64,000 nucleotides of DNA from contig JACPTK010000002.1 in the NCBI GenBank assembly GCA_016192825.1, forward strand, positions 1 to 64,000, given 5' to 3'. A program made the translations under genes and the position numbers. The first letter of the stretch is position 1. Every line of letters starts with the position of its first letter. The notes beneath the pieces are model-generated. The model was given only the letters and a program-made list of their open reading frames with translations, did no database searches and was not told where the DNA came from. This stretch comes from Betaproteobacteria bacterium. GTDB taxonomy: Bacteria; Pseudomonadota; Gammaproteobacteria; Burkholderiales; SG8-41. Positions 1-64,000 of this stretch are shown here, in pieces.

Positions 1-54
1 CTGCTCCAGCGAACAAAGTCGCGTCTCGTTCATGTCGATCACCATGCCCTGAAT
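1..54 (-). pseudogene. N-terminal piece of a probable transposase/integrase, truncated by the window edge
   Basis: Reverse complement reads M-V-I-D-M-N-E-T-R-L-C-S-L-E-Q, resembling the N-terminus of some IS transposases; followed outward by direct repeats TTCAGACTCATACC (75..88 and 111..124) typical of IS ends. Confidence 0.35.
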
Positions 55-181
55 GATCGACCCAATCACTTCGCTTCAGACTCATACCTCGTTGGAAATA
101 CGTCCCCCCGTTCAGACTCATACCATATTGGACAAGACTCGGACTGGCCGGAAAGCCGGGGGCTGCGATATAATCCCACCC

Positions 182-240
182 CGCTGAGGAGCGCTGCGAC
201 CGGGGAACCCGGCCAGGCTCAGCAAAATTTAACGGCGCTC
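182..240 (+). ncRNA. SAH (S-adenosylhomocysteine) riboswitch
   Basis: cGCTGAGGAGCGCTGCgacCCGGGgaaCCCGGccagGCTCAGCaaaatttaacGGCGCTC: P1 GCTGAG/CTCAGC, P2 CCGGG/CCCGG, pseudoknot GAGCGC/GCGCTC; directly upstream of ahcY. Confidence 0.88.
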
Positions 241-272
241 GCATCGGAAACGGTGCGGGCGCTTTGCTTTTT
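231..272 (+). terminator. Intrinsic terminator (riboswitch expression platform)
   Basis: GGCGCTCGCATC-ggaaac-GGTGCGGGCGC followed by TTTGCTTTTTTT; its 5' arm overlaps the riboswitch pseudoknot strand. Confidence 0.6.
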
Positions 273-280
273 TTGGAGCC

Positions 281-1687
281 ATGATGAATTCGAAATCAAT
301 CGACTATCGCGTGGCCGACATCCAGCAGGCCGGGTTCGGCCGCAAGGAGATCGCGATCGCCGAGACCGAGATGCCCGGTCTCATGGCGCTGCGCGAGGAA
401 TACCGGGGCAAGCAGCCGCTGAAGGGCGCGCGCATCGCCGGTTCCCTGCACATGACGATCCAGACTGCGGTGCTGATCGAGACGCTGGTCAGGCTCGGCG
501 CGGAGGTGCGCTGGGCCTCGTGCAATATCTTCTCGACCCAGGATCACGCCGCGGCCGCGATCGCCGCCGCGGGCATCCCGGTGTACGCCTACAAGGGAGA
601 GAGCCTCACCGAGTACTGGGAATTCACGCACCGCATCCTCGAGTGGGCGGACGGCGGCACGCCCAACATGATCCTCGACGACGGCGGCGACGCGACGCTG
701 CTGGTGACGCTCGGCGCCCGGACGGAGAAGGACCGGTCTCTGGTATCGAAGCCGACGAACGAGGAGGAGACCGTTCTCTTCAGCGCGATCAGGAAGCGCC
801 TGAAGGACAAGCCCGGCTACTACTCGCGCATCCAGGAAAACATCAAGGGCGTGACCGAGGAGACCACCACCGGCGTGCACCGGCTCTACCAGATGGAGAA
901 GGAAGGGCGGCTGCCGTTCCCGGCGATCAACGTCAACGACTCGGTCACCAAGTCGAAGTTCGACAACCTCTACGGCTGCCGCGAATCGCTGGTGGACGGC
1001 ATCAAGCGCGCGACCGACGTCATGATCGCGGGCAAGGTGGCGGTCATCGCCGGCTACGGCGACGTCGGCAAGGGCTGCGCGCAGTCGCTGCGCGGACTCG
1101 GCGCCGCCGTCTGGGTGACCGAGATCGACCCGATCTGCGCGCTGCAGGCGGCGATGGAGGGCTACCGGGTGGTCACGATGGACTATGCGGCCGACAAGGC
1201 GGATATCTTCGTCACCGCCACCGGCAACCTGCGCGTCATCACGCTCGAGCACATGAAGCGCATGAGGCACAACGCGATCGTCTGCAACATCGGGCACTTC
1301 GATTCCGAGATCGACATCGCCGGCCTGAAGCAGTTCGAGTGGGAAAACATCAAGCCGCAGGTGGACCACGTGATCTTCCCCGACGGCAAGCGCCTCATCG
1401 TGCTCGCCGAAGGCCGGCTGGTGAATCTCGGCTGCGCCACCGGGCACCCGAGCTTCGTGATGTCGAACTCCTTCACCAACCAGGTGCTGGCGCAGGCCGA
1501 GCTCTTCAGCAACACCGGGAAGTATGGGATGAAGGTTTACGTGCTGCCCAAGCAGCTCGACGAGCGCGTGGCGCGGCTGCACCTGAAGAAGCTCAGCGCC
1601 GACCTCACGGTCCTCTCCGAGGAGCAGTGCCGCTACATCGGGGTGGACATCGACGGGCCGTACAAGCCGGACTACTACAGATACTAG
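281..1687 (+). CDS. ahcY: Adenosylhomocysteinase
   Basis: 468 aa; motifs [53 protein letters not shown]-terminal KPDYYRY. Confidence 0.97.
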
Positions 1688-1793
1688 TGCAGAGTGCCGA
1701 GTGCTAAGTACTGAGTGCAGAACGAGGGACTGTTTCATTCACCTTTCGCGCACTTCTCGGCACTCGGAACTCAGCACTCAGAACTGACCCTAG

Positions 1794-2639
1794 ATGCAAT
1801 CGCAAAAGCGACACGCTCGCACTTTCAGTTTCGAATTTTTTCCCCCGAAAACGGCGGAGGGGAAGGAGAAGCTGCGCGCGACGTGGAAGCAGCTCGGGCA
1901 GCTCAAGCCGAAGTTCTTTTCCTGCACGTTCGGCGCCGGCGGCTCGACGCGCGAAGGCACGCTCGAGACGGTGCTCGAGATCCGCGCCGCCGGCTTCGAG
2001 GCGGCGCCGCACATCTCCTGCGTCGCCTCCTCGCGCGCGGACCTGGGCACCCAGCTCGAAAAGTACCGCAGCCACGGCATCCGGCACATCGTCGCGCTGC
2101 GCGGCGATCTCCCCTCCGGGCTCGCCTCGAGCGGGGAGCTGCGCTACGCCAACGAGCTGGTCGCGTTCATCCGCGAGACGACCGGCAACTGGTTCCACAT
2201 CGAGGTCGCCTGCTACCCGGAATTCCACCCGCAGACGCGCTCCGCGGCCGACGATATCCGCAACTTCAAGCGCAAGATCGAGGCGGGCGCCAATTCCGCG
2301 ATCACCCAGTACTTCTACAACGCGGACGCCTACTTCCGCTTCGTGGACGACTGCGAGGCGGCCGGCATCGCGGTGCCGATCGTCCCCGGCGTCATGCCGA
2401 TCGGCAACTTCACCCAGCTCGCGCGTTTTTCCGACGCCTGCGGCGCCGAGATCCCGCGCTGGCTGCGCTTCCGGCTGGAGAGCTTCCGCGACGACGCCGC
2501 GGCAATCCGCTCATATGGACTGGACGTCGTGACGCGCCTGTGCGACGACTTGCTCGCCGCCGGCGCGCCGGGGCTGCACTTCTACACCCTCAACCAGGCC
2601 GGCCTCACCACCACCATCTGGCAGCGCCTCGGGCTGTAG
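1794..2639 (+). CDS. metF: Methylenetetrahydrofolate reductase
   Basis: 281 aa; FSFEFFPPKTAEGKEKL..., FYNADAYFRFVDDCEAAGI, C-terminal LNQAGLTTTIWQRLGL; downstream of ahcY. Confidence 0.95.
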   Translation: MQSQKRHARTFSFEFFPPKTAEGKEKLRATWKQLGQLKPKFFSCTFGAGGSTREGTLETVLEIRAAGFEAAPHISCVASSRADLGTQLEKYRSHGIRHIVALRGDLPSGLASSGELRYANELVAFIRETTGNWFHIEVACYPEFHPQTRSAADDIRNFKRKIEAGANSAITQYFYNADAYFRFVDDCEAAGIAVPIVPGVMPIGNFTQLARFSDACGAEIPRWLRFRLESFRDDAAAIRSYGLDVVTRLCDDLLAAGAPGLHFYTLNQAGLTTTIWQRLGL

Positions 2640-2726
2640 CAGACCGCGAAATCCCCCTACTCCCCTTTAATAAAAGGGGGTGCGAGGAGCGCGGGGGGAC
2701 TTGACGCCGGGTTGGGGTCACGCCAC

Positions 2727-2795
2727 GCCGTACGCTGGTGCAAGACCTGACCCCGGGGTCTGACCCCGGGGTCAGGTCTTGCAATGACGTACGGC
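2727..2795. repeat. 69-bp near-perfect palindrome built on GACCCCGGGGTC
   Basis: Arms GCCGTACG..TGCAAGACCTGACCCCGGGGTC / GACCCCGGGGTCAGGTCTTGCA..CGTACGGC, symmetric about position 2761. Confidence 0.85.
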
Positions 2796-3806
2796 AGCCC
2801 AAAGCCCGGCCACACGATCCGCTTCTCCCGGTTTTTTGACCCAAGGAGAAATAACGATCCGTATTTATTGACCGTGGTAAAAACATCGGGTGGTAGGCTG
2901 CCCGGATGGCCCGGCGCTTTGTCCGCTATCTCCATCAAGGGCATCTACGACGGGAGGCCCCGCGGCCAGAAGGTCCTCGTCACCGGCAGCGGACGGCTCG
3001 ACTTATACCGCTTCGGCGGCGACTCGCTGCAGGGCCGCTACTACCTGCTGCGGCTGCACCCGCTATCCGTCGCCGAGCTCGGCATCGACGGGCCACGCGA
3101 TTTTCTCCAGTTGCTCCGGCTGGGCGGATTCCCCGCGCCGTACTTCTCGGGCAGCGAGACCGAGGCGCGGCGCTGGTCGCGCGAGTACCGGACACTGCTC
3201 GTGCGCGAGGAAATCACCGCGCTCGAGCGCATCCAGGACCTGGGTCACCTCGAGCTCCTGATGCTGCGGCTGCCGGAGCTGGTCGGCTCGCCGCTCTCGG
3301 TAAACGCGCTGCGGGAGGACCTGCAGGTGAGCCACAAGGCGGTCGAAAGCTGGATCGGCGCGCTCGAGCGGCTCTACGCGGTCTTTCGCATCGCGCCGCT
3401 CGGCGCACCGCGGATTCACGCCGTGAAAAAGGCGCGCAAGCACTACCACCTCGACTGGTCTGTCGTGACGCAGGACGCGGCACGCTTCGAGAATCTGGTC
3501 GCCTGCCACCTGCTCAAATGGGTCCACTTCGGAGAGGATACGCAGGGCCGCGACCTCGAGCTGCGCTACTTCCGGGACATCGAGGGCCGCGAGGTGGACT
3601 TCGTCGTCACCGAGGCGCGCCAGCCGCGTCTGCTGGTCGAATGCAAGTGGTCGGACACGGAGCCCGACCGCAATCTGCGCTACCTCAAGGGGCGCTTTCC
3701 CGATGCTGATGCATGGCAGCTTTCGGCCACCGGCAGCAAGGACTATCGCAGCCCGGACGGCCTGCGCGTCGCGCCTGCGATCGAGCTGCTGCGCACGCTC
3801 GTCTAG
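2784..3806 (+). pseudogene. 5'-truncated AAA ATPase / DUF4143-type protein
   Basis: C-terminal DUF4143-like half (YYLLRLHPLSVAEL..., DLQVSHKAVESWIGALERLYAVFRI..., GREVDFVVTEARQPRLLVECKWS) but no Walker A P-loop; apparent start lies in the 2727..2795 palindrome. Confidence 0.65.
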
Positions 3807-3866
3807 CTTTCCGCATCCTCGACCCGGCCGGGCTCATCAACTCCCTCTGGCAGCGCCTCGGGCTCC
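3806..3866 (+). pseudogene. Degenerate metF 3'-end remnant
   Basis: Translates FRILDPAGLINSLWQRLGL, cf. metF C-terminus FYTLNQAGLTTTIWQRLGL. Confidence 0.7.
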
Positions 3867-3918
3867 AGGGTCCCGTGCCCCCAAAAAAGTGGCCGGCACG
3901 TCCTGACCCCTTTCTCTT

Positions 3919-5088
3919 TCAGGCGAGGAACTCCTGCCACGGCACGGCCTGCGCGCCGGGGGCCAGTGCGCGCGAGGCCTCGCGCCACCGCGGCGGACGA
4001 TAGACCAGCCGCATCTCCACGTCGCGGCGCACGCCCGGATGCTTTGCGAACGCCGCGGCAAGCCTTGTCAGCGGCGCGGCCATGTCTGGCGTGACCGTGC
4101 GCGAGGCCTTGGCTTCGATCAACCGCACCGCGCCGCTTTTCCCCGGGATCACGAAGTCAACCTCCAGTCCTTGCTGGTCCCTGAAATAGTAGAGCTCGCG
4201 CCGCCGCCCGGCGTTGACCTGGGACTTCACGATTTCCGATGCGATGAACCCCTCGAACAACGCTCCGAGAAACGGCGACTTTTCCAGCTCGGCGTCGGTC
4301 TCGATTCCAAGCAGGTGGCAGGCCAGGCCGGAATCGACGATGTAGATCTTCGGCGACTTGATCAGGCGCTTGCCGAGGTTCTCGAACCACGGCGGCACGA
4401 CCAGTATCTGGCCCGTCGCCTCCAGGATGTCCAGCCAGTTACCGATGCCGGGAACGCTCATGCCGAGTGGCGCGGCGAGGTCGGACTTGTTGAGCATCCG
4501 CCCATGCCGCGTCGCAAGGAGCGAAAGGAAGCGGCGAAACGCGACCAGATCCTGCACCGCGCTGATCGCCCGCACGTCCCGTTCCAGATAGGTCTGGAGG
4601 TACGAGCTGAACCACACGCGCGCCGCGCCGGGCCGCGCCAGCACTTCGGGAAAACCGCCGCGCAGCAGGCCGACCCTCGCGGATTCCCGAGCCGACATCG
4701 GCAGGAGCTGGAGCACCGCCGCCCGCCCCGCCATGGATTCAGTCACGTTGCGCATCAACCCGGTCTCCTGCGAGCCGGTCAGCAGCCACTGCCCGGTGCG
4801 CCGCGGCGCGCGGTCGATGCGGCTGCGCACGTAGTTGAACACCTCCGGCACGTTCTGGATCTCGTCCAGGATGGCCGGCAGCCTCACGCCGTCGAGGAAC
4901 CCTTGCGGATCGTTCCGGAAGCGGGCCACGACGTCGGGGTCCTCGAACAGGTGGTAGCTCGCCCCGGGCAGGCAGTGCTTGAGCAGCCAGGTCTTGCCGG
5001 CGCGGCGCGGACCGGTCACGATGACCGCCGGAAAGCCGCGGACGGCCTTCCTGATCTGCGATTCCAATTCCCGGCGAACGTGGCGCAT
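3919..5088 (-). CDS. AAA ATPase with DUF4143-type C-terminus
   Basis: 389 aa; Walker A VTGPRRAGKTWLLKH, sensor region PAILDEIQNVPEVFNYVRSRID, GLEVDFVIPGKSGAVRLIEAKAS. Confidence 0.85.
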   Translation of the reverse strand: MRHVRRELESQIRKAVRGFPAVIVTGPRRAGKTWLLKHCLPGASYHLFEDPDVVARFRNDPQGFLDGVRLPAILDEIQNVPEVFNYVRSRIDRAPRRTGQWLLTGSQETGLMRNVTESMAGRAAVLQLLPMSARESARVGLLRGGFPEVLARPGAARVWFSSYLQTYLERDVRAISAVQDLVAFRRFLSLLATRHGRMLNKSDLAAPLGMSVPGIGNWLDILEATGQILVVPPWFENLGKRLIKSPKIYIVDSGLACHLLGIETDAELEKSPFLGALFEGFIASEIVKSQVNAGRRRELYYFRDQQGLEVDFVIPGKSGAVRLIEAKASRTVTPDMAAPLTRLAAAFAKHPGVRRDVEMRLVYRPPRWREASRALAPGAQAVPWQEFLA

Positions 5089-5145
5089 TGATGAGAATTT
5101 TAATATGGTAGATTAAATTACTCAATCCCCTCCCCTCAACCCGCC

Positions 5146-5286
5146 GCTGTAATCCGCTCCTGCGGGCTCGACGTCGTGACGCGCCTGTGCAACGACCTGC
5201 TCGCCGCCGGCGCGCCGGGGCTCCATTTCTACACCCTCAACCAGGCCGGCCTCACCACCGCCCTCTGGCAAAGACTTGGCCTTTAG
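5146..5286 (+). pseudogene. Second copy of metF 3' end
   Basis: GLDVVTRLCNDLLAAGAPGLHFYTLNQAGLTTALWQRLGL-stop, almost identical to the metF C-terminus. Confidence 0.9.
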
Positions 5287-5565
5287 GGCGCGCTGGAGGG
5301 CGGAGCAGGTGCCCGGCTCTGCTGGGTGCGACCCCGAAAGCGCGCAAGCGTGCCGGCATGATGCGGTCGATCTTTGCGATTGCCTTGCGGAGGCCGCAGT
5401 CTTAACCGGTGACCGGGAACGGTCATCGTCAAGCGCAGCGGGGACGGGATGGCCTCCTCCCCTCATCATGACGTTCCCCCCGCGGCGCTTTATGCGGCAC
5501 AATGAGCCGTTGAAGCGGACGGTGCTGCCGCCGCTTCAACCGCGCCGGTTCGAACGGACATCCGC

Positions 5566-6855
5566 GTGCCGTTCAACCGGCGCATCCTGCAACTGGCGGC
5601 GGAAATGGGGGTACCGGTGCAGTTCGAAACAACAAACGCGCAAGCGAGCCCTCGGGACCCGCAATACAAGGCGCTGATACCTGAGGTCAGAGCGCGCTCG
5701 GCGCAGGATGCGGCCACGATGCTGGCGGAGCACCCGGCGTCCGTCATCGGCGCCGTGCTGCTCGAGCTCAATCCGGCTCTCGCGCAGGACATTCTCGCGG
5801 AGCTGCCCAAGGGGCTCGCGGACGGCGTGCTGCAGGTGGTGTCTCCCGAGGTCTCGCTGCAGTGGCAGCGCAACCAGACCTACCCGCCGGCCACCATCGG
5901 GCGCCTGATGGAGCCCGCCTACGCCGTGTTCCACCCGGCGATGACGGTCGCCCAGACCGTGGAGCGGTTGCGCGCGCTGCTCAAGGTCGCCTTCATCACC
6001 TACGGCTACGTGATCGACGAGGCCAGCCGGCTGAGCGGCATCGTCACCATGCGTGACCTGCTGTTCGCCCAGGACGACGCGCGCCTCGAGTCGCTGATGC
6101 AGCACGAGGTGTTCACCCTAAGGCCGGAGACGCCGCTCAACGAGGCGATGAAGCTCGTGCTCGATCGCCATTACCCCGTCTATCCGGTGTGCAACGCCGA
6201 GGGCATCCTGCTGGGTCTGGTGCGGGGCCAGGCTATGTTCGCGGAGCAGGCGTTCGAGATCACCGCGCAGGTCGGCAGCACGTTCGGCGTCGAGAAAGAA
6301 GAGCGGCTCGCCACGCCGCTCAAGCAGAGCTTCAAATTCCGCCATCCCTGGCTGCAGTTGAATCTCGTCACCGCGTTCGTCGCCGGCGCGGTGGTCGCCA
6401 TTTTCCAGGACACGGTGGACCGGCTGGTGATCCTCGCGGTGTTCCTGCCCATTCTTGCCGGACAATCCGGCAATACCGGCTGCCAGGCGCTCGCCGTGAC
6501 GCTGCGCGGCATGACGCTGGGCGAGCTGAAGGGCGGGAAGGAAAGGGCGCTGGTGATGAAGGAAGCCTGGCTCGGCTTCTACAACGGCTCGCTGACCGGC
6601 CTCGTTGCGGGGACAGGCATGCTGGTCATGGCGATCTACCAGGGCAATCCGAACGCCATAGCGCTCTCGGTCGTGGTCTGGATGGCACTGGTCGGCGCCT
6701 GCGTCGTCAGCGGCATCTGCGGCGCCATGATTCCGATCACGTTGAAGCGCCTCAATCTCGATCCCGCCACCGCCTCCAGCATATTCCTCACCACCGCGAC
6801 CGACGTGGTGAGCATGGGCATGCTGCTCGGGCTCGCCGCCCTGCTCGTGCGTTGA
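5566..6855 (+). CDS. mgtE: Magnesium transporter MgtE
   Basis: CBS-pair region (YVIDEASRLSGIVTMRDLL; YPVYPVCNAEGILLGLV) followed by TM domain with FLPILAGQSGNTGCQALAV. Start may be 5608. Confidence 0.92.
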   Translation: MPFNRRILQLAAEMGVPVQFETTNAQASPRDPQYKALIPEVRARSAQDAATMLAEHPASVIGAVLLELNPALAQDILAELPKGLADGVLQVVSPEVSLQWQRNQTYPPATIGRLMEPAYAVFHPAMTVAQTVERLRALLKVAFITYGYVIDEASRLSGIVTMRDLLFAQDDARLESLMQHEVFTLRPETPLNEAMKLVLDRHYPVYPVCNAEGILLGLVRGQAMFAEQAFEITAQVGSTFGVEKEERLATPLKQSFKFRHPWLQLNLVTAFVAGAVVAIFQDTVDRLVILAVFLPILAGQSGNTGCQALAVTLRGMTLGELKGGKERALVMKEAWLGFYNGSLTGLVAGTGMLVMAIYQGNPNAIALSVVVWMALVGACVVSGICGAMIPITLKRLNLDPATASSIFLTTATDVVSMGMLLGLAALLVR

Positions 6856-7002
6856 CACCGCGCGCCCGGCCGCCCGCGGATACCCCGTTTCCAGGGCACG
6901 GCCGCGGCGGGGAACCTCGACGAAGCTCGCGCGCGGCAACCGCGCGAAGTGACCACTAACTCACAACGCCTTTCCCCTATGAAAAAGGGGGGAGGGTGGC
7001 GC

Positions 7003-8526
7003 TCAGGCGGCGGCTTTCGCCCGGCTGCTCCTGGCCTTGGCCTGCGCGGCCTTGGCGTGCATCGCGGCATAGGCCGCATGCGCTGCGGCTTCCGCATCGC
7101 CGACATGCACGGAATAGCCCATGTCCTCGAGCACGGAACCGAGCGCGGACAGGCACAGCATCACGTTGTCGGGCCGGCACGAATAGCCCATCAGGCCGAA
7201 GCGCCAGATCTTGCCCGCCAGCGGGCCCAGACCGGCGCCGATCTCGAGGTTGAATTCGGTCAACAGCGTGCGCCGCACCTGGGCTTCGTCCACGCCTTCC
7301 GCGCAGACCACCGCATTCATCTGCGGCAGCTGGTGCTCCGGCTTCACCAGGAACTTGAGCCCCATCGCTTCCAGCCCGGCCTTGAGCGCCACGTGATGGC
7401 GCTGGTGGCGCGCCCAGCAGTTCTCCAATCCTTCGTCGTTGATGAGCAGCAACGCCTCGTGCAGCGCGAACAGGGAATTGGTCGGCGCGGTGTGGTGATA
7501 GGTGCGGGTGGTCGCGCCCCAGTAACCGAGCAGCAGGTTCATGTCCATGAACCAGGAGTGGATCTTGTCCTTGCGCGCTTTCACGTAATCGACGACGCGC
7601 TCGGAGAACGACACCGGTGACAGCCCCGGCGTGCAGGACAGGCATTTCTGGCTCGCCGAGTAGATCGCGTCCACGCCCCAATCGTCCACCAGCACGGGAA
7701 TACCGCCGAGCGAAGTCACCGCGTCCACGATGGTGAGCGCGTCGTGGCGGTGCGCGACCTCGACCAGCGTCTTTGCGTCCGAGCGGACCCCGGTCGAGGT
7801 CTCGGCGTGCACGAACGCGACCACGCGCGCGTCGCGGTTCTTCTTCAGGGCGTCCTCGAGCTTCTGCGGGTCCACCGGCTCGCCCCACTTGTCCTCGACC
7901 ACGACCGGCGTTCCGCCGCAGCGCTCGACGTTCTCGATCATGCGCCCGCCGAACACCCCGTTGCGGCACACGATTACCTTGTCCCCCGGCGCCACCAGGT
8001 TGACGAAGCAGTATTCCATGCCGACCGAGCCGGGACCCGAGACCGGGAAGGTGAGCGGGTTTTTCGTCTGGTAGACGTAGCGCAGCAGCGCCTTCAGTTC
8101 CTCCATCATCTCGACGAAGACCGGATCGAGGTAGCCGATCGCCGGCTGGCTCATGGTGGTGAGCACGCGCGGATGGATCTCGGTCGGCCCCGGCCCCATG
8201 AGCGTGCGCTGTGGCGGATGGAAGGAAGTGATGCGTTTGGCGGGGGCGAAGTCACTCATGGCGTCTTTTCCTGTCAGGGGCGAGCCGTACGGGCTTTCGC
8301 CGTCCGGTCGCGATTTCAAACGAATGGGTTTTCGGGCATTGGCTTCGGTGAGGACGTCGAACGCGCTGACCTGGCCCGAGGTGAGCGCCTCCACTTCCAT
8401 CGCCCAGCGCGCCGGCACGTAGCCCGATTTGACCCAGTTGCTGACCACCGCGCGGTCGAGCCGCAGCCGCCGCGCGACTTCCGCTTGGCTGCCGAAGAGA
8501 CGGACGAGGCGTTCCGCGCAGTTCAT
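7003..8526 (-). CDS. Alanine--glyoxylate / serine--glyoxylate aminotransferase family protein with an N-terminal Cro/YdaS-like HTH extension
   Basis: PLP aminotransferase from MSDFAPAKRITSFHPPQRTLMGPGPTEIHPRV (internal start near 8260), SASQKCLSCTPGLSPVSFS; first about 80 aa read LVRLFGSQAEVARRLRLDRAVVSNWVKSGYVPARWAMEVE. Confidence 0.85.
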   Translation of the reverse strand: MNCAERLVRLFGSQAEVARRLRLDRAVVSNWVKSGYVPARWAMEVEALTSGQVSAFDVLTEANARKPIRLKSRPDGESPYGSPLTGKDAMSDFAPAKRITSFHPPQRTLMGPGPTEIHPRVLTTMSQPAIGYLDPVFVEMMEELKALLRYVYQTKNPLTFPVSGPGSVGMEYCFVNLVAPGDKVIVCRNGVFGGRMIENVERCGGTPVVVEDKWGEPVDPQKLEDALKKNRDARVVAFVHAETSTGVRSDAKTLVEVAHRHDALTIVDAVTSLGGIPVLVDDWGVDAIYSASQKCLSCTPGLSPVSFSERVVDYVKARKDKIHSWFMDMNLLLGYWGATTRTYHHTAPTNSLFALHEALLLINDEGLENCWARHQRHHVALKAGLEAMGLKFLVKPEHQLPQMNAVVCAEGVDEAQVRRTLLTEFNLEIGAGLGPLAGKIWRFGLMGYSCRPDNVMLCLSALGSVLEDMGYSVHVGDAEAAAHAAYAAMHAKAAQAKARSSRAKAAA

Positions 8527-8529
8527 GGC

Positions 8530-8736
8530 AAGAATTTGTCGGGCGTTATGCCGGCAAATTCTTCAGGCAAAACCGCCTGGAAGAAAACGATGGACAAGAT
8601 TACGGATCCGCAAACTTGGCTCCGTACCTGTCCCGCGTAACGGGCCAGAGCGGGTCTCTCGGCGGGTCTCATCTAAGTTCTCAGGCGGTTTTGCTGTCGG
8701 CAGCCTGTCGGACGAGCAAGTCCGACAGGCTGCTAG
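8530..8736. repeat. MITE-like composite hairpin element, copy 1
   Basis: AAGAATTTGTCGG..CCGGCAAATTCTT hairpin + CAAAACCGCCTGG ... CAGGCGGTTTTGC + GCAGCCTGTCGGA..TCCGACAGGCTGCTAG hairpin. Confidence 0.85.
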
Positions 8737-8811
8737 GGAGATTACCATGACAAGCTCATTTTGACAAAATGGAAACGGTAACAGTACTGTTTCCAGGAGA
8801 ATAATAAATAA

Positions 8812-9687
8812 TTATTGTTTTATTTCATGGGATTGCGCTCGCAATCCCATGCGGCTGGGGGGAAGCCGGTCGAAGTCGAACTGCTCGCGGTCGAGCAGGT
8901 GGGAGGTCCGCACATGCTTCAGGCTGTTCAGCAGGGTCTCGACCCGGCCGGGGTGGCGCTTCTCCCACTCGCGCAGCAGCGCCTTCATCTCGTTGCGCTT
9001 CAGGTGTTCCTGCGAGCCGCACAGGTTGCAGGGAATGATCGGGAACTGCCGCAACGCCGCGTACTCGGCGAGATCGCTCTCCTCGCAGTACACCAGCGGG
9101 CGGATCACGACGTGGCGGCCGTCGTCGGAGCGAAGCTTGGGCGGCATCGCCTTCAACTGCCCGCTGTAGAAGAGATTGAGGAGGAAGGTCTCGAGTACGT
9201 CGTCGCGGTGGTGTCCCAGCGCGATCTTGGTCGCGCCCAGCTCGCCCGCCACCCGGTAGAGCACGCCGCGCCGCAGCCGGGAACAGAGCGAGCACATCGT
9301 CTTGCCCTCGGGGATGATGCGCTTCACCGTGCCGTAGGTGTCCTGCGATTCGATGCGGAAGGGCACGCCCAGACGGGTCAGGTAATCGGGCAGCACGTGC
9401 GCCGGGAAGCCGGGCTGCTTCTGGTCGAGGTTGACCGCCACCAGATCGAAACGGATCGGCGCATGCTGCCGCAGGTACATCAGGACGTCTAGCAGCGCGT
9501 AGCTGTCCTTGCCGCCGGAGAGGCACACCATCACCTTGTCGCCGTCGGCGATCATGCCGAAGTCGGCGATCGCCTCGCCCGCGAGCCGCCGCAGGCGCTT
9601 CACGAGCTTGTTCGCCTCGTACGACTCCTTCCGCTCGCGGGTGCTGCGGGGCACTACGCGTACTACAGTGGTAACCATATCGTCCAT
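8812..9687 (-). CDS. ttcA: tRNA 2-thiocytidine(32) synthetase
   Basis: PP-loop [72 protein letters not shown]. Start set at MDDMVTT rather than the ORF-track start 9867. Confidence 0.92.
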
Positions 9688-9805
9688 CCTATGGTGCGCG
9701 GTGCGCGGCTCGCGGATCGCGACTCGCGGGTGGTGTTCGTCCCTCGCTCCCGCGAGGGGAATGCATATTAGCCGAAAACCCATCCGCGATCCGCGACTCA
9801 CGGCG

Positions 9806-10558
9806 TCAGAGACTGACGCTGCGCCCCCCGTCCACCGTGAGGACCTGCCCGGTGACGTAGGGAGCATCGGCGAGCAGGAATTTTACTGCCTTGGCGATGT
9901 CGTCGGGATCGCCGACGCGCTTGAGCGCGCTCTGGTTGATGATGCGCTGGCGCGCGACCTCGTCGCGCCAGGCCTCCTCGTCCGGCCACAGGATGGTGCC
10001 CGGCGCGACCGCGTTCACCCGCACTTCGGGCCCGAGATCGCGCGCAAGCGCGCGGGTGAGCGCCGCGAGCCCGCCCTTGGCCGCGGTGTAGACGGCGTGA
10101 TTCCGCATCGGCAGCTCCGCGTGGATGTCGGTCAGGTTGACGATGCAGCCATGGCGCTTCCTCAGCTCCGGCGCCGCCGCCTGCGCGAGAAACAGCGGCG
10201 CCTTGAGGTTGGTGCCGACGAGGTCGTCCCACGCCTGCTCGGTGATCTCGCCGAGCACCGTGGGAAAGAAGCTCGAGGCGTTGTTGACGAGCGCGTCGAG
10301 ACGTCCGAACTGCTTCAGCGCCGCCTTGACGATCTGAGCGCAGCTCGCGATCTTGAGCAGATCGCCCTGCGCGAGCGCAACCGAGTCGGCGCGGTGCGCA
10401 TTGAGCTCCACCTGCAGCGCGCGCGCCTCGAGGGCGGAGGCGCGGTAGTGCACGAGCAGGCACGCGCCCGCGGCGTGCAGGCGCCTGCAAATGGCGGCGC
10501 CGACGCGCTTCGCGCCGCCGGTGACCAGCACCACCTTGTCCTGCAACGCGCTTTCCAT
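9806..10558 (-). CDS. SDR oxidoreductase, pteridine reductase-like
   Basis: [53 protein letters not shown]. Confidence 0.8.
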
Positions 10559-10736
10559 TCCGCGTCCTCCTGAGCGTCGTGAACGTCACCGACGCCGCTC
10601 GCCCCTCACCCCTTCCCCCTCTCCCGAGTGGAGAGGGGAAATGGGCAGCGGTAAATGGCTCGTCATCCATTTACCGGGGAGCATTGCTGTCACGATGAGC
10701 GTGTAGAATTGTAGTCCATTCGCCGCCATTCCCCGC

Positions 10737-11927
10737 TTGGCCACTTCCCCGCATCCCGTGCATCTTCCGGCGCCACCCGCCGCGGCGCTCGCTTTGAGCG
10801 CACAGCTCACCCGGCTCATCGCGGCGGAGATCGAGCGCGGCGGCGGCTGGCTGAGCTTCGCGCGCTACATGGAGCTCGCGCTTTACGCCCCCGGTCTGGG
10901 CTACTACATGGCCGGCGCGCGCAAGCTCGGCCGCGACGGTGATTTCGTGACGGCGCCCGAGATTTCGCGGCTGTTCGGCCGCACGCTGGCGCGGCAGCTG
11001 AAGCAGCTCGCCGGGCTCGGCCTCGCCGACATCCTGGAGATCGGCGCGGGCAGCGGCACGCTCGCGGTAGACCTGCTGCTCGAGCTGGAGCGGCTGGGCC
11101 ACGCGCCGGCCCGTTACTGGATCCTGGATCTCTCCCCCGACCTCCGCGACCGCAGCCGCGACACCCTCGCCGAGCGGGCGCCGCACCTGCTCGAGCGCGT
11201 GGCGTGGCTGAATCAGCTGCCGTCGGCGTACACCGGCATCGTGATCGGCAACGAAGTGCTCGACGCCATGCCGGCGCGCGTGTTTCGGCGCGACGGCGGG
11301 GCCGTCCTGGAACTGGGAGTCACGTTCAAGAGTGGAAAATTCGAGTGGGCCGAACGTTCGCAACTTTCCCCGCCCGACGTTCCCGATCCGGCGTGCTTTC
11401 CCACGGACGGATATCGCAGCGAAGTCCAGTTCGTGGCGCGCGCCTTCGTGCGGAGCCTTGGACACGTCCTGTCGCGCGGCGTGGCGCTGTTCTTCGATTA
11501 CGGGTTTCCGCGCCACGAGTACTACCACCCCCAGCGGTCGGGCGGCACGCTGATGTGCCACTACCGGCACCGCGCGCACGACGACCCGTTTTTCCTGCCC
11601 GGCCTGCAGGACATCACGACCCACGTCGATTTCTCCGCCGTCGCGCAGGCGGGGCGCGAGTCGCAATTGGATCTGCTCGGTTACACCAACCAGGCGCAGT
11701 TCCTGGTGAACTGCGGCATCACCGATGTGCTCGCTGAAACGCCGGCCGAGGACGCGGCGCGCTACGCGCCCCAGGCGGCCCAGGCGCAGAAGCTGCTCTC
11801 GCCCGCGGAGATGGGCGAGCTTTTCAAGGTCATCGCGCTTGGCAAGGGCGTGAAGGCGCCGCTGATCGGCTTCTCGAGCGGCGACCGCAGCCACACGCTG
11901 CAAGCAATGCGGACTGATGAATGTTGA
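10737..11927 (+). CDS. Class I SAM-dependent methyltransferase, MidA/NDUFAF7 family
   Basis: FARYMELALYAPGLGYYMAGARKLGRDGDFVTAPEISRLFGRTLARQL, LEIGAGSGTLAVDLL, GNEVLDAMP, FFDYGFPRHEYYHPQRSGGTLMCHYRHRAHDDPF. Confidence 0.9.
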   Translation: MATSPHPVHLPAPPAAALALSAQLTRLIAAEIERGGGWLSFARYMELALYAPGLGYYMAGARKLGRDGDFVTAPEISRLFGRTLARQLKQLAGLGLADILEIGAGSGTLAVDLLLELERLGHAPARYWILDLSPDLRDRSRDTLAERAPHLLERVAWLNQLPSAYTGIVIGNEVLDAMPARVFRRDGGAVLELGVTFKSGKFEWAERSQLSPPDVPDPACFPTDGYRSEVQFVARAFVRSLGHVLSRGVALFFDYGFPRHEYYHPQRSGGTLMCHYRHRAHDDPFFLPGLQDITTHVDFSAVAQAGRESQLDLLGYTNQAQFLVNCGITDVLAETPAEDAARYAPQAAQAQKLLSPAEMGELFKVIALGKGVKAPLIGFSSGDRSHTLQAMRTDEC

Positions 11928-12032
11928 ACGAAGCCAACAGCCGTAGCGGGCCAGGTCATCATTGCGCATTCCGCGTTCATCATTCACGGGCTTTCCATTC
12001 TCGCGCGGCGGAGATGGCGCGCGAGTAGCAAC

Positions 12033-12804
12033 CGTGGAGGATCTGGCTTTCTCGTTGTGGGTATGGGCTGTGATCTACGCGGCCATGCTCGCCGCCGGCA
12101 CGATGCAGGGCATGTTCGGGTTCGGCTTTCCCATCCTCGCCACGCCGGTGACGGTGCTCGTGACCGACGTCAAGACCGCGATCGTGCTCAACATGCTGCC
12201 GACGCTCACGCTCAACCTGGTCAGCATCGTGCGCGGCGGCAACTGGAGCCAGAGCCTGGGGATGTACTGGCGCGTCGCGGCCTTCGCGGCGATCGGGTCT
12301 TTCATCGGCGCGCAAGTGGTCATCTACGCGCCTCCGGAGCCATTGCGGCTCCTGCTCGCCGCGATCATCTTCGCTTATCTCGGCCAGGAGCGGCTGGCGC
12401 GGCTCGACTGGGGCTGGCTCTCGCACCACCCGCGCACCTCGACCGCCGTGTTCGGAACGACGGCCGGTTTCTTCTCCGGCAGCGTCAACAATTCCCTGCC
12501 GGTGCTGCTCATCTACTTCGTGCTGCTCAATGTTTCCGTCACCGTGATGACGCAGACGATGAATTTCTGCTTCTTCTTCGGGCGCAGCGTGCAGGCCCTC
12601 ACGCTCGGCGCAGCCGGCGAGATCAGCATGGGCGCCGCGCTCGCCAACATCCCGCTCGCGCTGGTGGCGATCGGCGGATACGTCGCGGGCGCGCGGATCC
12701 AGCGGCTCTTTTCCGCCGCGACCTTCAGGCGCCTGTTGAGATACATCCTGTTCGTGCTGGGCCTGATGCTGACGGCGCAGGGGCTGGTTTGGTTCGTGCG
12801 CTGA
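12033..12804 (+). CDS. TSUP/TauE-SafE family membrane permease
   Basis: Hydrophobic ORF; AGTMQGMFGFGFPILATPVTVL, GFFSGSVNNSLPVLLIYFVLLNVS. Start uncertain (ORF track 11962). Confidence 0.8.
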
Positions 12805-12815
12805 TCCGAATTTCC

Positions 12816-13014
12816 AGGAGTTTGTCGGACTTGGCCCCGACAAACTCCTGATGCAAAACCGGCACTAGGAAAATTGCCAGAGAGGATGAAGAATATGCAA
12901 AATCACCTCTGTTTTCTACGCATTCGACCCCGTCGGCCGGGTTTATTGCTGAATGGTCAGCCGGTTTTGCCGCTAGCAGCCTGTGCGGACCGTTAAGTCC
13001 GACAGGCTGCTGGG
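12816..13014. repeat. MITE-like composite hairpin element, copy 2
   Basis: AGGAGTTTGTCGGACTTGGCCCCGACAAACTCCT + CAAAACCGGC ... GCCGGTTTTGC + GCAGCCTGTGCGGACCGTTAAGTCCGACAGGCTGC. Confidence 0.85.
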
Positions 13015-13081
13015 CTAAGATGTGTCCGTCCCCAAGGCCGGGAACAGGCACGATACTGGATTCGAGGCGGAAATTCGGATG

Positions 13082-13801
13082 AACGTACCGCGCGTTGTGC
13101 ATCGTGCCTTCTCGGCACTGACGATCGTGGCGTGTGCCGTGCCGGCCGCCGCCGCCGCCACTACTCCGGTTGCCGCGCTCGACAAGGGCGGGTTGGAAGA
13201 AGGCGTCGAGCGCGCGAAGTACCTCTGGTCGCAAAGCCCGCACGGCAAGATGCTCGAGCGCATCCTTCCGCCTTCGATCGAGCCCGGCGAACTGCCCGAG
13301 CCGCGTTCCGAGGGCGCGCGGCTCGCCGCACGCTACTGCGTGCAATGCCATTACCTGCCCAACCCCCAGATGCACACCGCGGACAAGTGGATGACCATCG
13401 TCGTGCGCATGGTCTGGCGCATGCAGGGCAAGGGCAACCTCGGCGAGCTCATGAAGGAGATGATGGACAAGGTGGAGGCCCCGGACGAGCAGGAAGTCGG
13501 CGCGCTCACGCGCTACCTCCAGCGGCACGGGCAGCGGGAAATGGATCCGCGCCATCCGGCCCTCAGGTCCGAGCCGGGCAGGATGTTCAGCATTGCCTGC
13601 ACGCAGTGCCACGCGCTGCCGGATCCCGCCCGCCACACGGCGAGCGAATGGCCGGGCGTGGTGGAGCGCATGAAGCGGCACATGGCGTGGGCCAATACGG
13701 TGGTCGGCGTGGACACGCTCAGGACCACGCCGGTGCTGGAGACGGCCGCGATCGTGCGCTTCCTGCAGCGCCACGCCCGCGCGGAGCCAATGCCGAAGTA
13801 A
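13082..13801 (+). CDS. Exported diheme c-type cytochrome-like protein
   Basis: Signal peptide MNVPRVVHRAFSALTIVACAVPAAAAA; two CXXCH motifs (YCVQCHY, ACTQCHA). Confidence 0.75.
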   Translation, partial: NVPRVVHRAFSALTIVACAVPAAAAATTPVAALDKGGLEEGVERAKYLWSQSPHGKMLERILPPSIEPGELPEPRSEGARLAARYCVQCHYLPNPQMHTADKWMTIVVRMVWRMQGKGNLGELMKEMMDKVEAPDEQEVGALTRYLQRHGQREMDPRHPALRSEPGRMFSIACTQCHALPDPARHTASEWPGVVERMKRHMAWANTVVGVDTLRTTPVLETAAIVRFLQRHARAEPMPK

Positions 13802-13928
13802 ACACAACTTCCACCGCAAAGACGCGAAGGCGCAAAGAGAACGCAAAGCACCCGAATATGTACTCTTTCGGATTCTTTCTTTGCGAAATCTCGGCGTCCT
13901 TGCGCCTTTGCGGTTCCGACCTACGAGA

Positions 13929-14912
13929 ATGAAAGCGATGCAGCTCGCCGCGCCGCGCGCGGCGCTCAAGCGGGTCGACCTGCCGGCCCCGAAGCCGGGT
14001 CCCGGCCAGGTCCTGATCAAGGTGCGCGCCTGCGGCGTGTGCCGCACCGATCTGCACGTCGTGGACGGCGACCTGACGCGCGGAAAGCTCCCGATCATCC
14101 CCGGCCACGAGATCGTCGGCACGGTGGCGGAAAAAGGCGCGGGCGTGGGGCGGTTTGCGATCGGCGAGCGCGTGGGCGTGCCCTGGCTCGGATACACCTG
14201 CGGCGCCTGCGGTTACTGTCGCGGCGGTCGCGAGAACCTGTGCGACCGGGCGCGCTTCACCGGCTATCACCTCGACGGCGGCTATGCGGAATACACGGTC
14301 GCCGATCAACGCTACTGCTTCGCGTTACCGGACGAATACGACGACGCCGCGGCGGCGCCTTTGCTGTGCGCCGGGCTGATCGGTTACCGGTCGCTGGTGA
14401 TGGCCGGGGACGCGAAACGCCTCGGCATCTACGGTTTCGGCGCCGCCGCGCACATCGTGGCACAGGTCGCGCGCCACCAGGGGCGCAGGATCTTCGCTTT
14501 CACCCGGCCGGGCGACGCCGAGGGCCAGCGGTTCGCCCGAACGCTGGGCGCGGAATGGGCCGGCGACTCGACGGCGCACCCGCCCGAGGAGCTGGACGCC
14601 GCCATCATTTTCGCGCCGGTCGGCGCGCTCGTCCCCGCCGCGCTGCGGGCGGTGGCCAGGGGCGGCAGCGTGGTTTGCGCCGGCATCCACATGAGCGAGG
14701 TCCCGGCGTTCCCCTACGAGATCCTGTGGGGCGAGCGGGCGATACGCTCGGTCGCGAACCTCACTCGCCGCGACGGCGAGGAATTCCTCGCCCTTGCGCC
14801 CCGGGTGCCGGTGAAAACGAGCGTGGAAGTCCTCCCGCTCGGTCGGGCCAACGAAGCGCTCGCGCGGCTGCGCGAAGGGCGCATTAGCGGTGCCGCGGTG
14901 CTTGTCCCGTGA
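13929..14912 (+). CDS. Zinc-dependent alcohol dehydrogenase
   Basis: VRACGVCRTDLHVVDGDL, GHEIVGTVAEKGAGV, YTCGACGYCRGGRENLCDRARFTGYHLDGGYAEY. Confidence 0.9.
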   Translation: MKAMQLAAPRAALKRVDLPAPKPGPGQVLIKVRACGVCRTDLHVVDGDLTRGKLPIIPGHEIVGTVAEKGAGVGRFAIGERVGVPWLGYTCGACGYCRGGRENLCDRARFTGYHLDGGYAEYTVADQRYCFALPDEYDDAAAAPLLCAGLIGYRSLVMAGDAKRLGIYGFGAAAHIVAQVARHQGRRIFAFTRPGDAEGQRFARTLGAEWAGDSTAHPPEELDAAIIFAPVGALVPAALRAVARGGSVVCAGIHMSEVPAFPYEILWGERAIRSVANLTRRDGEEFLALAPRVPVKTSVEVLPLGRANEALARLREGRISGAAVLVP

Positions 14913-15008
14913 CAAGCGCGTCGTGCCTTCTGCTTGCAGACATATCCTCCGGGACGTCCATCCGGGATTAGAATCCATCATTGTCCCGAATTCCATCCTT
15001 CTCCCCCT

Positions 15009-15977
15009 ATGCACAGGATCGTGGCCTTGCTGTTTGTAGTGGTGTTGGCAGCGCCGGCGCAGGAAACCGGTGCCGCCGAGAAATACCCGTCGCGCCCCAT
15101 CCGGATGATCATTCCCAGCGGGGCGGGCGGGATCACCGATATCCTGGGCCGCGTCATCGCGCCCAGGCTCACCGAGAGCCTCGGCCAGCAGGTCGTCGTG
15201 GACAACCGACCCGGCGCGAGCGGCGTCGTCGGCTCGCAGATCGTCGCGAAAGCGGCCCCGGACGGGCACACGCTGCTGATGGCCTTCCCGTCGCACGTGG
15301 TAAACCAGAGCCTCTACCGCGATATTCCCTACGACACCGTCAAGGCATTCGCGCCCGTCACGCTGGTGAGCGCGGTCTCGCCGGTGCTCATCGTGAACAG
15401 CCAGTTTCCCGCGCGCTCCGTGCCGGAGCTGGTCGCCATTGCGAAGGAGAAACCGGGGCAGCTCAACCACGGATCGGTCGGCAGCGGCAGCATGGGGCAC
15501 CTCGGGGCGGAGCTGTTCCGCTCGATGGCCGGCATCAAGTTTGCGTTCGTGACCTACAAGGGCTCCCCGCAGGCGCTGACCGCCCTGCTCTCCGGCGAAA
15601 TCCAGTTCTACCTCATCGGCTCGGCAGGCACCGCGGCGTCGCATGTCAAGGCGGGCCGCGTGAGGGCGCTTGGCGTCGGCGCGAAACAGCGCATCGCCGT
15701 GCTGCCGGATGTGCCGCCGATCGCGGACACCCTGCCCGGCTACGAGGCCCGCGGCTGGAATGGCATACTGGCGCCGGCCGGCACGCCCCGGCCGATCGTC
15801 GAGCGGTTGAATCGGGAGATCGTGAAAATCGTCCGCTCGCCGGAGTTCATTCAGGTCCTGACGGGCGAAGGCGCGACGCCGGTTGGCAATTCCCCCGCGG
15901 AATTCGACGCCGTGATCCGCGCGGATGTGAAAAAGTGGGCGAAGATCATCAAGGACGCGGGCATCAAGGCACAGTAG
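15009..15977 (+). CDS. Tripartite tricarboxylate transporter substrate-binding protein (Bug/TctC)
   Basis: Signal peptide; YPSRPIRMIIPSGAGGITDILGRVIAPRLTESLGQQVVVDNRPGASGVVGSQIVAKAAPDGHTLLM. Confidence 0.93.
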   Translation: MHRIVALLFVVVLAAPAQETGAAEKYPSRPIRMIIPSGAGGITDILGRVIAPRLTESLGQQVVVDNRPGASGVVGSQIVAKAAPDGHTLLMAFPSHVVNQSLYRDIPYDTVKAFAPVTLVSAVSPVLIVNSQFPARSVPELVAIAKEKPGQLNHGSVGSGSMGHLGAELFRSMAGIKFAFVTYKGSPQALTALLSGEIQFYLIGSAGTAASHVKAGRVRALGVGAKQRIAVLPDVPPIADTLPGYEARGWNGILAPAGTPRPIVERLNREIVKIVRSPEFIQVLTGEGATPVGNSPAEFDAVIRADVKKWAKIIKDAGIKAQ

Positions 15978-16158
15978 CTCGCAGCTCAAGAAAGCGCGTG
16001 AAATCGGGAGATCCGGAGATCGAAAACCCGGGAGATCGTGAAGTCGGGAAATCGGGAGAGCGAAAAACCACCATCTCCCGCTCTCACGCTCTCACGCTCT
16101 CACGCCCTCCCGCCCTCCCGCCCTCACGGCTCTAAGGCGCCTCATTCATCACTACGCT

Positions 16159-16953
16159 ATGCCTTTCCTCGACGTTCCCGATTGCAGATTGTTCTACGAG
16201 CTGGACGACCACACCGATCCCTGGACGCGCCCGGACACGGTGCTGTTCGTGCACGGCTTCACCGAGTGCACCGAGGCGTGGCGCGCGTGGGTGCCGCACT
16301 TCTCGCGCCGATACCGCGTCATCCGCATCGACCAGCGCGGGTTCGGGCAATCGGGGGCGGTGACAAAGAGCTATCCGCTCACGACGGCGCTGTTCGTGGA
16401 CGATCTTGCGCGCATCATCCGGCACGTCGCGGACGGACCGGTCCACGTGGTCGGCGGCAAGAGCGGCGGCATCAGCGTCATGATGCTCGCCGCGACGCGC
16501 CCCGAGCTCACGAAGACGATCACGGTGTCCTGCTCGCCGGTCACGCCGCCCAGGGCCGAGGGCTGGATCGAGGAGATGGAGCGCGATGGGGTGCGGAGCT
16601 GGGCAAGAAGAACGCAGCGCGAGCGGATGGGAAGCCGGATGCCGGAGGCGGGCATCGAGTGGTGGTCGGACATGATGGGCCGGACGGCGCTTTCGACCGT
16701 GCACGCCTACCTGCGCTGGGTCGGCGACATCGACATTCGCGAGGACATCAAGCGCATCCGCTGCCCCACCCTGGTCATCGGCACCGACACGGCGCGCCGG
16801 GGCAAGTCCGTGTTCCAAAGCTGGCAGAAGACGATTCCGAAATCCGAACTGGTAATCCTGCCGATGGACGGCTACCACGCCGCGGGCACGGATCCCGATG
16901 CCACGGCTCGCGTCACGCTGGATTTCATTGCGCGACCCTCACCTGAGGGATGA
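16159..16953 (+). CDS. Alpha/beta hydrolase
   Basis: VLFVHGFTECTEAWRAWVPHFSRRYRVIRIDQRGFGQS; HVVGGKSGGISVMMLAA. Confidence 0.85.
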   Translation: MPFLDVPDCRLFYELDDHTDPWTRPDTVLFVHGFTECTEAWRAWVPHFSRRYRVIRIDQRGFGQSGAVTKSYPLTTALFVDDLARIIRHVADGPVHVVGGKSGGISVMMLAATRPELTKTITVSCSPVTPPRAEGWIEEMERDGVRSWARRTQRERMGSRMPEAGIEWWSDMMGRTALSTVHAYLRWVGDIDIREDIKRIRCPTLVIGTDTARRGKSVFQSWQKTIPKSELVILPMDGYHAAGTDPDATARVTLDFIARPSPEG

Positions 16954-17078
16954 GGGATGAGAAGAACCCCGTCGCCACGTCGCTTCCTCCCTTTGTCACC
17001 ACTCACTCGCCACCCTTCGCTCGTCAGCCGGTGTTCAGCCTGTGCTAGCATCCCGGCGACCTGCGAATTCGCGAAGGA

Positions 17079-18323
17079 ATGCCCATGACCGGGATACGCA
17101 TTGCCCACAATCTGAAACTGCTCGCGCAGCACAACGCCGGCGGCGCGCCCAATCTCGGCGAGGGCATGGCGATGAAGATCAAGGACGGCCGGCGCTACAT
17201 GTACATCGCCCACGAGCATGCCCCGGCGTGCTTCTCGATTTTCGACGTGACCGAGCCGTCGGATCCGAAGATGCTGTTCCAGAGGCCGCTGCCCCACAGC
17301 AGGGTGCGCGGCAATTCGCTCGCGATGCGCGGCGACATCCTGCTGATGGCCTACCAGGCCTACGACCCGGGGGGCAGGCCAGCGGGCTTCCAGGTCTACG
17401 ACATCTCGAAGCCGGCGGAGCCGCGCGAGATCACGTTTTACGACCTGTGGGGCAACGACAATCACTCGGTCGGCGTGCACTACGTGTCGTTCATGGATGG
17501 GCGCTACGCGCACATCTGCGCGACACACCCGGATTTCGTCCCGAACCACAAGGACGACATGCAGTTCTACCAGATCATCGACCTCGGCAACCCGTCGAAG
17601 CCCGTCGAAGTCGGGCGCTGGTGGCTGCCGGGCCAGCGGAAGGGCGACGAGGCGCCGCCGCTGGAGCACCACGTCGCGCCCGCGCTCCACTTCGGCATGC
17701 GGCCGCACCACACGCTCTCCTACCCCGAGCGCCCGGACCGCGCCTACATCGGCTGGATCGATGCCGGCATCGTGATTCTCGACATCTCGGACAAGGCGCA
17801 TCCGAAGCTGGTGAGCCGCCTCGACTACCACCCGCCCTTCCCCGGCTTCACGCACACCGTGCTGCCGCTGTTCGACCGCGACCTGCTGGTCGTCACCGAC
17901 GAGGCGACCGGCGACCAGGGTCTCGACTGGCCCAAGCGCTGCTGGATGGTGGACCTGCGCCTGGAGACCAACCCCGTGATCATCGGCAGCCTGCCGACGC
18001 CGCGCGACTTCGACACGCTGCACTCGGTCGGGGGGCGCATCGGCGCGCACAACATCCACGAGAACGAGACCGAGCCGGGGGCCGCCAGGCTGGAGAACAC
18101 GGTGGTCTCGACCTGGTTCAGCGCGGGGCTGCGCGTCTACGACATCGCCGACCCGTACCGGCCGGAGGAGATCGCTGCGTTCCTGCCGCAGACGCCGCAG
18201 GGCCAGCGCGGCTGCCGCATCAGCGACGTGTTCGTGGACGACCGCTCGATCATCTACGCGGCCGACCGCGCGTGCGGCGGGCTCTACGTGCTGGAATACA
18301 CCGGCAAGCGGCCGCTCAACTAA
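17079..18323 (+). CDS. LVIVD/beta-propeller-like repeat protein
   Basis: Recurrent segments IFDVTEPSDPKMLF, VYDISKPAEPREI, ILDISDKAHPKLVSRLDY, VYDIADPYRPEEIAAF. Confidence 0.65.
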   Translation: MPMTGIRIAHNLKLLAQHNAGGAPNLGEGMAMKIKDGRRYMYIAHEHAPACFSIFDVTEPSDPKMLFQRPLPHSRVRGNSLAMRGDILLMAYQAYDPGGRPAGFQVYDISKPAEPREITFYDLWGNDNHSVGVHYVSFMDGRYAHICATHPDFVPNHKDDMQFYQIIDLGNPSKPVEVGRWWLPGQRKGDEAPPLEHHVAPALHFGMRPHHTLSYPERPDRAYIGWIDAGIVILDISDKAHPKLVSRLDYHPPFPGFTHTVLPLFDRDLLVVTDEATGDQGLDWPKRCWMVDLRLETNPVIIGSLPTPRDFDTLHSVGGRIGAHNIHENETEPGAARLENTVVSTWFSAGLRVYDIADPYRPEEIAAFLPQTPQGQRGCRISDVFVDDRSIIYAADRACGGLYVLEYTGKRPLN

Positions 18324-18381
18324 GGAAGGAGGTAGTTTGCAGTTTGCAGTTACTGCCAACTGACGGCTGCCAACTCATCCG

Positions 18382-18756
18382 TCATTGCGCGCCAAGCAGA
18401 GTGGCTTGCACCTCGTCAACGGCGCCGATCCACTTCTCGCGCGCGGACGTCCCGGCGGCGTAAGCATCCATCAGGGTGATGACCAGGGAAAGCGTATCGG
18501 AATCGAGCGCTGAGACTTCCGCGCGCCGGAAATCGCCCTCTTGGTACGTCAGCGCGGACAGGATGCGGGCCAGCAGGCGGGATTGCGTGAACGCGGGGTT
18601 CTGCGTGATTTTCCTCACCGCGGCAGCCAGGGGATCCCCGACCAGAACACGTGAACCAAAGCACGCGACGCGCCGCAGCTCTTCCTGGAACCGGACCGCC
18701 GACAGCAGCTCGGTCGCTCCGGCCGCGGATCTCGGTTCGCTGGGCTGCTCGCTCAC
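18382..18756 (-). CDS. Hypothetical protein
   Basis: 124 aa ORF with plausible codon use; no family recognised. Confidence 0.45.
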   Translation of the reverse strand: MSEQPSEPRSAAGATELLSAVRFQEELRRVACFGSRVLVGDPLAAAVRKITQNPAFTQSRLLARILSALTYQEGDFRRAEVSALDSDTLSLVITLMDAYAAGTSAREKWIGAVDEVQATLLGAQ

Positions 18757-18762
18757 GTCAGA

Positions 18763-19032
18763 TCACACGCCGTAGCGGTTGGAAACCAGATTGCCGATGG
18801 CCAGGCACCCCGCCGCGCTCGCCAGTGCGACCGCCATTGCAAACACATTGAAGTTGTTCGGGGCGTCCGTGACCGTGCCGAGCATCGGCGCAAGCACGTT
18901 CCCGCCGAAGAATCCGCCCACCACGCCGATGATGATCGAAACGATCAGGCCCCGCTCTTCATTGAACTTCAGGACCGTATAACCCATCCAGCCGAGTATG
19001 CCGCCCGCCAGGACCCACATCGCGATGTTCAT
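18763..19032 (-). CDS. GlsB/YeaQ/YmgE-like small membrane protein
   Basis: MNIAMWVLAGGILGWMGYTVLKFNEERGLIVSIIIGVVGGFFGGNVL. Confidence 0.75.
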   Translation of the reverse strand: MNIAMWVLAGGILGWMGYTVLKFNEERGLIVSIIIGVVGGFFGGNVLAPMLGTVTDAPNNFNVFAMAVALASAAGCLAIGNLVSNRYGV

Positions 19033-19090
19033 TTTTTCCTCACAGAGAAAGTAGCGTGACAGCTTGCAGCGTACGCCAGGCAATCCGCTT

Positions 19091-19116
19091 GGTCCGTACG
19101 CCAGCGCACATTGCGG
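19091..19116. promoter_or_regulatory. Palindromic operator-like motif (site 1)
   Basis: GGTCCGTACGCCAGCGCACATTGCGG, about 60 nt upstream of the YmgE-like gene; matches three other sites. Confidence 0.6.
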
Positions 19117-19256
19117 GCGGTTTCCACGGCCGGGGATACGGCGACTTCCCGAGACTGACGTTTTCGATGCCGTTCCCGGAAATGCGCCTCGTTAACGACA
19201 CCAAACGCTGCGTCAGGCCTTGGCTGCTGCCGCCTGTTTCTTCTTCCTGGTATCGA

Positions 19257-21228
<1,972 letters not shown>

Positions 21229-21254
21229 ACGCGATGCTCCTCGATTGATCATGC

Positions 21255-22325
21255 CTAGGCGTAACAACGCAAGCGCTGCGAAAACTCCACCAGAGGGCGA
21301 ACGCCGCTCGCCTCGGCGCGCTGGCACCAGTCCTGCAGCCGGCGCACCAGTTGCTCCTTGGATAAGGGGGAACGCTCCCACAGCGCCATGAGTTCCCGGC
21401 GCATGGAATACATGGTCTGCCGTGCCTGTGCGTCCTGGTCCTCGGCACCGATGCGCTTCAGCGACTTGGCGTACTTCGCCAGGACATCGTAGCGATGGGT
21501 AATCACCGCTTGCAGCGTCTGCAGGTTCGGGATCAGCCTGGGCGCGGCGAAACGCGGGACCGGCGCGACGCGCTTGACCTTCGCGAGTCCCAGCGCTTCG
21601 AGTATGCGGATGTACATCCAGCCGATGTCGAACTCGTACCACTTGCTCGACAGCTTGGCCGATGTCGTGAAGGCGTGGTGATTGTTGTGCAACTCCTCGC
21701 CGCCGATGAGGATGCCCCACGGCACGATGTTGGTGCTGGCGTCCTCGGTGGGCCAGTTGCGGTAGCCCCAGTAGTGGCCGATGCCGTTGATCACGCCGGC
21801 CGCCCAGAACGGGATCCAGGCGATCTGCGTCAGGTAAATCAGCGCCCCGGGCACGATGCCGAACAGGATGACGTCAGCCAAGCCCATCAGCGTCAGGCCG
21901 AGTTTCAGGTACCGGGAGTAAACATGGCGCTCGAGCCAGTCGACGGGGGTCCCGTGGCCGTAGCGCTCGATAGTGTCACGATTGCGGGTTTCTTTGACGT
22001 ACAGGATTACCCCGCCCCACAGCACGCGGTTGATGCCCAGCACCTGCGGGCTGTGCGGATCCTCCGGGGTCTCGACCTTGGCGTGGTGCTTGCGGTGTAT
22101 CGCGGCCCACTCCTTCGTCACCATGCCGGTCGTCAGCCACAGCCACAGCCGGAAGAAATGACTCACGGCCGGATGCAGATCGAGCGCGCGGTGCGCCTGA
22201 TGGCGGTGGAGGAACACCGTGACCGCAACGATGGTGATGTGCGTCAGCACCAGGGCCACGATCGCGTAGCCCCACCACGGAAGGTCGAATACCCAGGAAA
22301 AAAGCAAGTTCAATTCACTCATCAC
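21255..22325 (-). CDS. Acyl-CoA/fatty acid desaturase
   Basis: Histidine boxes [21 protein letters not shown] in a multi-TM protein. Confidence 0.9.
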
Positions 22326-22510
22326 TCAGCACTCAGCACTCAGCACTCATCATCGACCTCCAGCCCGGCCCATCGTCCTGCGCCCCTTGTTCCTGGCGGG
22401 ACTCCGCTGCGCGTTCCGCCACGACGCCTTTCGCTGCCCGGGGTAAGCGCTCCTCTTCAGGGCCGAGAACCATCTATCGATGCGGCAATTGTCCCCTTCG
22501 CGGCCGGGAC

Positions 22511-22535
22511 GCTCTGTGCGCCAGCGCACATACGG
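22511..22535. promoter_or_regulatory. Palindromic operator-like motif (site 2)
   Basis: GCTCTGTGCGCCAGCGCACATACGG, 30 nt upstream of the Crp-like gene at 22565. Confidence 0.7.
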
Positions 22536-22564
22536 TTGAGCATCGCTGCTGTAGCCTTCGCGTC

Positions 22565-23314
22565 ATGCCGGCTGCGATCCCCATCCCTGCTGCAAACAGC
22601 CTGCTGGCCGCCCTGCCCCGCACCGAGTATCAGCGCCTGATTTCCGGCTTGGAGCCGGTCAAGCTCGCTTTCGGGGAAGTGCTCTATCAGCCCGGAGAAC
22701 CGATCCGGCATGCCTACTTCCCCAACGACTGCCTGATTTCCCTGCTGGCGGTAGTGGAGGGCCGCACCGTATTGGAGGTCGGATTGGTCGGCAGCGAAGG
22801 TATGGCCGGCATCTCCCTGGCGCTGGGGATCGGCGTTTCGCCCCTTCGCGCCCTGGTGCAGGAAAGCGGGACGGCGATGCGCATGAAATCCGCGCGCTTT
22901 GGCCGCGAATTCAGCCGCAACCCGTCGCTGCGACGGGAACTGTTCCGCTACACGCATTCATTGATGGCCCAGGCCACGCAAACCGCCGTGTGCAGCCGCT
23001 TTCACCTGCTGGAAGCACGCCTCGCCCGTTTGCTGCTGATGACGCGCGACCGCATGCGGTCAGACGATTTCCGTCTCACGCACGAATTTCTTGCGCAAAT
23101 GCTGGGGGTACGACGGGTCGGCGTCACCAAGGCGGCCGGCACCCTGCAGCACCACAACCTGATCAGTTACAGCCGCGGCGGCATCAGAATTCTCGATCGG
23201 GAGGGTCTCGAAGCGGCTTCATGCCGGTGTTACCAGATCGTCAAGAACGTGCACGACCGTACACAAGGCGAGCATTCAAATCGTAAGTATTCACCGATCG
23301 CTGCCGTGGCTTGA
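22565..23314 (+). CDS. Crp/Fnr family transcriptional regulator
   Basis: cNMP-like fold (LAFGEVLYQPGEPIRHAYFPNDCLISLLAVVEG) and HTH (LTHEFLAQMLGVRRVGVTKAAGTLQ). Confidence 0.9.
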   Translation: MPAAIPIPAANSLLAALPRTEYQRLISGLEPVKLAFGEVLYQPGEPIRHAYFPNDCLISLLAVVEGRTVLEVGLVGSEGMAGISLALGIGVSPLRALVQESGTAMRMKSARFGREFSRNPSLRRELFRYTHSLMAQATQTAVCSRFHLLEARLARLLLMTRDRMRSDDFRLTHEFLAQMLGVRRVGVTKAAGTLQHHNLISYSRGGIRILDREGLEAASCRCYQIVKNVHDRTQGEHSNRKYSPIAAVA

Positions 23315-23519
23315 GACGGTGACGACCGGATTCAACCGGAAAACCGTCGGGTTGCACGGCCGCAACATGAGGCCCAACTCCGAAAGCACTTCCGGCTCGC
23401 GCGGCGACTACAAGCCGGCGCAGGTCAGCAACGAAATCGTGGAAAAAGAGCTGATGAAGTTCATCGGTGAGATCGCCAACTGGTAAGATAAACCCGTCAC
23501 ATCATCGTAAGCCGCTCGC

Positions 23520-23738
23520 ATGATGACAGCAAGACGCAAGCCCAAACGCGCAGCGTATGGTATTCAAGACAAGGTAAGAACGCTTCGCGGCGAAGGCATC
23601 ATCAAGTACGTATTTCCACGAGGCCCGCATGGCAAGAACGCTTATTCCGTGGATCTTGGCAATAAGCGCGTTGGCGTGATATTCGCTGAAGATGAGATTA
23701 CGTTCATAGAAAGGGCAATAAATCACCTTGAACATTAA
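23520..23738 (+). CDS. Small hypothetical protein
   Basis: 72 aa ORF, MMTARRKPKRAAYGIQDKVRTLRGEGIIKYVFPRGPHGKNAYSVDLGNKRVGVIF. Confidence 0.5.
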   Translation: MMTARRKPKRAAYGIQDKVRTLRGEGIIKYVFPRGPHGKNAYSVDLGNKRVGVIFAEDEITFIERAINHLEH

Positions 23739-23893
23739 CGCTTGTGCGCTATGTTCACGAGCTGGCCATAGGCTTTTTCGTCGGCTTCTCCCTGCTGCCG
23801 GGTCAAATCCTTGATCAGTGCCAAAAGCGCCTTGATGTTCTGCGAAATTTCGGTAAGGCTGGAAAGCATCTGCTGCTCTTCGGTGCTGGTCAT
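23735..23893 (-). CDS. Small hypothetical protein
   Basis: MTSTEEQQMLSSLTEISQNIKALLALIKDLTRQQGEADEKAYGQLVNIAHKR; convergent with the preceding ORF. Confidence 0.4.
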   Translation of the reverse strand: MTSTEEQQMLSSLTEISQNIKALLALIKDLTRQQGEADEKAYGQLVNIAHKR

Positions 23894-24162
23894 ATCCAAT
23901 ACTCCTGTTTGATCTTGCGGCGGAGCGAAACCGGGCATTCTTCGGAATAGTGCCCTCGTTCGGGATCGCCCTGCAGCTCTCGCTCCTGATCGTCGTCTAC
24001 CGCGTTCTCCCGGAACCGGCCGCAGCGAACCGGCGCCCTCGTCGCACTTGCCGACGGTTACTGAGTGGCTGACTGGCCGCCGATCGACACGCTGAAGTTG
24101 GCCGTTTGCAGCTTGTACGAAGACGGGATACCCTCGATCATTATTCCCTCCCGGTCCGGAAC

Positions 24163-24187
24163 GTTCTGTGCGCTAGCGTACGTAGGG
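24163..24187. promoter_or_regulatory. Palindromic operator-like motif (site 3)
   Basis: GTTCTGTGCGCTAGCGTACGTAGGG upstream of the Crp-like gene at 24283. Confidence 0.7.
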
Positions 24188-24282
24188 AGTATGCTGCCCA
24201 ATCGAACCGATTCGCGTTCTTGATGGGCGCAATTCGGCCGCATCGGCAACGGCATCCTGAACGTGGATAGAACTGGCCCGCA

Positions 24283-25002
24283 ATGCCCGCATCACACAAA
24301 CCCGAGCAAAACCAGCTGCTTGCCGCCCTACCTGCGGCGGACTACGAGCGCCTGCGGCCCCATCTGGAACCCGTGACATTGCCGCTGGGCCTGGTCGTCT
24401 TCGAATCCGGCAGCAAATTGCGGCACCTGTATTTCCCCGCCAGCGGTATCGTGTCTTTGCTCTACGCCATGGAAAACGGGGCCTCGACGGAGATCGCGGT
24501 CATCGGCAACGAAGGCGCGGTCGGGATTGCGTTGTTCATGGGCGGTGAAAGCACGCCAAGCCGGGCGGTGGTGCAAAGCGCAGGCCACGGCTACCGGCTC
24601 AAGGCCGCCGTGCTGAAAACGGAATTCGAGCTCGGCGGCTCGCTGCAGCACCTGCTGCTGCGCTATACCCAGGCGCTCATCGCGCAGATGACGCAGACCG
24701 CGGTCTGCAACCGGCACCATTCGGTGGACCAGCAGCTATGCCGCTGGCTCTTGCTGAGCCTGGATCGGCTGCCCTCGAATAAGCTCGCCATGACCCAGGA
24801 GCTGATCGCCAACATGCTGGGGGTGCGCCGCGAAGGCGTCACCGAAGCCGCCGGCAAGCTGCAACAAGCGGGGCTGATCCGCTACAGCCGCGGCCACATC
24901 ACTGTCCTCGATCGCCCGAAGCTGGAGAAACGGGTATGCGAGTGCTACGCGGTGGTGAAAAAAGAAATGGACCGTCTGCTGCCCTACAAGACCCCAATCT
25001 GA
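24283..25002 (+). CDS. Crp/Fnr family transcriptional regulator (paralogue)
   Basis: Same architecture as 22565..23314 (LPLGLVVFESGSKLRHLYFPASGIVSLLYAMENG; MTQELIANMLGVRREGVTEAAGKLQ). Confidence 0.9.
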   Translation: MPASHKPEQNQLLAALPAADYERLRPHLEPVTLPLGLVVFESGSKLRHLYFPASGIVSLLYAMENGASTEIAVIGNEGAVGIALFMGGESTPSRAVVQSAGHGYRLKAAVLKTEFELGGSLQHLLLRYTQALIAQMTQTAVCNRHHSVDQQLCRWLLLSLDRLPSNKLAMTQELIANMLGVRREGVTEAAGKLQQAGLIRYSRGHITVLDRPKLEKRVCECYAVVKKEMDRLLPYKTPI

Positions 25003-25327
25003 TATCGCATCGAGCAGGAGACCGATCACGGCATTCCGGTTGATCGTGAAGGTCTCCAACCTTTTCGCGAATCATGCCGCACCGCCTTTCACCCCTGCCC
25101 TCGCAAGGACGGGGTTGGTTTCATCGCGCGTCGGGTGAATACGCACAGGGTCGGAAAGTCCGCACAGCATCCTGCCGTTGCGCACTCACTCAGTAAAGGC
25201 GGTTCGTCGCGATGAGAACTGCACGAACAGCGCGCCATCCCGTTCACGCTCCCGCACGCTCCCCGATAGGCGCTCCGACCCCTGAAGTCTCCATCATCAC
25301 GGTTATGGTCGCACTCATGAGTCGTTC

Positions 25328-25352
25328 GTTCTGTACGCTAGCGCACATACGG
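25328..25352. promoter_or_regulatory. Palindromic operator-like motif (site 4)
   Basis: GTTCTGTACGCTAGCGCACATACGG, about 40 nt upstream of the glucan synthase ORF. Confidence 0.7.
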
Positions 25353-25392
25353 CGCACGGCCTCCGCGCTAATCTTAATAGCAGCGGATTCCC

Positions 25393-28300
25393 GTGAAATC
25401 TCGGCGGCAGACCCGGTTGCCCCGCGTTTCTAATCGCAAATCGTGGTCTGAACGGTCCAACTTGAAATCGGCAATTCTTCGCGCCTTCGGGCGCGCCTCG
25501 CGGGCTCCACCATGGGATAACGAAAAGTCCATCCGCGAGGAGCTCTTCAGCATCGAGCGTCTCGAGCAGCATGCCGAGAGCCTCGCGGCAGCCCAGCCCA
25601 TCACCGCAAGGCGGGTGACGGGGCGATCGCTCGCCGTTCGACTGAGGGAAAACGAGTCGGTTCTGCTCGAAGCGTATCGCGCCATCGGCGACGCGGTCGG
25701 CGCGGGTCGTGCCATTACGCCGGCCGCCGAGTGGCTGCTCGACAACTACCATCTCGTCGAAGAGCAGATCCGCGAAATTCGTGACGATCTGCCACCGGGC
25801 TACTATCGGCAATTGCCGAAGCTGGCTGCCGGACCTTTTGCCGGCTATCCGCGGGTCTTCGGCGTGGCCTGGGCTTTTGTCGCTCATACCGACAGCCGCT
25901 TCGACCCGGAGATGCTGCGCCGGTTCGTGCGCGCCTACCAGCGCGTTCAGCCGCTGTCGATCGGGGAGTTGTGGGCGGTCGCGATCACGCTGCGGATCGT
26001 GCTCGTGGAGAATCTTCGACGCGGGGCCAGGCGCATCGTGGCGAGCCGCGCCGCGCGCCAGGAAGCGGATGCCCTGGCCGACCGGCTCCTGGGCGTGAAC
26101 GGGCGCCCGGGCAAGCCGATGCGCTCGGTCCTTCAGTATTACGAACAGGCATCGTTGCCGGACGCCTTCGCCGTCCAGCTCGTTCAACGGCTGCGGGACC
26201 AGGATCCGAAGATCACGCGGGCGCTGATGTGGCTCGAGGAGCGCCTGGCGGCACAGGGAACGACCGCCGACCAGATCGTGCACGACGAGCACCAAAGGCA
26301 AGGTGCGTCGAATGTGACGGTCCGCAACATCATCACGAGCATGCGCCTGATCTCCGACGTCGACTGGGCGGAGCTGTTCGAGAACGTCAGTCTAGTCGAC
26401 GAGACGCTGCGGTCCGGCAGCGATTTCGCGGGCATGGATTTTCCGACGCGCAACCTCTACCGCAGCGCGATCGAGGAGCTCGCGTGGGGCTCGAAATTGA
26501 CGGAACTGGAGATTGCGCGGGCGGCTCTTCTGGCCACAAACGATCCGGAGCGTCGGGCACAACAAGAGGGCGACGGTGCCGGTAGCCGCGAGCGCGATCC
26601 CGGTTATCACCTGATCGCCGGGGGGCGTCGCGCGTTCGAGGCGAGGGTCGGATTTCGCGCTCCCCTGCGGAGCTGGCCCGGCCGTTTCACCGCAACCATC
26701 GGCATCGGTGGCTATATCGGCACCATCGGCGTGGCCGCTGCGATCATTCTCTCCTTCTCGTTGTTTGCGCTGGCGGGAGCGGGAATCGGCGGCGGATGGC
26801 TCGTTTTTCTCGCGCTGCTCGGGCTGATCCCTGCCATCGATGCGGCGATGGCGCTCGTGAACCGCGGCATCACGAGAGAGTTCGGCGCGACGATCCTGCC
26901 GGGCCTGGAGCTGCGCGACGGCATACCTTCAAACCTGCGCACGGTAGTCGCCGTCCCGATCCTTCTCACGACGCAGGCCGCGCTCGAAGAGCAAATCGAG
27001 CGCCTGCAGATCCACCACCTTGCAAGTCCCGAACGCGAGCTTCATCTCGCGCTGCTCTCGGACTGGACGGACGCCGCGACCGAGACTGTTGAAGGAGATG
27101 ACGCGCTCCTCGACGCGGCCGCCGCGGGCATCGCCCGTCTGAATCGCCGCTATGGACCGGCGCCCGGGGGGGACCGCTTCCTCCTGCTCCATCGCCGGCG
27201 GGTATGGAACGAAGGGCAGAAGCGGTGGATCGGGTGGGAACGCAAGCGCGGCAAGCTCCACGAGTTGAACCGGCTGCTCCGCGGCGCGGCCGATACGACC
27301 TTCGTAGGTGTCGGCGGGCCGCCTTTCACCCCAGCTCCCGCCCCGCCTGCCGGCGTCCGTTACGTCATCACGCTCGACGCCGATACCCGGATGCCGCGGG
27401 AAACGGCCCGCCGACTGGTGGGTAAGATGGCGCATCCGCTCAACCATCCGCGGTTCGATGCCGGCACCCGGCGCGTCGTCGAAGGATATGGCGTGTTGCA
27501 GCCGCGCGTGACGCCTTCGCTGCCGATCGGCCGCGAGGGGTCGCTCTTCCAGCGCATCTTCTCCAGCACGAGCGGCATCGATCCGTACGCCTCTGCCGTG
27601 TCCGACGTGTATCAGGATCTCTTCGGCGAGGGTTCCTATACCGGCAAGGGCATCTACGATGTGGATGCCTTCGAAGCGGCGCTCGATGGCCGCGTGCACG
27701 AAAGCACGCTTCTCAGCCACGATCTTTTCGAGGGGACCTTCGCCCGCGCCGGCCTCGCTTCCGATATCGAGGTCGTCGAGGAGTTTCCGTCACGCTACGA
27801 CGTCGCCGCCGCACGCCAGCACCGCTGGGCGCGCGGCGACTGGCAGTTGCTGCCGTGGATACTCGGGCGCGGTGACGCCGCGGTCGAGGATCGGAGCACG
27901 AGCGCGGTCCCGCTGATCGGCCGCTGGAAGATGCTGGATAACCTGCGGCGGTCGCTGTCGGCGCCGGCGAGCGTCATCGCCCTGCTGGCGGGATGGGCAC
28001 TGCCGCTCCACGCGGCCGCCGTCTGGACCGGCTTCGTCGTGTCGACGATCGCGTTGTCGACGCTGCTCCCCGTTCTCGCCGTGATCGTGCCGCGACGTGC
28101 CCGGGTCACAGCACGCAGCCACCTGCGCGCGCTCGCGGCGGATGTCCGGCTCGCCATGTCCCTGACCGCATTGCTGGTCGTGTTCCTCGCGCATCAAGCC
28201 TGGTTGATGACGGATGCGGTCGGAAGAACGCTGTTTCGTCTGTTCGTGAGCCACCGGCATCTGCTCGACTGGGTCACGGCCGGTCAGGCGCAGGTGAGCC

Positions 28301-31300
28301 CCCGGCTCGATCTCCCCGGGTTCTATGAGCGGATGAGCGGTGGCGTCGTCATCGGCATCGTCGCTGCGGTCGTCGTATGGTGGGTCGGCTCCGACGCCTG
28401 GCCGTTGGCGGCGCCGTTCGTGATCGCCTGGATCGCGTCGCCGGCCGTCGCTCTATGGGCAAGCCTGTCGCCGCTCGTGGCCGGGCGCCTGTCGGTTTCG
28501 GACGCGGACGCCCGCGCTTTGAGGCTGGTCGCACGCCGGACCTGGCGCTTCTTCGAGACCTTCGTGACGGCGACGGACCACATGCTCCCGCCGGACAATT
28601 TCCAGGAAGACCCGAAGCCGACGGTCGCACACCGGACCTCTCCCACCAATCTCGGCCTCTACCTTCTCTGCACGGTCAGCGCCCGCGACTTCGGGTGGGC
28701 GGGGACGGCCGACACCGTCGATCGGCTGGAAGCGACACTCGCGACCATGAGCGGCCTCCAGCGGTTCCGCGGCCACTTCTATAACTGGTACGACACGCGG
28801 GACCTGCGTCCGCTGGACCCGCAATACGTTTCCTCGGTGGATAGCGGCAATCTGGCCGGACACCTGATCGCTCTTGCAAATACCTGTCGGGAGTGGATTG
28901 GCCACCCGGCGGCGGGACCTGAATTATTTGCCGGCATCGAGGACGGCCTCGAACTCACGCGCGAATCCTTGCAAGGGCTTCCCGACGACCGGCGCACGCA
29001 GACGATCACGCCGCACCAGCTCGGCGAGGCGCTCGATGCGCTGGCCGGCGCGCTCCACGACGAACGGTTGCCACCGGTGGATATCGCTGCACGGCTGGCA
29101 GAAGTCACGCCTCAGGCCATGACCATGGTGGACATCGCCCGGACGCTGGCGAGCGAACGCGGCGACGATGCCAGCGCCGAAATGCTGTTCTGGGCCGAGG
29201 CGACCCTGGAGGCGATCGAGAGTCACCGTCGTGACCTTACACAGAGCGCCGATGCCGCCCGCTCCCAGGAGCAGCGCCTCGCGACGCTCGAAGCGACGGC
29301 GCGGACCATGGCCGGCGCGATGGAGTTCGGCTTTCTCCTCGACCCGGAGCGCAAGCTTCTCTCGATCGGTTATCGGGTCGCGGAGGGCGGTCTCGACCCG
29401 AGCTGCTACGACCTGCTCGCCTCCGAGGCGCGCCTTGCGAGCTTCGTGGCGATCGCCAAGGGCGACGTCCCGCCGCGGCACTGGTTCCGCCTCGGGCGCG
29501 CCGTCACGCCGATCGGACGCGGCGCAGCGCTGATCTCCTGGTCGGGATCAATGTTCGAATATCTGATGCCGTCGCTCGTCATGCGCGCGCCGGCCGGCAG
29601 CCTGCTCGAGGAGACGAGCCGGCTCGTCGTACGCCGGCAGGTGAACTATGGCGCCACGCTCGATGTGCCCTGGGGCATCTCGGAGTCCGCCTACAACGTC
29701 CGCGACCTGGAGCTCACCTATCAGTATTCGAACTTTGGGATCCCGGGCCTGGGTTTGAAGCGCGGTTTGAGCCAGAACGCCGTCGTCGCGCCCTACGCGA
29801 CGGCGCTCGCGGCGATGGTCGATCCGGGAGCGGCGGCGCGTAACTTCGCCCGACTCGCCGCCCTGGGCGCGGGGGGCCGCTACGGCTTCTACGAGGCGCT
29901 GGATTACACACCCACGCGTCTGCCCGAGGGGAAAGACGTCGCGATCGTCCGCGCCTTCCTCGCGCACCATCAGGGCATGACGGTGGTCGGCATCGCCAAC
30001 GCTCTCCTCGACGGGAAGATGCGCGCACGGTTTCATGCCGAGCCGGTCGTACAGGCGACGGAACTGCTCCTGCAGGAACGCACGCCGCGCGATGTCGCGG
30101 TCGCTCATCCCAGGGCGGAGGAAGTCGAGACGGCAGCAACGGTCCGCGACCTGGAGCTGCCGGCGGTGCGGCGGCTGCGCTCCGTGCACGACGCCACGCC
30201 GGAGGCGCACCTGCTTTCGAACGGCCGCTATGCGGTGATGCTGACGGCGGCCGGCTCGGGGTACAGCCGCTGGGGCGACTCGGCGATCACGCGCTGGCGC
30301 GAGGACGTCACCCGCGACGACTGGGGCGCCTACGTGTTCCTGCGCGACGTTCAGAGCGGCGACGTGTGGTCCGCGGGCTACCAGCCGAGCGGCGTCGAAC
30401 CCGACAGTTACGACGTCACGTTCACCGAGGATCGCGCCGAGTTCGTCCGGCGCGACGGACCGATCACCACGACCCTCGACGTCGTCGTCTCGCCGGAGGA
30501 CAACGCCGAGGTGCGCCGCGTATCCGTCGCGAATGCGGGCAACGGGGACCGGGACATCGAGGTCACCTCATACGCCGAGCTCGTGCTGGCGCCGCCCGCC
30601 GCCGACGCGGCGCACCCGGCCTTTTCCAAGCTCTTCGTGCAAACCGAGTATCTCGCCAAGGTCGGGGCCATCCTGGCGACGCGGCGGCGTCGCTCGCCCG
30701 GCGAGCCCGAAATCTGGGCGGCGCATCTTGCCGTCGTGGAAGGCGAGACGGTGGGCGAGCCGGAGATCGAAACCGACCGGGCCCGTTTCCTCGGCCGTGG
30801 GCGCGAAGTCCGGACACCGATGGCCGTGATGGATGGCCTGCCGCTTTCCAATACGGTCGGTACCGTCCTCGATCCCGTTTTCGCGCTGCGCCGCCGCGTG
30901 AGGATAGCGCCGGGCAGGACGGTGCGCATCGCGTTCTGGACGGTCGTCGCGTCCTCCCGCGCCGAGGTGCTGGACCTCATCGACAAGCACGAGGACACGA
31001 CCGCCTTCGACCGCGCCGCCACCTTGGCGTGGACCCAGGCGCAAGTGCAGTTGAGCTATCTCGGCATCGAAGCGGAGCAGGCGGGCCTGTTTCAGCGTCT
31101 CGCCGGCCACGTGCTCTACGCCGATCCCACGCTCCGTCCGTCGTCCGACGCGATACGCCGCGGCGGCGGCGGGCCGGCGGTGCTCTGGGCCCAGGGCATT
31201 TCCGGCGACCTCCCGATCGTCCTTGCGCGGATCGACGATATCGAGGACGTCGCCGTCGTCCGCCAGTTGCTGCGAGCCCATGAATACTGGCGTATGAAGC

Positions 31301-34044
31301 AGCTCGCCGTGGATCTCGTGATCCTGAACGAACGGGCATCCTCCTATATCCAGGACCTTCAGGTCGCCCTGGAGACGCTGGTTCGGACGAGCCAGTCCCG
31401 ACGGCAGACCGGAGCGGACAGCGCGCGTGGCGCCGTGTTCGTGCTGCGTTCGGACCTGATCTCAGTGGAGACACGCGACCTGCTGCTCGCCATGGCCAGG
31501 GCCGTGCTGATCGGTAGAAACGGAACGCTTTCGGAACAGCTCGAGCGTCTCCAGGGAGAGGGCACCACCGCTGCGCCGCCGCCGAGACGCGTGCCGCCCG
31601 CAGCCGTGCCGCAGACCGAACCGGTGCCGCCGAACCTCGAATTCTTCAATGGGTTCGGCGGATTTGCCGCCGACGGACGGGAGTACGTGACCCTCCTCGG
31701 CGCCGGGCGCTGGCTGCCGGCCCCGTGGATCAATGTCATCGCCAATCCCTCGTTCGGTTTTCAGGTGGCGGTCGAGGGCAGCGGCTACACCTGGTCGCTC
31801 AGCAGTCGCGAGAATCAGTTAACGCCGTGGTCGAACGACCCGGTCACCGATCGGCCGGGCGAGGTCATCTATCTGCGCGACGAGGAGTCCGGCGATCTGT
31901 GGGGACCGACGGCCCTGCCGATCCGTGACGAGGCCGCGCCCTATGTCGCCAGGCATGGTCAGGGCTACAGTCGATTCCAGCACACCGCACACGGTATCGC
32001 GCTCGAGCTCCTCCAATACGTGCCGCTCGATGATCCGATCAAGATCTCGCGGCTGACGATCCGCAACGATTCGGGCCGGCCGCGGCGGCTTTCGGTGACG
32101 GCCTATGTCGAGTGGGTGCTCGGCCCGTCCCGTAGCGCATCCGCACTCTCGGTGGTGACGGAGATCGATCGGGAGACAGGCGCGATGCTTGCGCACAACC
32201 CCTGGAACATGACGTTCGGCTCCCATGTCGCCTTTGCGGATCTGGGCGGACGACAGACCGCGTGGACCGGCGACCGGCGGGAATTCCTGGGGCGCAATGG
32301 CACGTTCGACAACCCGGCCGCGCTTACGGGGGAGGTACTCCTCTCAGACCGGGTCGGTGCCGGCCTCGATCCCTGCGGCGCTTTGCAAACCCCGGTCGAG
32401 CTCGAGCCGGGCGGCACGGTGGAAATCGTCTTTTTCCTCGGCGAGGCAGCGACAGCGGCCGATGCGCGATCCTTGATCGCTCGCTACCGAGCGGCGGATC
32501 TCGATGCGGTCCTGCGCGAGGTCGTCGGGTATTGGGACGATGTGCTCGGCACGGTTCAGGTGAAAACGCCGGACCGGTCCATGGACATCATGCTGAATCG
32601 CTGGCTGCTCTATCAGACGCTCGCCTGCCGCATGTGGGCGCGATCGGCGTTCTATCAGGCGAGCGGCGCTTACGGATTCCGCGACCAGCTCCAGGACGGC
32701 ATGGCGCTCGCCCTGTCGCGACCGGCGCTGACGCGCGAGCATCTCCTGCGCGCCGCTGCCCGGCAATTCGTCGAAGGCGATGTCCAGCATTGGTGGCTGC
32801 CGCCCTCCGGCCAGGGCGTGCGCACCCGCATTTCAGATGACCGGATATGGCTCGCCTGCGCCGCCGCACACTATGTCGAGATGACCGGCGACCTCGCGGT
32901 GCTGGACGAGCCCGTTCCATTTCTCGAAGGCCAGGTACTGCGGCCCGGCGAACACGACGCCTACTTCCAGCCGATGCTCGCGGAGGAGAGTGCGTCACTC
33001 TTCGAGCATTGCGCGCGCGGGCTCGATCGGAGCCTCGCCGTGGGCGAGCACGGCTTGCCGTTGATCGGCACAGGCGACTGGAACGACGGCATGAACCGGG
33101 TCGGCGAGCGGGGCAAAGGGGAGAGCGTCTGGCTCGGCTGGTTCCTGCACGCGACGCTCGCGGCGTTCGCGCCGGTCGCGAAAGCGCGAGGTGAGGAGGC
33201 GCGCGCCGCGAAATGGCTGTCGCACGCCACTGCACTGCGAACCTCGCTCGAACGAGAGGGCTGGGACGGCGACTGGTACCGGCGCGGCTATTTCGACGAC
33301 GGGACGCCATTGGGCTCGTCCACGAGCGATGAATGCCGGATCGACTCGATTGCGCAGTCCTGGGGCGTGATCTCCGGGGCGGCGGATGCGGCTCGTGCCC
33401 AGCGTGCCATGGCCACCGTGGACGAGCAGCTCATTCGCGGCGACGAGAGTCTGGCTTTGTTGTTCACGCCGCCCTTCGATCGCACGCCGCTCGATCCCGG
33501 ATACATCAAGGGCTATCCGCCCGGCATCCGGGAGAACGGCGGCCAGTACAACCATGCCGCCGCGTGGGCGGTGATCGCCTTCGCCGCCCTCGGCCAGGGA
33601 GACAAAGCGGCCGAGGTGTTCTCGCTCCTGAATCCGATCAGACGCACCAGCACGCGAGCCGACGTGCAGCGCTACAAGGTCGAGCCCTACGCCGTCGCCG
33701 CGGATGTCTACTCGATCGCTCCGCACGTCGGACGCGGCGGATGGACCTGGTACACCGGCTCGGCCGGGTGCCTGTACCGCGCCGGCATTGAAGCGACCCT
33801 CGGTTTTCGCGTGCAGGGAGCGCTCCTGAGCCTTGTCCCCTGCATACCCCGGGAGTGGCCCCGATTCGAGATCATCTACAAATACCGTTCCGCGCGCTAC
33901 GAGATCGCGGTCGAGAACCCTCGCGGCGTGAATCGAGGAGTGATTTACGCCGAGCTGGACGGCAAACCGCTGCCGGGCGGCATGACGCGCGTTCCGCTTG
34001 TGGATGATGGTCTGGCCCACAAGGTGCGCGTGATCCTCGGGTAA
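25393..34044 (+). CDS. ndvB: Cyclic beta-1,2-glucan synthase (NdvB/ChvB-like, GT84 plus GH94-like phosphorylase modules)
   Basis: 2883 aa; GT region YVITLDADTRMPRETARRLVGKMAHPLNHPRFD, multiple TM segments, glycoamylase-like HHQGMTVV, C-terminal phosphorylase-like IGTGDWNDGMNRVG, IKGYPPGIRENGGQYNHAAAWAVIA. Confidence 0.93.
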   Translation: MKSRRQTRLPRVSNRKSWSERSNLKSAILRAFGRASRAPPWDNEKSIREELFSIERLEQHAESLAAAQPITARRVTGRSLAVRLRENESVLLEAYRAIGDAVGAGRAITPAAEWLLDNYHLVEEQIREIRDDLPPGYYRQLPKLAAGPFAGYPRVFGVAWAFVAHTDSRFDPEMLRRFVRAYQRVQPLSIGELWAVAITLRIVLVENLRRGARRIVASRAARQEADALADRLLGVNGRPGKPMRSVLQYYEQASLPDAFAVQLVQRLRDQDPKITRALMWLEERLAAQGTTADQIVHDEHQRQGASNVTVRNIITSMRLISDVDWAELFENVSLVDETLRSGSDFAGMDFPTRNLYRSAIEELAWGSKLTELEIARAALLATNDPERRAQQEGDGAGSRERDPGYHLIAGGRRAFEARVGFRAPLRSWPGRFTATIGIGGYIGTIGVAAAIILSFSLFALAGAGIGGGWLVFLALLGLIPAIDAAMALVNRGITREFGATILPGLELRDGIPSNLRTVVAVPILLTTQAALEEQIERLQIHHLASPERELHLALLSDWTDAATETVEGDDALLDAAAAGIARLNRRYGPAPGGDRFLLLHRRRVWNEGQKRWIGWERKRGKLHELNRLLRGAADTTFVGVGGPPFTPAPAPPAGVRYVITLDADTRMPRETARRLVGKMAHPLNHPRFDAGTRRVVEGYGVLQPRVTPSLPIGREGSLFQRIFSSTSGIDPYASAVSDVYQDLFGEGSYTGKGIYDVDAFEAALDGRVHESTLLSHDLFEGTFARAGLASDIEVVEEFPSRYDVAAARQHRWARGDWQLLPWILGRGDAAVEDRSTSAVPLIGRWKMLDNLRRSLSAPASVIALLAGWALPLHAAAVWTGFVVSTIALSTLLPVLAVIVPRRARVTARSHLRALAADVRLAMSLTALLVVFLAHQAWLMTDAVGRTLFRLFVSHRHLLDWVTAGQAQVSPRLDLPGFYERMSGGVVIGIVAAVVVWWVGSDAWPLAAPFVIAWIASPAVALWASLSPLVAGRLSVSDADARALRLVARRTWRFFETFVTATDHMLPPDNFQEDPKPTVAHRTSPTNLGLYLLCTVSARDFGWAGTADTVDRLEATLATMSGLQRFRGHFYNWYDTRDLRPLDPQYVSSVDSGNLAGHLIALANTCREWIGHPAAGPELFAGIEDGLELTRESLQGLPDDRRTQTITPHQLGEALDALAGALHDERLPPVDIAARLAEVTPQAMTMVDIARTLASERGDDASAEMLFWAEATLEAIESHRRDLTQSADAARSQEQRLATLEATARTMAGAMEFGFLLDPERKLLSIGYRVAEGGLDPSCYDLLASEARLASFVAIAKGDVPPRHWFRLGRAVTPIGRGAALISWSGSMFEYLMPSLVMRAPAGSLLEETSRLVVRRQVNYGATLDVPWGISESAYNVRDLELTYQYSNFGIPGLGLKRGLSQNAVVAPYATALAAMVDPGAAARNFARLAALGAGGRYGFYEALDYTPTRLPEGKDVAIVRAFLAHHQGMTVVGIANALLDGKMRARFHAEPVVQATELLLQERTPRDVAVAHPRAEEVETAATVRDLELPAVRRLRSVHDATPEAHLLSNGRYAVMLTAAGSGYSRWGDSAITRWREDVTRDDWGAYVFLRDVQSGDVWSAGYQPSGVEPDSYDVTFTEDRAEFVRRDGPITTTLDVVVSPEDNAEVRRVSVANAGNGDRDIEVTSYAELVLAPPAADAAHPAFSKLFVQTEYLAKVGAILATRRRRSPGEPEIWAAHLAVVEGETVGEPEIETDRARFLGRGREVRTPMAVMDGLPLSNTVGTVLDPVFALRRRVRIAPGRTVRIAFWTVVASSRAEVLDLIDKHEDTTAFDRAATLAWTQAQVQLSYLGIEAEQAGLFQRLAGHVLYADPTLRPSSDAIRRGGGGPAVLWAQGISGDLPIVLARIDDIEDVAVVRQLLRAHEYWRMKQLAVDLVILNERASSYIQDLQVALETLVRTSQSRRQTGADSARGAVFVLRSDLISVETRDLLLAMARAVLIGRNGTLSEQLERLQGEGTTAAPPPRRVPPAAVPQTEPVPPNLEFFNGFGGFAADGREYVTLLGAGRWLPAPWINVIANPSFGFQVAVEGSGYTWSLSSRENQLTPWSNDPVTDRPGEVIYLRDEESGDLWGPTALPIRDEAAPYVARHGQGYSRFQHTAHGIALELLQYVPLDDPIKISRLTIRNDSGRPRRLSVTAYVEWVLGPSRSASALSVVTEIDRETGAMLAHNPWNMTFGSHVAFADLGGRQTAWTGDRREFLGRNGTFDNPAALTGEVLLSDRVGAGLDPCGALQTPVELEPGGTVEIVFFLGEAATAADARSLIARYRAADLDAVLREVVGYWDDVLGTVQVKTPDRSMDIMLNRWLLYQTLACRMWARSAFYQASGAYGFRDQLQDGMALALSRPALTREHLLRAAARQFVEGDVQHWWLPPSGQGVRTRISDDRIWLACAAAHYVEMTGDLAVLDEPVPFLEGQVLRPGEHDAYFQPMLAEESASLFEHCARGLDRSLAVGEHGLPLIGTGDWNDGMNRVGERGKGESVWLGWFLHATLAAFAPVAKARGEEARAAKWLSHATALRTSLEREGWDGDWYRRGYFDDGTPLGSSTSDECRIDSIAQSWGVISGAADAARAQRAMATVDEQLIRGDESLALLFTPPFDRTPLDPGYIKGYPPGIRENGGQYNHAAAWAVIAFAALGQGDKAAEVFSLLNPIRRTSTRADVQRYKVEPYAVAADVYSIAPHVGRGGWTWYTGSAGCLYRAGIEATLGFRVQGALLSLVPCIPREWPRFEIIYKYRSARYEIAVENPRGVNRGVIYAELDGKPLPGGMTRVPLVDDGLAHKVRVILG

Positions 34045-34148
34045 AATCGACGACCGGAAGCCGCTTCCCCCGGAAACTTTCGGGGACAGCGCGCGCGCCG
34101 GATCAGCGGCGAGTTCGCGGACAATTGCGGCAGGACGGGGGGTGTTTC

Positions 34149-34622
34149 TTGACTAAGCGATTGAGCCGGCACTTCACCCTCGACGAGCTCGTCGCCAGCC
34201 AGACCGCGGCGCGCCGGGGAATTGACAATACCCCTTCGCCCGCGGTCGTGCGCAACCTGCGCCGGCTCGCCGCCCTCCTCGAGAAAGTCCGCACGCTGCT
34301 GGGCGGGAAGCCGATCCTGGTCAGCAGCGGCTACCGGTGCCGCGCGTTGAACGCGGCGGTCGCTGGCGCGAAGGCAAGCGCCCACATGGCCGGCCTCGCC
34401 GCCGACTTTACCGCGCCCGGTTACGGCACCGTGCTGCAGGTGGCGAGGAGAATCGCCGCGTCCAGCCTCCGCTATGACCAGCTGATCCACGAGTACGGCG
34501 CGTGGGTGCACATCGGGCTCGCGCCGGCGCGCAGGAAACCGCGGCGCCAGAACCTGTCGATCTTCAAGGGAACCGGCTATCTCGACGGAATCGTCGCACT
34601 TGATCCTCGTGCAAATGCCTGA
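34149..34622 (+). CDS. Peptidase M15-type (D-Ala-D-Ala carboxypeptidase/endolysin-like) protein
   Basis: LSRHFTLDELVASQTAARRGIDN, ILVSSGYRCRALNAAVAGAKASAHMAGLAADF, WVHIGLA. Start uncertain (ORF track 34125). Confidence 0.8.
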   Translation: MTKRLSRHFTLDELVASQTAARRGIDNTPSPAVVRNLRRLAALLEKVRTLLGGKPILVSSGYRCRALNAAVAGAKASAHMAGLAADFTAPGYGTVLQVARRIAASSLRYDQLIHEYGAWVHIGLAPARRKPRRQNLSIFKGTGYLDGIVALDPRANA

Positions 34623-34769
34623 CATGGCATTTGCACCTCGAATCTCCCCTCTCGATCCCCTCATCCCTTCCCCTTCTCCCGAATGGAGAAGGGAAATCTC
34701 GAGCCGCCCCTCTCCGCTCGGGAGAGGGGCGGGGGTGAGGGATGAGCATCGCAGGCATTTTTGCGACGC

Positions 34770-36026
34770 TCATGAATGCGGCCGTACGGCCTTGAGCCCC
34801 GCGAGACGTGCTGCACGTCGCTCCGCAACGGAACAGATCCTTTCCAGCATTTCGCGTTCTTCATTGCTTGGATCAAGGGCCGCAAGCACCTCGCGGGCCT
34901 TGCCGGGGATCACGGCCGACAACTCGGCCATTCTTCTCCAGACGATGCGGGGATTCGCTCCAGACCCATCGGCAAACGCCCTCCAGTGACGCTCCTGTAT
35001 CCATTCGGGACGATCCTCGCCACCGATTTTCAAGGCCAGGTTCAAGGTCAGGTCCCGATATACCACGGTCGAGATGAGATCGTAAGATGGTGCCAGTGAG
35101 ACTCCCTCCGACGTAATCAGCAGAGACAGATTTTTGGCATGAGCGTCGGCATTCCCGAGGAGGTAATTGAAGATCACCCAGGAAATGATCTCGAGGCGAT
35201 CTTTCGCCGGTTGAGCGCAGTACTTGGCGATGACGTCGAAACAGGCTGAAAGACCCGGTCCGCCTTCCTTCTCGTATTTCCTGCTTGAAGGAAGATTGAG
35301 CGCCTGGCAGAAATCGACCTGGTGGATTCGGCTGAGCGTGCCATCTGCCGCCTTGATCCGGTCGTAGCGCTGCACCAGATACAGCGCATTCGCCTTGCGC
35401 AATACCACGGACTGAGGAACCGGCAGTCCTGACGCGGCGGCCAGCCGCATGCAGAAGTGCTCGTTGACCGGCATATGCGCGAAACCTGCCGAACCGGGTT
35501 TGAGGATGTGCGAGCTGGGTGCGCTCCCCCAGGGCAAAGCGAGCCGGGTTCCATCATAGTAAACGGGCAGCTTGTCCTGTGCGCCGGCGAGCGACAGGCG
35601 AAGCCCGTCGTCGATGGCGAGCAGGGGCCGCTTTCGCATATCGGCGAACACCTTATTCAACCGCCTGTCGCTGATCGGGGCATAGCCTTCGTGTGTTCCC
35701 GGCTTCTCGCCTTCCGGCCAGAGCGAAATCGCCCCGGCGCAATCGCCGCCGATCTCCTCCAGCAAACCAAAGGTGTTTCGTTCGGACACGCGCTTGAGCT
35801 TCGCGATTGCCGCGCGAATATCTCCTTCGGGAAGCAGGTTGTCGAAAAACGCCCGCGTGGTCGCGTCTGCGAATTCCTCCGCCTGCCGCGGCATTGTCAC
35901 TGACAGGGGAATGAACCGCCTCGACTCGAGCCAGGCCTTGTCGTAAGCGAAGAAAAGCCGCCCCTTCTCCTCGCGCAACCGTCCGACAAAGTTCTCGTTC
36001 AGGTAGGCGTCAAGCGCGTCCGCCAT
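34770..36026 (-). CDS. hipA: HipA-type serine/threonine kinase toxin
   Basis: 418 aa; RAFFDNLLPEGDIR, GAQDKLPVYYDG, ILKPGSAGFAHMPVNEHFCMRLAAASGLPVP, NYLLGNADAHAKNLSLL, APSYDLISTVVY. Confidence 0.95.
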   Translation of the reverse strand: MADALDAYLNENFVGRLREEKGRLFFAYDKAWLESRRFIPLSVTMPRQAEEFADATTRAFFDNLLPEGDIRAAIAKLKRVSERNTFGLLEEIGGDCAGAISLWPEGEKPGTHEGYAPISDRRLNKVFADMRKRPLLAIDDGLRLSLAGAQDKLPVYYDGTRLALPWGSAPSSHILKPGSAGFAHMPVNEHFCMRLAAASGLPVPQSVVLRKANALYLVQRYDRIKAADGTLSRIHQVDFCQALNLPSSRKYEKEGGPGLSACFDVIAKYCAQPAKDRLEIISWVIFNYLLGNADAHAKNLSLLITSEGVSLAPSYDLISTVVYRDLTLNLALKIGGEDRPEWIQERHWRAFADGSGANPRIVWRRMAELSAVIPGKAREVLAALDPSNEEREMLERICSVAERRAARLAGLKAVRPHS

Positions 36027-36029
36027 CTA

Positions 36030-36325
36030 GAGCCCCCAACATCATGAAATACGCGTGCGTTGCGAGCCAAAATTGTTGATGGCGCGAAGGACGGCGCAGG
36101 CTATATGTCGATATAGCCAAGCTGGCCGACAAAGACAGCGGCGATTTTGGCCGCAACCCCGGGACAGGCATCTGAATATCCGACGGCAATTCAGGGGCCG
36201 GCACGAGTTTTGGCCCGTGGCATTGTCGCTCGCCTTACCAATATTTCTATATGGGCTGCGGCTCGCTTCGCGCCCTGAGCCAAAATCGTGACAGCGCAGC
36301 GCGCGTTTCATGATGTTAGGGGCTC
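36030..36325. mobile_element. MITE-like insert with terminal inverted repeats, between hipB and hipA
   Basis: Left GAGCCCCCAACATCATGAAA (36030..36049) and right inverted TTTCATGATGTTAGGGGCTC (36306..36325); weaker inverted similarity continues about 75 nt inward (GGCGCGAAG, ..ATAT). Confidence 0.7.
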
Positions 36326-36570
36326 TTGCTCCAGAACGGCCTCTTCGGACCGAGCGTCAGGGCCAGACCAAGCCCCTGGATGACCTTCAGCGCCGGCCCC
36401 ATGCGCACGGTTTCCTTCCCGCGCTCCAGGTCCGAAAGGAACCGGACCCCGACCCCGCACAGGAGGGCGGCTTCCGCCTGCCGCAACTTCATCGCGGCGC
36501 GCGCCTCGCGGACCGCCTTCCCGAGGTCCTTGACGGAAAGGAGGTTGGTCGTGGTGACGGTCTTTGGCAT
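36316..36570 (-). CDS. hipB: HipB-type HTH antitoxin
   Basis: MPKTVTTTNLLSVKDLGKAVREARAAMKLRQAEAALLCGVGVRFLSDLERGKETVRMGPALKVIQGLGLAL (Xre HTH). Confidence 0.9.
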   Translation of the reverse strand: MPKTVTTTNLLSVKDLGKAVREARAAMKLRQAEAALLCGVGVRFLSDLERGKETVRMGPALKVIQGLGLALTLGPKRPFWSKSP

Positions 36571-36587
36571 GGTTGGCCCGGATCGCG

Positions 36588-36704
36588 TATTCCCGATCGG
36601 GAATATACGCTTCGGCCAGCCGCAGGTCAACAGAAATATTCCCGATCGGGAATAAAAAGCTCCGAATGGCCCCGGTTAAGGCGGTATTTTCCCGATCGGT
36701 AATA
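36588..36704. promoter_or_regulatory. Three operator palindromes upstream of hipB
   Basis: TATTCCCGATCGGGAATA at 36588..36605 and 36637..36654, degenerate TTTTCCCGATCGGTAATA at 36687..36704; spacing 49 and 50 bp. Confidence 0.85.
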
Positions 36705-36719
36705 AGCGCGGGCCGACCC

Positions 36720-37080
36720 GTAAGGCTGAAAAATAAAGGCCCCGGCAAGCAAGCGCCGACGAGCGATCTGGCAGTAATCGCCTGGACGAATCAGACTCAT
36801 GGAAGTGGCGAACAAACCCGACCCGAAGTCCGCGTATGCCTCGGTCGAGATCAACCGCATACTTTCGCCGTTCCGGCACCGTGCTGCCCGGGTCTTCCGG
36901 ATCGTGCCCCGAAAGGACCTCCGGCAACAATGCAGCATCGCGCACAGTTCGCGCCATGGGCCCGACGTGGGGTGGTGGTTCACGTTCCATGGGTTCCGCG
37001 CGGGCGGAAAAGGAAGGTCAAACGATGGCCCGCCAATGGCAAATTCGTGCAACGCAGTCTTGCCGAAAATAATTGCGCGC
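36720..37080 (-). pseudogene. Amidase-signature family remnant
   Basis: ARAIIFGKTALHEFAIGGPSFDLPFPPARNPWNVNHH in one frame and GPMARTVRDAALLPEVLSGHDPEDPGS...LDRGIRGLRVGFVRHF in another; intervening GGSSSGSGAAVA core missing. Confidence 0.8.
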
Positions 37081-37228
37081 GCTCAAGAATCTGCCGGGCT
37101 GGATCCGCGGAATCCGTGTTCGCCATGCTGCGCTCTCTGGCGTCCCCAAAAGGCCGCACTAACGTCGGTGCTTTTCATGCCACCGAGTCGTCGTCCGCAC
37201 CCGAATGCTCGTGAGTCGGCATCACACC

Positions 37229-38212
37229 CTACTTTCGGCTCACGCGGGCATCCTTCATCGCCCGGCCCCACTTGGCAATTTCCTTCCGCAGGTAATCAGC
37301 AAACTGCCCCGGCGTGGACGGTTCCGGATCAAAGGCAAGTTTCGCCAGCCTGCCGGCCACCTCGCCCGCCTTCAGCGCGCTGACGATCCGCTGATTCAGT
37401 TCCGCGACGATGCTACGGGGCGTCCCTCGCGGCGCGAGGACACCGTACCAGTTTTGCGCCTCGAACGCGCGCACCCCCGACTCGACGACCGTCGGAACGT
37501 TCGCCAGAAGCCCGGAGCGGCGCTTGCCGCCGATGCCGAGTGCTTTCAGCCTATTGGATCGGATATGGCTGAGCGCGGATCCCAATGTCGCGAACATCAA
37601 CTGGGTTTCTCCCGTCATCAGTCCCCGCAATGCCGGGCCGGCGCCCTTATAAGGAACGTGCACCATGAGCGTGCCGGTCATGTTCTTGAACATCTCCGCG
37701 GCCAGGTGATTGATTCCGCCTTCCCCGCCGGAGGCGTAATTGAGCTTGCCTGGATTCGACTTCGCCTGTGCTATCAATTCGCTCACCGACCGCGATTTGA
37801 GCGATGGATTTGTGACCAGAACCAACGGCTGGGATGCAACGAGCGACACGGCGTCGAAGCTCTTTACCGGGTCGTACGGCAATTGACCATAGAAATTCGC
37901 AGCGATCGTGTACGAAGCCGTGATCATCACGATCGTGTATCCGTCCGGTGCGGCCTGCGCTGCGATGGCGGAGCCGATCGTGCTCGCGGCCCCCGGACGG
38001 TTATCGATCACAAATGTCTGGCCCAGTGACTCTGATAGCTTTTCTCCCAGCAGCCGCCCGACGATATCAGTGCCGCCGCCCGGCGGAAATGGGATGATGA
38101 AGCGAACCGGTCTCGTTGGAAAAGGCGCCGTCTGGGCCATGCTCGACCCAATCGGCGCGACCAACAATGCGGCCAGAACAGTGACTACTCCGCGTATCGT
38201 ATTGACGCCCAC
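37229..38212 (-). CDS. Tripartite tricarboxylate transporter substrate-binding protein (Bug/TctC)
   Basis: FPTRPVRFIIPFPPGGGTDIVGRLLGEKLSESLGQTFVIDNRPGAASTIGSAIAAQAAPDGYTIVM. Proposed GTG start; the ORF-track extension to 38401 is encoded by the repeat element. Confidence 0.92.
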   Translation of the reverse strand: MGVNTIRGVVTVLAALLVAPIGSSMAQTAPFPTRPVRFIIPFPPGGGTDIVGRLLGEKLSESLGQTFVIDNRPGAASTIGSAIAAQAAPDGYTIVMITASYTIAANFYGQLPYDPVKSFDAVSLVASQPLVLVTNPSLKSRSVSELIAQAKSNPGKLNYASGGEGGINHLAAEMFKNMTGTLMVHVPYKGAGPALRGLMTGETQLMFATLGSALSHIRSNRLKALGIGGKRRSGLLANVPTVVESGVRAFEAQNWYGVLAPRGTPRSIVAELNQRIVSALKAGEVAGRLAKLAFDPEPSTPGQFADYLRKEIAKWGRAMKDARVSRK

Positions 38213-38280
38213 AATTTTTCCTCCTGGACCCTGCTGCGTCCGAATAGTTCTGGAACGGTAACGCCTCGCTGTTGGTTCTC

Positions 38281-38491
38281 CTAGGAGTTTGTCGGACTTG
38301 GCTCCGACAAACTCCTTATGCAAAACCGCCTGCACGAAAAGGGGGGCAAAAAGCAATGAAAACTTCATTTCGAGCCTACTCGTCCGCCTTTTGCAGGGCA
38401 ATAAAGGTCGCTATCCCGGGTTTCATTCGAAATCCGCAGGCGGTTTTGCTGTTAGCAGCCTGTCCGACACCTAAGTCCGACAGGCTGCTAG
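38281..38491. repeat. MITE-like composite hairpin element, copy 3
   Basis: CTAGGAGTTTGTCGGACTTGGCTCCGACAAACTCCT + CAAAACCGCCTG ... CAGGCGGTTTTGC + GCAGCCTGTCCGACACCTAAGTCCGACAGGCTGCTAG. Confidence 0.9.
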
Positions 38492-40089
38492 TCGACCGGA
38501 ATGGTTACGCACCGGGTATCGCCCCAGGTGGGCACGAAAACCGTGTGATTCCCCACCCCGCCGGCGACAATTATCTGAATGTCGTCCGCCCGGTCCGCAA
38601 TAGGAATATCCCGCACTCCGTCCCCCCCTGAAAACAGCCCTGGCCGCCTTCCCCGGATAAGCGCCAGGGTCTCAGGATTGAGCTGGATCGCCGGGACTCG
38701 TGCGTGATCAAAAATGACCTTCTTTACGTCCTTCTTCGACATCCCTTCCGCGCCGAGAACCGCGGCCTGCTCCGGCCCGAAGACGATCAACGGCTCGCCT
38801 CCGGAATAGAGATTCTTGTGGCCCTCCCGTGGTATCGCGTGGATAAGCGTATTCAGGATTTTGGCGGCGCTCGTGCGGGCGTAGTGAATAACGTCCTGCG
38901 TGCCCGTTACGCCGATTGCCGAAACCGTGCTGTCGCCGGGTGAAAAACCCCGCTCCACGTGAAAGGGTTCCCACGGGCTCCGCTCCTCGTTCTCCGCAAT
39001 GCAAAACGAGAATTTTCCGGGTTGGCCGTGACAGGCCTTGTCCGCCTTTCCCGGTGTCCCTCCCCCGATGTTGGTCAGAACCAATCGCAACGCGCGCCCG
39101 ATCGTCGCATTTGCCCTCCAGCCTTGCCCGAATACATTTTCGGCAGAATTGATCTCAAGCTTCTTCGCGATCGGTCCGTTGACGATGATCATGGGCGTCA
39201 CCGGATTTGTCGTGGTCTGCATGGGCAGCAAGTTGAACTCCGGTTGACAAACCGCTCGAGCCGCGGCGATCACCACACGGAAAAATTCCGGCGCGCATCC
39301 AGCCATCACGGCATTGACCGCGACATTCTCGACGGTAGCCATTCCCATCCTCGGCGGAATCACGCCCAACACCGTCTCCGGTGCAAGGCCACTGGCGGCG
39401 ACAACACGCTCGACCCTGTCACGTTCCGGCGGCACGACAGGAAGGCCGTCCGTCCATCCGCGTACATAGAAATGATCGTTGACCGCATCCCAGGAGTTCT
39501 GGATCTCCAGCGGGTCGTACGTTTGGTCTTCGGTCGCCCTCGCTTCCGCCCCGCACGACGCGAGACGGTTTTGCATTATGTCGCGCGCCGCCGCCCTGCT
39601 TCGTTGCCCGACCTCCTCGGGCCGCAGTTCCCCCAGCGGATGCGGAATGACGCTCACCCGGATATTCGGCAAGCCAAGCGCACTTGCCACCTCCAGGCAA
39701 AGATCCAGAAAGGCGTCCGTAACGACGGTGACCGTCGGGACGCCCCTTCGTTCCAGCTCGATGGAGTCGTGGACACTCCACGACGTGCACGAGCCTCAGT
39801 CGGCCACGGCGTTGATTACGAAGCTGCACCGCTTCGCGAGGGCGTCGATATCCGGACACGGCGCCGCCGACCTCGGCTTGGTCACGCTGATGACCTCATA
39901 CCCGTTGCCTTGGGCAAGGATCTCCTTTCTCAACGCGTCGAGAAAGAAATCGACGTTCGGCTTGCTGTTGTTGAGCAAACCGATCGCAAGTCCCTTTTCG
40001 CCGCGACCCGCTCGACCCGTCGGGGCGTGCTGTCGACCGGCCTGCTGAATCCCTACCGGGCTCAAGATCTGTGTGCCACTTCGCACCAT
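38488..40089 (-). CDS. UGSC-family selenoprotein (in-frame TGA at 39796..39798 read as Sec)
   Basis: ORFs 39796..40140 and 38488..39690 are in one frame and join across a single TGA: ...CSFVINAVAD-U-GSCTSWSVHDSIELERRGVPTVTVVTDAFLDLCLEVASALGLPNIRV...; start MVRSGTQILSPVG preceded by GGAGGG. Confidence 0.88.
39766..39784 (-). promoter_or_regulatory. Candidate bacterial SECIS stem-loop
   Basis: Minus strand: TGA-GGCTCGTGCAC-GTCGTGGA-GTG-TCCACGAC; perfect 8-bp stem, apical loop about 20 nt after the TGA. Confidence 0.65.
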
Positions 40090-40192
40090 TTTCCCTCCTA
40101 TCTGCGCCGCTTCCAGCTCCCCGATCCGATCGCACCCCACCCGTCACGACGGGCCGTCGTAACCGCAACGCCTGGCGTGCAATCCCCTGCTT

Positions 40193-41623
40193 CTAACAGG
40201 CGGGTCCGGCGCGGATGAGATCCGTGATCTTTCTGGGAATTCTCTCCCCGCCCGCTTCGCCGAAAAGCCTTCCCCGATCGACCACGACCTTGCCCCGGAG
40301 AATTGTCGTTTCCGGCCACCCCGAAATCTCGTGGCCTGCCCATGGACTGTAGTCAGTCTCATGCAGGTCTTCGACCCGAACCTTGCGCCTGACGCTCGGA
40401 TCGAATATCACGAGATCGGCATCGCTCCCGACGGCGATCACACCTTTTCGGGGATAGAGCCCCATGATCCGTGCGGCGTTGGTTGACACAAAATCCACGA
40501 ATCGCTCGAGCGAATAACCGCGTTTCGTCACCATTTCCGAGTACATGACGCTCAGGCGGGGCTCAACGCCGGCGTTGCCACCCGTAACGTCGTCGATGCG
40601 ACGCCCTTGCACTTTGACGCACAGCGGAGTGCAGATACCGTCCGTTGCAACGGTGCTGATCTCGCCCGTAATCGTTCCATCCCAAAGCGACAACCGATCC
40701 CCCTCCGATTTAAGCGATGGATAGGTGTGGTACATCTGGCCGTCGGCACGGCGATAGTCCGCATCGGTATAGAGCATGTATTGATGCAGTGTCTCGCCGT
40801 ATATCGGATATCCGCGTGCGCGGGACTCCCTGATAGCCGCAATGCCGGTACCGGCGCTGACGTGCATCATGTAGAGGGCGGCGCCCTCCACGTTCTCGGC
40901 GAGGCGGATAATGTGGCGAAACGAAAGGTCCTCCGAGAGCGTATTGTGAACCTCGGCCATGTGTTCGAATCCGACGCGGCCTTCACTGATCAGCTTCTCG
41001 TACATGTGCATGACGAGATCGTCTTCCTCGGCGTGAATCGCGGCTAGCCCGCCGTGCCTGGCTGCAACCTTCAGGATCTCCCAGATGTCACCGTAGCCGA
41101 TCTTGCGTTCCTTTACGCTCGGGCGGATGTTGGTCGTGAATATCTTGACCGTGGGGAAGCCGGCAGCGATAACGTCCGCTAGCTCGCCCAGGATCGGCGC
41201 GGGGATTTTTCCTTGGAGCATTACATGATACGAGTAGTCGCAATGGCATTGCCCCATCCAGTCTCTTTCACGCCTGGAGATCGTCTGCTCCAGCCTTTCT
41301 CCCGGATTCCAGACAGCGAAATCGATGAGCGTCGTCGTGCCGCCAAACAGCGCTGCCCTGCTCACCTGGGCAGGACCGGCGCTTAACGCCGGGGGCCCAC
41401 CGTCTGTCCCCGGCTGGACCGGCCAGTTGCAATGGATATGCGGGTCGATACCGCCCGGTATAACGATTCGCCCCCGCGCATCAAGCGTCCGACCCGCCTG
41501 CAATCCATTCAATGCCTCAGGCGCGCCCACGGCGACGATCCTTCCGTCCTTTGCCGCGATGTCGAATGGATGCGTCCCGTTCTGCGTGACGACCAAGCCC
41601 CCCCGCACGATCAGGTCAAGCAT
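40193..41623 (-). CDS. Dihydropyrimidinase/hydantoinase-like amidohydrolase
   Basis: LIVRGGLVVTQNGTHPFDIAAKDGRIVAVG, IVIPGGIDPHIHCNWP, AAIHAEEDDLV, GSDADLVIFDPSVRRKV. Confidence 0.88.
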   Translation of the reverse strand: MLDLIVRGGLVVTQNGTHPFDIAAKDGRIVAVGAPEALNGLQAGRTLDARGRIVIPGGIDPHIHCNWPVQPGTDGGPPALSAGPAQVSRAALFGGTTTLIDFAVWNPGERLEQTISRRERDWMGQCHCDYSYHVMLQGKIPAPILGELADVIAAGFPTVKIFTTNIRPSVKERKIGYGDIWEILKVAARHGGLAAIHAEEDDLVMHMYEKLISEGRVGFEHMAEVHNTLSEDLSFRHIIRLAENVEGAALYMMHVSAGTGIAAIRESRARGYPIYGETLHQYMLYTDADYRRADGQMYHTYPSLKSEGDRLSLWDGTITGEISTVATDGICTPLCVKVQGRRIDDVTGGNAGVEPRLSVMYSEMVTKRGYSLERFVDFVSTNAARIMGLYPRKGVIAVGSDADLVIFDPSVRRKVRVEDLHETDYSPWAGHEISGWPETTILRGKVVVDRGRLFGEAGGERIPRKITDLIRAGPAC

Positions 41624-41678
41624 GGATTCCTCGGAAATATCATCGACTAGGAATCGCGATTGAAGCCGGATAACGATT

Positions 41679-42650
41679 TTATCCCAGCGGGATGGGCACG
41701 CCTACGCCCCGTCTTTCCGCCTCTTCCAGAACGTGGCTGGCCACCGCAAGATCCTCGATTCCGATACCGTGCGACTCGAATATCGTAATCTCATCCTGTG
41801 ACGTCCGACCGGGAGCAATCCCCCCAACGACGTGCGCTAGGCTGCGCACCGCATTCCAGTCCAGGGTTTCCCGAACGCCCTGTGCAAGGAGGTCCCCGCA
41901 CTCCATTCCTGCGACGGTCTTGTCGTCCACTACGATTACGTCCGCTAGCGTCACCGCAGCGGAGTCCAGCTCGCGCTTTTCGGGATAGTTCGATCCAACG
42001 GCGTTGACATGGACACCGCGACGCAGCCAACGGCCGTCAAAAACGGGCTCGGACGAACCCGTCACCGTGGTCACAACGTCGGCCTCGCGCACCGCCGCTT
42101 CGTGATCGCGGGCGGCAATGAGTCGAAGATTCAACCGTTCTCCCATTACGGCGCAGAACTGTCGCGTCTTTTCCAGGGATCGACCGAGGACATTGACGAC
42201 GCTCAATTCGGGGAGGACGTGCGCTGCCGCCTCCAGCTGGCTTTCGGCCTGCCAGCCGGTGCCGAACAACGTCATGATGCCGCTATTCACCCGTGCCAGG
42301 CGCTTCATCGCCACGGCACTCGCCGCGCCAGTGCGGACCTGACCCAGCCTGTTGGCCTCGAGGACCCCAATCAGCGCACCCGAGGAAATCCGGTACACGA
42401 GCATGGTAAAGCTCGAGCCGACAGTGACGTCCTGGCGCACTATTGGATAGCACTTGATCCCCGCCGCATCCAGCGCCTGCGAAATTGCGGACAGCACATT
42501 CAGGGCAACGCCCGGTCTCGTACAGCGTTGCCTGGGGAAATTGCTTGCTTCGCCACGCGCCAGAGCACGAAACGCGTCCTCCAAGGCCTCTATCGCCCCG
42601 GCCATGGTTAGAAGATCGCGAACTTCCTCCTCTCTCAACAGCAGCGCCAT
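41679..42650 (-). CDS. Ornithine cyclodeaminase/mu-crystallin family protein
   Basis: LVYRISSGALIGVLEANRLGQVRTGAASAVAMKRLA, TLFGTGWQAESQLEAAAHVLPELSVVNVLGR, VHVNAVGSNYPEKRELDSAAV. Confidence 0.9.
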   Translation of the reverse strand: MALLLREEEVRDLLTMAGAIEALEDAFRALARGEASNFPRQRCTRPGVALNVLSAISQALDAAGIKCYPIVRQDVTVGSSFTMLVYRISSGALIGVLEANRLGQVRTGAASAVAMKRLARVNSGIMTLFGTGWQAESQLEAAAHVLPELSVVNVLGRSLEKTRQFCAVMGERLNLRLIAARDHEAAVREADVVTTVTGSSEPVFDGRWLRRGVHVNAVGSNYPEKRELDSAAVTLADVIVVDDKTVAGMECGDLLAQGVRETLDWNAVRSLAHVVGGIAPGRTSQDEITIFESHGIGIEDLAVASHVLEEAERRGVGVPIPLG

Positions 42651-42813
42651 AAATCTGATCTGTCCGATCTACCGCATGTTTCGACTCAGCTCGGGTTCAG
42701 CGCTCGGTGCTAATCCTGTAAATCTGGTTAATCCTGTTAATCCTGTCTATTTTTTTGCTTCTCTTGGAGGCCTTGGCGTCTTGGCGGTTCAGATTCTCGT
42801 CGCCCGTTACTCG

Positions 42814-43440
42814 TCACTTTGCCGCTGGGGGCACGTTCATCCCCCGCTGCACCGCCGGCCGTGCCGAGATCGCGTCGAACCAGCGCTTCACGTGCGGGAA
42901 GTCGTTGAGCTCGGTCTTGTGCCATTCGTAGCGCGCGACCCAGGGGTAGGTCGCGACGTCCGCCGCCGAGTACTCGTCCGCGAGATAGGCGTGGTCCTTG
43001 AGCCGCTCGTTCAGCACGGCATAGAGGCGGTCCTTCTCCTTGACGTAGCGCTCGATCGCGTACGGCACCAGCTCCTTCGCGGCGCGGAGGAAATGATGCA
43101 CCTGGCCGAACATCGGACCGACGCCGCCCATCTGGAACATGAGCCATTGCAGGGCCTCGTAGCGCCCGCGCACCGACGCCGGCAGAAGCTTGCCGGTCTT
43201 GCCCGCGAGGTAGATGAGGATCGCGCCGGACTCCATCAGCGCGATCGGCTCGCCGTCGGGACCGTCGGGGTCCACGATCGACGGGATCTTGCCGCTGGGA
43301 TTGATCCTGAGGTACTCCGGCTTGAACTGTGCGCCCTGCCCGATGTTCACCGCGTGCACGCGGTACGGCAGCGCCAGTTCCTCCAGCATGATCGAGACCT
43401 TGCGGCCGTTGGGCGTGGTCCACGTATACAGATCTATCAT
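42814..43440 (-). CDS. Glutathione S-transferase family protein
   Basis: MIDLYTWTTPNGRKVSIMLEELALPYRVHAVNIGQGAQFKPEYLRINPSGKIPSIVD. Confidence 0.92.
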   Translation of the reverse strand: MIDLYTWTTPNGRKVSIMLEELALPYRVHAVNIGQGAQFKPEYLRINPSGKIPSIVDPDGPDGEPIALMESGAILIYLAGKTGKLLPASVRGRYEALQWLMFQMGGVGPMFGQVHHFLRAAKELVPYAIERYVKEKDRLYAVLNERLKDHAYLADEYSAADVATYPWVARYEWHKTELNDFPHVKRWFDAISARPAVQRGMNVPPAAK

Positions 43441-43534
43441 TTCGCTCCTTCGTCGCTCATTTAATAAGGCGTGAATGGTGAATAGTGAATGGTGAATGGA
43501 CGCGTCCTCGTCACTTCGTCACTGCGTCACTTCA

Positions 43535-44647
43535 TCACTCGTCGCGCGCCAACGCGCGACGAATCGCCTCGAGCCGCGCCGCATCGACGCTGCTGCGGAT
43601 GGCGGTGGTGTTTTTGGACACCCTTGCGATTTCCCCCGCCTTGACCGCGGCGGCGGCGGCGAGCGCGCGCTCGAGCCGCAGCCTGGCCGTTGCGGCGTCG
43701 GCCTCGCCCGCGAAGACCGCGGACAGCAACTCGGCGAAACGCTCCGGCCTGCGCCAGGCGTCCACGGTGTTGAAGAGATCCAGGATGGATTGCGCGTCCA
43801 GTTCCGCGGCGTCGAGCACGGTGTTGCCGTGGCGCGCCGCGAGCAGCGCGAGGTCCCGGCAGTCCGCGGGAACCTTGAGCCGGCCGGCGAGTGACTCAGC
43901 CGCGAGCGGGTCGAGCGCGCGCGCGAGCGCGGCGAAGCGCGCCGGCAGCGTCGCGCCCGCGCCGGCGGCGGCGTCCACCGCTTCCATCGCCGCACGGACC
44001 GAATCGGCCTCTTCCCACAGCGCGTCCAATTCCGGCATCACGCGCGCGAGCGCGCCGCACGCGCGCAGCGCCTCGAACATGCGCGAGGGGCGCGCCTCCA
44101 TCAGGCCGCGCGCGACCTCCTGCCACACGCGCTCGGGCACCAGCGCGTCGGCCTCGCCGTTCCGCGCCATCTCGCGCATCAACGCCATCGTTTCCGGCGC
44201 GATGCGGAAGCCGTAGCGCGCGGCGAAGCGCGCGACACGCAATATCCTGACGGGGTCCTCCCCGAACGCGGCGCTGACGTGGCGCAGCACGCCGGCCCTG
44301 AGGTCGTCGGCGCCGTGGTGCGGGTCGATGAGGCGGCCCTCCGCGTCCTTCGCCATCGCGTTGATCGTGAGGTCGCGCCGCGCAAGATCCTGCTCCAGCG
44401 TCACGTCCGGCGCGGCGCGGAACTCGAAGCCGTGGTAGCCGCGCGCGGTCTTGCGCTCGGTGCGCGCGAGCGCGTACTCCTCGTGCGTGCCGGGGTGAAG
44501 GAACACCGGGAAATCCCTGCCGACCGGCTTGTACCCCTGCTTCACCATTTCCTCGGGCGTCGCGCCGACGACGACATAGTCGCGGTCCTTGACGGGCCGT
44601 CCGAGCAGTTCGTCGCGCACCGCTCCGCCAACGCAGTAGATCTTCAT
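43535..44647 (-). CDS. cca: CCA tRNA nucleotidyltransferase
   Basis: [67 protein letters not shown]. Confidence 0.95.
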
Positions 44648-45615
44648 TAATCGCGGTGCGCTTGCCCGCGGAATTGCCCGTAGCGCGCGCGGGGGGTGCG
44701 GTTCCCGAGCCAGGCGGGGGCCACCGCTTCCAGCGCGGTCGGCGTGATGCCGAATGGAAGATCGCAGCCGCACACGCTGTCGACCTGCATCGAGTCGTAG
44801 TTGTCGCGCGTCATGAGCATGTCGAGCGCGAGCATGATCTGCCTGACCGGAAACAGCTCCATCGCGCACGCCTGCAACCGCGACAAGGAATCGTTGAGTC
44901 CGACGATCGGCCGCCGCCGGCCCGTCACCTCGCCCACGTATTCGACCAACTGGCGCAGGGTGTACACGCGGGGACCGCACAAGTCGTAGCTCCTGCCTAC
45001 GCTTCCCGGGTCCGCGAGGCTTCTGACGAACGCCGCCGCGACGTCCTCCACGAACACCGGCTGGAAACGCGCGCCCGGACAGGGCAGGGCCATCACGGGC
45101 AGGAATTGAAGCGCCTGCGCGAACGGATTGAGGAAGCTGTCGTCGCGCCCGAAGATGACCGACGGGCGGAAAATCGTCCACGACAGTCCGGACTCTCGCA
45201 CGACGGACTCGGCTTCGCCCTTGGTCCGCAGGTAGCGGCTGGGTCCGGCCGCGGCGGCGTTGAGCGCGCTCATGTGCAGCAGCCGTCCCGCGCCACCCGC
45301 ACGGCATGCCGCGACGACCTTGCGCGCGAGCCCCACGTGCGCCTCCTGGAAGCTCCGCTCCCCGCGACCGTCATGCAGCACGCCCACCAGGTTGATGACC
45401 GCATCCGCGCCGCGCACGAACGCCGCGAGCTGCGCGGCGTCGTGCACGTCGACGGCGGCGACGTCCACCGTCGGCAGCAGGATCAGCTGCTCCTTGGCGC
45501 GCTCGCGATCGCGCGTCGCCACCCGCACCCGGTAGCCCTCCGCCGCCAGCGCGTGGCAGACATGGCGGCCTACAAAACCGCTCCCGCCAAGAACGCAGAC
45601 CTCATTGATCTCCAT
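44647..45615 (-). CDS. NAD(P)-binding complex I NDUFA9-like protein
   Basis: [69 protein letters not shown]. Confidence 0.85.
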
Positions 45616-45679
45616 GGGCAGATTTTACCCCCGACCCTTCAGCCTTCGGTCTTTGTTCCGTTCCGGCAGGCGGCTCCGC

Positions 45680-47605
45680 TTAAGGCGTGTCCCCCAGCGA
45701 AGCTTCCTTGTCGCGCTGCCTGGGGGTAATGACGCCCAGTCGCTGCCTGAGCGCCTGCATCGGCTGCCCGAAATTGTGGGCGTAGTAGCTGGCGTTCGCC
45801 ATGACCCGCTTCACGTAGTCGCGGGTCTCGTTGAGCGGAATCGTCTCGGCATAGACCGCGCCCTCCAGCGCGGCCTCGGGGAGCCAGGCGCGCGCGCGGC
45901 CCGGCCCCGCATTGTAGGCGGCGGATGCGAGCAGCGGATGGCCGTCGAGCGCGTCGAGCACGTGCCTGAGATAGTAGGTGCCGAGGCTGATGTTGGTGTC
46001 CACCTCGGTCACGTGCGACCAGCGCCAATCCTTCAGCCCCAGCTTCTTCGCCACCCAGCGCGCGGTGCCGGGCATGAGTTGCATCAGCCCGCTCGCGCCG
46101 GCGCGCGACCTGGCGCTCGCGATGAAGCGGCTCTCCTGCCGGATCAACCCATAGACCCACGCCTCGTCCAGCTCGAGCTGCGCGATATGGACGTTCAGCA
46201 CCTCGCGATAGGGCGCGAGGTAGCGCAGATTGAAATCGTGCAATGCCACGGTGCGGTCCGCGGTATTGATGGCGCGGTCGTAGAGCTCGTGGCGGCGCGC
46301 GATTTCGGAGGCGACGAGCAGCTGCCGGTCGTCGAAATCACGTATCGCCCACAGCCATTCCCGGTTCGCCTCCGCGCGCAGGTTAAGGCGGTAGAGCGCG
46401 AGCGCCCGCCGCAGGCCGCGGTGCCTGCTCATGGCGTACATGTGCTCGGCGCCCGGCTTGTAGCGGGCGGCGGGCGCCGCGATCTTGCCGCCCAGCTCCT
46501 CCAGCGCGAGCTGGCCGTAGAAATTGAACTCGGTCGCGAGCGGCCTCAGCAGCTCGATCGCCTCCTCGCGACGCCCCAGCGCCCGCAACGCCCGCGCCCC
46601 CCAGTAGCGCCAGGCGGGTTGCGAGGATTCCCTTCCCGTCATGGCCTCGATCGCCCCCAGCACTTCCGGCCAGTTGCGCTCGCGCAACGCCGCGCGGGCC
46701 TTCCAGGCAAGCTGCTGGTCGGAAAGATCGCCGGCATGCGCGTACCACGCGAGCGCGTCGCGTTCGTGTCGCATCGCGCCGAAATAGCCGATCATTCCCC
46801 ACGCGTAAGCCCTGTCTGCCGGGGAAAAGCGCTCCGCGAGCTTGCTCCAGTGAAGGGCTGCCTGCTGGGGCGCAGTGCGCGCAAGCCGATGGACGGCAAA
46901 CAGGACGGTCTCGCGCCCGGCGCGACTCTTCAGGTTGAACGCCTGCGGCTTTTCGAGGTATCCCCTCGGATTGGACGCTATGGCTTCGAGCACGCGCGCC
47001 CGGGGTTCCTCGCCCGCCGGCAGCCATTGCGCGACCGCGCGCGCAAGGCTCACCTTGCCGGTCTCCAGCGCAAGCCGGGTTCGGGTCCACAGGTCGTCGA
47101 CCGACAGCATGCCGGCCGCGGCGAGCGCCTCGAACAGCGGCGAGCAGCTCTCGGGCAGGTCGCGCCCGATGAACCACAGCGGCCGGATCTCGGGCAGCGT
47201 CTCGCTCGCGTTGATGCGCAGCCGCGCCTGCAGCGCATAGCAGGTGACCTCGATGTCGTCGCCGGCGAGCAGCGGCAGCTCGGCGTTGAACATCTCCCAG
47301 TCCCCGCGCTTGCCGAGCACCTTGAGCCATTGACCGCGCAGCCGCTCCGAGAGCGGGCTGTCCCGGTTCGCGACGAGAAAGGCGCGCACGTCCTCGGGTG
47401 CCGCCTGCTCGAGCATCAGGTTCAGCTGCCAGTAGGCGACGTACGGCTCGAGGAGGTGGCCTTTCAGCCGGGCAGCGTGCTTGTCGAGCCGGGCGGCATT
47501 GCCGGCGCGGAACGCCTCGCGCGCGGCGAGGAACTCATCGTCCAGCGCGGCGCCTTGCGCGCCCACCGCAACCATTATCGCCAAAGCCGCCCACAGCCTG
47601 CTCAT
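45680..47605 (-). CDS. slt: Soluble lytic murein transglycosylase
   Basis: VYGLIRQESRFIASARSRAGASGLMQLMPGTARWVAKKLGL, NISLGTYYLRHVLDALDGHPLLASAAYNAGPGRARAW. Confidence 0.92.
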   Translation of the reverse strand: MSRLWAALAIMVAVGAQGAALDDEFLAAREAFRAGNAARLDKHAARLKGHLLEPYVAYWQLNLMLEQAAPEDVRAFLVANRDSPLSERLRGQWLKVLGKRGDWEMFNAELPLLAGDDIEVTCYALQARLRINASETLPEIRPLWFIGRDLPESCSPLFEALAAAGMLSVDDLWTRTRLALETGKVSLARAVAQWLPAGEEPRARVLEAIASNPRGYLEKPQAFNLKSRAGRETVLFAVHRLARTAPQQAALHWSKLAERFSPADRAYAWGMIGYFGAMRHERDALAWYAHAGDLSDQQLAWKARAALRERNWPEVLGAIEAMTGRESSQPAWRYWGARALRALGRREEAIELLRPLATEFNFYGQLALEELGGKIAAPAARYKPGAEHMYAMSRHRGLRRALALYRLNLRAEANREWLWAIRDFDDRQLLVASEIARRHELYDRAINTADRTVALHDFNLRYLAPYREVLNVHIAQLELDEAWVYGLIRQESRFIASARSRAGASGLMQLMPGTARWVAKKLGLKDWRWSHVTEVDTNISLGTYYLRHVLDALDGHPLLASAAYNAGPGRARAWLPEAALEGAVYAETIPLNETRDYVKRVMANASYYAHNFGQPMQALRQRLGVITPRQRDKEASLGDTP

Positions 47606-47943
47606 GTGCGACGCGAAATCCCCTGTTTATGACGTTAATTCTAGCCGGTTTTTCAGGAGATAGAACGCCCGGGCAGGCCGTTCAGTTGACGCGACGGGCC
47701 GAGGGTGAAGGGTGGAAGGCGGGGATGAGGAACGCTTGAGGTGAGTGCGTCAGGGCGGCAGCTTCCGTGAGAGCGGGAGAGAGAAAAACGTCCCCTCGCG
47801 ATCTCCCGATCTTCCAACCTCCCGGCTTTTCGATCTCACGATCTCCCGACCTCCCGATTTCACGGAATTTGTCGAATCACGACCTACGAATCACGATTCA
47901 CGCCGTTTGTGTCCAGGGGCGCGAGTCCCGCGGAACCGATACG

Positions 47944-49458
<1,515 letters not shown>

Positions 49459-49599
49459 GGTGTCGGTGAAGGCTGCTAAGGGTAACAAAAATGCGGCGTT
49501 TCAGCCATTTGCCGCCGCTCCGGCGCGAACGGGAAATGGTATAGTCCGCGCAGCGGGATCGAATCACGAATCGCGATTCACGAATCACGCTCCTCAACG

Positions 49600-50259
49600 A
49601 TGACCCAGGACGAAATGAAACAGGCCGCGGCGAAGGCCGCGATCGCCCACGTTCCCGACGATTGCGTGGTGGGTGTCGGCACCGGCTCCACGGCCAACTT
49701 CTTCATCGCCGAGCTGGGTGCAATCAAGCGCCGCATCGAGGCGGCGGTGGCGAGCTCCGAGGCAACGGCAAAGCGGTTGAAGGACCTCGGCATCCGGGTG
49801 GTGGATCTGAACGGCGTGGACGAGCTGCCGGTGTACGTGGACGGCGCGGACGAGGTGACGCGCCACCTTGCCATGATCAAGGGCGGCGGCGGGGCCCTGA
49901 CGCGCGAGAAGATCGTGGCGGCGGTCGCGCGGAAGTTCGTGTGCATCGCCGATCAATCGAAGCGGGTGGATGTCCTGGGCAGGTTCCCCCTGCCGGTGGA
50001 GGTGATCCCGCTCGCGCGCTCCCACGTCGCGCGCGAGCTGCGCAAGCTCGGCGGCCACCCGCAATGGCGCCAGAACCTCGTCACCGACAACGGCAACGTG
50101 ATCCTCGACGTGCACGGGCTCTCGATCCTGAACCCCGCCGAGCTGGAGAGCGCGCTTAACCAGATCGCGGGCGTGGTGGCGAACGGGCTGTTCGCGCGGC
50201 GCGGCGCGGACGTGCTGCTGCTCGGCACCGAGCGCGGCGTGGAAACCCTCAAGCGTTAG
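49600..50259 (+). CDS. rpiA: Ribose-5-phosphate isomerase A
   Basis: [65 protein letters not shown]. Confidence 0.96.
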
Positions 50260-50470
50260 GAATTTTCCGGCCCGAGGGCCGGAAAACTCCTTATCCAAGA
50301 CCCATCTTTCGTCCGGAGAGAAGCGCGAACTTGCGAGCGCGAGCGGATCGCATTCGACAAGCGGTGCGGGACGGAGTTTGCCGTCCACGACGCATCCACG
50401 CGGTCCGCGCCCCCTCCCCCTCGTCGGGCTCATGTAAGGAATTTGCCGGGCCAGCGGCCGGCAAATTCCT
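50258..50470. repeat. Pair of A-type hairpins bounding about 213 bp (variant of the MITE-like element)
   Basis: AGGAATTTTCCGGCCCGAGGGCCGGAAAACTCCTT (50258..) and AGGAATTTGCCGGGCCAGCGGCCGGCAAATTCCT (50437..50470). Confidence 0.7.
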
Positions 50471-50538
50471 CGGGGGACGCAAAACTGTCATAATTGCCTG
50501 ATACCGTCGGCCGTTTGATTGCGGCAGGAGGCTTTCAC

Positions 50539-51246
50539 ATGCCCGAGCATACCCTCAAGCAGTTCGACGCCGAGCTCGAGGCGGTGCGCGCGCGCGTGCT
50601 GCAGATGGGCGGGCTGGTCGAGGAGCAGATCGCGCGCGCCATGGAATCGCTCTCGAGCGGCAACACCCAGCTCGCGGTACGGGTCGTGGAGGATGACCAT
50701 CGCGTGAACGCGCTGGAGGTGGCGATCGACGAGGAGTGCAGCACCATCATCGCCCGCCGCCAGCCGGCGGCGGTGGACCTGCGGATGCTGATGATGGTGG
50801 TGAAGACCATCACCGACCTCGAGCGCATCGGCGACGAGGCGGCCAAGATCGCGCGCATGACGCAGTTGATCTACGAGGCCGACCGGCCGTTCGTGCCGCG
50901 CACGAGCGACGTGCGACACATGGCCGACGTCGCGCTTGCCATGCTGCGCAATGCACTCGATTCCTTCGCCCGGCTGGATCTCACCGTTGCCGCCAAGGTG
51001 GTGCGCCAGGACGAAAGCGTCGATGACGCCTTTCGCGGCATCCTGCGCCAGCTCATCACGTTCATGATGGAAGATCCGCGCACCATCTCGCATACGCTCG
51101 AGATCCTGTTCATCGCCAAGGCGATCGAGCGCATCGGCGACCACGCCAAGAACATGTCCGAGTACGTGGTCTACATGGTGAAGGGCAAGGACGTGCGCCA
51201 CACCGGGCCCGAAGCCGTCGAGCGCGAAGCGCTCACGCAGCATTAG
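50539..51246 (+). CDS. phoU: Phosphate-specific transport system accessory protein PhoU
   Basis: MPEHTLKQFDAELEAVRARVLQMGGLVEEQIARAMESL, DLERIGDEAAKIARM, RIGDHAKNMSEYVVYMVKGKDVRH. Confidence 0.95.
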   Translation: MPEHTLKQFDAELEAVRARVLQMGGLVEEQIARAMESLSSGNTQLAVRVVEDDHRVNALEVAIDEECSTIIARRQPAAVDLRMLMMVVKTITDLERIGDEAAKIARMTQLIYEADRPFVPRTSDVRHMADVALAMLRNALDSFARLDLTVAAKVVRQDESVDDAFRGILRQLITFMMEDPRTISHTLEILFIAKAIERIGDHAKNMSEYVVYMVKGKDVRHTGPEAVEREALTQH

Positions 51247-51282
51247 CAGCCTGTCAGATTACCAAGTCCGACGGGCTGCTAG
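51244..51282. repeat. Solo B-type hairpin overlapping the phoU stop codon
   Basis: TAGCAGCCTGTCAGATTACCAAGTCCGACGGGCTGCTAG. Confidence 0.85.
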
Positions 51283-51490
51283 GCGCCTCCAAACGCCCTC
51301 GGAGCCGTAGCGCCGCGCCTCAAGATTCCTTATACTGGCGCTGACGACCGAGAGGAAACGCCACGCAACCGATCGCATCCAGCCTTCCGAAGCGCCGCCG
51401 CATCCGGCAATCCGCCGCGGCGGCGGTTTTTTCCTGGTTCCCCGCGGCGCGGCACGCCCGCGACCGCCGCCTCGTTCCCTGGTAAGGCCC

Positions 51491-51598
51491 ATGCCCGAGT
51501 TTTCGACGCTGGCCGCCGTTGATCTGGGCTTGGGGGTTTTTGGCTCCGGCATAACCCAGATCGACCGCGGCCGCGGCGCCAGGGTTCTGAATGCCTGA
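51491..51598 (+). other. 35-codon leader ORF duplicating the ppx N-terminus, overlapping the ppx start
   Basis: MPEFSTLAAVDLGLGVFGSGITQIDRGRGARVLNA-stop; TGA at 51596..51598 overlaps ppx codons 2-3. Confidence 0.6.
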
Positions 51599-53117
51599 AT
51601 TCTCCACTCTGGCCGCGGTCGATCTCGGCTCGAACTCTTTTCACTGCCAGGTCGGTCGCGTCGTCGGAGACCAGGTCTACCCGCTCGACGCATTGCGCGA
51701 GCCCGTGCGCCTCGGGGCCGGGCTCAACAAGGACAAGCGCCTCGACGAGGCGACGCAGGAGCGGGCGCTCGCCTGCCTGAAGCGCTTCGGCGAGCGGCTG
51801 CGCGGCTTCGACAAGCACGCGGTGCGCGCGGTCGGCACCAACACGCTGCGCGTGGCCAAGAACGCCCAGCCCTTCCTCAGGAAGGCCGAGGCGGCGCTTG
51901 GCTTCCCGATCGAGGTGGTCGCGGGACGCGAGGAGGCGCGGCTGATCTACCTCGGGGTCTCGCACGAGCTGCCCGCCTCGCGCGAGAAGCGCCTGGTGGT
52001 GGACATCGGCGGCGGCTCGACGGAAGTCGTGATCGGCTCCGGCTACAAGCCGCTGCGGCTGGAAAGCCTGTTCATGGGCTGCGTCTCCTACAGCATGCGG
52101 TTTTTCGGGGACGGCAAGGTCACCAAGGGCGCGATGAAGCAGGCCGAGCTCGCGGCCCGCAACGAACTGCAGCCGATCGTCGCGAAATTCGCGCGCGGCA
52201 ACTGGCAGCAGGCGGTGGGATCCTCCGGCACCGTGCGCGCGCTCGCGGACGCCATCGAGCAGAACGGCTTCGGCGAAGGCGGCATCACCCCCGCCGGGCT
52301 CGACCGCCTGCGCGCCCACCTGATCAGGGCCGGCGACATGGACAAGGTCGAGCTTGCCGGGCTGAAGCCGGACCGCGTTCCGGTGTTTCCCGGCGGGCTG
52401 GCAATCCTGAACGCGGTGTTCTCGGAGCTCGACGTCGACTCGCTGACGGTATCGGGCGGCGCGATGCGCCAGGGCGTGCTCTACGACCTCCTGGGCCGCG
52501 TCCATCACAAGGACATGCGCGACGTCACCGTCGCGCAGTTCATGCAGCGCTATCACGTGGACGCGCTGCAGGCGCGGCGCGTCGGCGCGCTCGCCTTCGC
52601 CCTCTATCGCAAGCTGACTGCGGAAGCGGGGGAGCCGGACGAGGACGTCCTGCGCGGCATCGCGTGGGCGTCGAAGCTCCACGAGATCGGTATCTCGGTC
52701 GCCTTCAGCGGCTATCACAAGCACTCGGCCTACATCCTCGAAAACGCCGACATGCCGGGCTTCTCGCGCGACGAGCAGGCACGGCTCGCCGTGCTCGTTC
52801 AGGCGCACCGGCGCTCGCTCGCCAAGGTGGCCAAGCGGATCGACGAGCACGAGGCGAACTGGAACATGGTAATCGCCCTGCGGCTCGCGGCGCTGTTCCA
52901 TCGCAGCCGCTCCGACACGGCGCTGCCGCCGCTGCAGGTGAAGCGGCAGGGAAAGAAATTCCGCATCGCCCTGGATCCCGCCTGGCTCGCGCGCAACCCC
53001 CTCACCGTCACGGCGCTGCACGACGAGATCCAGGAGTGGGACGAGGTCGGCTTCGAACTGAAGATCCCGGAGCTGGACGAAGTCGAAACCGGGCCCGAGA
53101 TCGCCCTCGCCAGCTAG
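51591..53117 (+). CDS. ppx: Exopolyphosphatase
   Basis: MPEFSTLAAVDLGSNSFHCQVGRVVGDQVYPLDALREPVRLGAGL, VAGREEARLIYLGVSH, VVDIGGGSTEVVIG. Confidence 0.95.
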   Translation: MPEFSTLAAVDLGSNSFHCQVGRVVGDQVYPLDALREPVRLGAGLNKDKRLDEATQERALACLKRFGERLRGFDKHAVRAVGTNTLRVAKNAQPFLRKAEAALGFPIEVVAGREEARLIYLGVSHELPASREKRLVVDIGGGSTEVVIGSGYKPLRLESLFMGCVSYSMRFFGDGKVTKGAMKQAELAARNELQPIVAKFARGNWQQAVGSSGTVRALADAIEQNGFGEGGITPAGLDRLRAHLIRAGDMDKVELAGLKPDRVPVFPGGLAILNAVFSELDVDSLTVSGGAMRQGVLYDLLGRVHHKDMRDVTVAQFMQRYHVDALQARRVGALAFALYRKLTAEAGEPDEDVLRGIAWASKLHEIGISVAFSGYHKHSAYILENADMPGFSRDEQARLAVLVQAHRRSLAKVAKRIDEHEANWNMVIALRLAALFHRSRSDTALPPLQVKRQGKKFRIALDPAWLARNPLTVTALHDEIQEWDEVGFELKIPELDEVETGPEIALAS

Positions 53118-53243
53118 AGCTCGTCTCAAAAGCAGGAAATGGACAGGATTAATCGTGTCTATTCCGGTCTTGGCTTGCGGGATTGTTGAGGTACGTTCCA
53201 AACACCCCCGGGCGTCGCGCGGTGCCCAGGGCGCCCGCCGACG

Positions 53244-55250
53244 CTACCAGTGCAGCGCGCGAAACTGGGCGGTTTTCTTGCGCTGGTGATGCTGCATCCG
53301 GGCGATCACGTTGTCGAGCACGGCCAGCGCCTGGATCAGGTACGGGCCCTTGTTGAGCATCACGCACTCGGCACGCTCGGACATCGCGGCGTCCGAGATC
53401 TCGGCGCGCGACGGGCGCCCGCGCTTGACCAGCCCTTCGAGTACCTGGGTCGCCCAGATCACCGGCACGTGCGCCGCCTCGCACAACCACAGGATCTCTT
53501 CCTGGATCTCCGCCATGCGCTCGTAGCCGATTTCGACGGCGAGATCGCCGCGGGCGATCATCACGCCGAACGCATGGCTGCCGGCGCCGTGCACGATGAT
53601 ATCGGGCAGGTTTCCCACGGCGGTGCGCGTCTCGATCTTGGCGATGATGCCGAGGTCGGAGCGCCCGCGTTGCGCGAGTGCCTGCACCAGCGCGTCCATG
53701 TCGGCGGCCGAGCGCACGAACGAAAAACCAATGATGTCCGCGCGACGCGCGGCAACGTCGAGATCGGCGAGATCGGCTTCACCGAGCGCGGGCAGCGGCA
53801 GCTCGCAGTCGGGAAAATTGAGCCCCTTGCCGGGCGCGACGCGCTCGCCGCCGGGGCGCGCGTGCGTGACGCGCAACCACGCGCCGTGTTCGTCGAGCAC
53901 TTCGACCACCGTCCCGATCTTGCCGTCGTCGATCCACACGTGATGGCCGACCTTGAGCGCCGAGAACACCCGCGGCTCGCTGCACGAGATGTGCGCGGGC
54001 GCGACCGTCTGGCCGCGCCGGTTCACGCGTTTCGGCTCCCCCGGGGTCTGCGCGCGGGTCAGCAGCAGGACATCATTCTCCCCGAGCCGGATCTCGAGCG
54101 GCGCCGCGGCGATTTCGCCGATTGCGGTGGTCGCGGCGGCGGCTCGCGCGCCGCGCAGCGGCACGCGCTTGAACACCGTATCCGCGCCGAGCCACGCGCC
54201 GCGGGTCGTGCTCGTGAGGAATGTCGCGCCGGACAACCGCCTTTCGGCCAACAGCCGCCGCTCGCGCCCCCGCACGTCGACGAAATGGAGGGTGTCGCCG
54301 CGGCGCAGCTGGTCGAGCCAGGCGCGCGCCACGGTCAGCCGAGCCGGAGCATCGCCGCTCCTGCCGACCGGAGCGGGCGGGCCAGGGCGCTCCGATGCAT
54401 CGAGTATCACGCGCGCCGGCCGCAGCGGCCGGCCCCGCAGGTCGCGCTTGATCCGGATGCGCAGCAGCGGCGGCCCGGTTTCGATCGCGCCGGTGCGCAG
54501 CTTCGGCCCGCCCAGGTCCATGAGGATGCGGCACGGCCTGCCGGCCTCGCGCGCCGCGCGCCGGACGTTGCGTACCATCGCGCGCCAGGCGGCGGCGTCG
54601 TCATGCGCGCAATTGATGCGCGCGCAATCCATGCCGCCCTTCACCGCCTCGCGCACGAAACCGTAGTCGGTCGCCGCCTCGGTCGGCAGCGTCACCATGA
54701 AGCGCGTCCGGCGATTCGCCGGCGGCGGCCCGAACAGGCGGTTGGTGTGGTGGCGCAGCAGCACTTCGTCGCGCGTCATCGCGCTCGCGACGCCGGCGAT
54801 GCGCCGCCGCAGGATGCGCTTGCCCGTCATCTGCTTGAGCGCGTGGATCACCGAGTCGAGTGATGCCATGACATGGCCCTCGCAGCGCCCCAGCGACGAC
54901 AGCCCGAGCGTGGTGAGATCGCGCTGGATCGCGCGCAGGTCGTGGCGACGCAGGCCGATATACGCCGCGAGATTGGCCGCGCTTGGGTAGTACTCGCGCT
55001 TGAGCAGGTGCGGCCGCCAGCTCTTGGCGAGCGCGCTGCCCGCCGCGCGCACCGCGTCACGCAGCGCGTGCATGCGCGCCAGCAACCCGCGCACGTCCGT
55101 GATGCTGCCTTGCCAGCGTCGATCCGCGACCGCGCCTTGCGCGGGCTCCCGCAAGCGCGGCGCTTTCCCGCGCGCGCGCGCCGGGACGGTACCGTCGCGC
55201 GGGCCGGCCGCCGCCGGGACCTCGCCGCCGGAATCCGTCGTGCGGCTCAC
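53244..55250 (-). CDS. Pyruvate kinase-like protein with long N-terminal extension
   Basis: 668 aa; GGMDCARINCAHDDAAAWRAMV, CRILMDLGGPKLRTG, DIIGFSFVRSAADMDALV, LGIIAKIETRTAVGNLPDII, MIARGDLAVEIGYERMAEIQEEILWLCEAAHVPVIWATQVLE. Confidence 0.85.
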   Translation of the reverse strand: MSRTTDSGGEVPAAAGPRDGTVPARARGKAPRLREPAQGAVADRRWQGSITDVRGLLARMHALRDAVRAAGSALAKSWRPHLLKREYYPSAANLAAYIGLRRHDLRAIQRDLTTLGLSSLGRCEGHVMASLDSVIHALKQMTGKRILRRRIAGVASAMTRDEVLLRHHTNRLFGPPPANRRTRFMVTLPTEAATDYGFVREAVKGGMDCARINCAHDDAAAWRAMVRNVRRAAREAGRPCRILMDLGGPKLRTGAIETGPPLLRIRIKRDLRGRPLRPARVILDASERPGPPAPVGRSGDAPARLTVARAWLDQLRRGDTLHFVDVRGRERRLLAERRLSGATFLTSTTRGAWLGADTVFKRVPLRGARAAAATTAIGEIAAAPLEIRLGENDVLLLTRAQTPGEPKRVNRRGQTVAPAHISCSEPRVFSALKVGHHVWIDDGKIGTVVEVLDEHGAWLRVTHARPGGERVAPGKGLNFPDCELPLPALGEADLADLDVAARRADIIGFSFVRSAADMDALVQALAQRGRSDLGIIAKIETRTAVGNLPDIIVHGAGSHAFGVMIARGDLAVEIGYERMAEIQEEILWLCEAAHVPVIWATQVLEGLVKRGRPSRAEISDAAMSERAECVMLNKGPYLIQALAVLDNVIARMQHHQRKKTAQFRALHW

Positions 55251-55253
55251 CGC

Positions 55254-56753
<1,500 letters not shown>

Positions 56754-56787
56754 CTTGTTCTCCCTTCGACTGGCAGCTTCGTTCACC

Positions 56788-57231
56788 CTACAGCAGGTCC
56801 GGGGCGATCACGGCCCGCACCACGACTTGGTTCGGGCTGCGGGCCACGAGCCACCAAATCGCGCCTTTCTTGATGCTCCAGTCACCGGGTTTGCCGGTTA
56901 GCGCCAGGGCCACCGCCTGGCCAAGGGTGGGCTGATGGCCGACCACGACGACCGTGCGCTCGCCGCGCGGCCAGCCCGCCGCCTTGAGCACCGCCTGCGC
57001 GTTCGCGGAAGTCCCGACCTCGCGGACGGTCTCGAATTTCTTGGTCAGCGCCTCGGCGGTATCTTGCGCGCGGCGCGCCGGGCTCGCCAGCACCACGGCG
57101 TCCTTGGGCAGGTTCTCCTTGAGCCACGTCGCCATGCGCTCCGCCTGCTTTTCGCCCTTGGTGGTGAGCTTGCGCTCCTCGTCCGGAACACCGCTCTCGG
57201 CGTCGGCATGACGCCATAATATGAGGTCCAT
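56788..57231 (-). CDS. sixA: Phosphohistidine phosphatase SixA-like
   Basis: MDLILWRHADAESGVPDEERKLTTKGEKQAERMATWL; VVVVGHQPTLGQAVALAL. Confidence 0.9.
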   Translation of the reverse strand: MDLILWRHADAESGVPDEERKLTTKGEKQAERMATWLKENLPKDAVVLASPARRAQDTAEALTKKFETVREVGTSANAQAVLKAAGWPRGERTVVVVGHQPTLGQAVALALTGKPGDWSIKKGAIWWLVARSPNQVVVRAVIAPDLL

Positions 57232-57393
57232 GGGATTCCTCTGATCGATTTGAGGTGTCAACCGAAGGGGCTCGATGCCACCTTCTGAAACAATAGGTTA
57301 TAGAACTACCGGTCTTATCCTCAAACTCCGTAGGGGCATTTTGCGCCACTTCGGCGAAAACCCGGTCTGACCTATATCAAACAAACCGCTCGT

Positions 57394-58941
57394 TTATCGC
57401 CAAAAACGACCCGCGGCCCGGAACAGCTTCCAGGGACCCTTGAGTTCGCCCCGCAACGTCGCCGCGCGGCTGCGGCTCCACCCGAGCAGAATTCCCTTCG
57501 CCTCGGGCACGTGTTTGTCCCCCTCGCCGTCGAAACCCTGGGCAATGAGATTCGCCACGATTCCGGCGTCGTTGATCGCACCCAGCATGTCCTGAAGGCG
57601 GGACAGCCGCTTCAGGGCTTCACGCACCGGTTTTGCCTCATAGAGCCCCGCGAAAAAGTCCGCGGCGTAGCGGAACTTCTTGACCGCGATGCGCAGGCGG
57701 TGCAGCTCCTTCGTCGAGAGTTTGCCGATTTCGTGGCCGCGTTTGCGCACCCGTTGGTACCGCTTCTCCAGCACCTTCGCGGCAAAATCGCTTACCGGCG
57801 CGTCAAACACAACGCGCCGGTCAAGGTCGAGTTGGGAAGGCCAGTCCTCGGACGCAAGCCACGCCCCGAGCGAGAGCATCAGCCGTCGGTGGCGCTTGGA
57901 GCGCACCACGCGGCGCGCCTTCGCGCCGGCGCGGCTCCGCAGCTCCCGGCAGTGCCCGCTGAAGGCCTTGAGCTCACCGTGCGTGCCGAATTCCCGCTCG
58001 ATGGGAGGCAGCGTCTCCGTGACGAACACGTCCCAGTCGCGTGCCGGCCCGAGACTCGCGGCGAGCCAGGTCAGCTCCGCCACCAGGCGCGCGATCGCCG
58101 CCTCGGACATGGCTGGCCCGAATACGTCAAACGCCGAGCGCAGGCGGCGCAGAGCAACCCGCATCTGGTGCAGGTACTCGGGATCGCCGTCCGCCAGCAT
58201 GCCGCGCTCGTTCGCCTGGAGGTGCGCGATATTGGCCCGCATTACCGCCTTGAACGACTCGCCCACCGACAGAGCCGGCGTGAGCGCGGCGGGGTGCGCC
58301 CTGGCCGGTTTCGGATCCTTGCGGCGATAGAGCGCATAGCCGCGCTCCGCCTTGGAGCGGTTCTCGATCGAGAGCGGCAGGTCCTTCACGAGCTTCAGCG
58401 CGATCTCGTAGAGCTGCTGCGGGACGCCGTTCTTCAACTCGAGTTCCAGCTCGAAGACCGGCGTGCTGCGCTTGCCGCTCCGGATCATGCCCCGGTCCAT
58501 GCTCGCCTCCACGCGCGTCGCCGAATCAATTTCAAGGAGCCGGGTGCTGCGGACAAAGTCGGTGACGAATACGGGCTTCAGCCGGGCGCGCAGGCGTTCC
58601 GAGGAAAACGCCTCGGCAAGCTCGTGATGCCCGATCCGGGAAAAATCCGGCGTGGGCCCCGCCACCTCCGCCTCGTCCTCGAGGCGCCGGTGCAACCCGG
58701 CGAGGGCGGTTCCGCCGCCTTTCACGGCCTGAATCCAGCGCCCCGCTTCGCGCCGCAGCCGAAGCGCGATGCCCTGCCGCCACAGGTCGAGCCGCGGCGT
58801 ATCGAAGTAAACACTCTGCAACCGATGCCTCGAAACACGCGGGGCGCCTTTGAGCAGGGGGTGCGCCGAGAGGCGGCGCATCGCCCCGGGAGGAACCAGT
58901 AGCTTCAGCTCGATCTCGACCGGAGGGACCGCGGGTTTCAT
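57394..58941 (-). CDS. CYTH-CHAD domain protein
   Basis: VEIELKLLVPPGAMRRL (CYTH ExExK) and C-terminal CHAD-like helical region (DPEYLHQMRVALRRLRSAFDVFG; LHRLRIAVKKFRYAADFFAGLY). Confidence 0.93.
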   Translation of the reverse strand: MKPAVPPVEIELKLLVPPGAMRRLSAHPLLKGAPRVSRHRLQSVYFDTPRLDLWRQGIALRLRREAGRWIQAVKGGGTALAGLHRRLEDEAEVAGPTPDFSRIGHHELAEAFSSERLRARLKPVFVTDFVRSTRLLEIDSATRVEASMDRGMIRSGKRSTPVFELELELKNGVPQQLYEIALKLVKDLPLSIENRSKAERGYALYRRKDPKPARAHPAALTPALSVGESFKAVMRANIAHLQANERGMLADGDPEYLHQMRVALRRLRSAFDVFGPAMSEAAIARLVAELTWLAASLGPARDWDVFVTETLPPIEREFGTHGELKAFSGHCRELRSRAGAKARRVVRSKRHRRLMLSLGAWLASEDWPSQLDLDRRVVFDAPVSDFAAKVLEKRYQRVRKRGHEIGKLSTKELHRLRIAVKKFRYAADFFAGLYEAKPVREALKRLSRLQDMLGAINDAGIVANLIAQGFDGEGDKHVPEAKGILLGWSRSRAATLRGELKGPWKLFRAAGRFWR

Positions 58942-59039
58942 CACGGCTCCGCTAGCCGCTTTCGCGGCGGGAAGCTCCGGATTTCCAGTGCCGTTTCCGG
59001 CTGGATGGACCGGTCTCCGGGCAGCCTGCGTTTCCACGC

Positions 59040-61130
59040 CTAAACCTGCGCCTGTTGCGGGACGCGGGCCAGCATCTCGAGCAACATCTCCTGCGCCGAG
59101 TGACGATTCGCGCCGCGGCGGGGAGTGCGCACCTGGTAGCAGCCATCCGGCCCCATCTCCCACGCCTCGCAGTTGTCTTCGAAGTAGGGTTTCAGCCCTT
59201 CGCTGATGACGCGTTTCTTGAGCTTCGCGTCGAGCACCGGGAAACAGGTTTCCACGCGCCGGAAGAAGTTGCGGTCCATCCAGTCCGCGCTAGACAGATA
59301 GACATCCTCCGCGCCGTCGTTGTGAAAATAGAACACCCGCGTGTGTTCCAGGAAGCGGCCGACAATGGAACGCACACGGATGTTGTCCGAGACCCCTGGA
59401 ATGCCGGGCTTCAGCGCGCAGACGCCGCGCACGATGAGGTCGATCTCGACGCCGGCCTTCGATGCCTCGTAGAGCGCGGCGATGGTCTCTGGCTCGAGCA
59501 AGGCATTCATCTTGGCAATGATGCGGCCTTTCTTTCCGGCCTGGGCGTTCTGCGCCTCGTTCTGGATCGCCCGCGCGATCTGCTTGTGCAGCGTGAACGG
59601 CGATTCCCACAAATGCTTCAACTTGGTCGCGCGACCAAGCCCCGTCAACTGGATGAAAATGTCGTTGACGTCGACCCCGATCTCCTCGTTCGCGGTAAAC
59701 AGGCCGAAATCGGTGTAGAGCTTGGTGGTACGGGGATGATAGTTGCCGGTCGAAAGGTGCACGTAGCGGCGCAGCCGCTCCTCCTCCCGCCGCACCACCA
59801 TCAGCATCTTGGAGTGCGTCTTGATCCCGACCACGCCGTAGACCACGTGCGCGCCGACCTCTTCCAGCCGTTGCGCCCAGTTGATGTTAGCCTCCTCGTC
59901 GAAGCGCGCGAGCAGCTCCAACACCACCGTGACCTCCTTGCCGGACTTCGCCGCGGCGATCAGGATATCCATCAGTTCCGATTCGGCGCCGGTGCGATAC
60001 ACCGTCATCTTGATCGCGACCACCGCCGAGTCGCGCGCGGCCTGCTCAAGGAAGGCGATCACGGGCTGGAATGACTGGAACGGGTGATGAAGCAGGATAT
60101 CACCCTCCCGGATCGCACTGAACATGTCGCCTGGTCGCTCGAACTGCGCCGGCAATCCGGGGCGGAAAACCGGGAATTTGAGAGTCGACCGATCCACCAA
60201 GTCCGGCACATTGATGAGGCGTGCCAGGTTCACCGGCCCGTCCACGCGGTAAAGGTCGTCCTGACCCAGGCTGAACTGCGAGAGCAGGTATTCCGAAATC
60301 TGCGGCGAGCAGCTGTCGGCGACCTCCAGCCGCACCTCGTCGCCAAATTGCCGGTGCGGCAACTCGCCGCGCAGCGCCGTGCGCAGATTCGTCACTTCTT
60401 CCTCGTCCACGAACAGCTCGCTGTTCCTTGTCACCCGGAACTGGTAGCAGTTCACCATCTTCATTCCGGCGAAGAGATCGGCCACGCGCACGTGCAGAAC
60501 GGAGGACAGGAATACGAAATCGTATTCCGCCTTGGAGACCTCTCGCGGCAGCCGGATCACCCTCGGCAGGACGCGCGGCGCCTGCACGATGGCAATCCCC
60601 GAGTTCCGGCCGAATGCATCCTTGCCTTCAAGCTCTATGGCAAAGTTCAGGCTCTTGTTGAGTACCCGCGGGAAGGGATGCGCCGGGTCGAGCCCGATCG
60701 GCGTCAGCACCGGCATGACCTCGCGGGAAAAATAGGCTTTGACCCATTCCGCCTGCGCCGGCGTGAAATCCGAATGCCGCACGAAGCGGACGCCTTCGGC
60801 TTCGAGCCCCGGCAGGATCTCCTGGTTGAGCAACTGGTACTGCGTGGCCACCAGCTCGTGCGCCTCCTTCGCCACCTGCTTGAACACGAGCTGGGCATCC
60901 ATCCGGTCGGGGCCGATCACGGGCGTTCCGGCCTCGATCTCCGCCTGCAGCCCCGAGACGCGGATCTCGAAAAACTCGTCGAGATTGCTGGACAGGATGC
61001 ACAGGAACCGCAGCCGCTCGAGCAGCGGTGTCGCCCGATTTTCCGCCTGCGCCAGCACGCGCCGGTTGAACGCGAGCTGGCCGAGCTCGCGGTTGAGATA
61101 CAGCTCCGGGATATCGCGTGGCTTGTTCAT
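59040..61130 (-). CDS. ppk1: Polyphosphate kinase 1
   Basis: YLNRELGQLAFNRRVLAQAENRATPLLERLRFLCILSSNLDEFFEIRVSGL; HLSTGNYHPRTTKLYTDFGLFTANEEIG. Confidence 0.97.
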   Translation of the reverse strand: MNKPRDIPELYLNRELGQLAFNRRVLAQAENRATPLLERLRFLCILSSNLDEFFEIRVSGLQAEIEAGTPVIGPDRMDAQLVFKQVAKEAHELVATQYQLLNQEILPGLEAEGVRFVRHSDFTPAQAEWVKAYFSREVMPVLTPIGLDPAHPFPRVLNKSLNFAIELEGKDAFGRNSGIAIVQAPRVLPRVIRLPREVSKAEYDFVFLSSVLHVRVADLFAGMKMVNCYQFRVTRNSELFVDEEEVTNLRTALRGELPHRQFGDEVRLEVADSCSPQISEYLLSQFSLGQDDLYRVDGPVNLARLINVPDLVDRSTLKFPVFRPGLPAQFERPGDMFSAIREGDILLHHPFQSFQPVIAFLEQAARDSAVVAIKMTVYRTGAESELMDILIAAAKSGKEVTVVLELLARFDEEANINWAQRLEEVGAHVVYGVVGIKTHSKMLMVVRREEERLRRYVHLSTGNYHPRTTKLYTDFGLFTANEEIGVDVNDIFIQLTGLGRATKLKHLWESPFTLHKQIARAIQNEAQNAQAGKKGRIIAKMNALLEPETIAALYEASKAGVEIDLIVRGVCALKPGIPGVSDNIRVRSIVGRFLEHTRVFYFHNDGAEDVYLSSADWMDRNFFRRVETCFPVLDAKLKKRVISEGLKPYFEDNCEAWEMGPDGCYQVRTPRRGANRHSAQEMLLEMLARVPQQAQV

Positions 61131-61136
61131 TGCCTC

Positions 61137-61170
61137 AGGAATTTGTCGGATTCTCGGTCGACAAATTCCT
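61137..61170. repeat. Solo A-type hairpin upstream of ppk1 start
   Basis: AGGAATTTGTCGGATTCTCGGTCGACAAATTCCT. Confidence 0.85.
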
Positions 61171-61339
61171 TAGTGAGATCCGTTTGCAGATAAAGACAAA
61201 ACGGGCAGCGCCCGGACGTTTATCGGGGTTGGCGCCGGGAAAATTGCAGACAAAGCCCGCATGTCGCAGGCGCCTCCACGCGCTTCCCAATCGAATGCGC
61301 CCCGGCGTCTTGGCATTCATGAAACATGCGGGCTGGCGC

Positions 61340-61606
61340 CTATTTCCTGGGGGGTGGAACGTAGCCGGAAGCGACGTCGGCGCCCCCGCCAAAGAAGTAC
61401 TTCTCCATCTGCTGCGCGAGGTATTCGCGCGCCTTCCGGTCGGCAAGATTGAGGCGGTTTTCATTGACCAGCATTTTCTGGTGTTCGAGCCACTGGCGCC
61501 AGGCTTCCTTCGACACCTGGTCAAAGAGCCGCTTGCCGAGCTCGCCCGGATAAGGCGGAAAATCAAGGCCTTCCGCCTCACGCCCGAGCTTCACGCAATG
61601 GACCAT
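61340..61606 (-). CDS. yggX: Fe(2+)-trafficking protein YggX family
   Basis: [56 protein letters not shown]. Confidence 0.95.
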
Positions 61607-61684
61607 TCTAGGCATGGTTCACGGTCTCAAGCTAGTGCCCGAATATTTCACGAATATTGCAAAAATCTTACGGGGGTCCGGCGC

Positions 61685-64000
61685 TCAAGTAAACCGCAGT
61701 TCCAGATTGGCATTTTGCCTGCGGCTGGCGGAGGCGAGCAGGGGGTGGTCCGCGCGCGGCTTCTCCAGGTAGTAGCCCTGCACGCAGTCCACGCCGAAGC
61801 CTTTCAGCATGTCGAGCGTTTCCTCGTCCTCCACGCATTCGGCGATGGTGGTCTTGTGCAGCCCCCGGGCGACGGTCACGATCGCCCTCACGAACAGCTG
61901 GTTGTCGTTCTCCTGCGGCAGGTTGCGGATGAACAGGCCGTCGATCTTCACCGAATCCACCTGCAGGTGCTTGAGGTAGGCGAAGGAGGAAAAGCCCGTT
62001 CCGAAATCGTCCAGACTGACGCCGCAGCCGGTCTGATGCAGCGCCTCGATGAAGCGCTGGGCGTCGTGCAGGTCGGAAACCGCGGACGTTTCGGTGAGCT
62101 CCACCATCAGCCGCCGCGGGGCGACGCCATGATGCTTCAGCTGCTCCGCGATGTACTGCGGCAGCGTCGGCTCGTCGAACGAGCGCCCGGAGATGTTGAC
62201 TGCGAGCGCCGGGATGGACTTCAGTTCGGCAAGCATCTGGATGGACTCGCGCAGCACCCAGCGGTCGATTTCGAGGATCTTGCCCGATTTCTCCGCCACC
62301 GGTATGAACTGGCCCGGCATCAGCAGCAGCGAAGGGTCGTTCTGGTCACGCATGCGCACCAGCACCTCGAAGTGCGACAGCGAGCGGTCGGTGGCGGAGT
62401 ACACCCCCTGGAACTGCAGGTCCATCAGGTCGTTTTCCAGCGCGTGCAGGATGCGGTCGTTCCAGGACAGGCGCTTCACCATCTGGAGGCTGCTGTCGAG
62501 GTCGCTGCGGTAGATGCGCCAGGCGTTCTTGCCCGCCTCCTTGGCCTGGTACATCGCGGTGTCGGCGCGCGCGATCAGGTCCTCCGCGTTGTCGGCGTGG
62601 TCGGGATAGACGGCGATGCCGAGCGAGCTCGTCAGCCGCAGGCTCTGGCCCTCGAACTGGAAGCGCACCAGCGCGATCGCGCGCGTGATGCGGTCGGCGA
62701 GAATACGCAGCATCTCGTCGGAGATTTCCGGCACCAGGATCGCGAACTCGTCGCCCCCCAGGCGCGAGAAGATCTCGTTGCGCCGCACCTGCCCCCCCAC
62801 CTCGCCCGCGACGCGAATCAGCATCGCGTCGCCCGCGCGGTGGCCAAAGGTGTCGTTGATGTACTTGAAATCGTCGAGGTCGAAGAACAGCAGCGCAACC
62901 CGCGAATCGTGGCGCTGGGCGTCCGCGATCATGCGCGCGAGCTCCTCGTTGAAGCGGTGGCGGTTGAAGAGGCCGGTCAGCGCGTCGCGCTCGGCGAGGT
63001 AGATCAGCTGGTCCGCGGTCTGGCGCTCGCGGGTGACATCCTGGAACAGCCAGAGATGGCCGACCGGCCGGCCGTAGACGTCCTCCACCGAGTGCACCTG
63101 CTGGGTGACGAGCCGGCCGTCCGCCATCTGGATCTCGAGCGCGTCCAGGATCTCGCCTTCGCGCGGCAGGCGCAGCACGTGCCTGCCCTGCTCCTCCGGG
63201 CGCGCCAGCGCGCTCGCCGAGGTCGCGAGCGCTTCCTGCGGGCTGCGGCCGATCAGGCGGGTGCCCGGCGCGATCATCCAGATGCGGGTGAACGCCGGAT
63301 TCGTGTACACCACCCGGTCATCGTGGGACACGAACAGGATTCCGGTGTCCATCGCCGCAAGCAGCGCCGAGAGCCGAGCGTGCTCATCCTGCGCGCGCGT
63401 GAGGTATTCCTGCTGGACCGACTGCGCGTCGCGCAGCTCGACCACCGTCGCCTCGAGGCGTTGCTCCGCCTCCTTGCGCTGGGTGATGTCGCGGATGCTG
63501 ATGCGGATGCCGAGGTAGCCGCCGCGGCTGTCGTAGATCGGGCGCCAGTCGGCCGCCGCCCAGAATTCGGAGCCATCCTTGCGCTTGCCGCGGAACTCAT
63601 AATCCTGGCCGGTGTTGCCGCGCAGCGCGCGGCGGACCTGCCGAACCGTGCGCGCGGCGTCGGCCTCGGCAACGAACGGCGCGGGAAAGTTTTCCGTGGC
63701 GAGGCACTCCTCCGGGGTGTAGCCGAACATGTCGAGCACGCGCGGGTTGATCCAGATGAGCCGGCCTTCCGGATTGATCCACAGCTCGCAGTCGTAGCTG
63801 TAGTCCGCGATCGCGCTGAACCTGGCCTCGCTCTCGCCAAGCGCCCGGATGCGGCCCTGGAGCGCCGCGGCCATGGCGTTGAACGCGTGCGTGAGCCTGC
63901 CGACCTCGTCGCCCCCCTCCACCGGCAGCCGCACGCCGAGATCGCCCGCCGCCAGGCGCTCGCTCGCCCGGGTGAGCTGGGCGAGGTTGCGGGTGAGCCA
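61685..64000 (-). CDS. HAMP-PAS-GGDEF-EAL signalling protein (5' end beyond window)
   Basis: HAMP RLAAGDLGVRLPVEGGDEVGRLTHAFNAMAAAL; GGDEF region FSRLGGDEFAILVPE; EAL region FEVLVRMRDQ...VSLDDFGTGFSSFAYLKHLQVDSVKIDGLFI; ORF is open to position 64000. Confidence 0.93.
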   Translation of the reverse strand, partial: WLTRNLAQLTRASERLAAGDLGVRLPVEGGDEVGRLTHAFNAMAAALQGRIRALGESEARFSAIADYSYDCELWINPEGRLIWINPRVLDMFGYTPEECLATENFPAPFVAEADAARTVRQVRRALRGNTGQDYEFRGKRKDGSEFWAAADWRPIYDSRGGYLGIRISIRDITQRKEAEQRLEATVVELRDAQSVQQEYLTRAQDEHARLSALLAAMDTGILFVSHDDRVVYTNPAFTRIWMIAPGTRLIGRSPQEALATSASALARPEEQGRHVLRLPREGEILDALEIQMADGRLVTQQVHSVEDVYGRPVGHLWLFQDVTRERQTADQLIYLAERDALTGLFNRHRFNEELARMIADAQRHDSRVALLFFDLDDFKYINDTFGHRAGDAMLIRVAGEVGGQVRRNEIFSRLGGDEFAILVPEISDEMLRILADRITRAIALVRFQFEGQSLRLTSSLGIAVYPDHADNAEDLIARADTAMYQAKEAGKNAWRIYRSDLDSSLQMVKRLSWNDRILHALENDLMDLQFQGVYSATDRSLSHFEVLVRMRDQNDPSLLLMPGQFIPVAEKSGKILEIDRWVLRESIQMLAELKSIPALAVNISGRSFDEPTLPQYIAEQLKHHGVAPRRLMVELTETSAVSDLHDAQRFIEALHQTGCGVSLDDFGTGFSSFAYLKHLQVDSVKIDGLFIRNLPQENDNQLFVRAIVTVARGLHKTTIAECVEDEETLDMLKGFGVDCVQGYYLEKPRADHPLLASASRRQNANLELRFT

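Follow-up and report, generated by a model that had tools for sequence, protein, structure and literature searches.

Three ends of one gene

How does a housekeeping gene come to be followed by further copies of its own 3' end, with ATPase genes lying among them? An earlier note on this DNA had placed the end of metF three times around two DUF4143-type ATPase genes, one truncated and one intact, and had likened the arrangement to cassettes that integrate at a gene 3' end and leave remnants of the target. The features that bear on the question, in the window (the whole stretch of DNA analyzed, 64,000 nt), are listed below.

1794-2639, + strand: metF (methylenetetrahydrofolate reductase), intact, closing with tail A (Pfam MTHFR, 3e-89)
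2495-2639, + strand: tail A, the metF 3' end currently used, on the cargo side and probably an incoming allele (87% identical to 5142-5286)
2831-2901, + strand: ATPase1 upstream region with degenerate operator palindromes (TTTTTTGACCCAAGGAGAAA ... TTATTGACCGTGGTAAAAA), recognized from the sequence and the conserved operator of the family
2906-3806, + strand: ATPase1, a DUF4143/AAA_14 pseudogene of the PDC-S01 family, homology resuming at 2935 (Pfam; alignment to the full G002 orthologue)
3807-3867, + strand: tail B, a degenerate orphan metF 3' end immediately past the ATPase1 stop, its end resembling A-type tails
3919-5088, - strand: ATPase2, an intact DUF4143/AAA_14 ATPase of 389 aa, PDC-S01 family (Pfam; PADLOC PDC-S01, 3e-100)
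5099-5117, no strand assigned: palindrome TTTAAT-n7-ATTAAA in the ATPase2 upstream region, of putative function
5142-5286, + strand: tail C, an orphan metF 3' end still intact and adjoining the resident spacer; it is the resident end, displaced by the insertion
5287-5565, + strand: resident metF-mgtE spacer, homologous to the G006 empty-site spacer and to the G008 spacer between orphan tail and mgtE, best from about 5380
5566-6855, + strand: mgtE, the neighbor of metF in relatives with an empty site

The three copies are confirmed, with limits slightly shifted: tail A begins at 2495, tail C at 5142 and tail B at 3807. A repeat search aligned A (2495-2639) with C (5142-5286) at 87% over 145 nt, the longest identical run being 33 nt, and recovered a 63-nt family whose three members start at 2579, 3808 and 5226. 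With the metF tail as query against the genome, C was found at E 2e-21 and the degenerate B at E 0.0125. Tail C translates as GLDVVTRLCNDLLAAGAPGLHFYTLNQAGLTTALWQRLGL followed by a stop and differs from metF at 3 residues over 40 aa; tail B translates as FRILDPAGLINSLWQRLGL with no stop and has decayed, 8 of its 9 changed codons being non-synonymous. The same genome (G000) holds a fourth orphan metF tail, far from metF on contig C119, where it is fused to the C-terminal remnant of a second ATPase1-like gene (L033:9623-9867).

Empty and filled sites in relatives

Empty sites were sought in the metF-mgtE interval of relatives, as the earlier note had proposed, and six genomes (G003, G006, G007, G011, G014 and G020) have the order ahcY-metF-mgtE with no insert. 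Orphan metF tails were found in four of 74 family genomes, namely G000, G002, G008 and G017; a short-frame match in G076 was rejected as an orphan tail, being a metF cut by the contig end. The filled sites hold different things. In G002, metF is followed by 11 kb of PAS/HD-GYP, porin and GGDEF genes, then by an orphan tail, and then by a full ATPase1 that abuts mgtE, whereas in G017 a frame-shifted orphan tail is preceded by two genes, a LysR gene and one for a receptor. The body of metF is lost from G008, and an MTHFR-like gene stands in its place between ahcY and the kept orphan tail (L035:914-1876); this name and those of the genes in the G002 insert were assigned by inspection. Since two of these tails (G017, G008) have no ATPase between themselves and metF and a third (G002) has an unrelated 11-kb insert there, orphan metF tails occur independently of DUF4143 genes. 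The junctions lie about 24-47 codons ahead of the metF stop and differ between genomes.

Which end is resident

Aligned to the empty-site spacer of G006, the DNA from tail C to mgtE scores 133 (shuffled maximum 32), and aligned to the spacer between orphan tail and mgtE in G008 it scores 175 (shuffled maximum 36), whereas the 3' flank of tail A scores 23 against the empty-site spacer of relatives, which is no match. Near their ends, tail C, the metF of G006 and the orphan tail of G008 all have the codons CAA-AGA, where tail A has CAG-CGC. The spacer match and the end codons together put C in the resident position and A on the cargo side; by these alignments tail C is the resident metF end, displaced toward mgtE, and tail A is probably an imported allele. 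No donor allele for tail A was found, and its import is for that reason something we infer. In the last 123 nt, the 14 sites at which A and C differ are not cleanly sorted by relatives, and tail C has four changes present in none or one of them.

If the copies had instead arisen by duplication, decay of the orphan and constraint on the gene would be expected to put no more than about half of the later differences at third codon positions. When the changes that separate two gene-end copies are counted at six loci together, codon positions 1/2/3 receive 39/25/104 of them, a third-position excess with p 0.0013, and the distribution is near that of an orthologue control, metF of G000 against that of G002, at 19/8/71. 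The test is a modest one, as single pairs are mostly not significant (the G088 pair described below stands at 0.50). Judged from these comparisons, import is favored over duplication, if not proven.

The two ATPases and their upstream elements

The account of one truncated and one intact ATPase between the tails holds, Pfam finding AAA_14 and DUF4143 domains in both. Relative to the full orthologue in G002, ATPase1 has lost approximately codons 10-84, with a frame shift, and with them Walker A and B. ATPase2 retains a Walker A (GPRRAGKT) and a PD-(D/E)XK-like motif (EVDFVI...EAK), so that the intact P-loop and nuclease-like motif are present in ATPase2 and in the conserved family and absent from the pseudogene of the window. 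Both families carry the two domains and match the PDC-S01 profile of PADLOC, the scan for the ATPase1 family having used the full G002 orthologue, and both genes are therefore candidate anti-phage genes of an unvalidated class. PDC-S01, an ATPase fused to a PD-(D/E)XK domain, is reported as the fourth most common defense among prokaryotes, with experimental validation of most PDCs still pending (PMC12988326). The earlier note had called the function of these ATPases poorly understood; a family that PADLOC lists is not wholly uncharacterized, and in the literature searched a single paper names DUF4143. A predicted model of the ATPase1 family has a mean pLDDT of 87.5; no relative was found in the PDB by sequence, and a fold search with the model returned mostly generic AAA matches, the best over the full length being 2qen at a moderate TM of 0.45.

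Upstream of ATPase1-family genes stands a conserved array of several palindromes, TTTTGACnnnnnGTCAAAATnACTCGCGAGTnATTTTTGACnnnnnGnCAAAATnACTnGTAT, seen in Betaproteobacteria, Omnitrophota, Bdellovibrionales and other phyla. Within the 130 nt upstream of the ATPase gene (L114-L193), and with 1-2 mismatches tolerated, all three elements occur at 35 of 79 loci and, among 77 control stretches, in 0. Because these very loci supplied the pattern, and loci of shared descent are not independent, the contrast speaks for conservation and not for a probability. The array suggests a putative operator through which the family would regulate itself, operator and gene forming a compact unit. Such an operator is new, not being described in the literature searched, and it makes the regulation of PDC-S01 genes directly testable. 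A long hairpin at 2727-2795 of the window, with 34-nt arms that are 88% complementary and with CAAGACCTGACCCCGGGGTC, is found also near a RAYT-like gene on contig C119 and is probably a REP-type element.

The same footprint at other loci

The earlier note had also proposed a search for other DUF4143 genes flanked by duplicated 3' ends of their neighbors, and duplicated gene ends around such genes were found at rsmB-like, DUF3108-like and hsdR genes (the first two named by inspection). In G008 an ATPase1 orthologue lies behind an rsmB-like gene, a diverged copy of whose end directly follows the ATPase stop, and at two Omnitrophota loci the ATPase lies behind a DUF3108-like gene with the gene-end copy about 35-50 nt past the stop. 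On contig C71 of G000 it is a 5' gene end that is duplicated, an orphan head of hsdR and the intact hsdR enclosing a DUF4143 gene.

Other cargo leaves the same footprint. G088, from another genus, has an SLFN_AlbA_2/HATPase_c_4 gene with an orphan head of hsdR on one side and intact hsdR on the other (L264:5499-7324), an event independent of that on contig C71; in G006 a porin gene and an orphan copy of the porin tail enclose a PIN toxin-antitoxin pair (L099:9932-11039); and on contig C15 of G000 (32140-34491) an AbiEii-like gene lies between two gene-head copies, 94-95% identical, whose 1/0/9 changes by codon position are nearly all synonymous. On contig C119 the 3' end of a tRNA-Leu is duplicated around a RAYT-like gene, the remnant of ATPase and metF tail mentioned above, and a third DUF4143 gene (L033:8353-11279).

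Flanking gene ends are detectable at few of the 79 ATPase1-family loci (L115, L136, L141 and possibly L126), and at most of them the ends have either decayed or the gene arrived by another route. At L126 (4560-6540) a direct repeat of 227 nt stands on either side of the gene, and its beginning resembles the 3' end of a tRNA. Four DUF4143 genes occupy 8 kb of G008 contig C69 (L088) with GAATCGG-type heptamer tracts between them, and the repeats of this cluster were rejected as gene ends for being such tracts. Repeats at L071 and L099 (CACAGAGG type), L107 and L091 (likely tRNA-associated) were likewise set aside as dispersed or of another kind.

A possible role for the ATPases themselves

Are the ATPases more than passengers? 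In 1.26 Mb of G000, low-copy direct repeats flank 4 of 9 DUF4143 genes and 17 of 774 other genes (p 4e-5). Because repeats were the reason for choosing the locus of the window, a fair count has to omit it, which leaves 2 of 7 against 17 of 774 (p 0.011) at the most favorable of the four flank widths tried, 1,600 nt, and p 0.027, 0.053 and 0.11 at 300, 600 and 1,000 nt. This enrichment is weak, and it could be a sign of a role of their own. A gene-tail test by called genes, with crude gene calling and short tails, found no excess for ATPases over other genes, a result that speaks neither for nor against DUF4143 specificity, and translated comparisons of whole flanks were too noisy in GC-rich DNA. 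A target motif, CACTT(C/G)(T/C)AC, taken from the metF and rsmB-like joints was dropped, as other joints do not have it.

There is foreign DNA at the metF end and a target remnant beside mgtE, as the empty sites and the spacer match indicate, and to that extent the reading of cassettes at gene 3' ends stands. A system specific to DUF4143 finds no such support, given the other cargo, the hsdR 5' end, the AbiE, PIN and SLFN_AlbA_2 cases and the varying junctions; an integrator of gene-specific cassettes is not supported by these sequences. That DUF4143/PDC-S01 ATPases promote their own spread, with the nuclease-like domain favoring recombination at gene ends, seems to us very doubtful. If true, a single gene with an autoregulatory operator would be a minimal mobile unit that carries a substitute host-gene end, like a homing gene that has no intron.

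Proposed mechanism and alternatives

The extra metF tails are, we think, probably the footprints of one-sided insertion anchored by homology, akin to homology-facilitated illegitimate recombination (HFIR). On this view a related strain would have supplied DNA with its own metF end and then cargo, here the DUF4143/PDC-S01 ATPase genes, and this DNA would have paired by homology with resident metF; its other end would have joined, without homology, inside the resident metF 3' end. The gene would stay whole because the incoming DNA brings a complete end (tail A), and the resident end (tail C) would be left orphaned ahead of mgtE. An earlier event of this kind may account for tail B and the dead ATPase1, which could have come in as part of the imported block. 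What the sequences show directly is the geometry, the empty sites, the resident position of C, the allele-like divergence, the other cargo and the variable junctions; the route of recombination, the donor and the order of events are matters that we infer.

As HFIR would have it, there is a homologous anchor on one side and displaced resident sequence on the other, the position of the junction varies between events, no dedicated recombinase appeared on inspection of the ORFs, and the cargo ranges from the PAS/HD-GYP block of G002 to the LysR and receptor genes of G017 and the MTHFR-like gene of G008. A process of this type explains the whole metF, the displaced end, the variable junctions, the varied cargo, the use of both 5' and 3' gene ends and the missing integrase. 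Against it, in the rsmB-like case of G008 and at the joint of ATPase1 and tail B in the window the tail starts exactly at the ATPase stop, which is tidier than random joining would predict. A search of the genus for Ku genes found none, which makes Ku-dependent end-joining unlikely. HFIR would be expected to depend on RecA and to accompany DNA uptake; ComEC is present in 8 of 10 members of the genus, but it is not specific, since genomes with no known natural competence have it as well. Homology-assisted illegitimate recombination has been proposed for many small variable segments (PMC2884548).

The main rival is that an ATPase unit inserted as some restriction-modification (R-M) units do, duplicating 60-500 nt from the end of the resident gene, and that the identical copies diverged later. 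For R-M genes, duplicated targets of around 100 bp have been described (Nobusato 2000, as cited in PMC3874152), tail C would likewise adjoin the resident spacer, and hsdR heads within a genome resemble each other more (85%, 89%) than they do those of the other genus (69-73%). The third-position excess in the pooled differences, the changes in the contig C15 pair (95% identical), the variable cargo and a tail A without the end codons common to C, G006 and G008 all argue the other way, and we regard this origin as unlikely.

An integrase-mediated element that attaches at the 3' ends of genes or tRNAs and restores them (icd-type) would account for the duplicated 3' ends of metF and tRNA-Leu around cargo and perhaps for the 33-nt identical run between A and C. 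Inspection found no integrase among the window ORFs (2640-5566) or in the G002 and G017 inserts, the junction position varies, and a 5' gene end is used too (hsdR), which together make such an element quite improbable. Orphan tails would also result if metF had long ago been duplicated in tandem and then suffered a deletion. No result calls for this, and the spacers, the empty sites and the recurrence of the pattern at unrelated genes speak against such a past; nor were metF 5' remnants found between the tails, as might be left by the second full metF that the earlier note had named as a possible source, and we give this history very little credence. An artefact of assembly or binning is the least credible reading of all, for although the draft has 123 contigs at 96% completeness and 5% contamination, orphan metF tails stand at the same locus in the independent genomes G002, G008 and G017.

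Comparison with known systems

Mitochondrial mobile ORFs are known that carry C-terminal gene duplications, for example at Allomyces atp6. The likeness is a gene end duplicated around a nuclease-like ORF; here, in contrast, there is no sign that the ATPase drives the event, since other cargo leaves the same footprint. R-M insertions with target duplication, as they are cited from Nobusato (2000) in PMC3874152, also place a small selfish or defense gene between direct gene repeats of about 100 nt, whereas the copies described here have diverged in the manner of alleles and the cargo is varied.

The ATPases belong to the same protein family as the PDC-S01/DUF4143 ATPases of PADLOC (Payne 2024 preprint, as cited in PMC12988326), and one copy is embedded beside hsdR, the type of position by which such candidates were proposed. 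They differ from that account in that single genes also adjoin housekeeping genes with displaced ends and that the ATPase1 family has a conserved operator of its own.

Type VI secretion (T6SS) arrays of Vibrio cholerae, with their displaced effector 3' ends, and the orphan 3' ends of Rhs genes show the same footprint and have received the same interpretation (PMC5361080). There too an upstream part remains constant, new cargo comes to lie next to it, the old 3' end and its cargo are pushed downstream, and repeated events build arrays (PMC5361080). Unlike in those systems, a housekeeping gene with an almost unaltered product serves as the anchor at metF, and unlike in the T6SS arrays, the cargo is a single candidate defense gene and not an effector-immunity pair. 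The displacement process is known in outline, and DUF4143 ATPase cargo at a metF end is not described in the literature searched. What such loci offer is a readable record of how very common but unvalidated candidate defense genes enter genomes singly, with neither islands nor integrases nor transposons, and orphan gene ends can be used to find these insertions.
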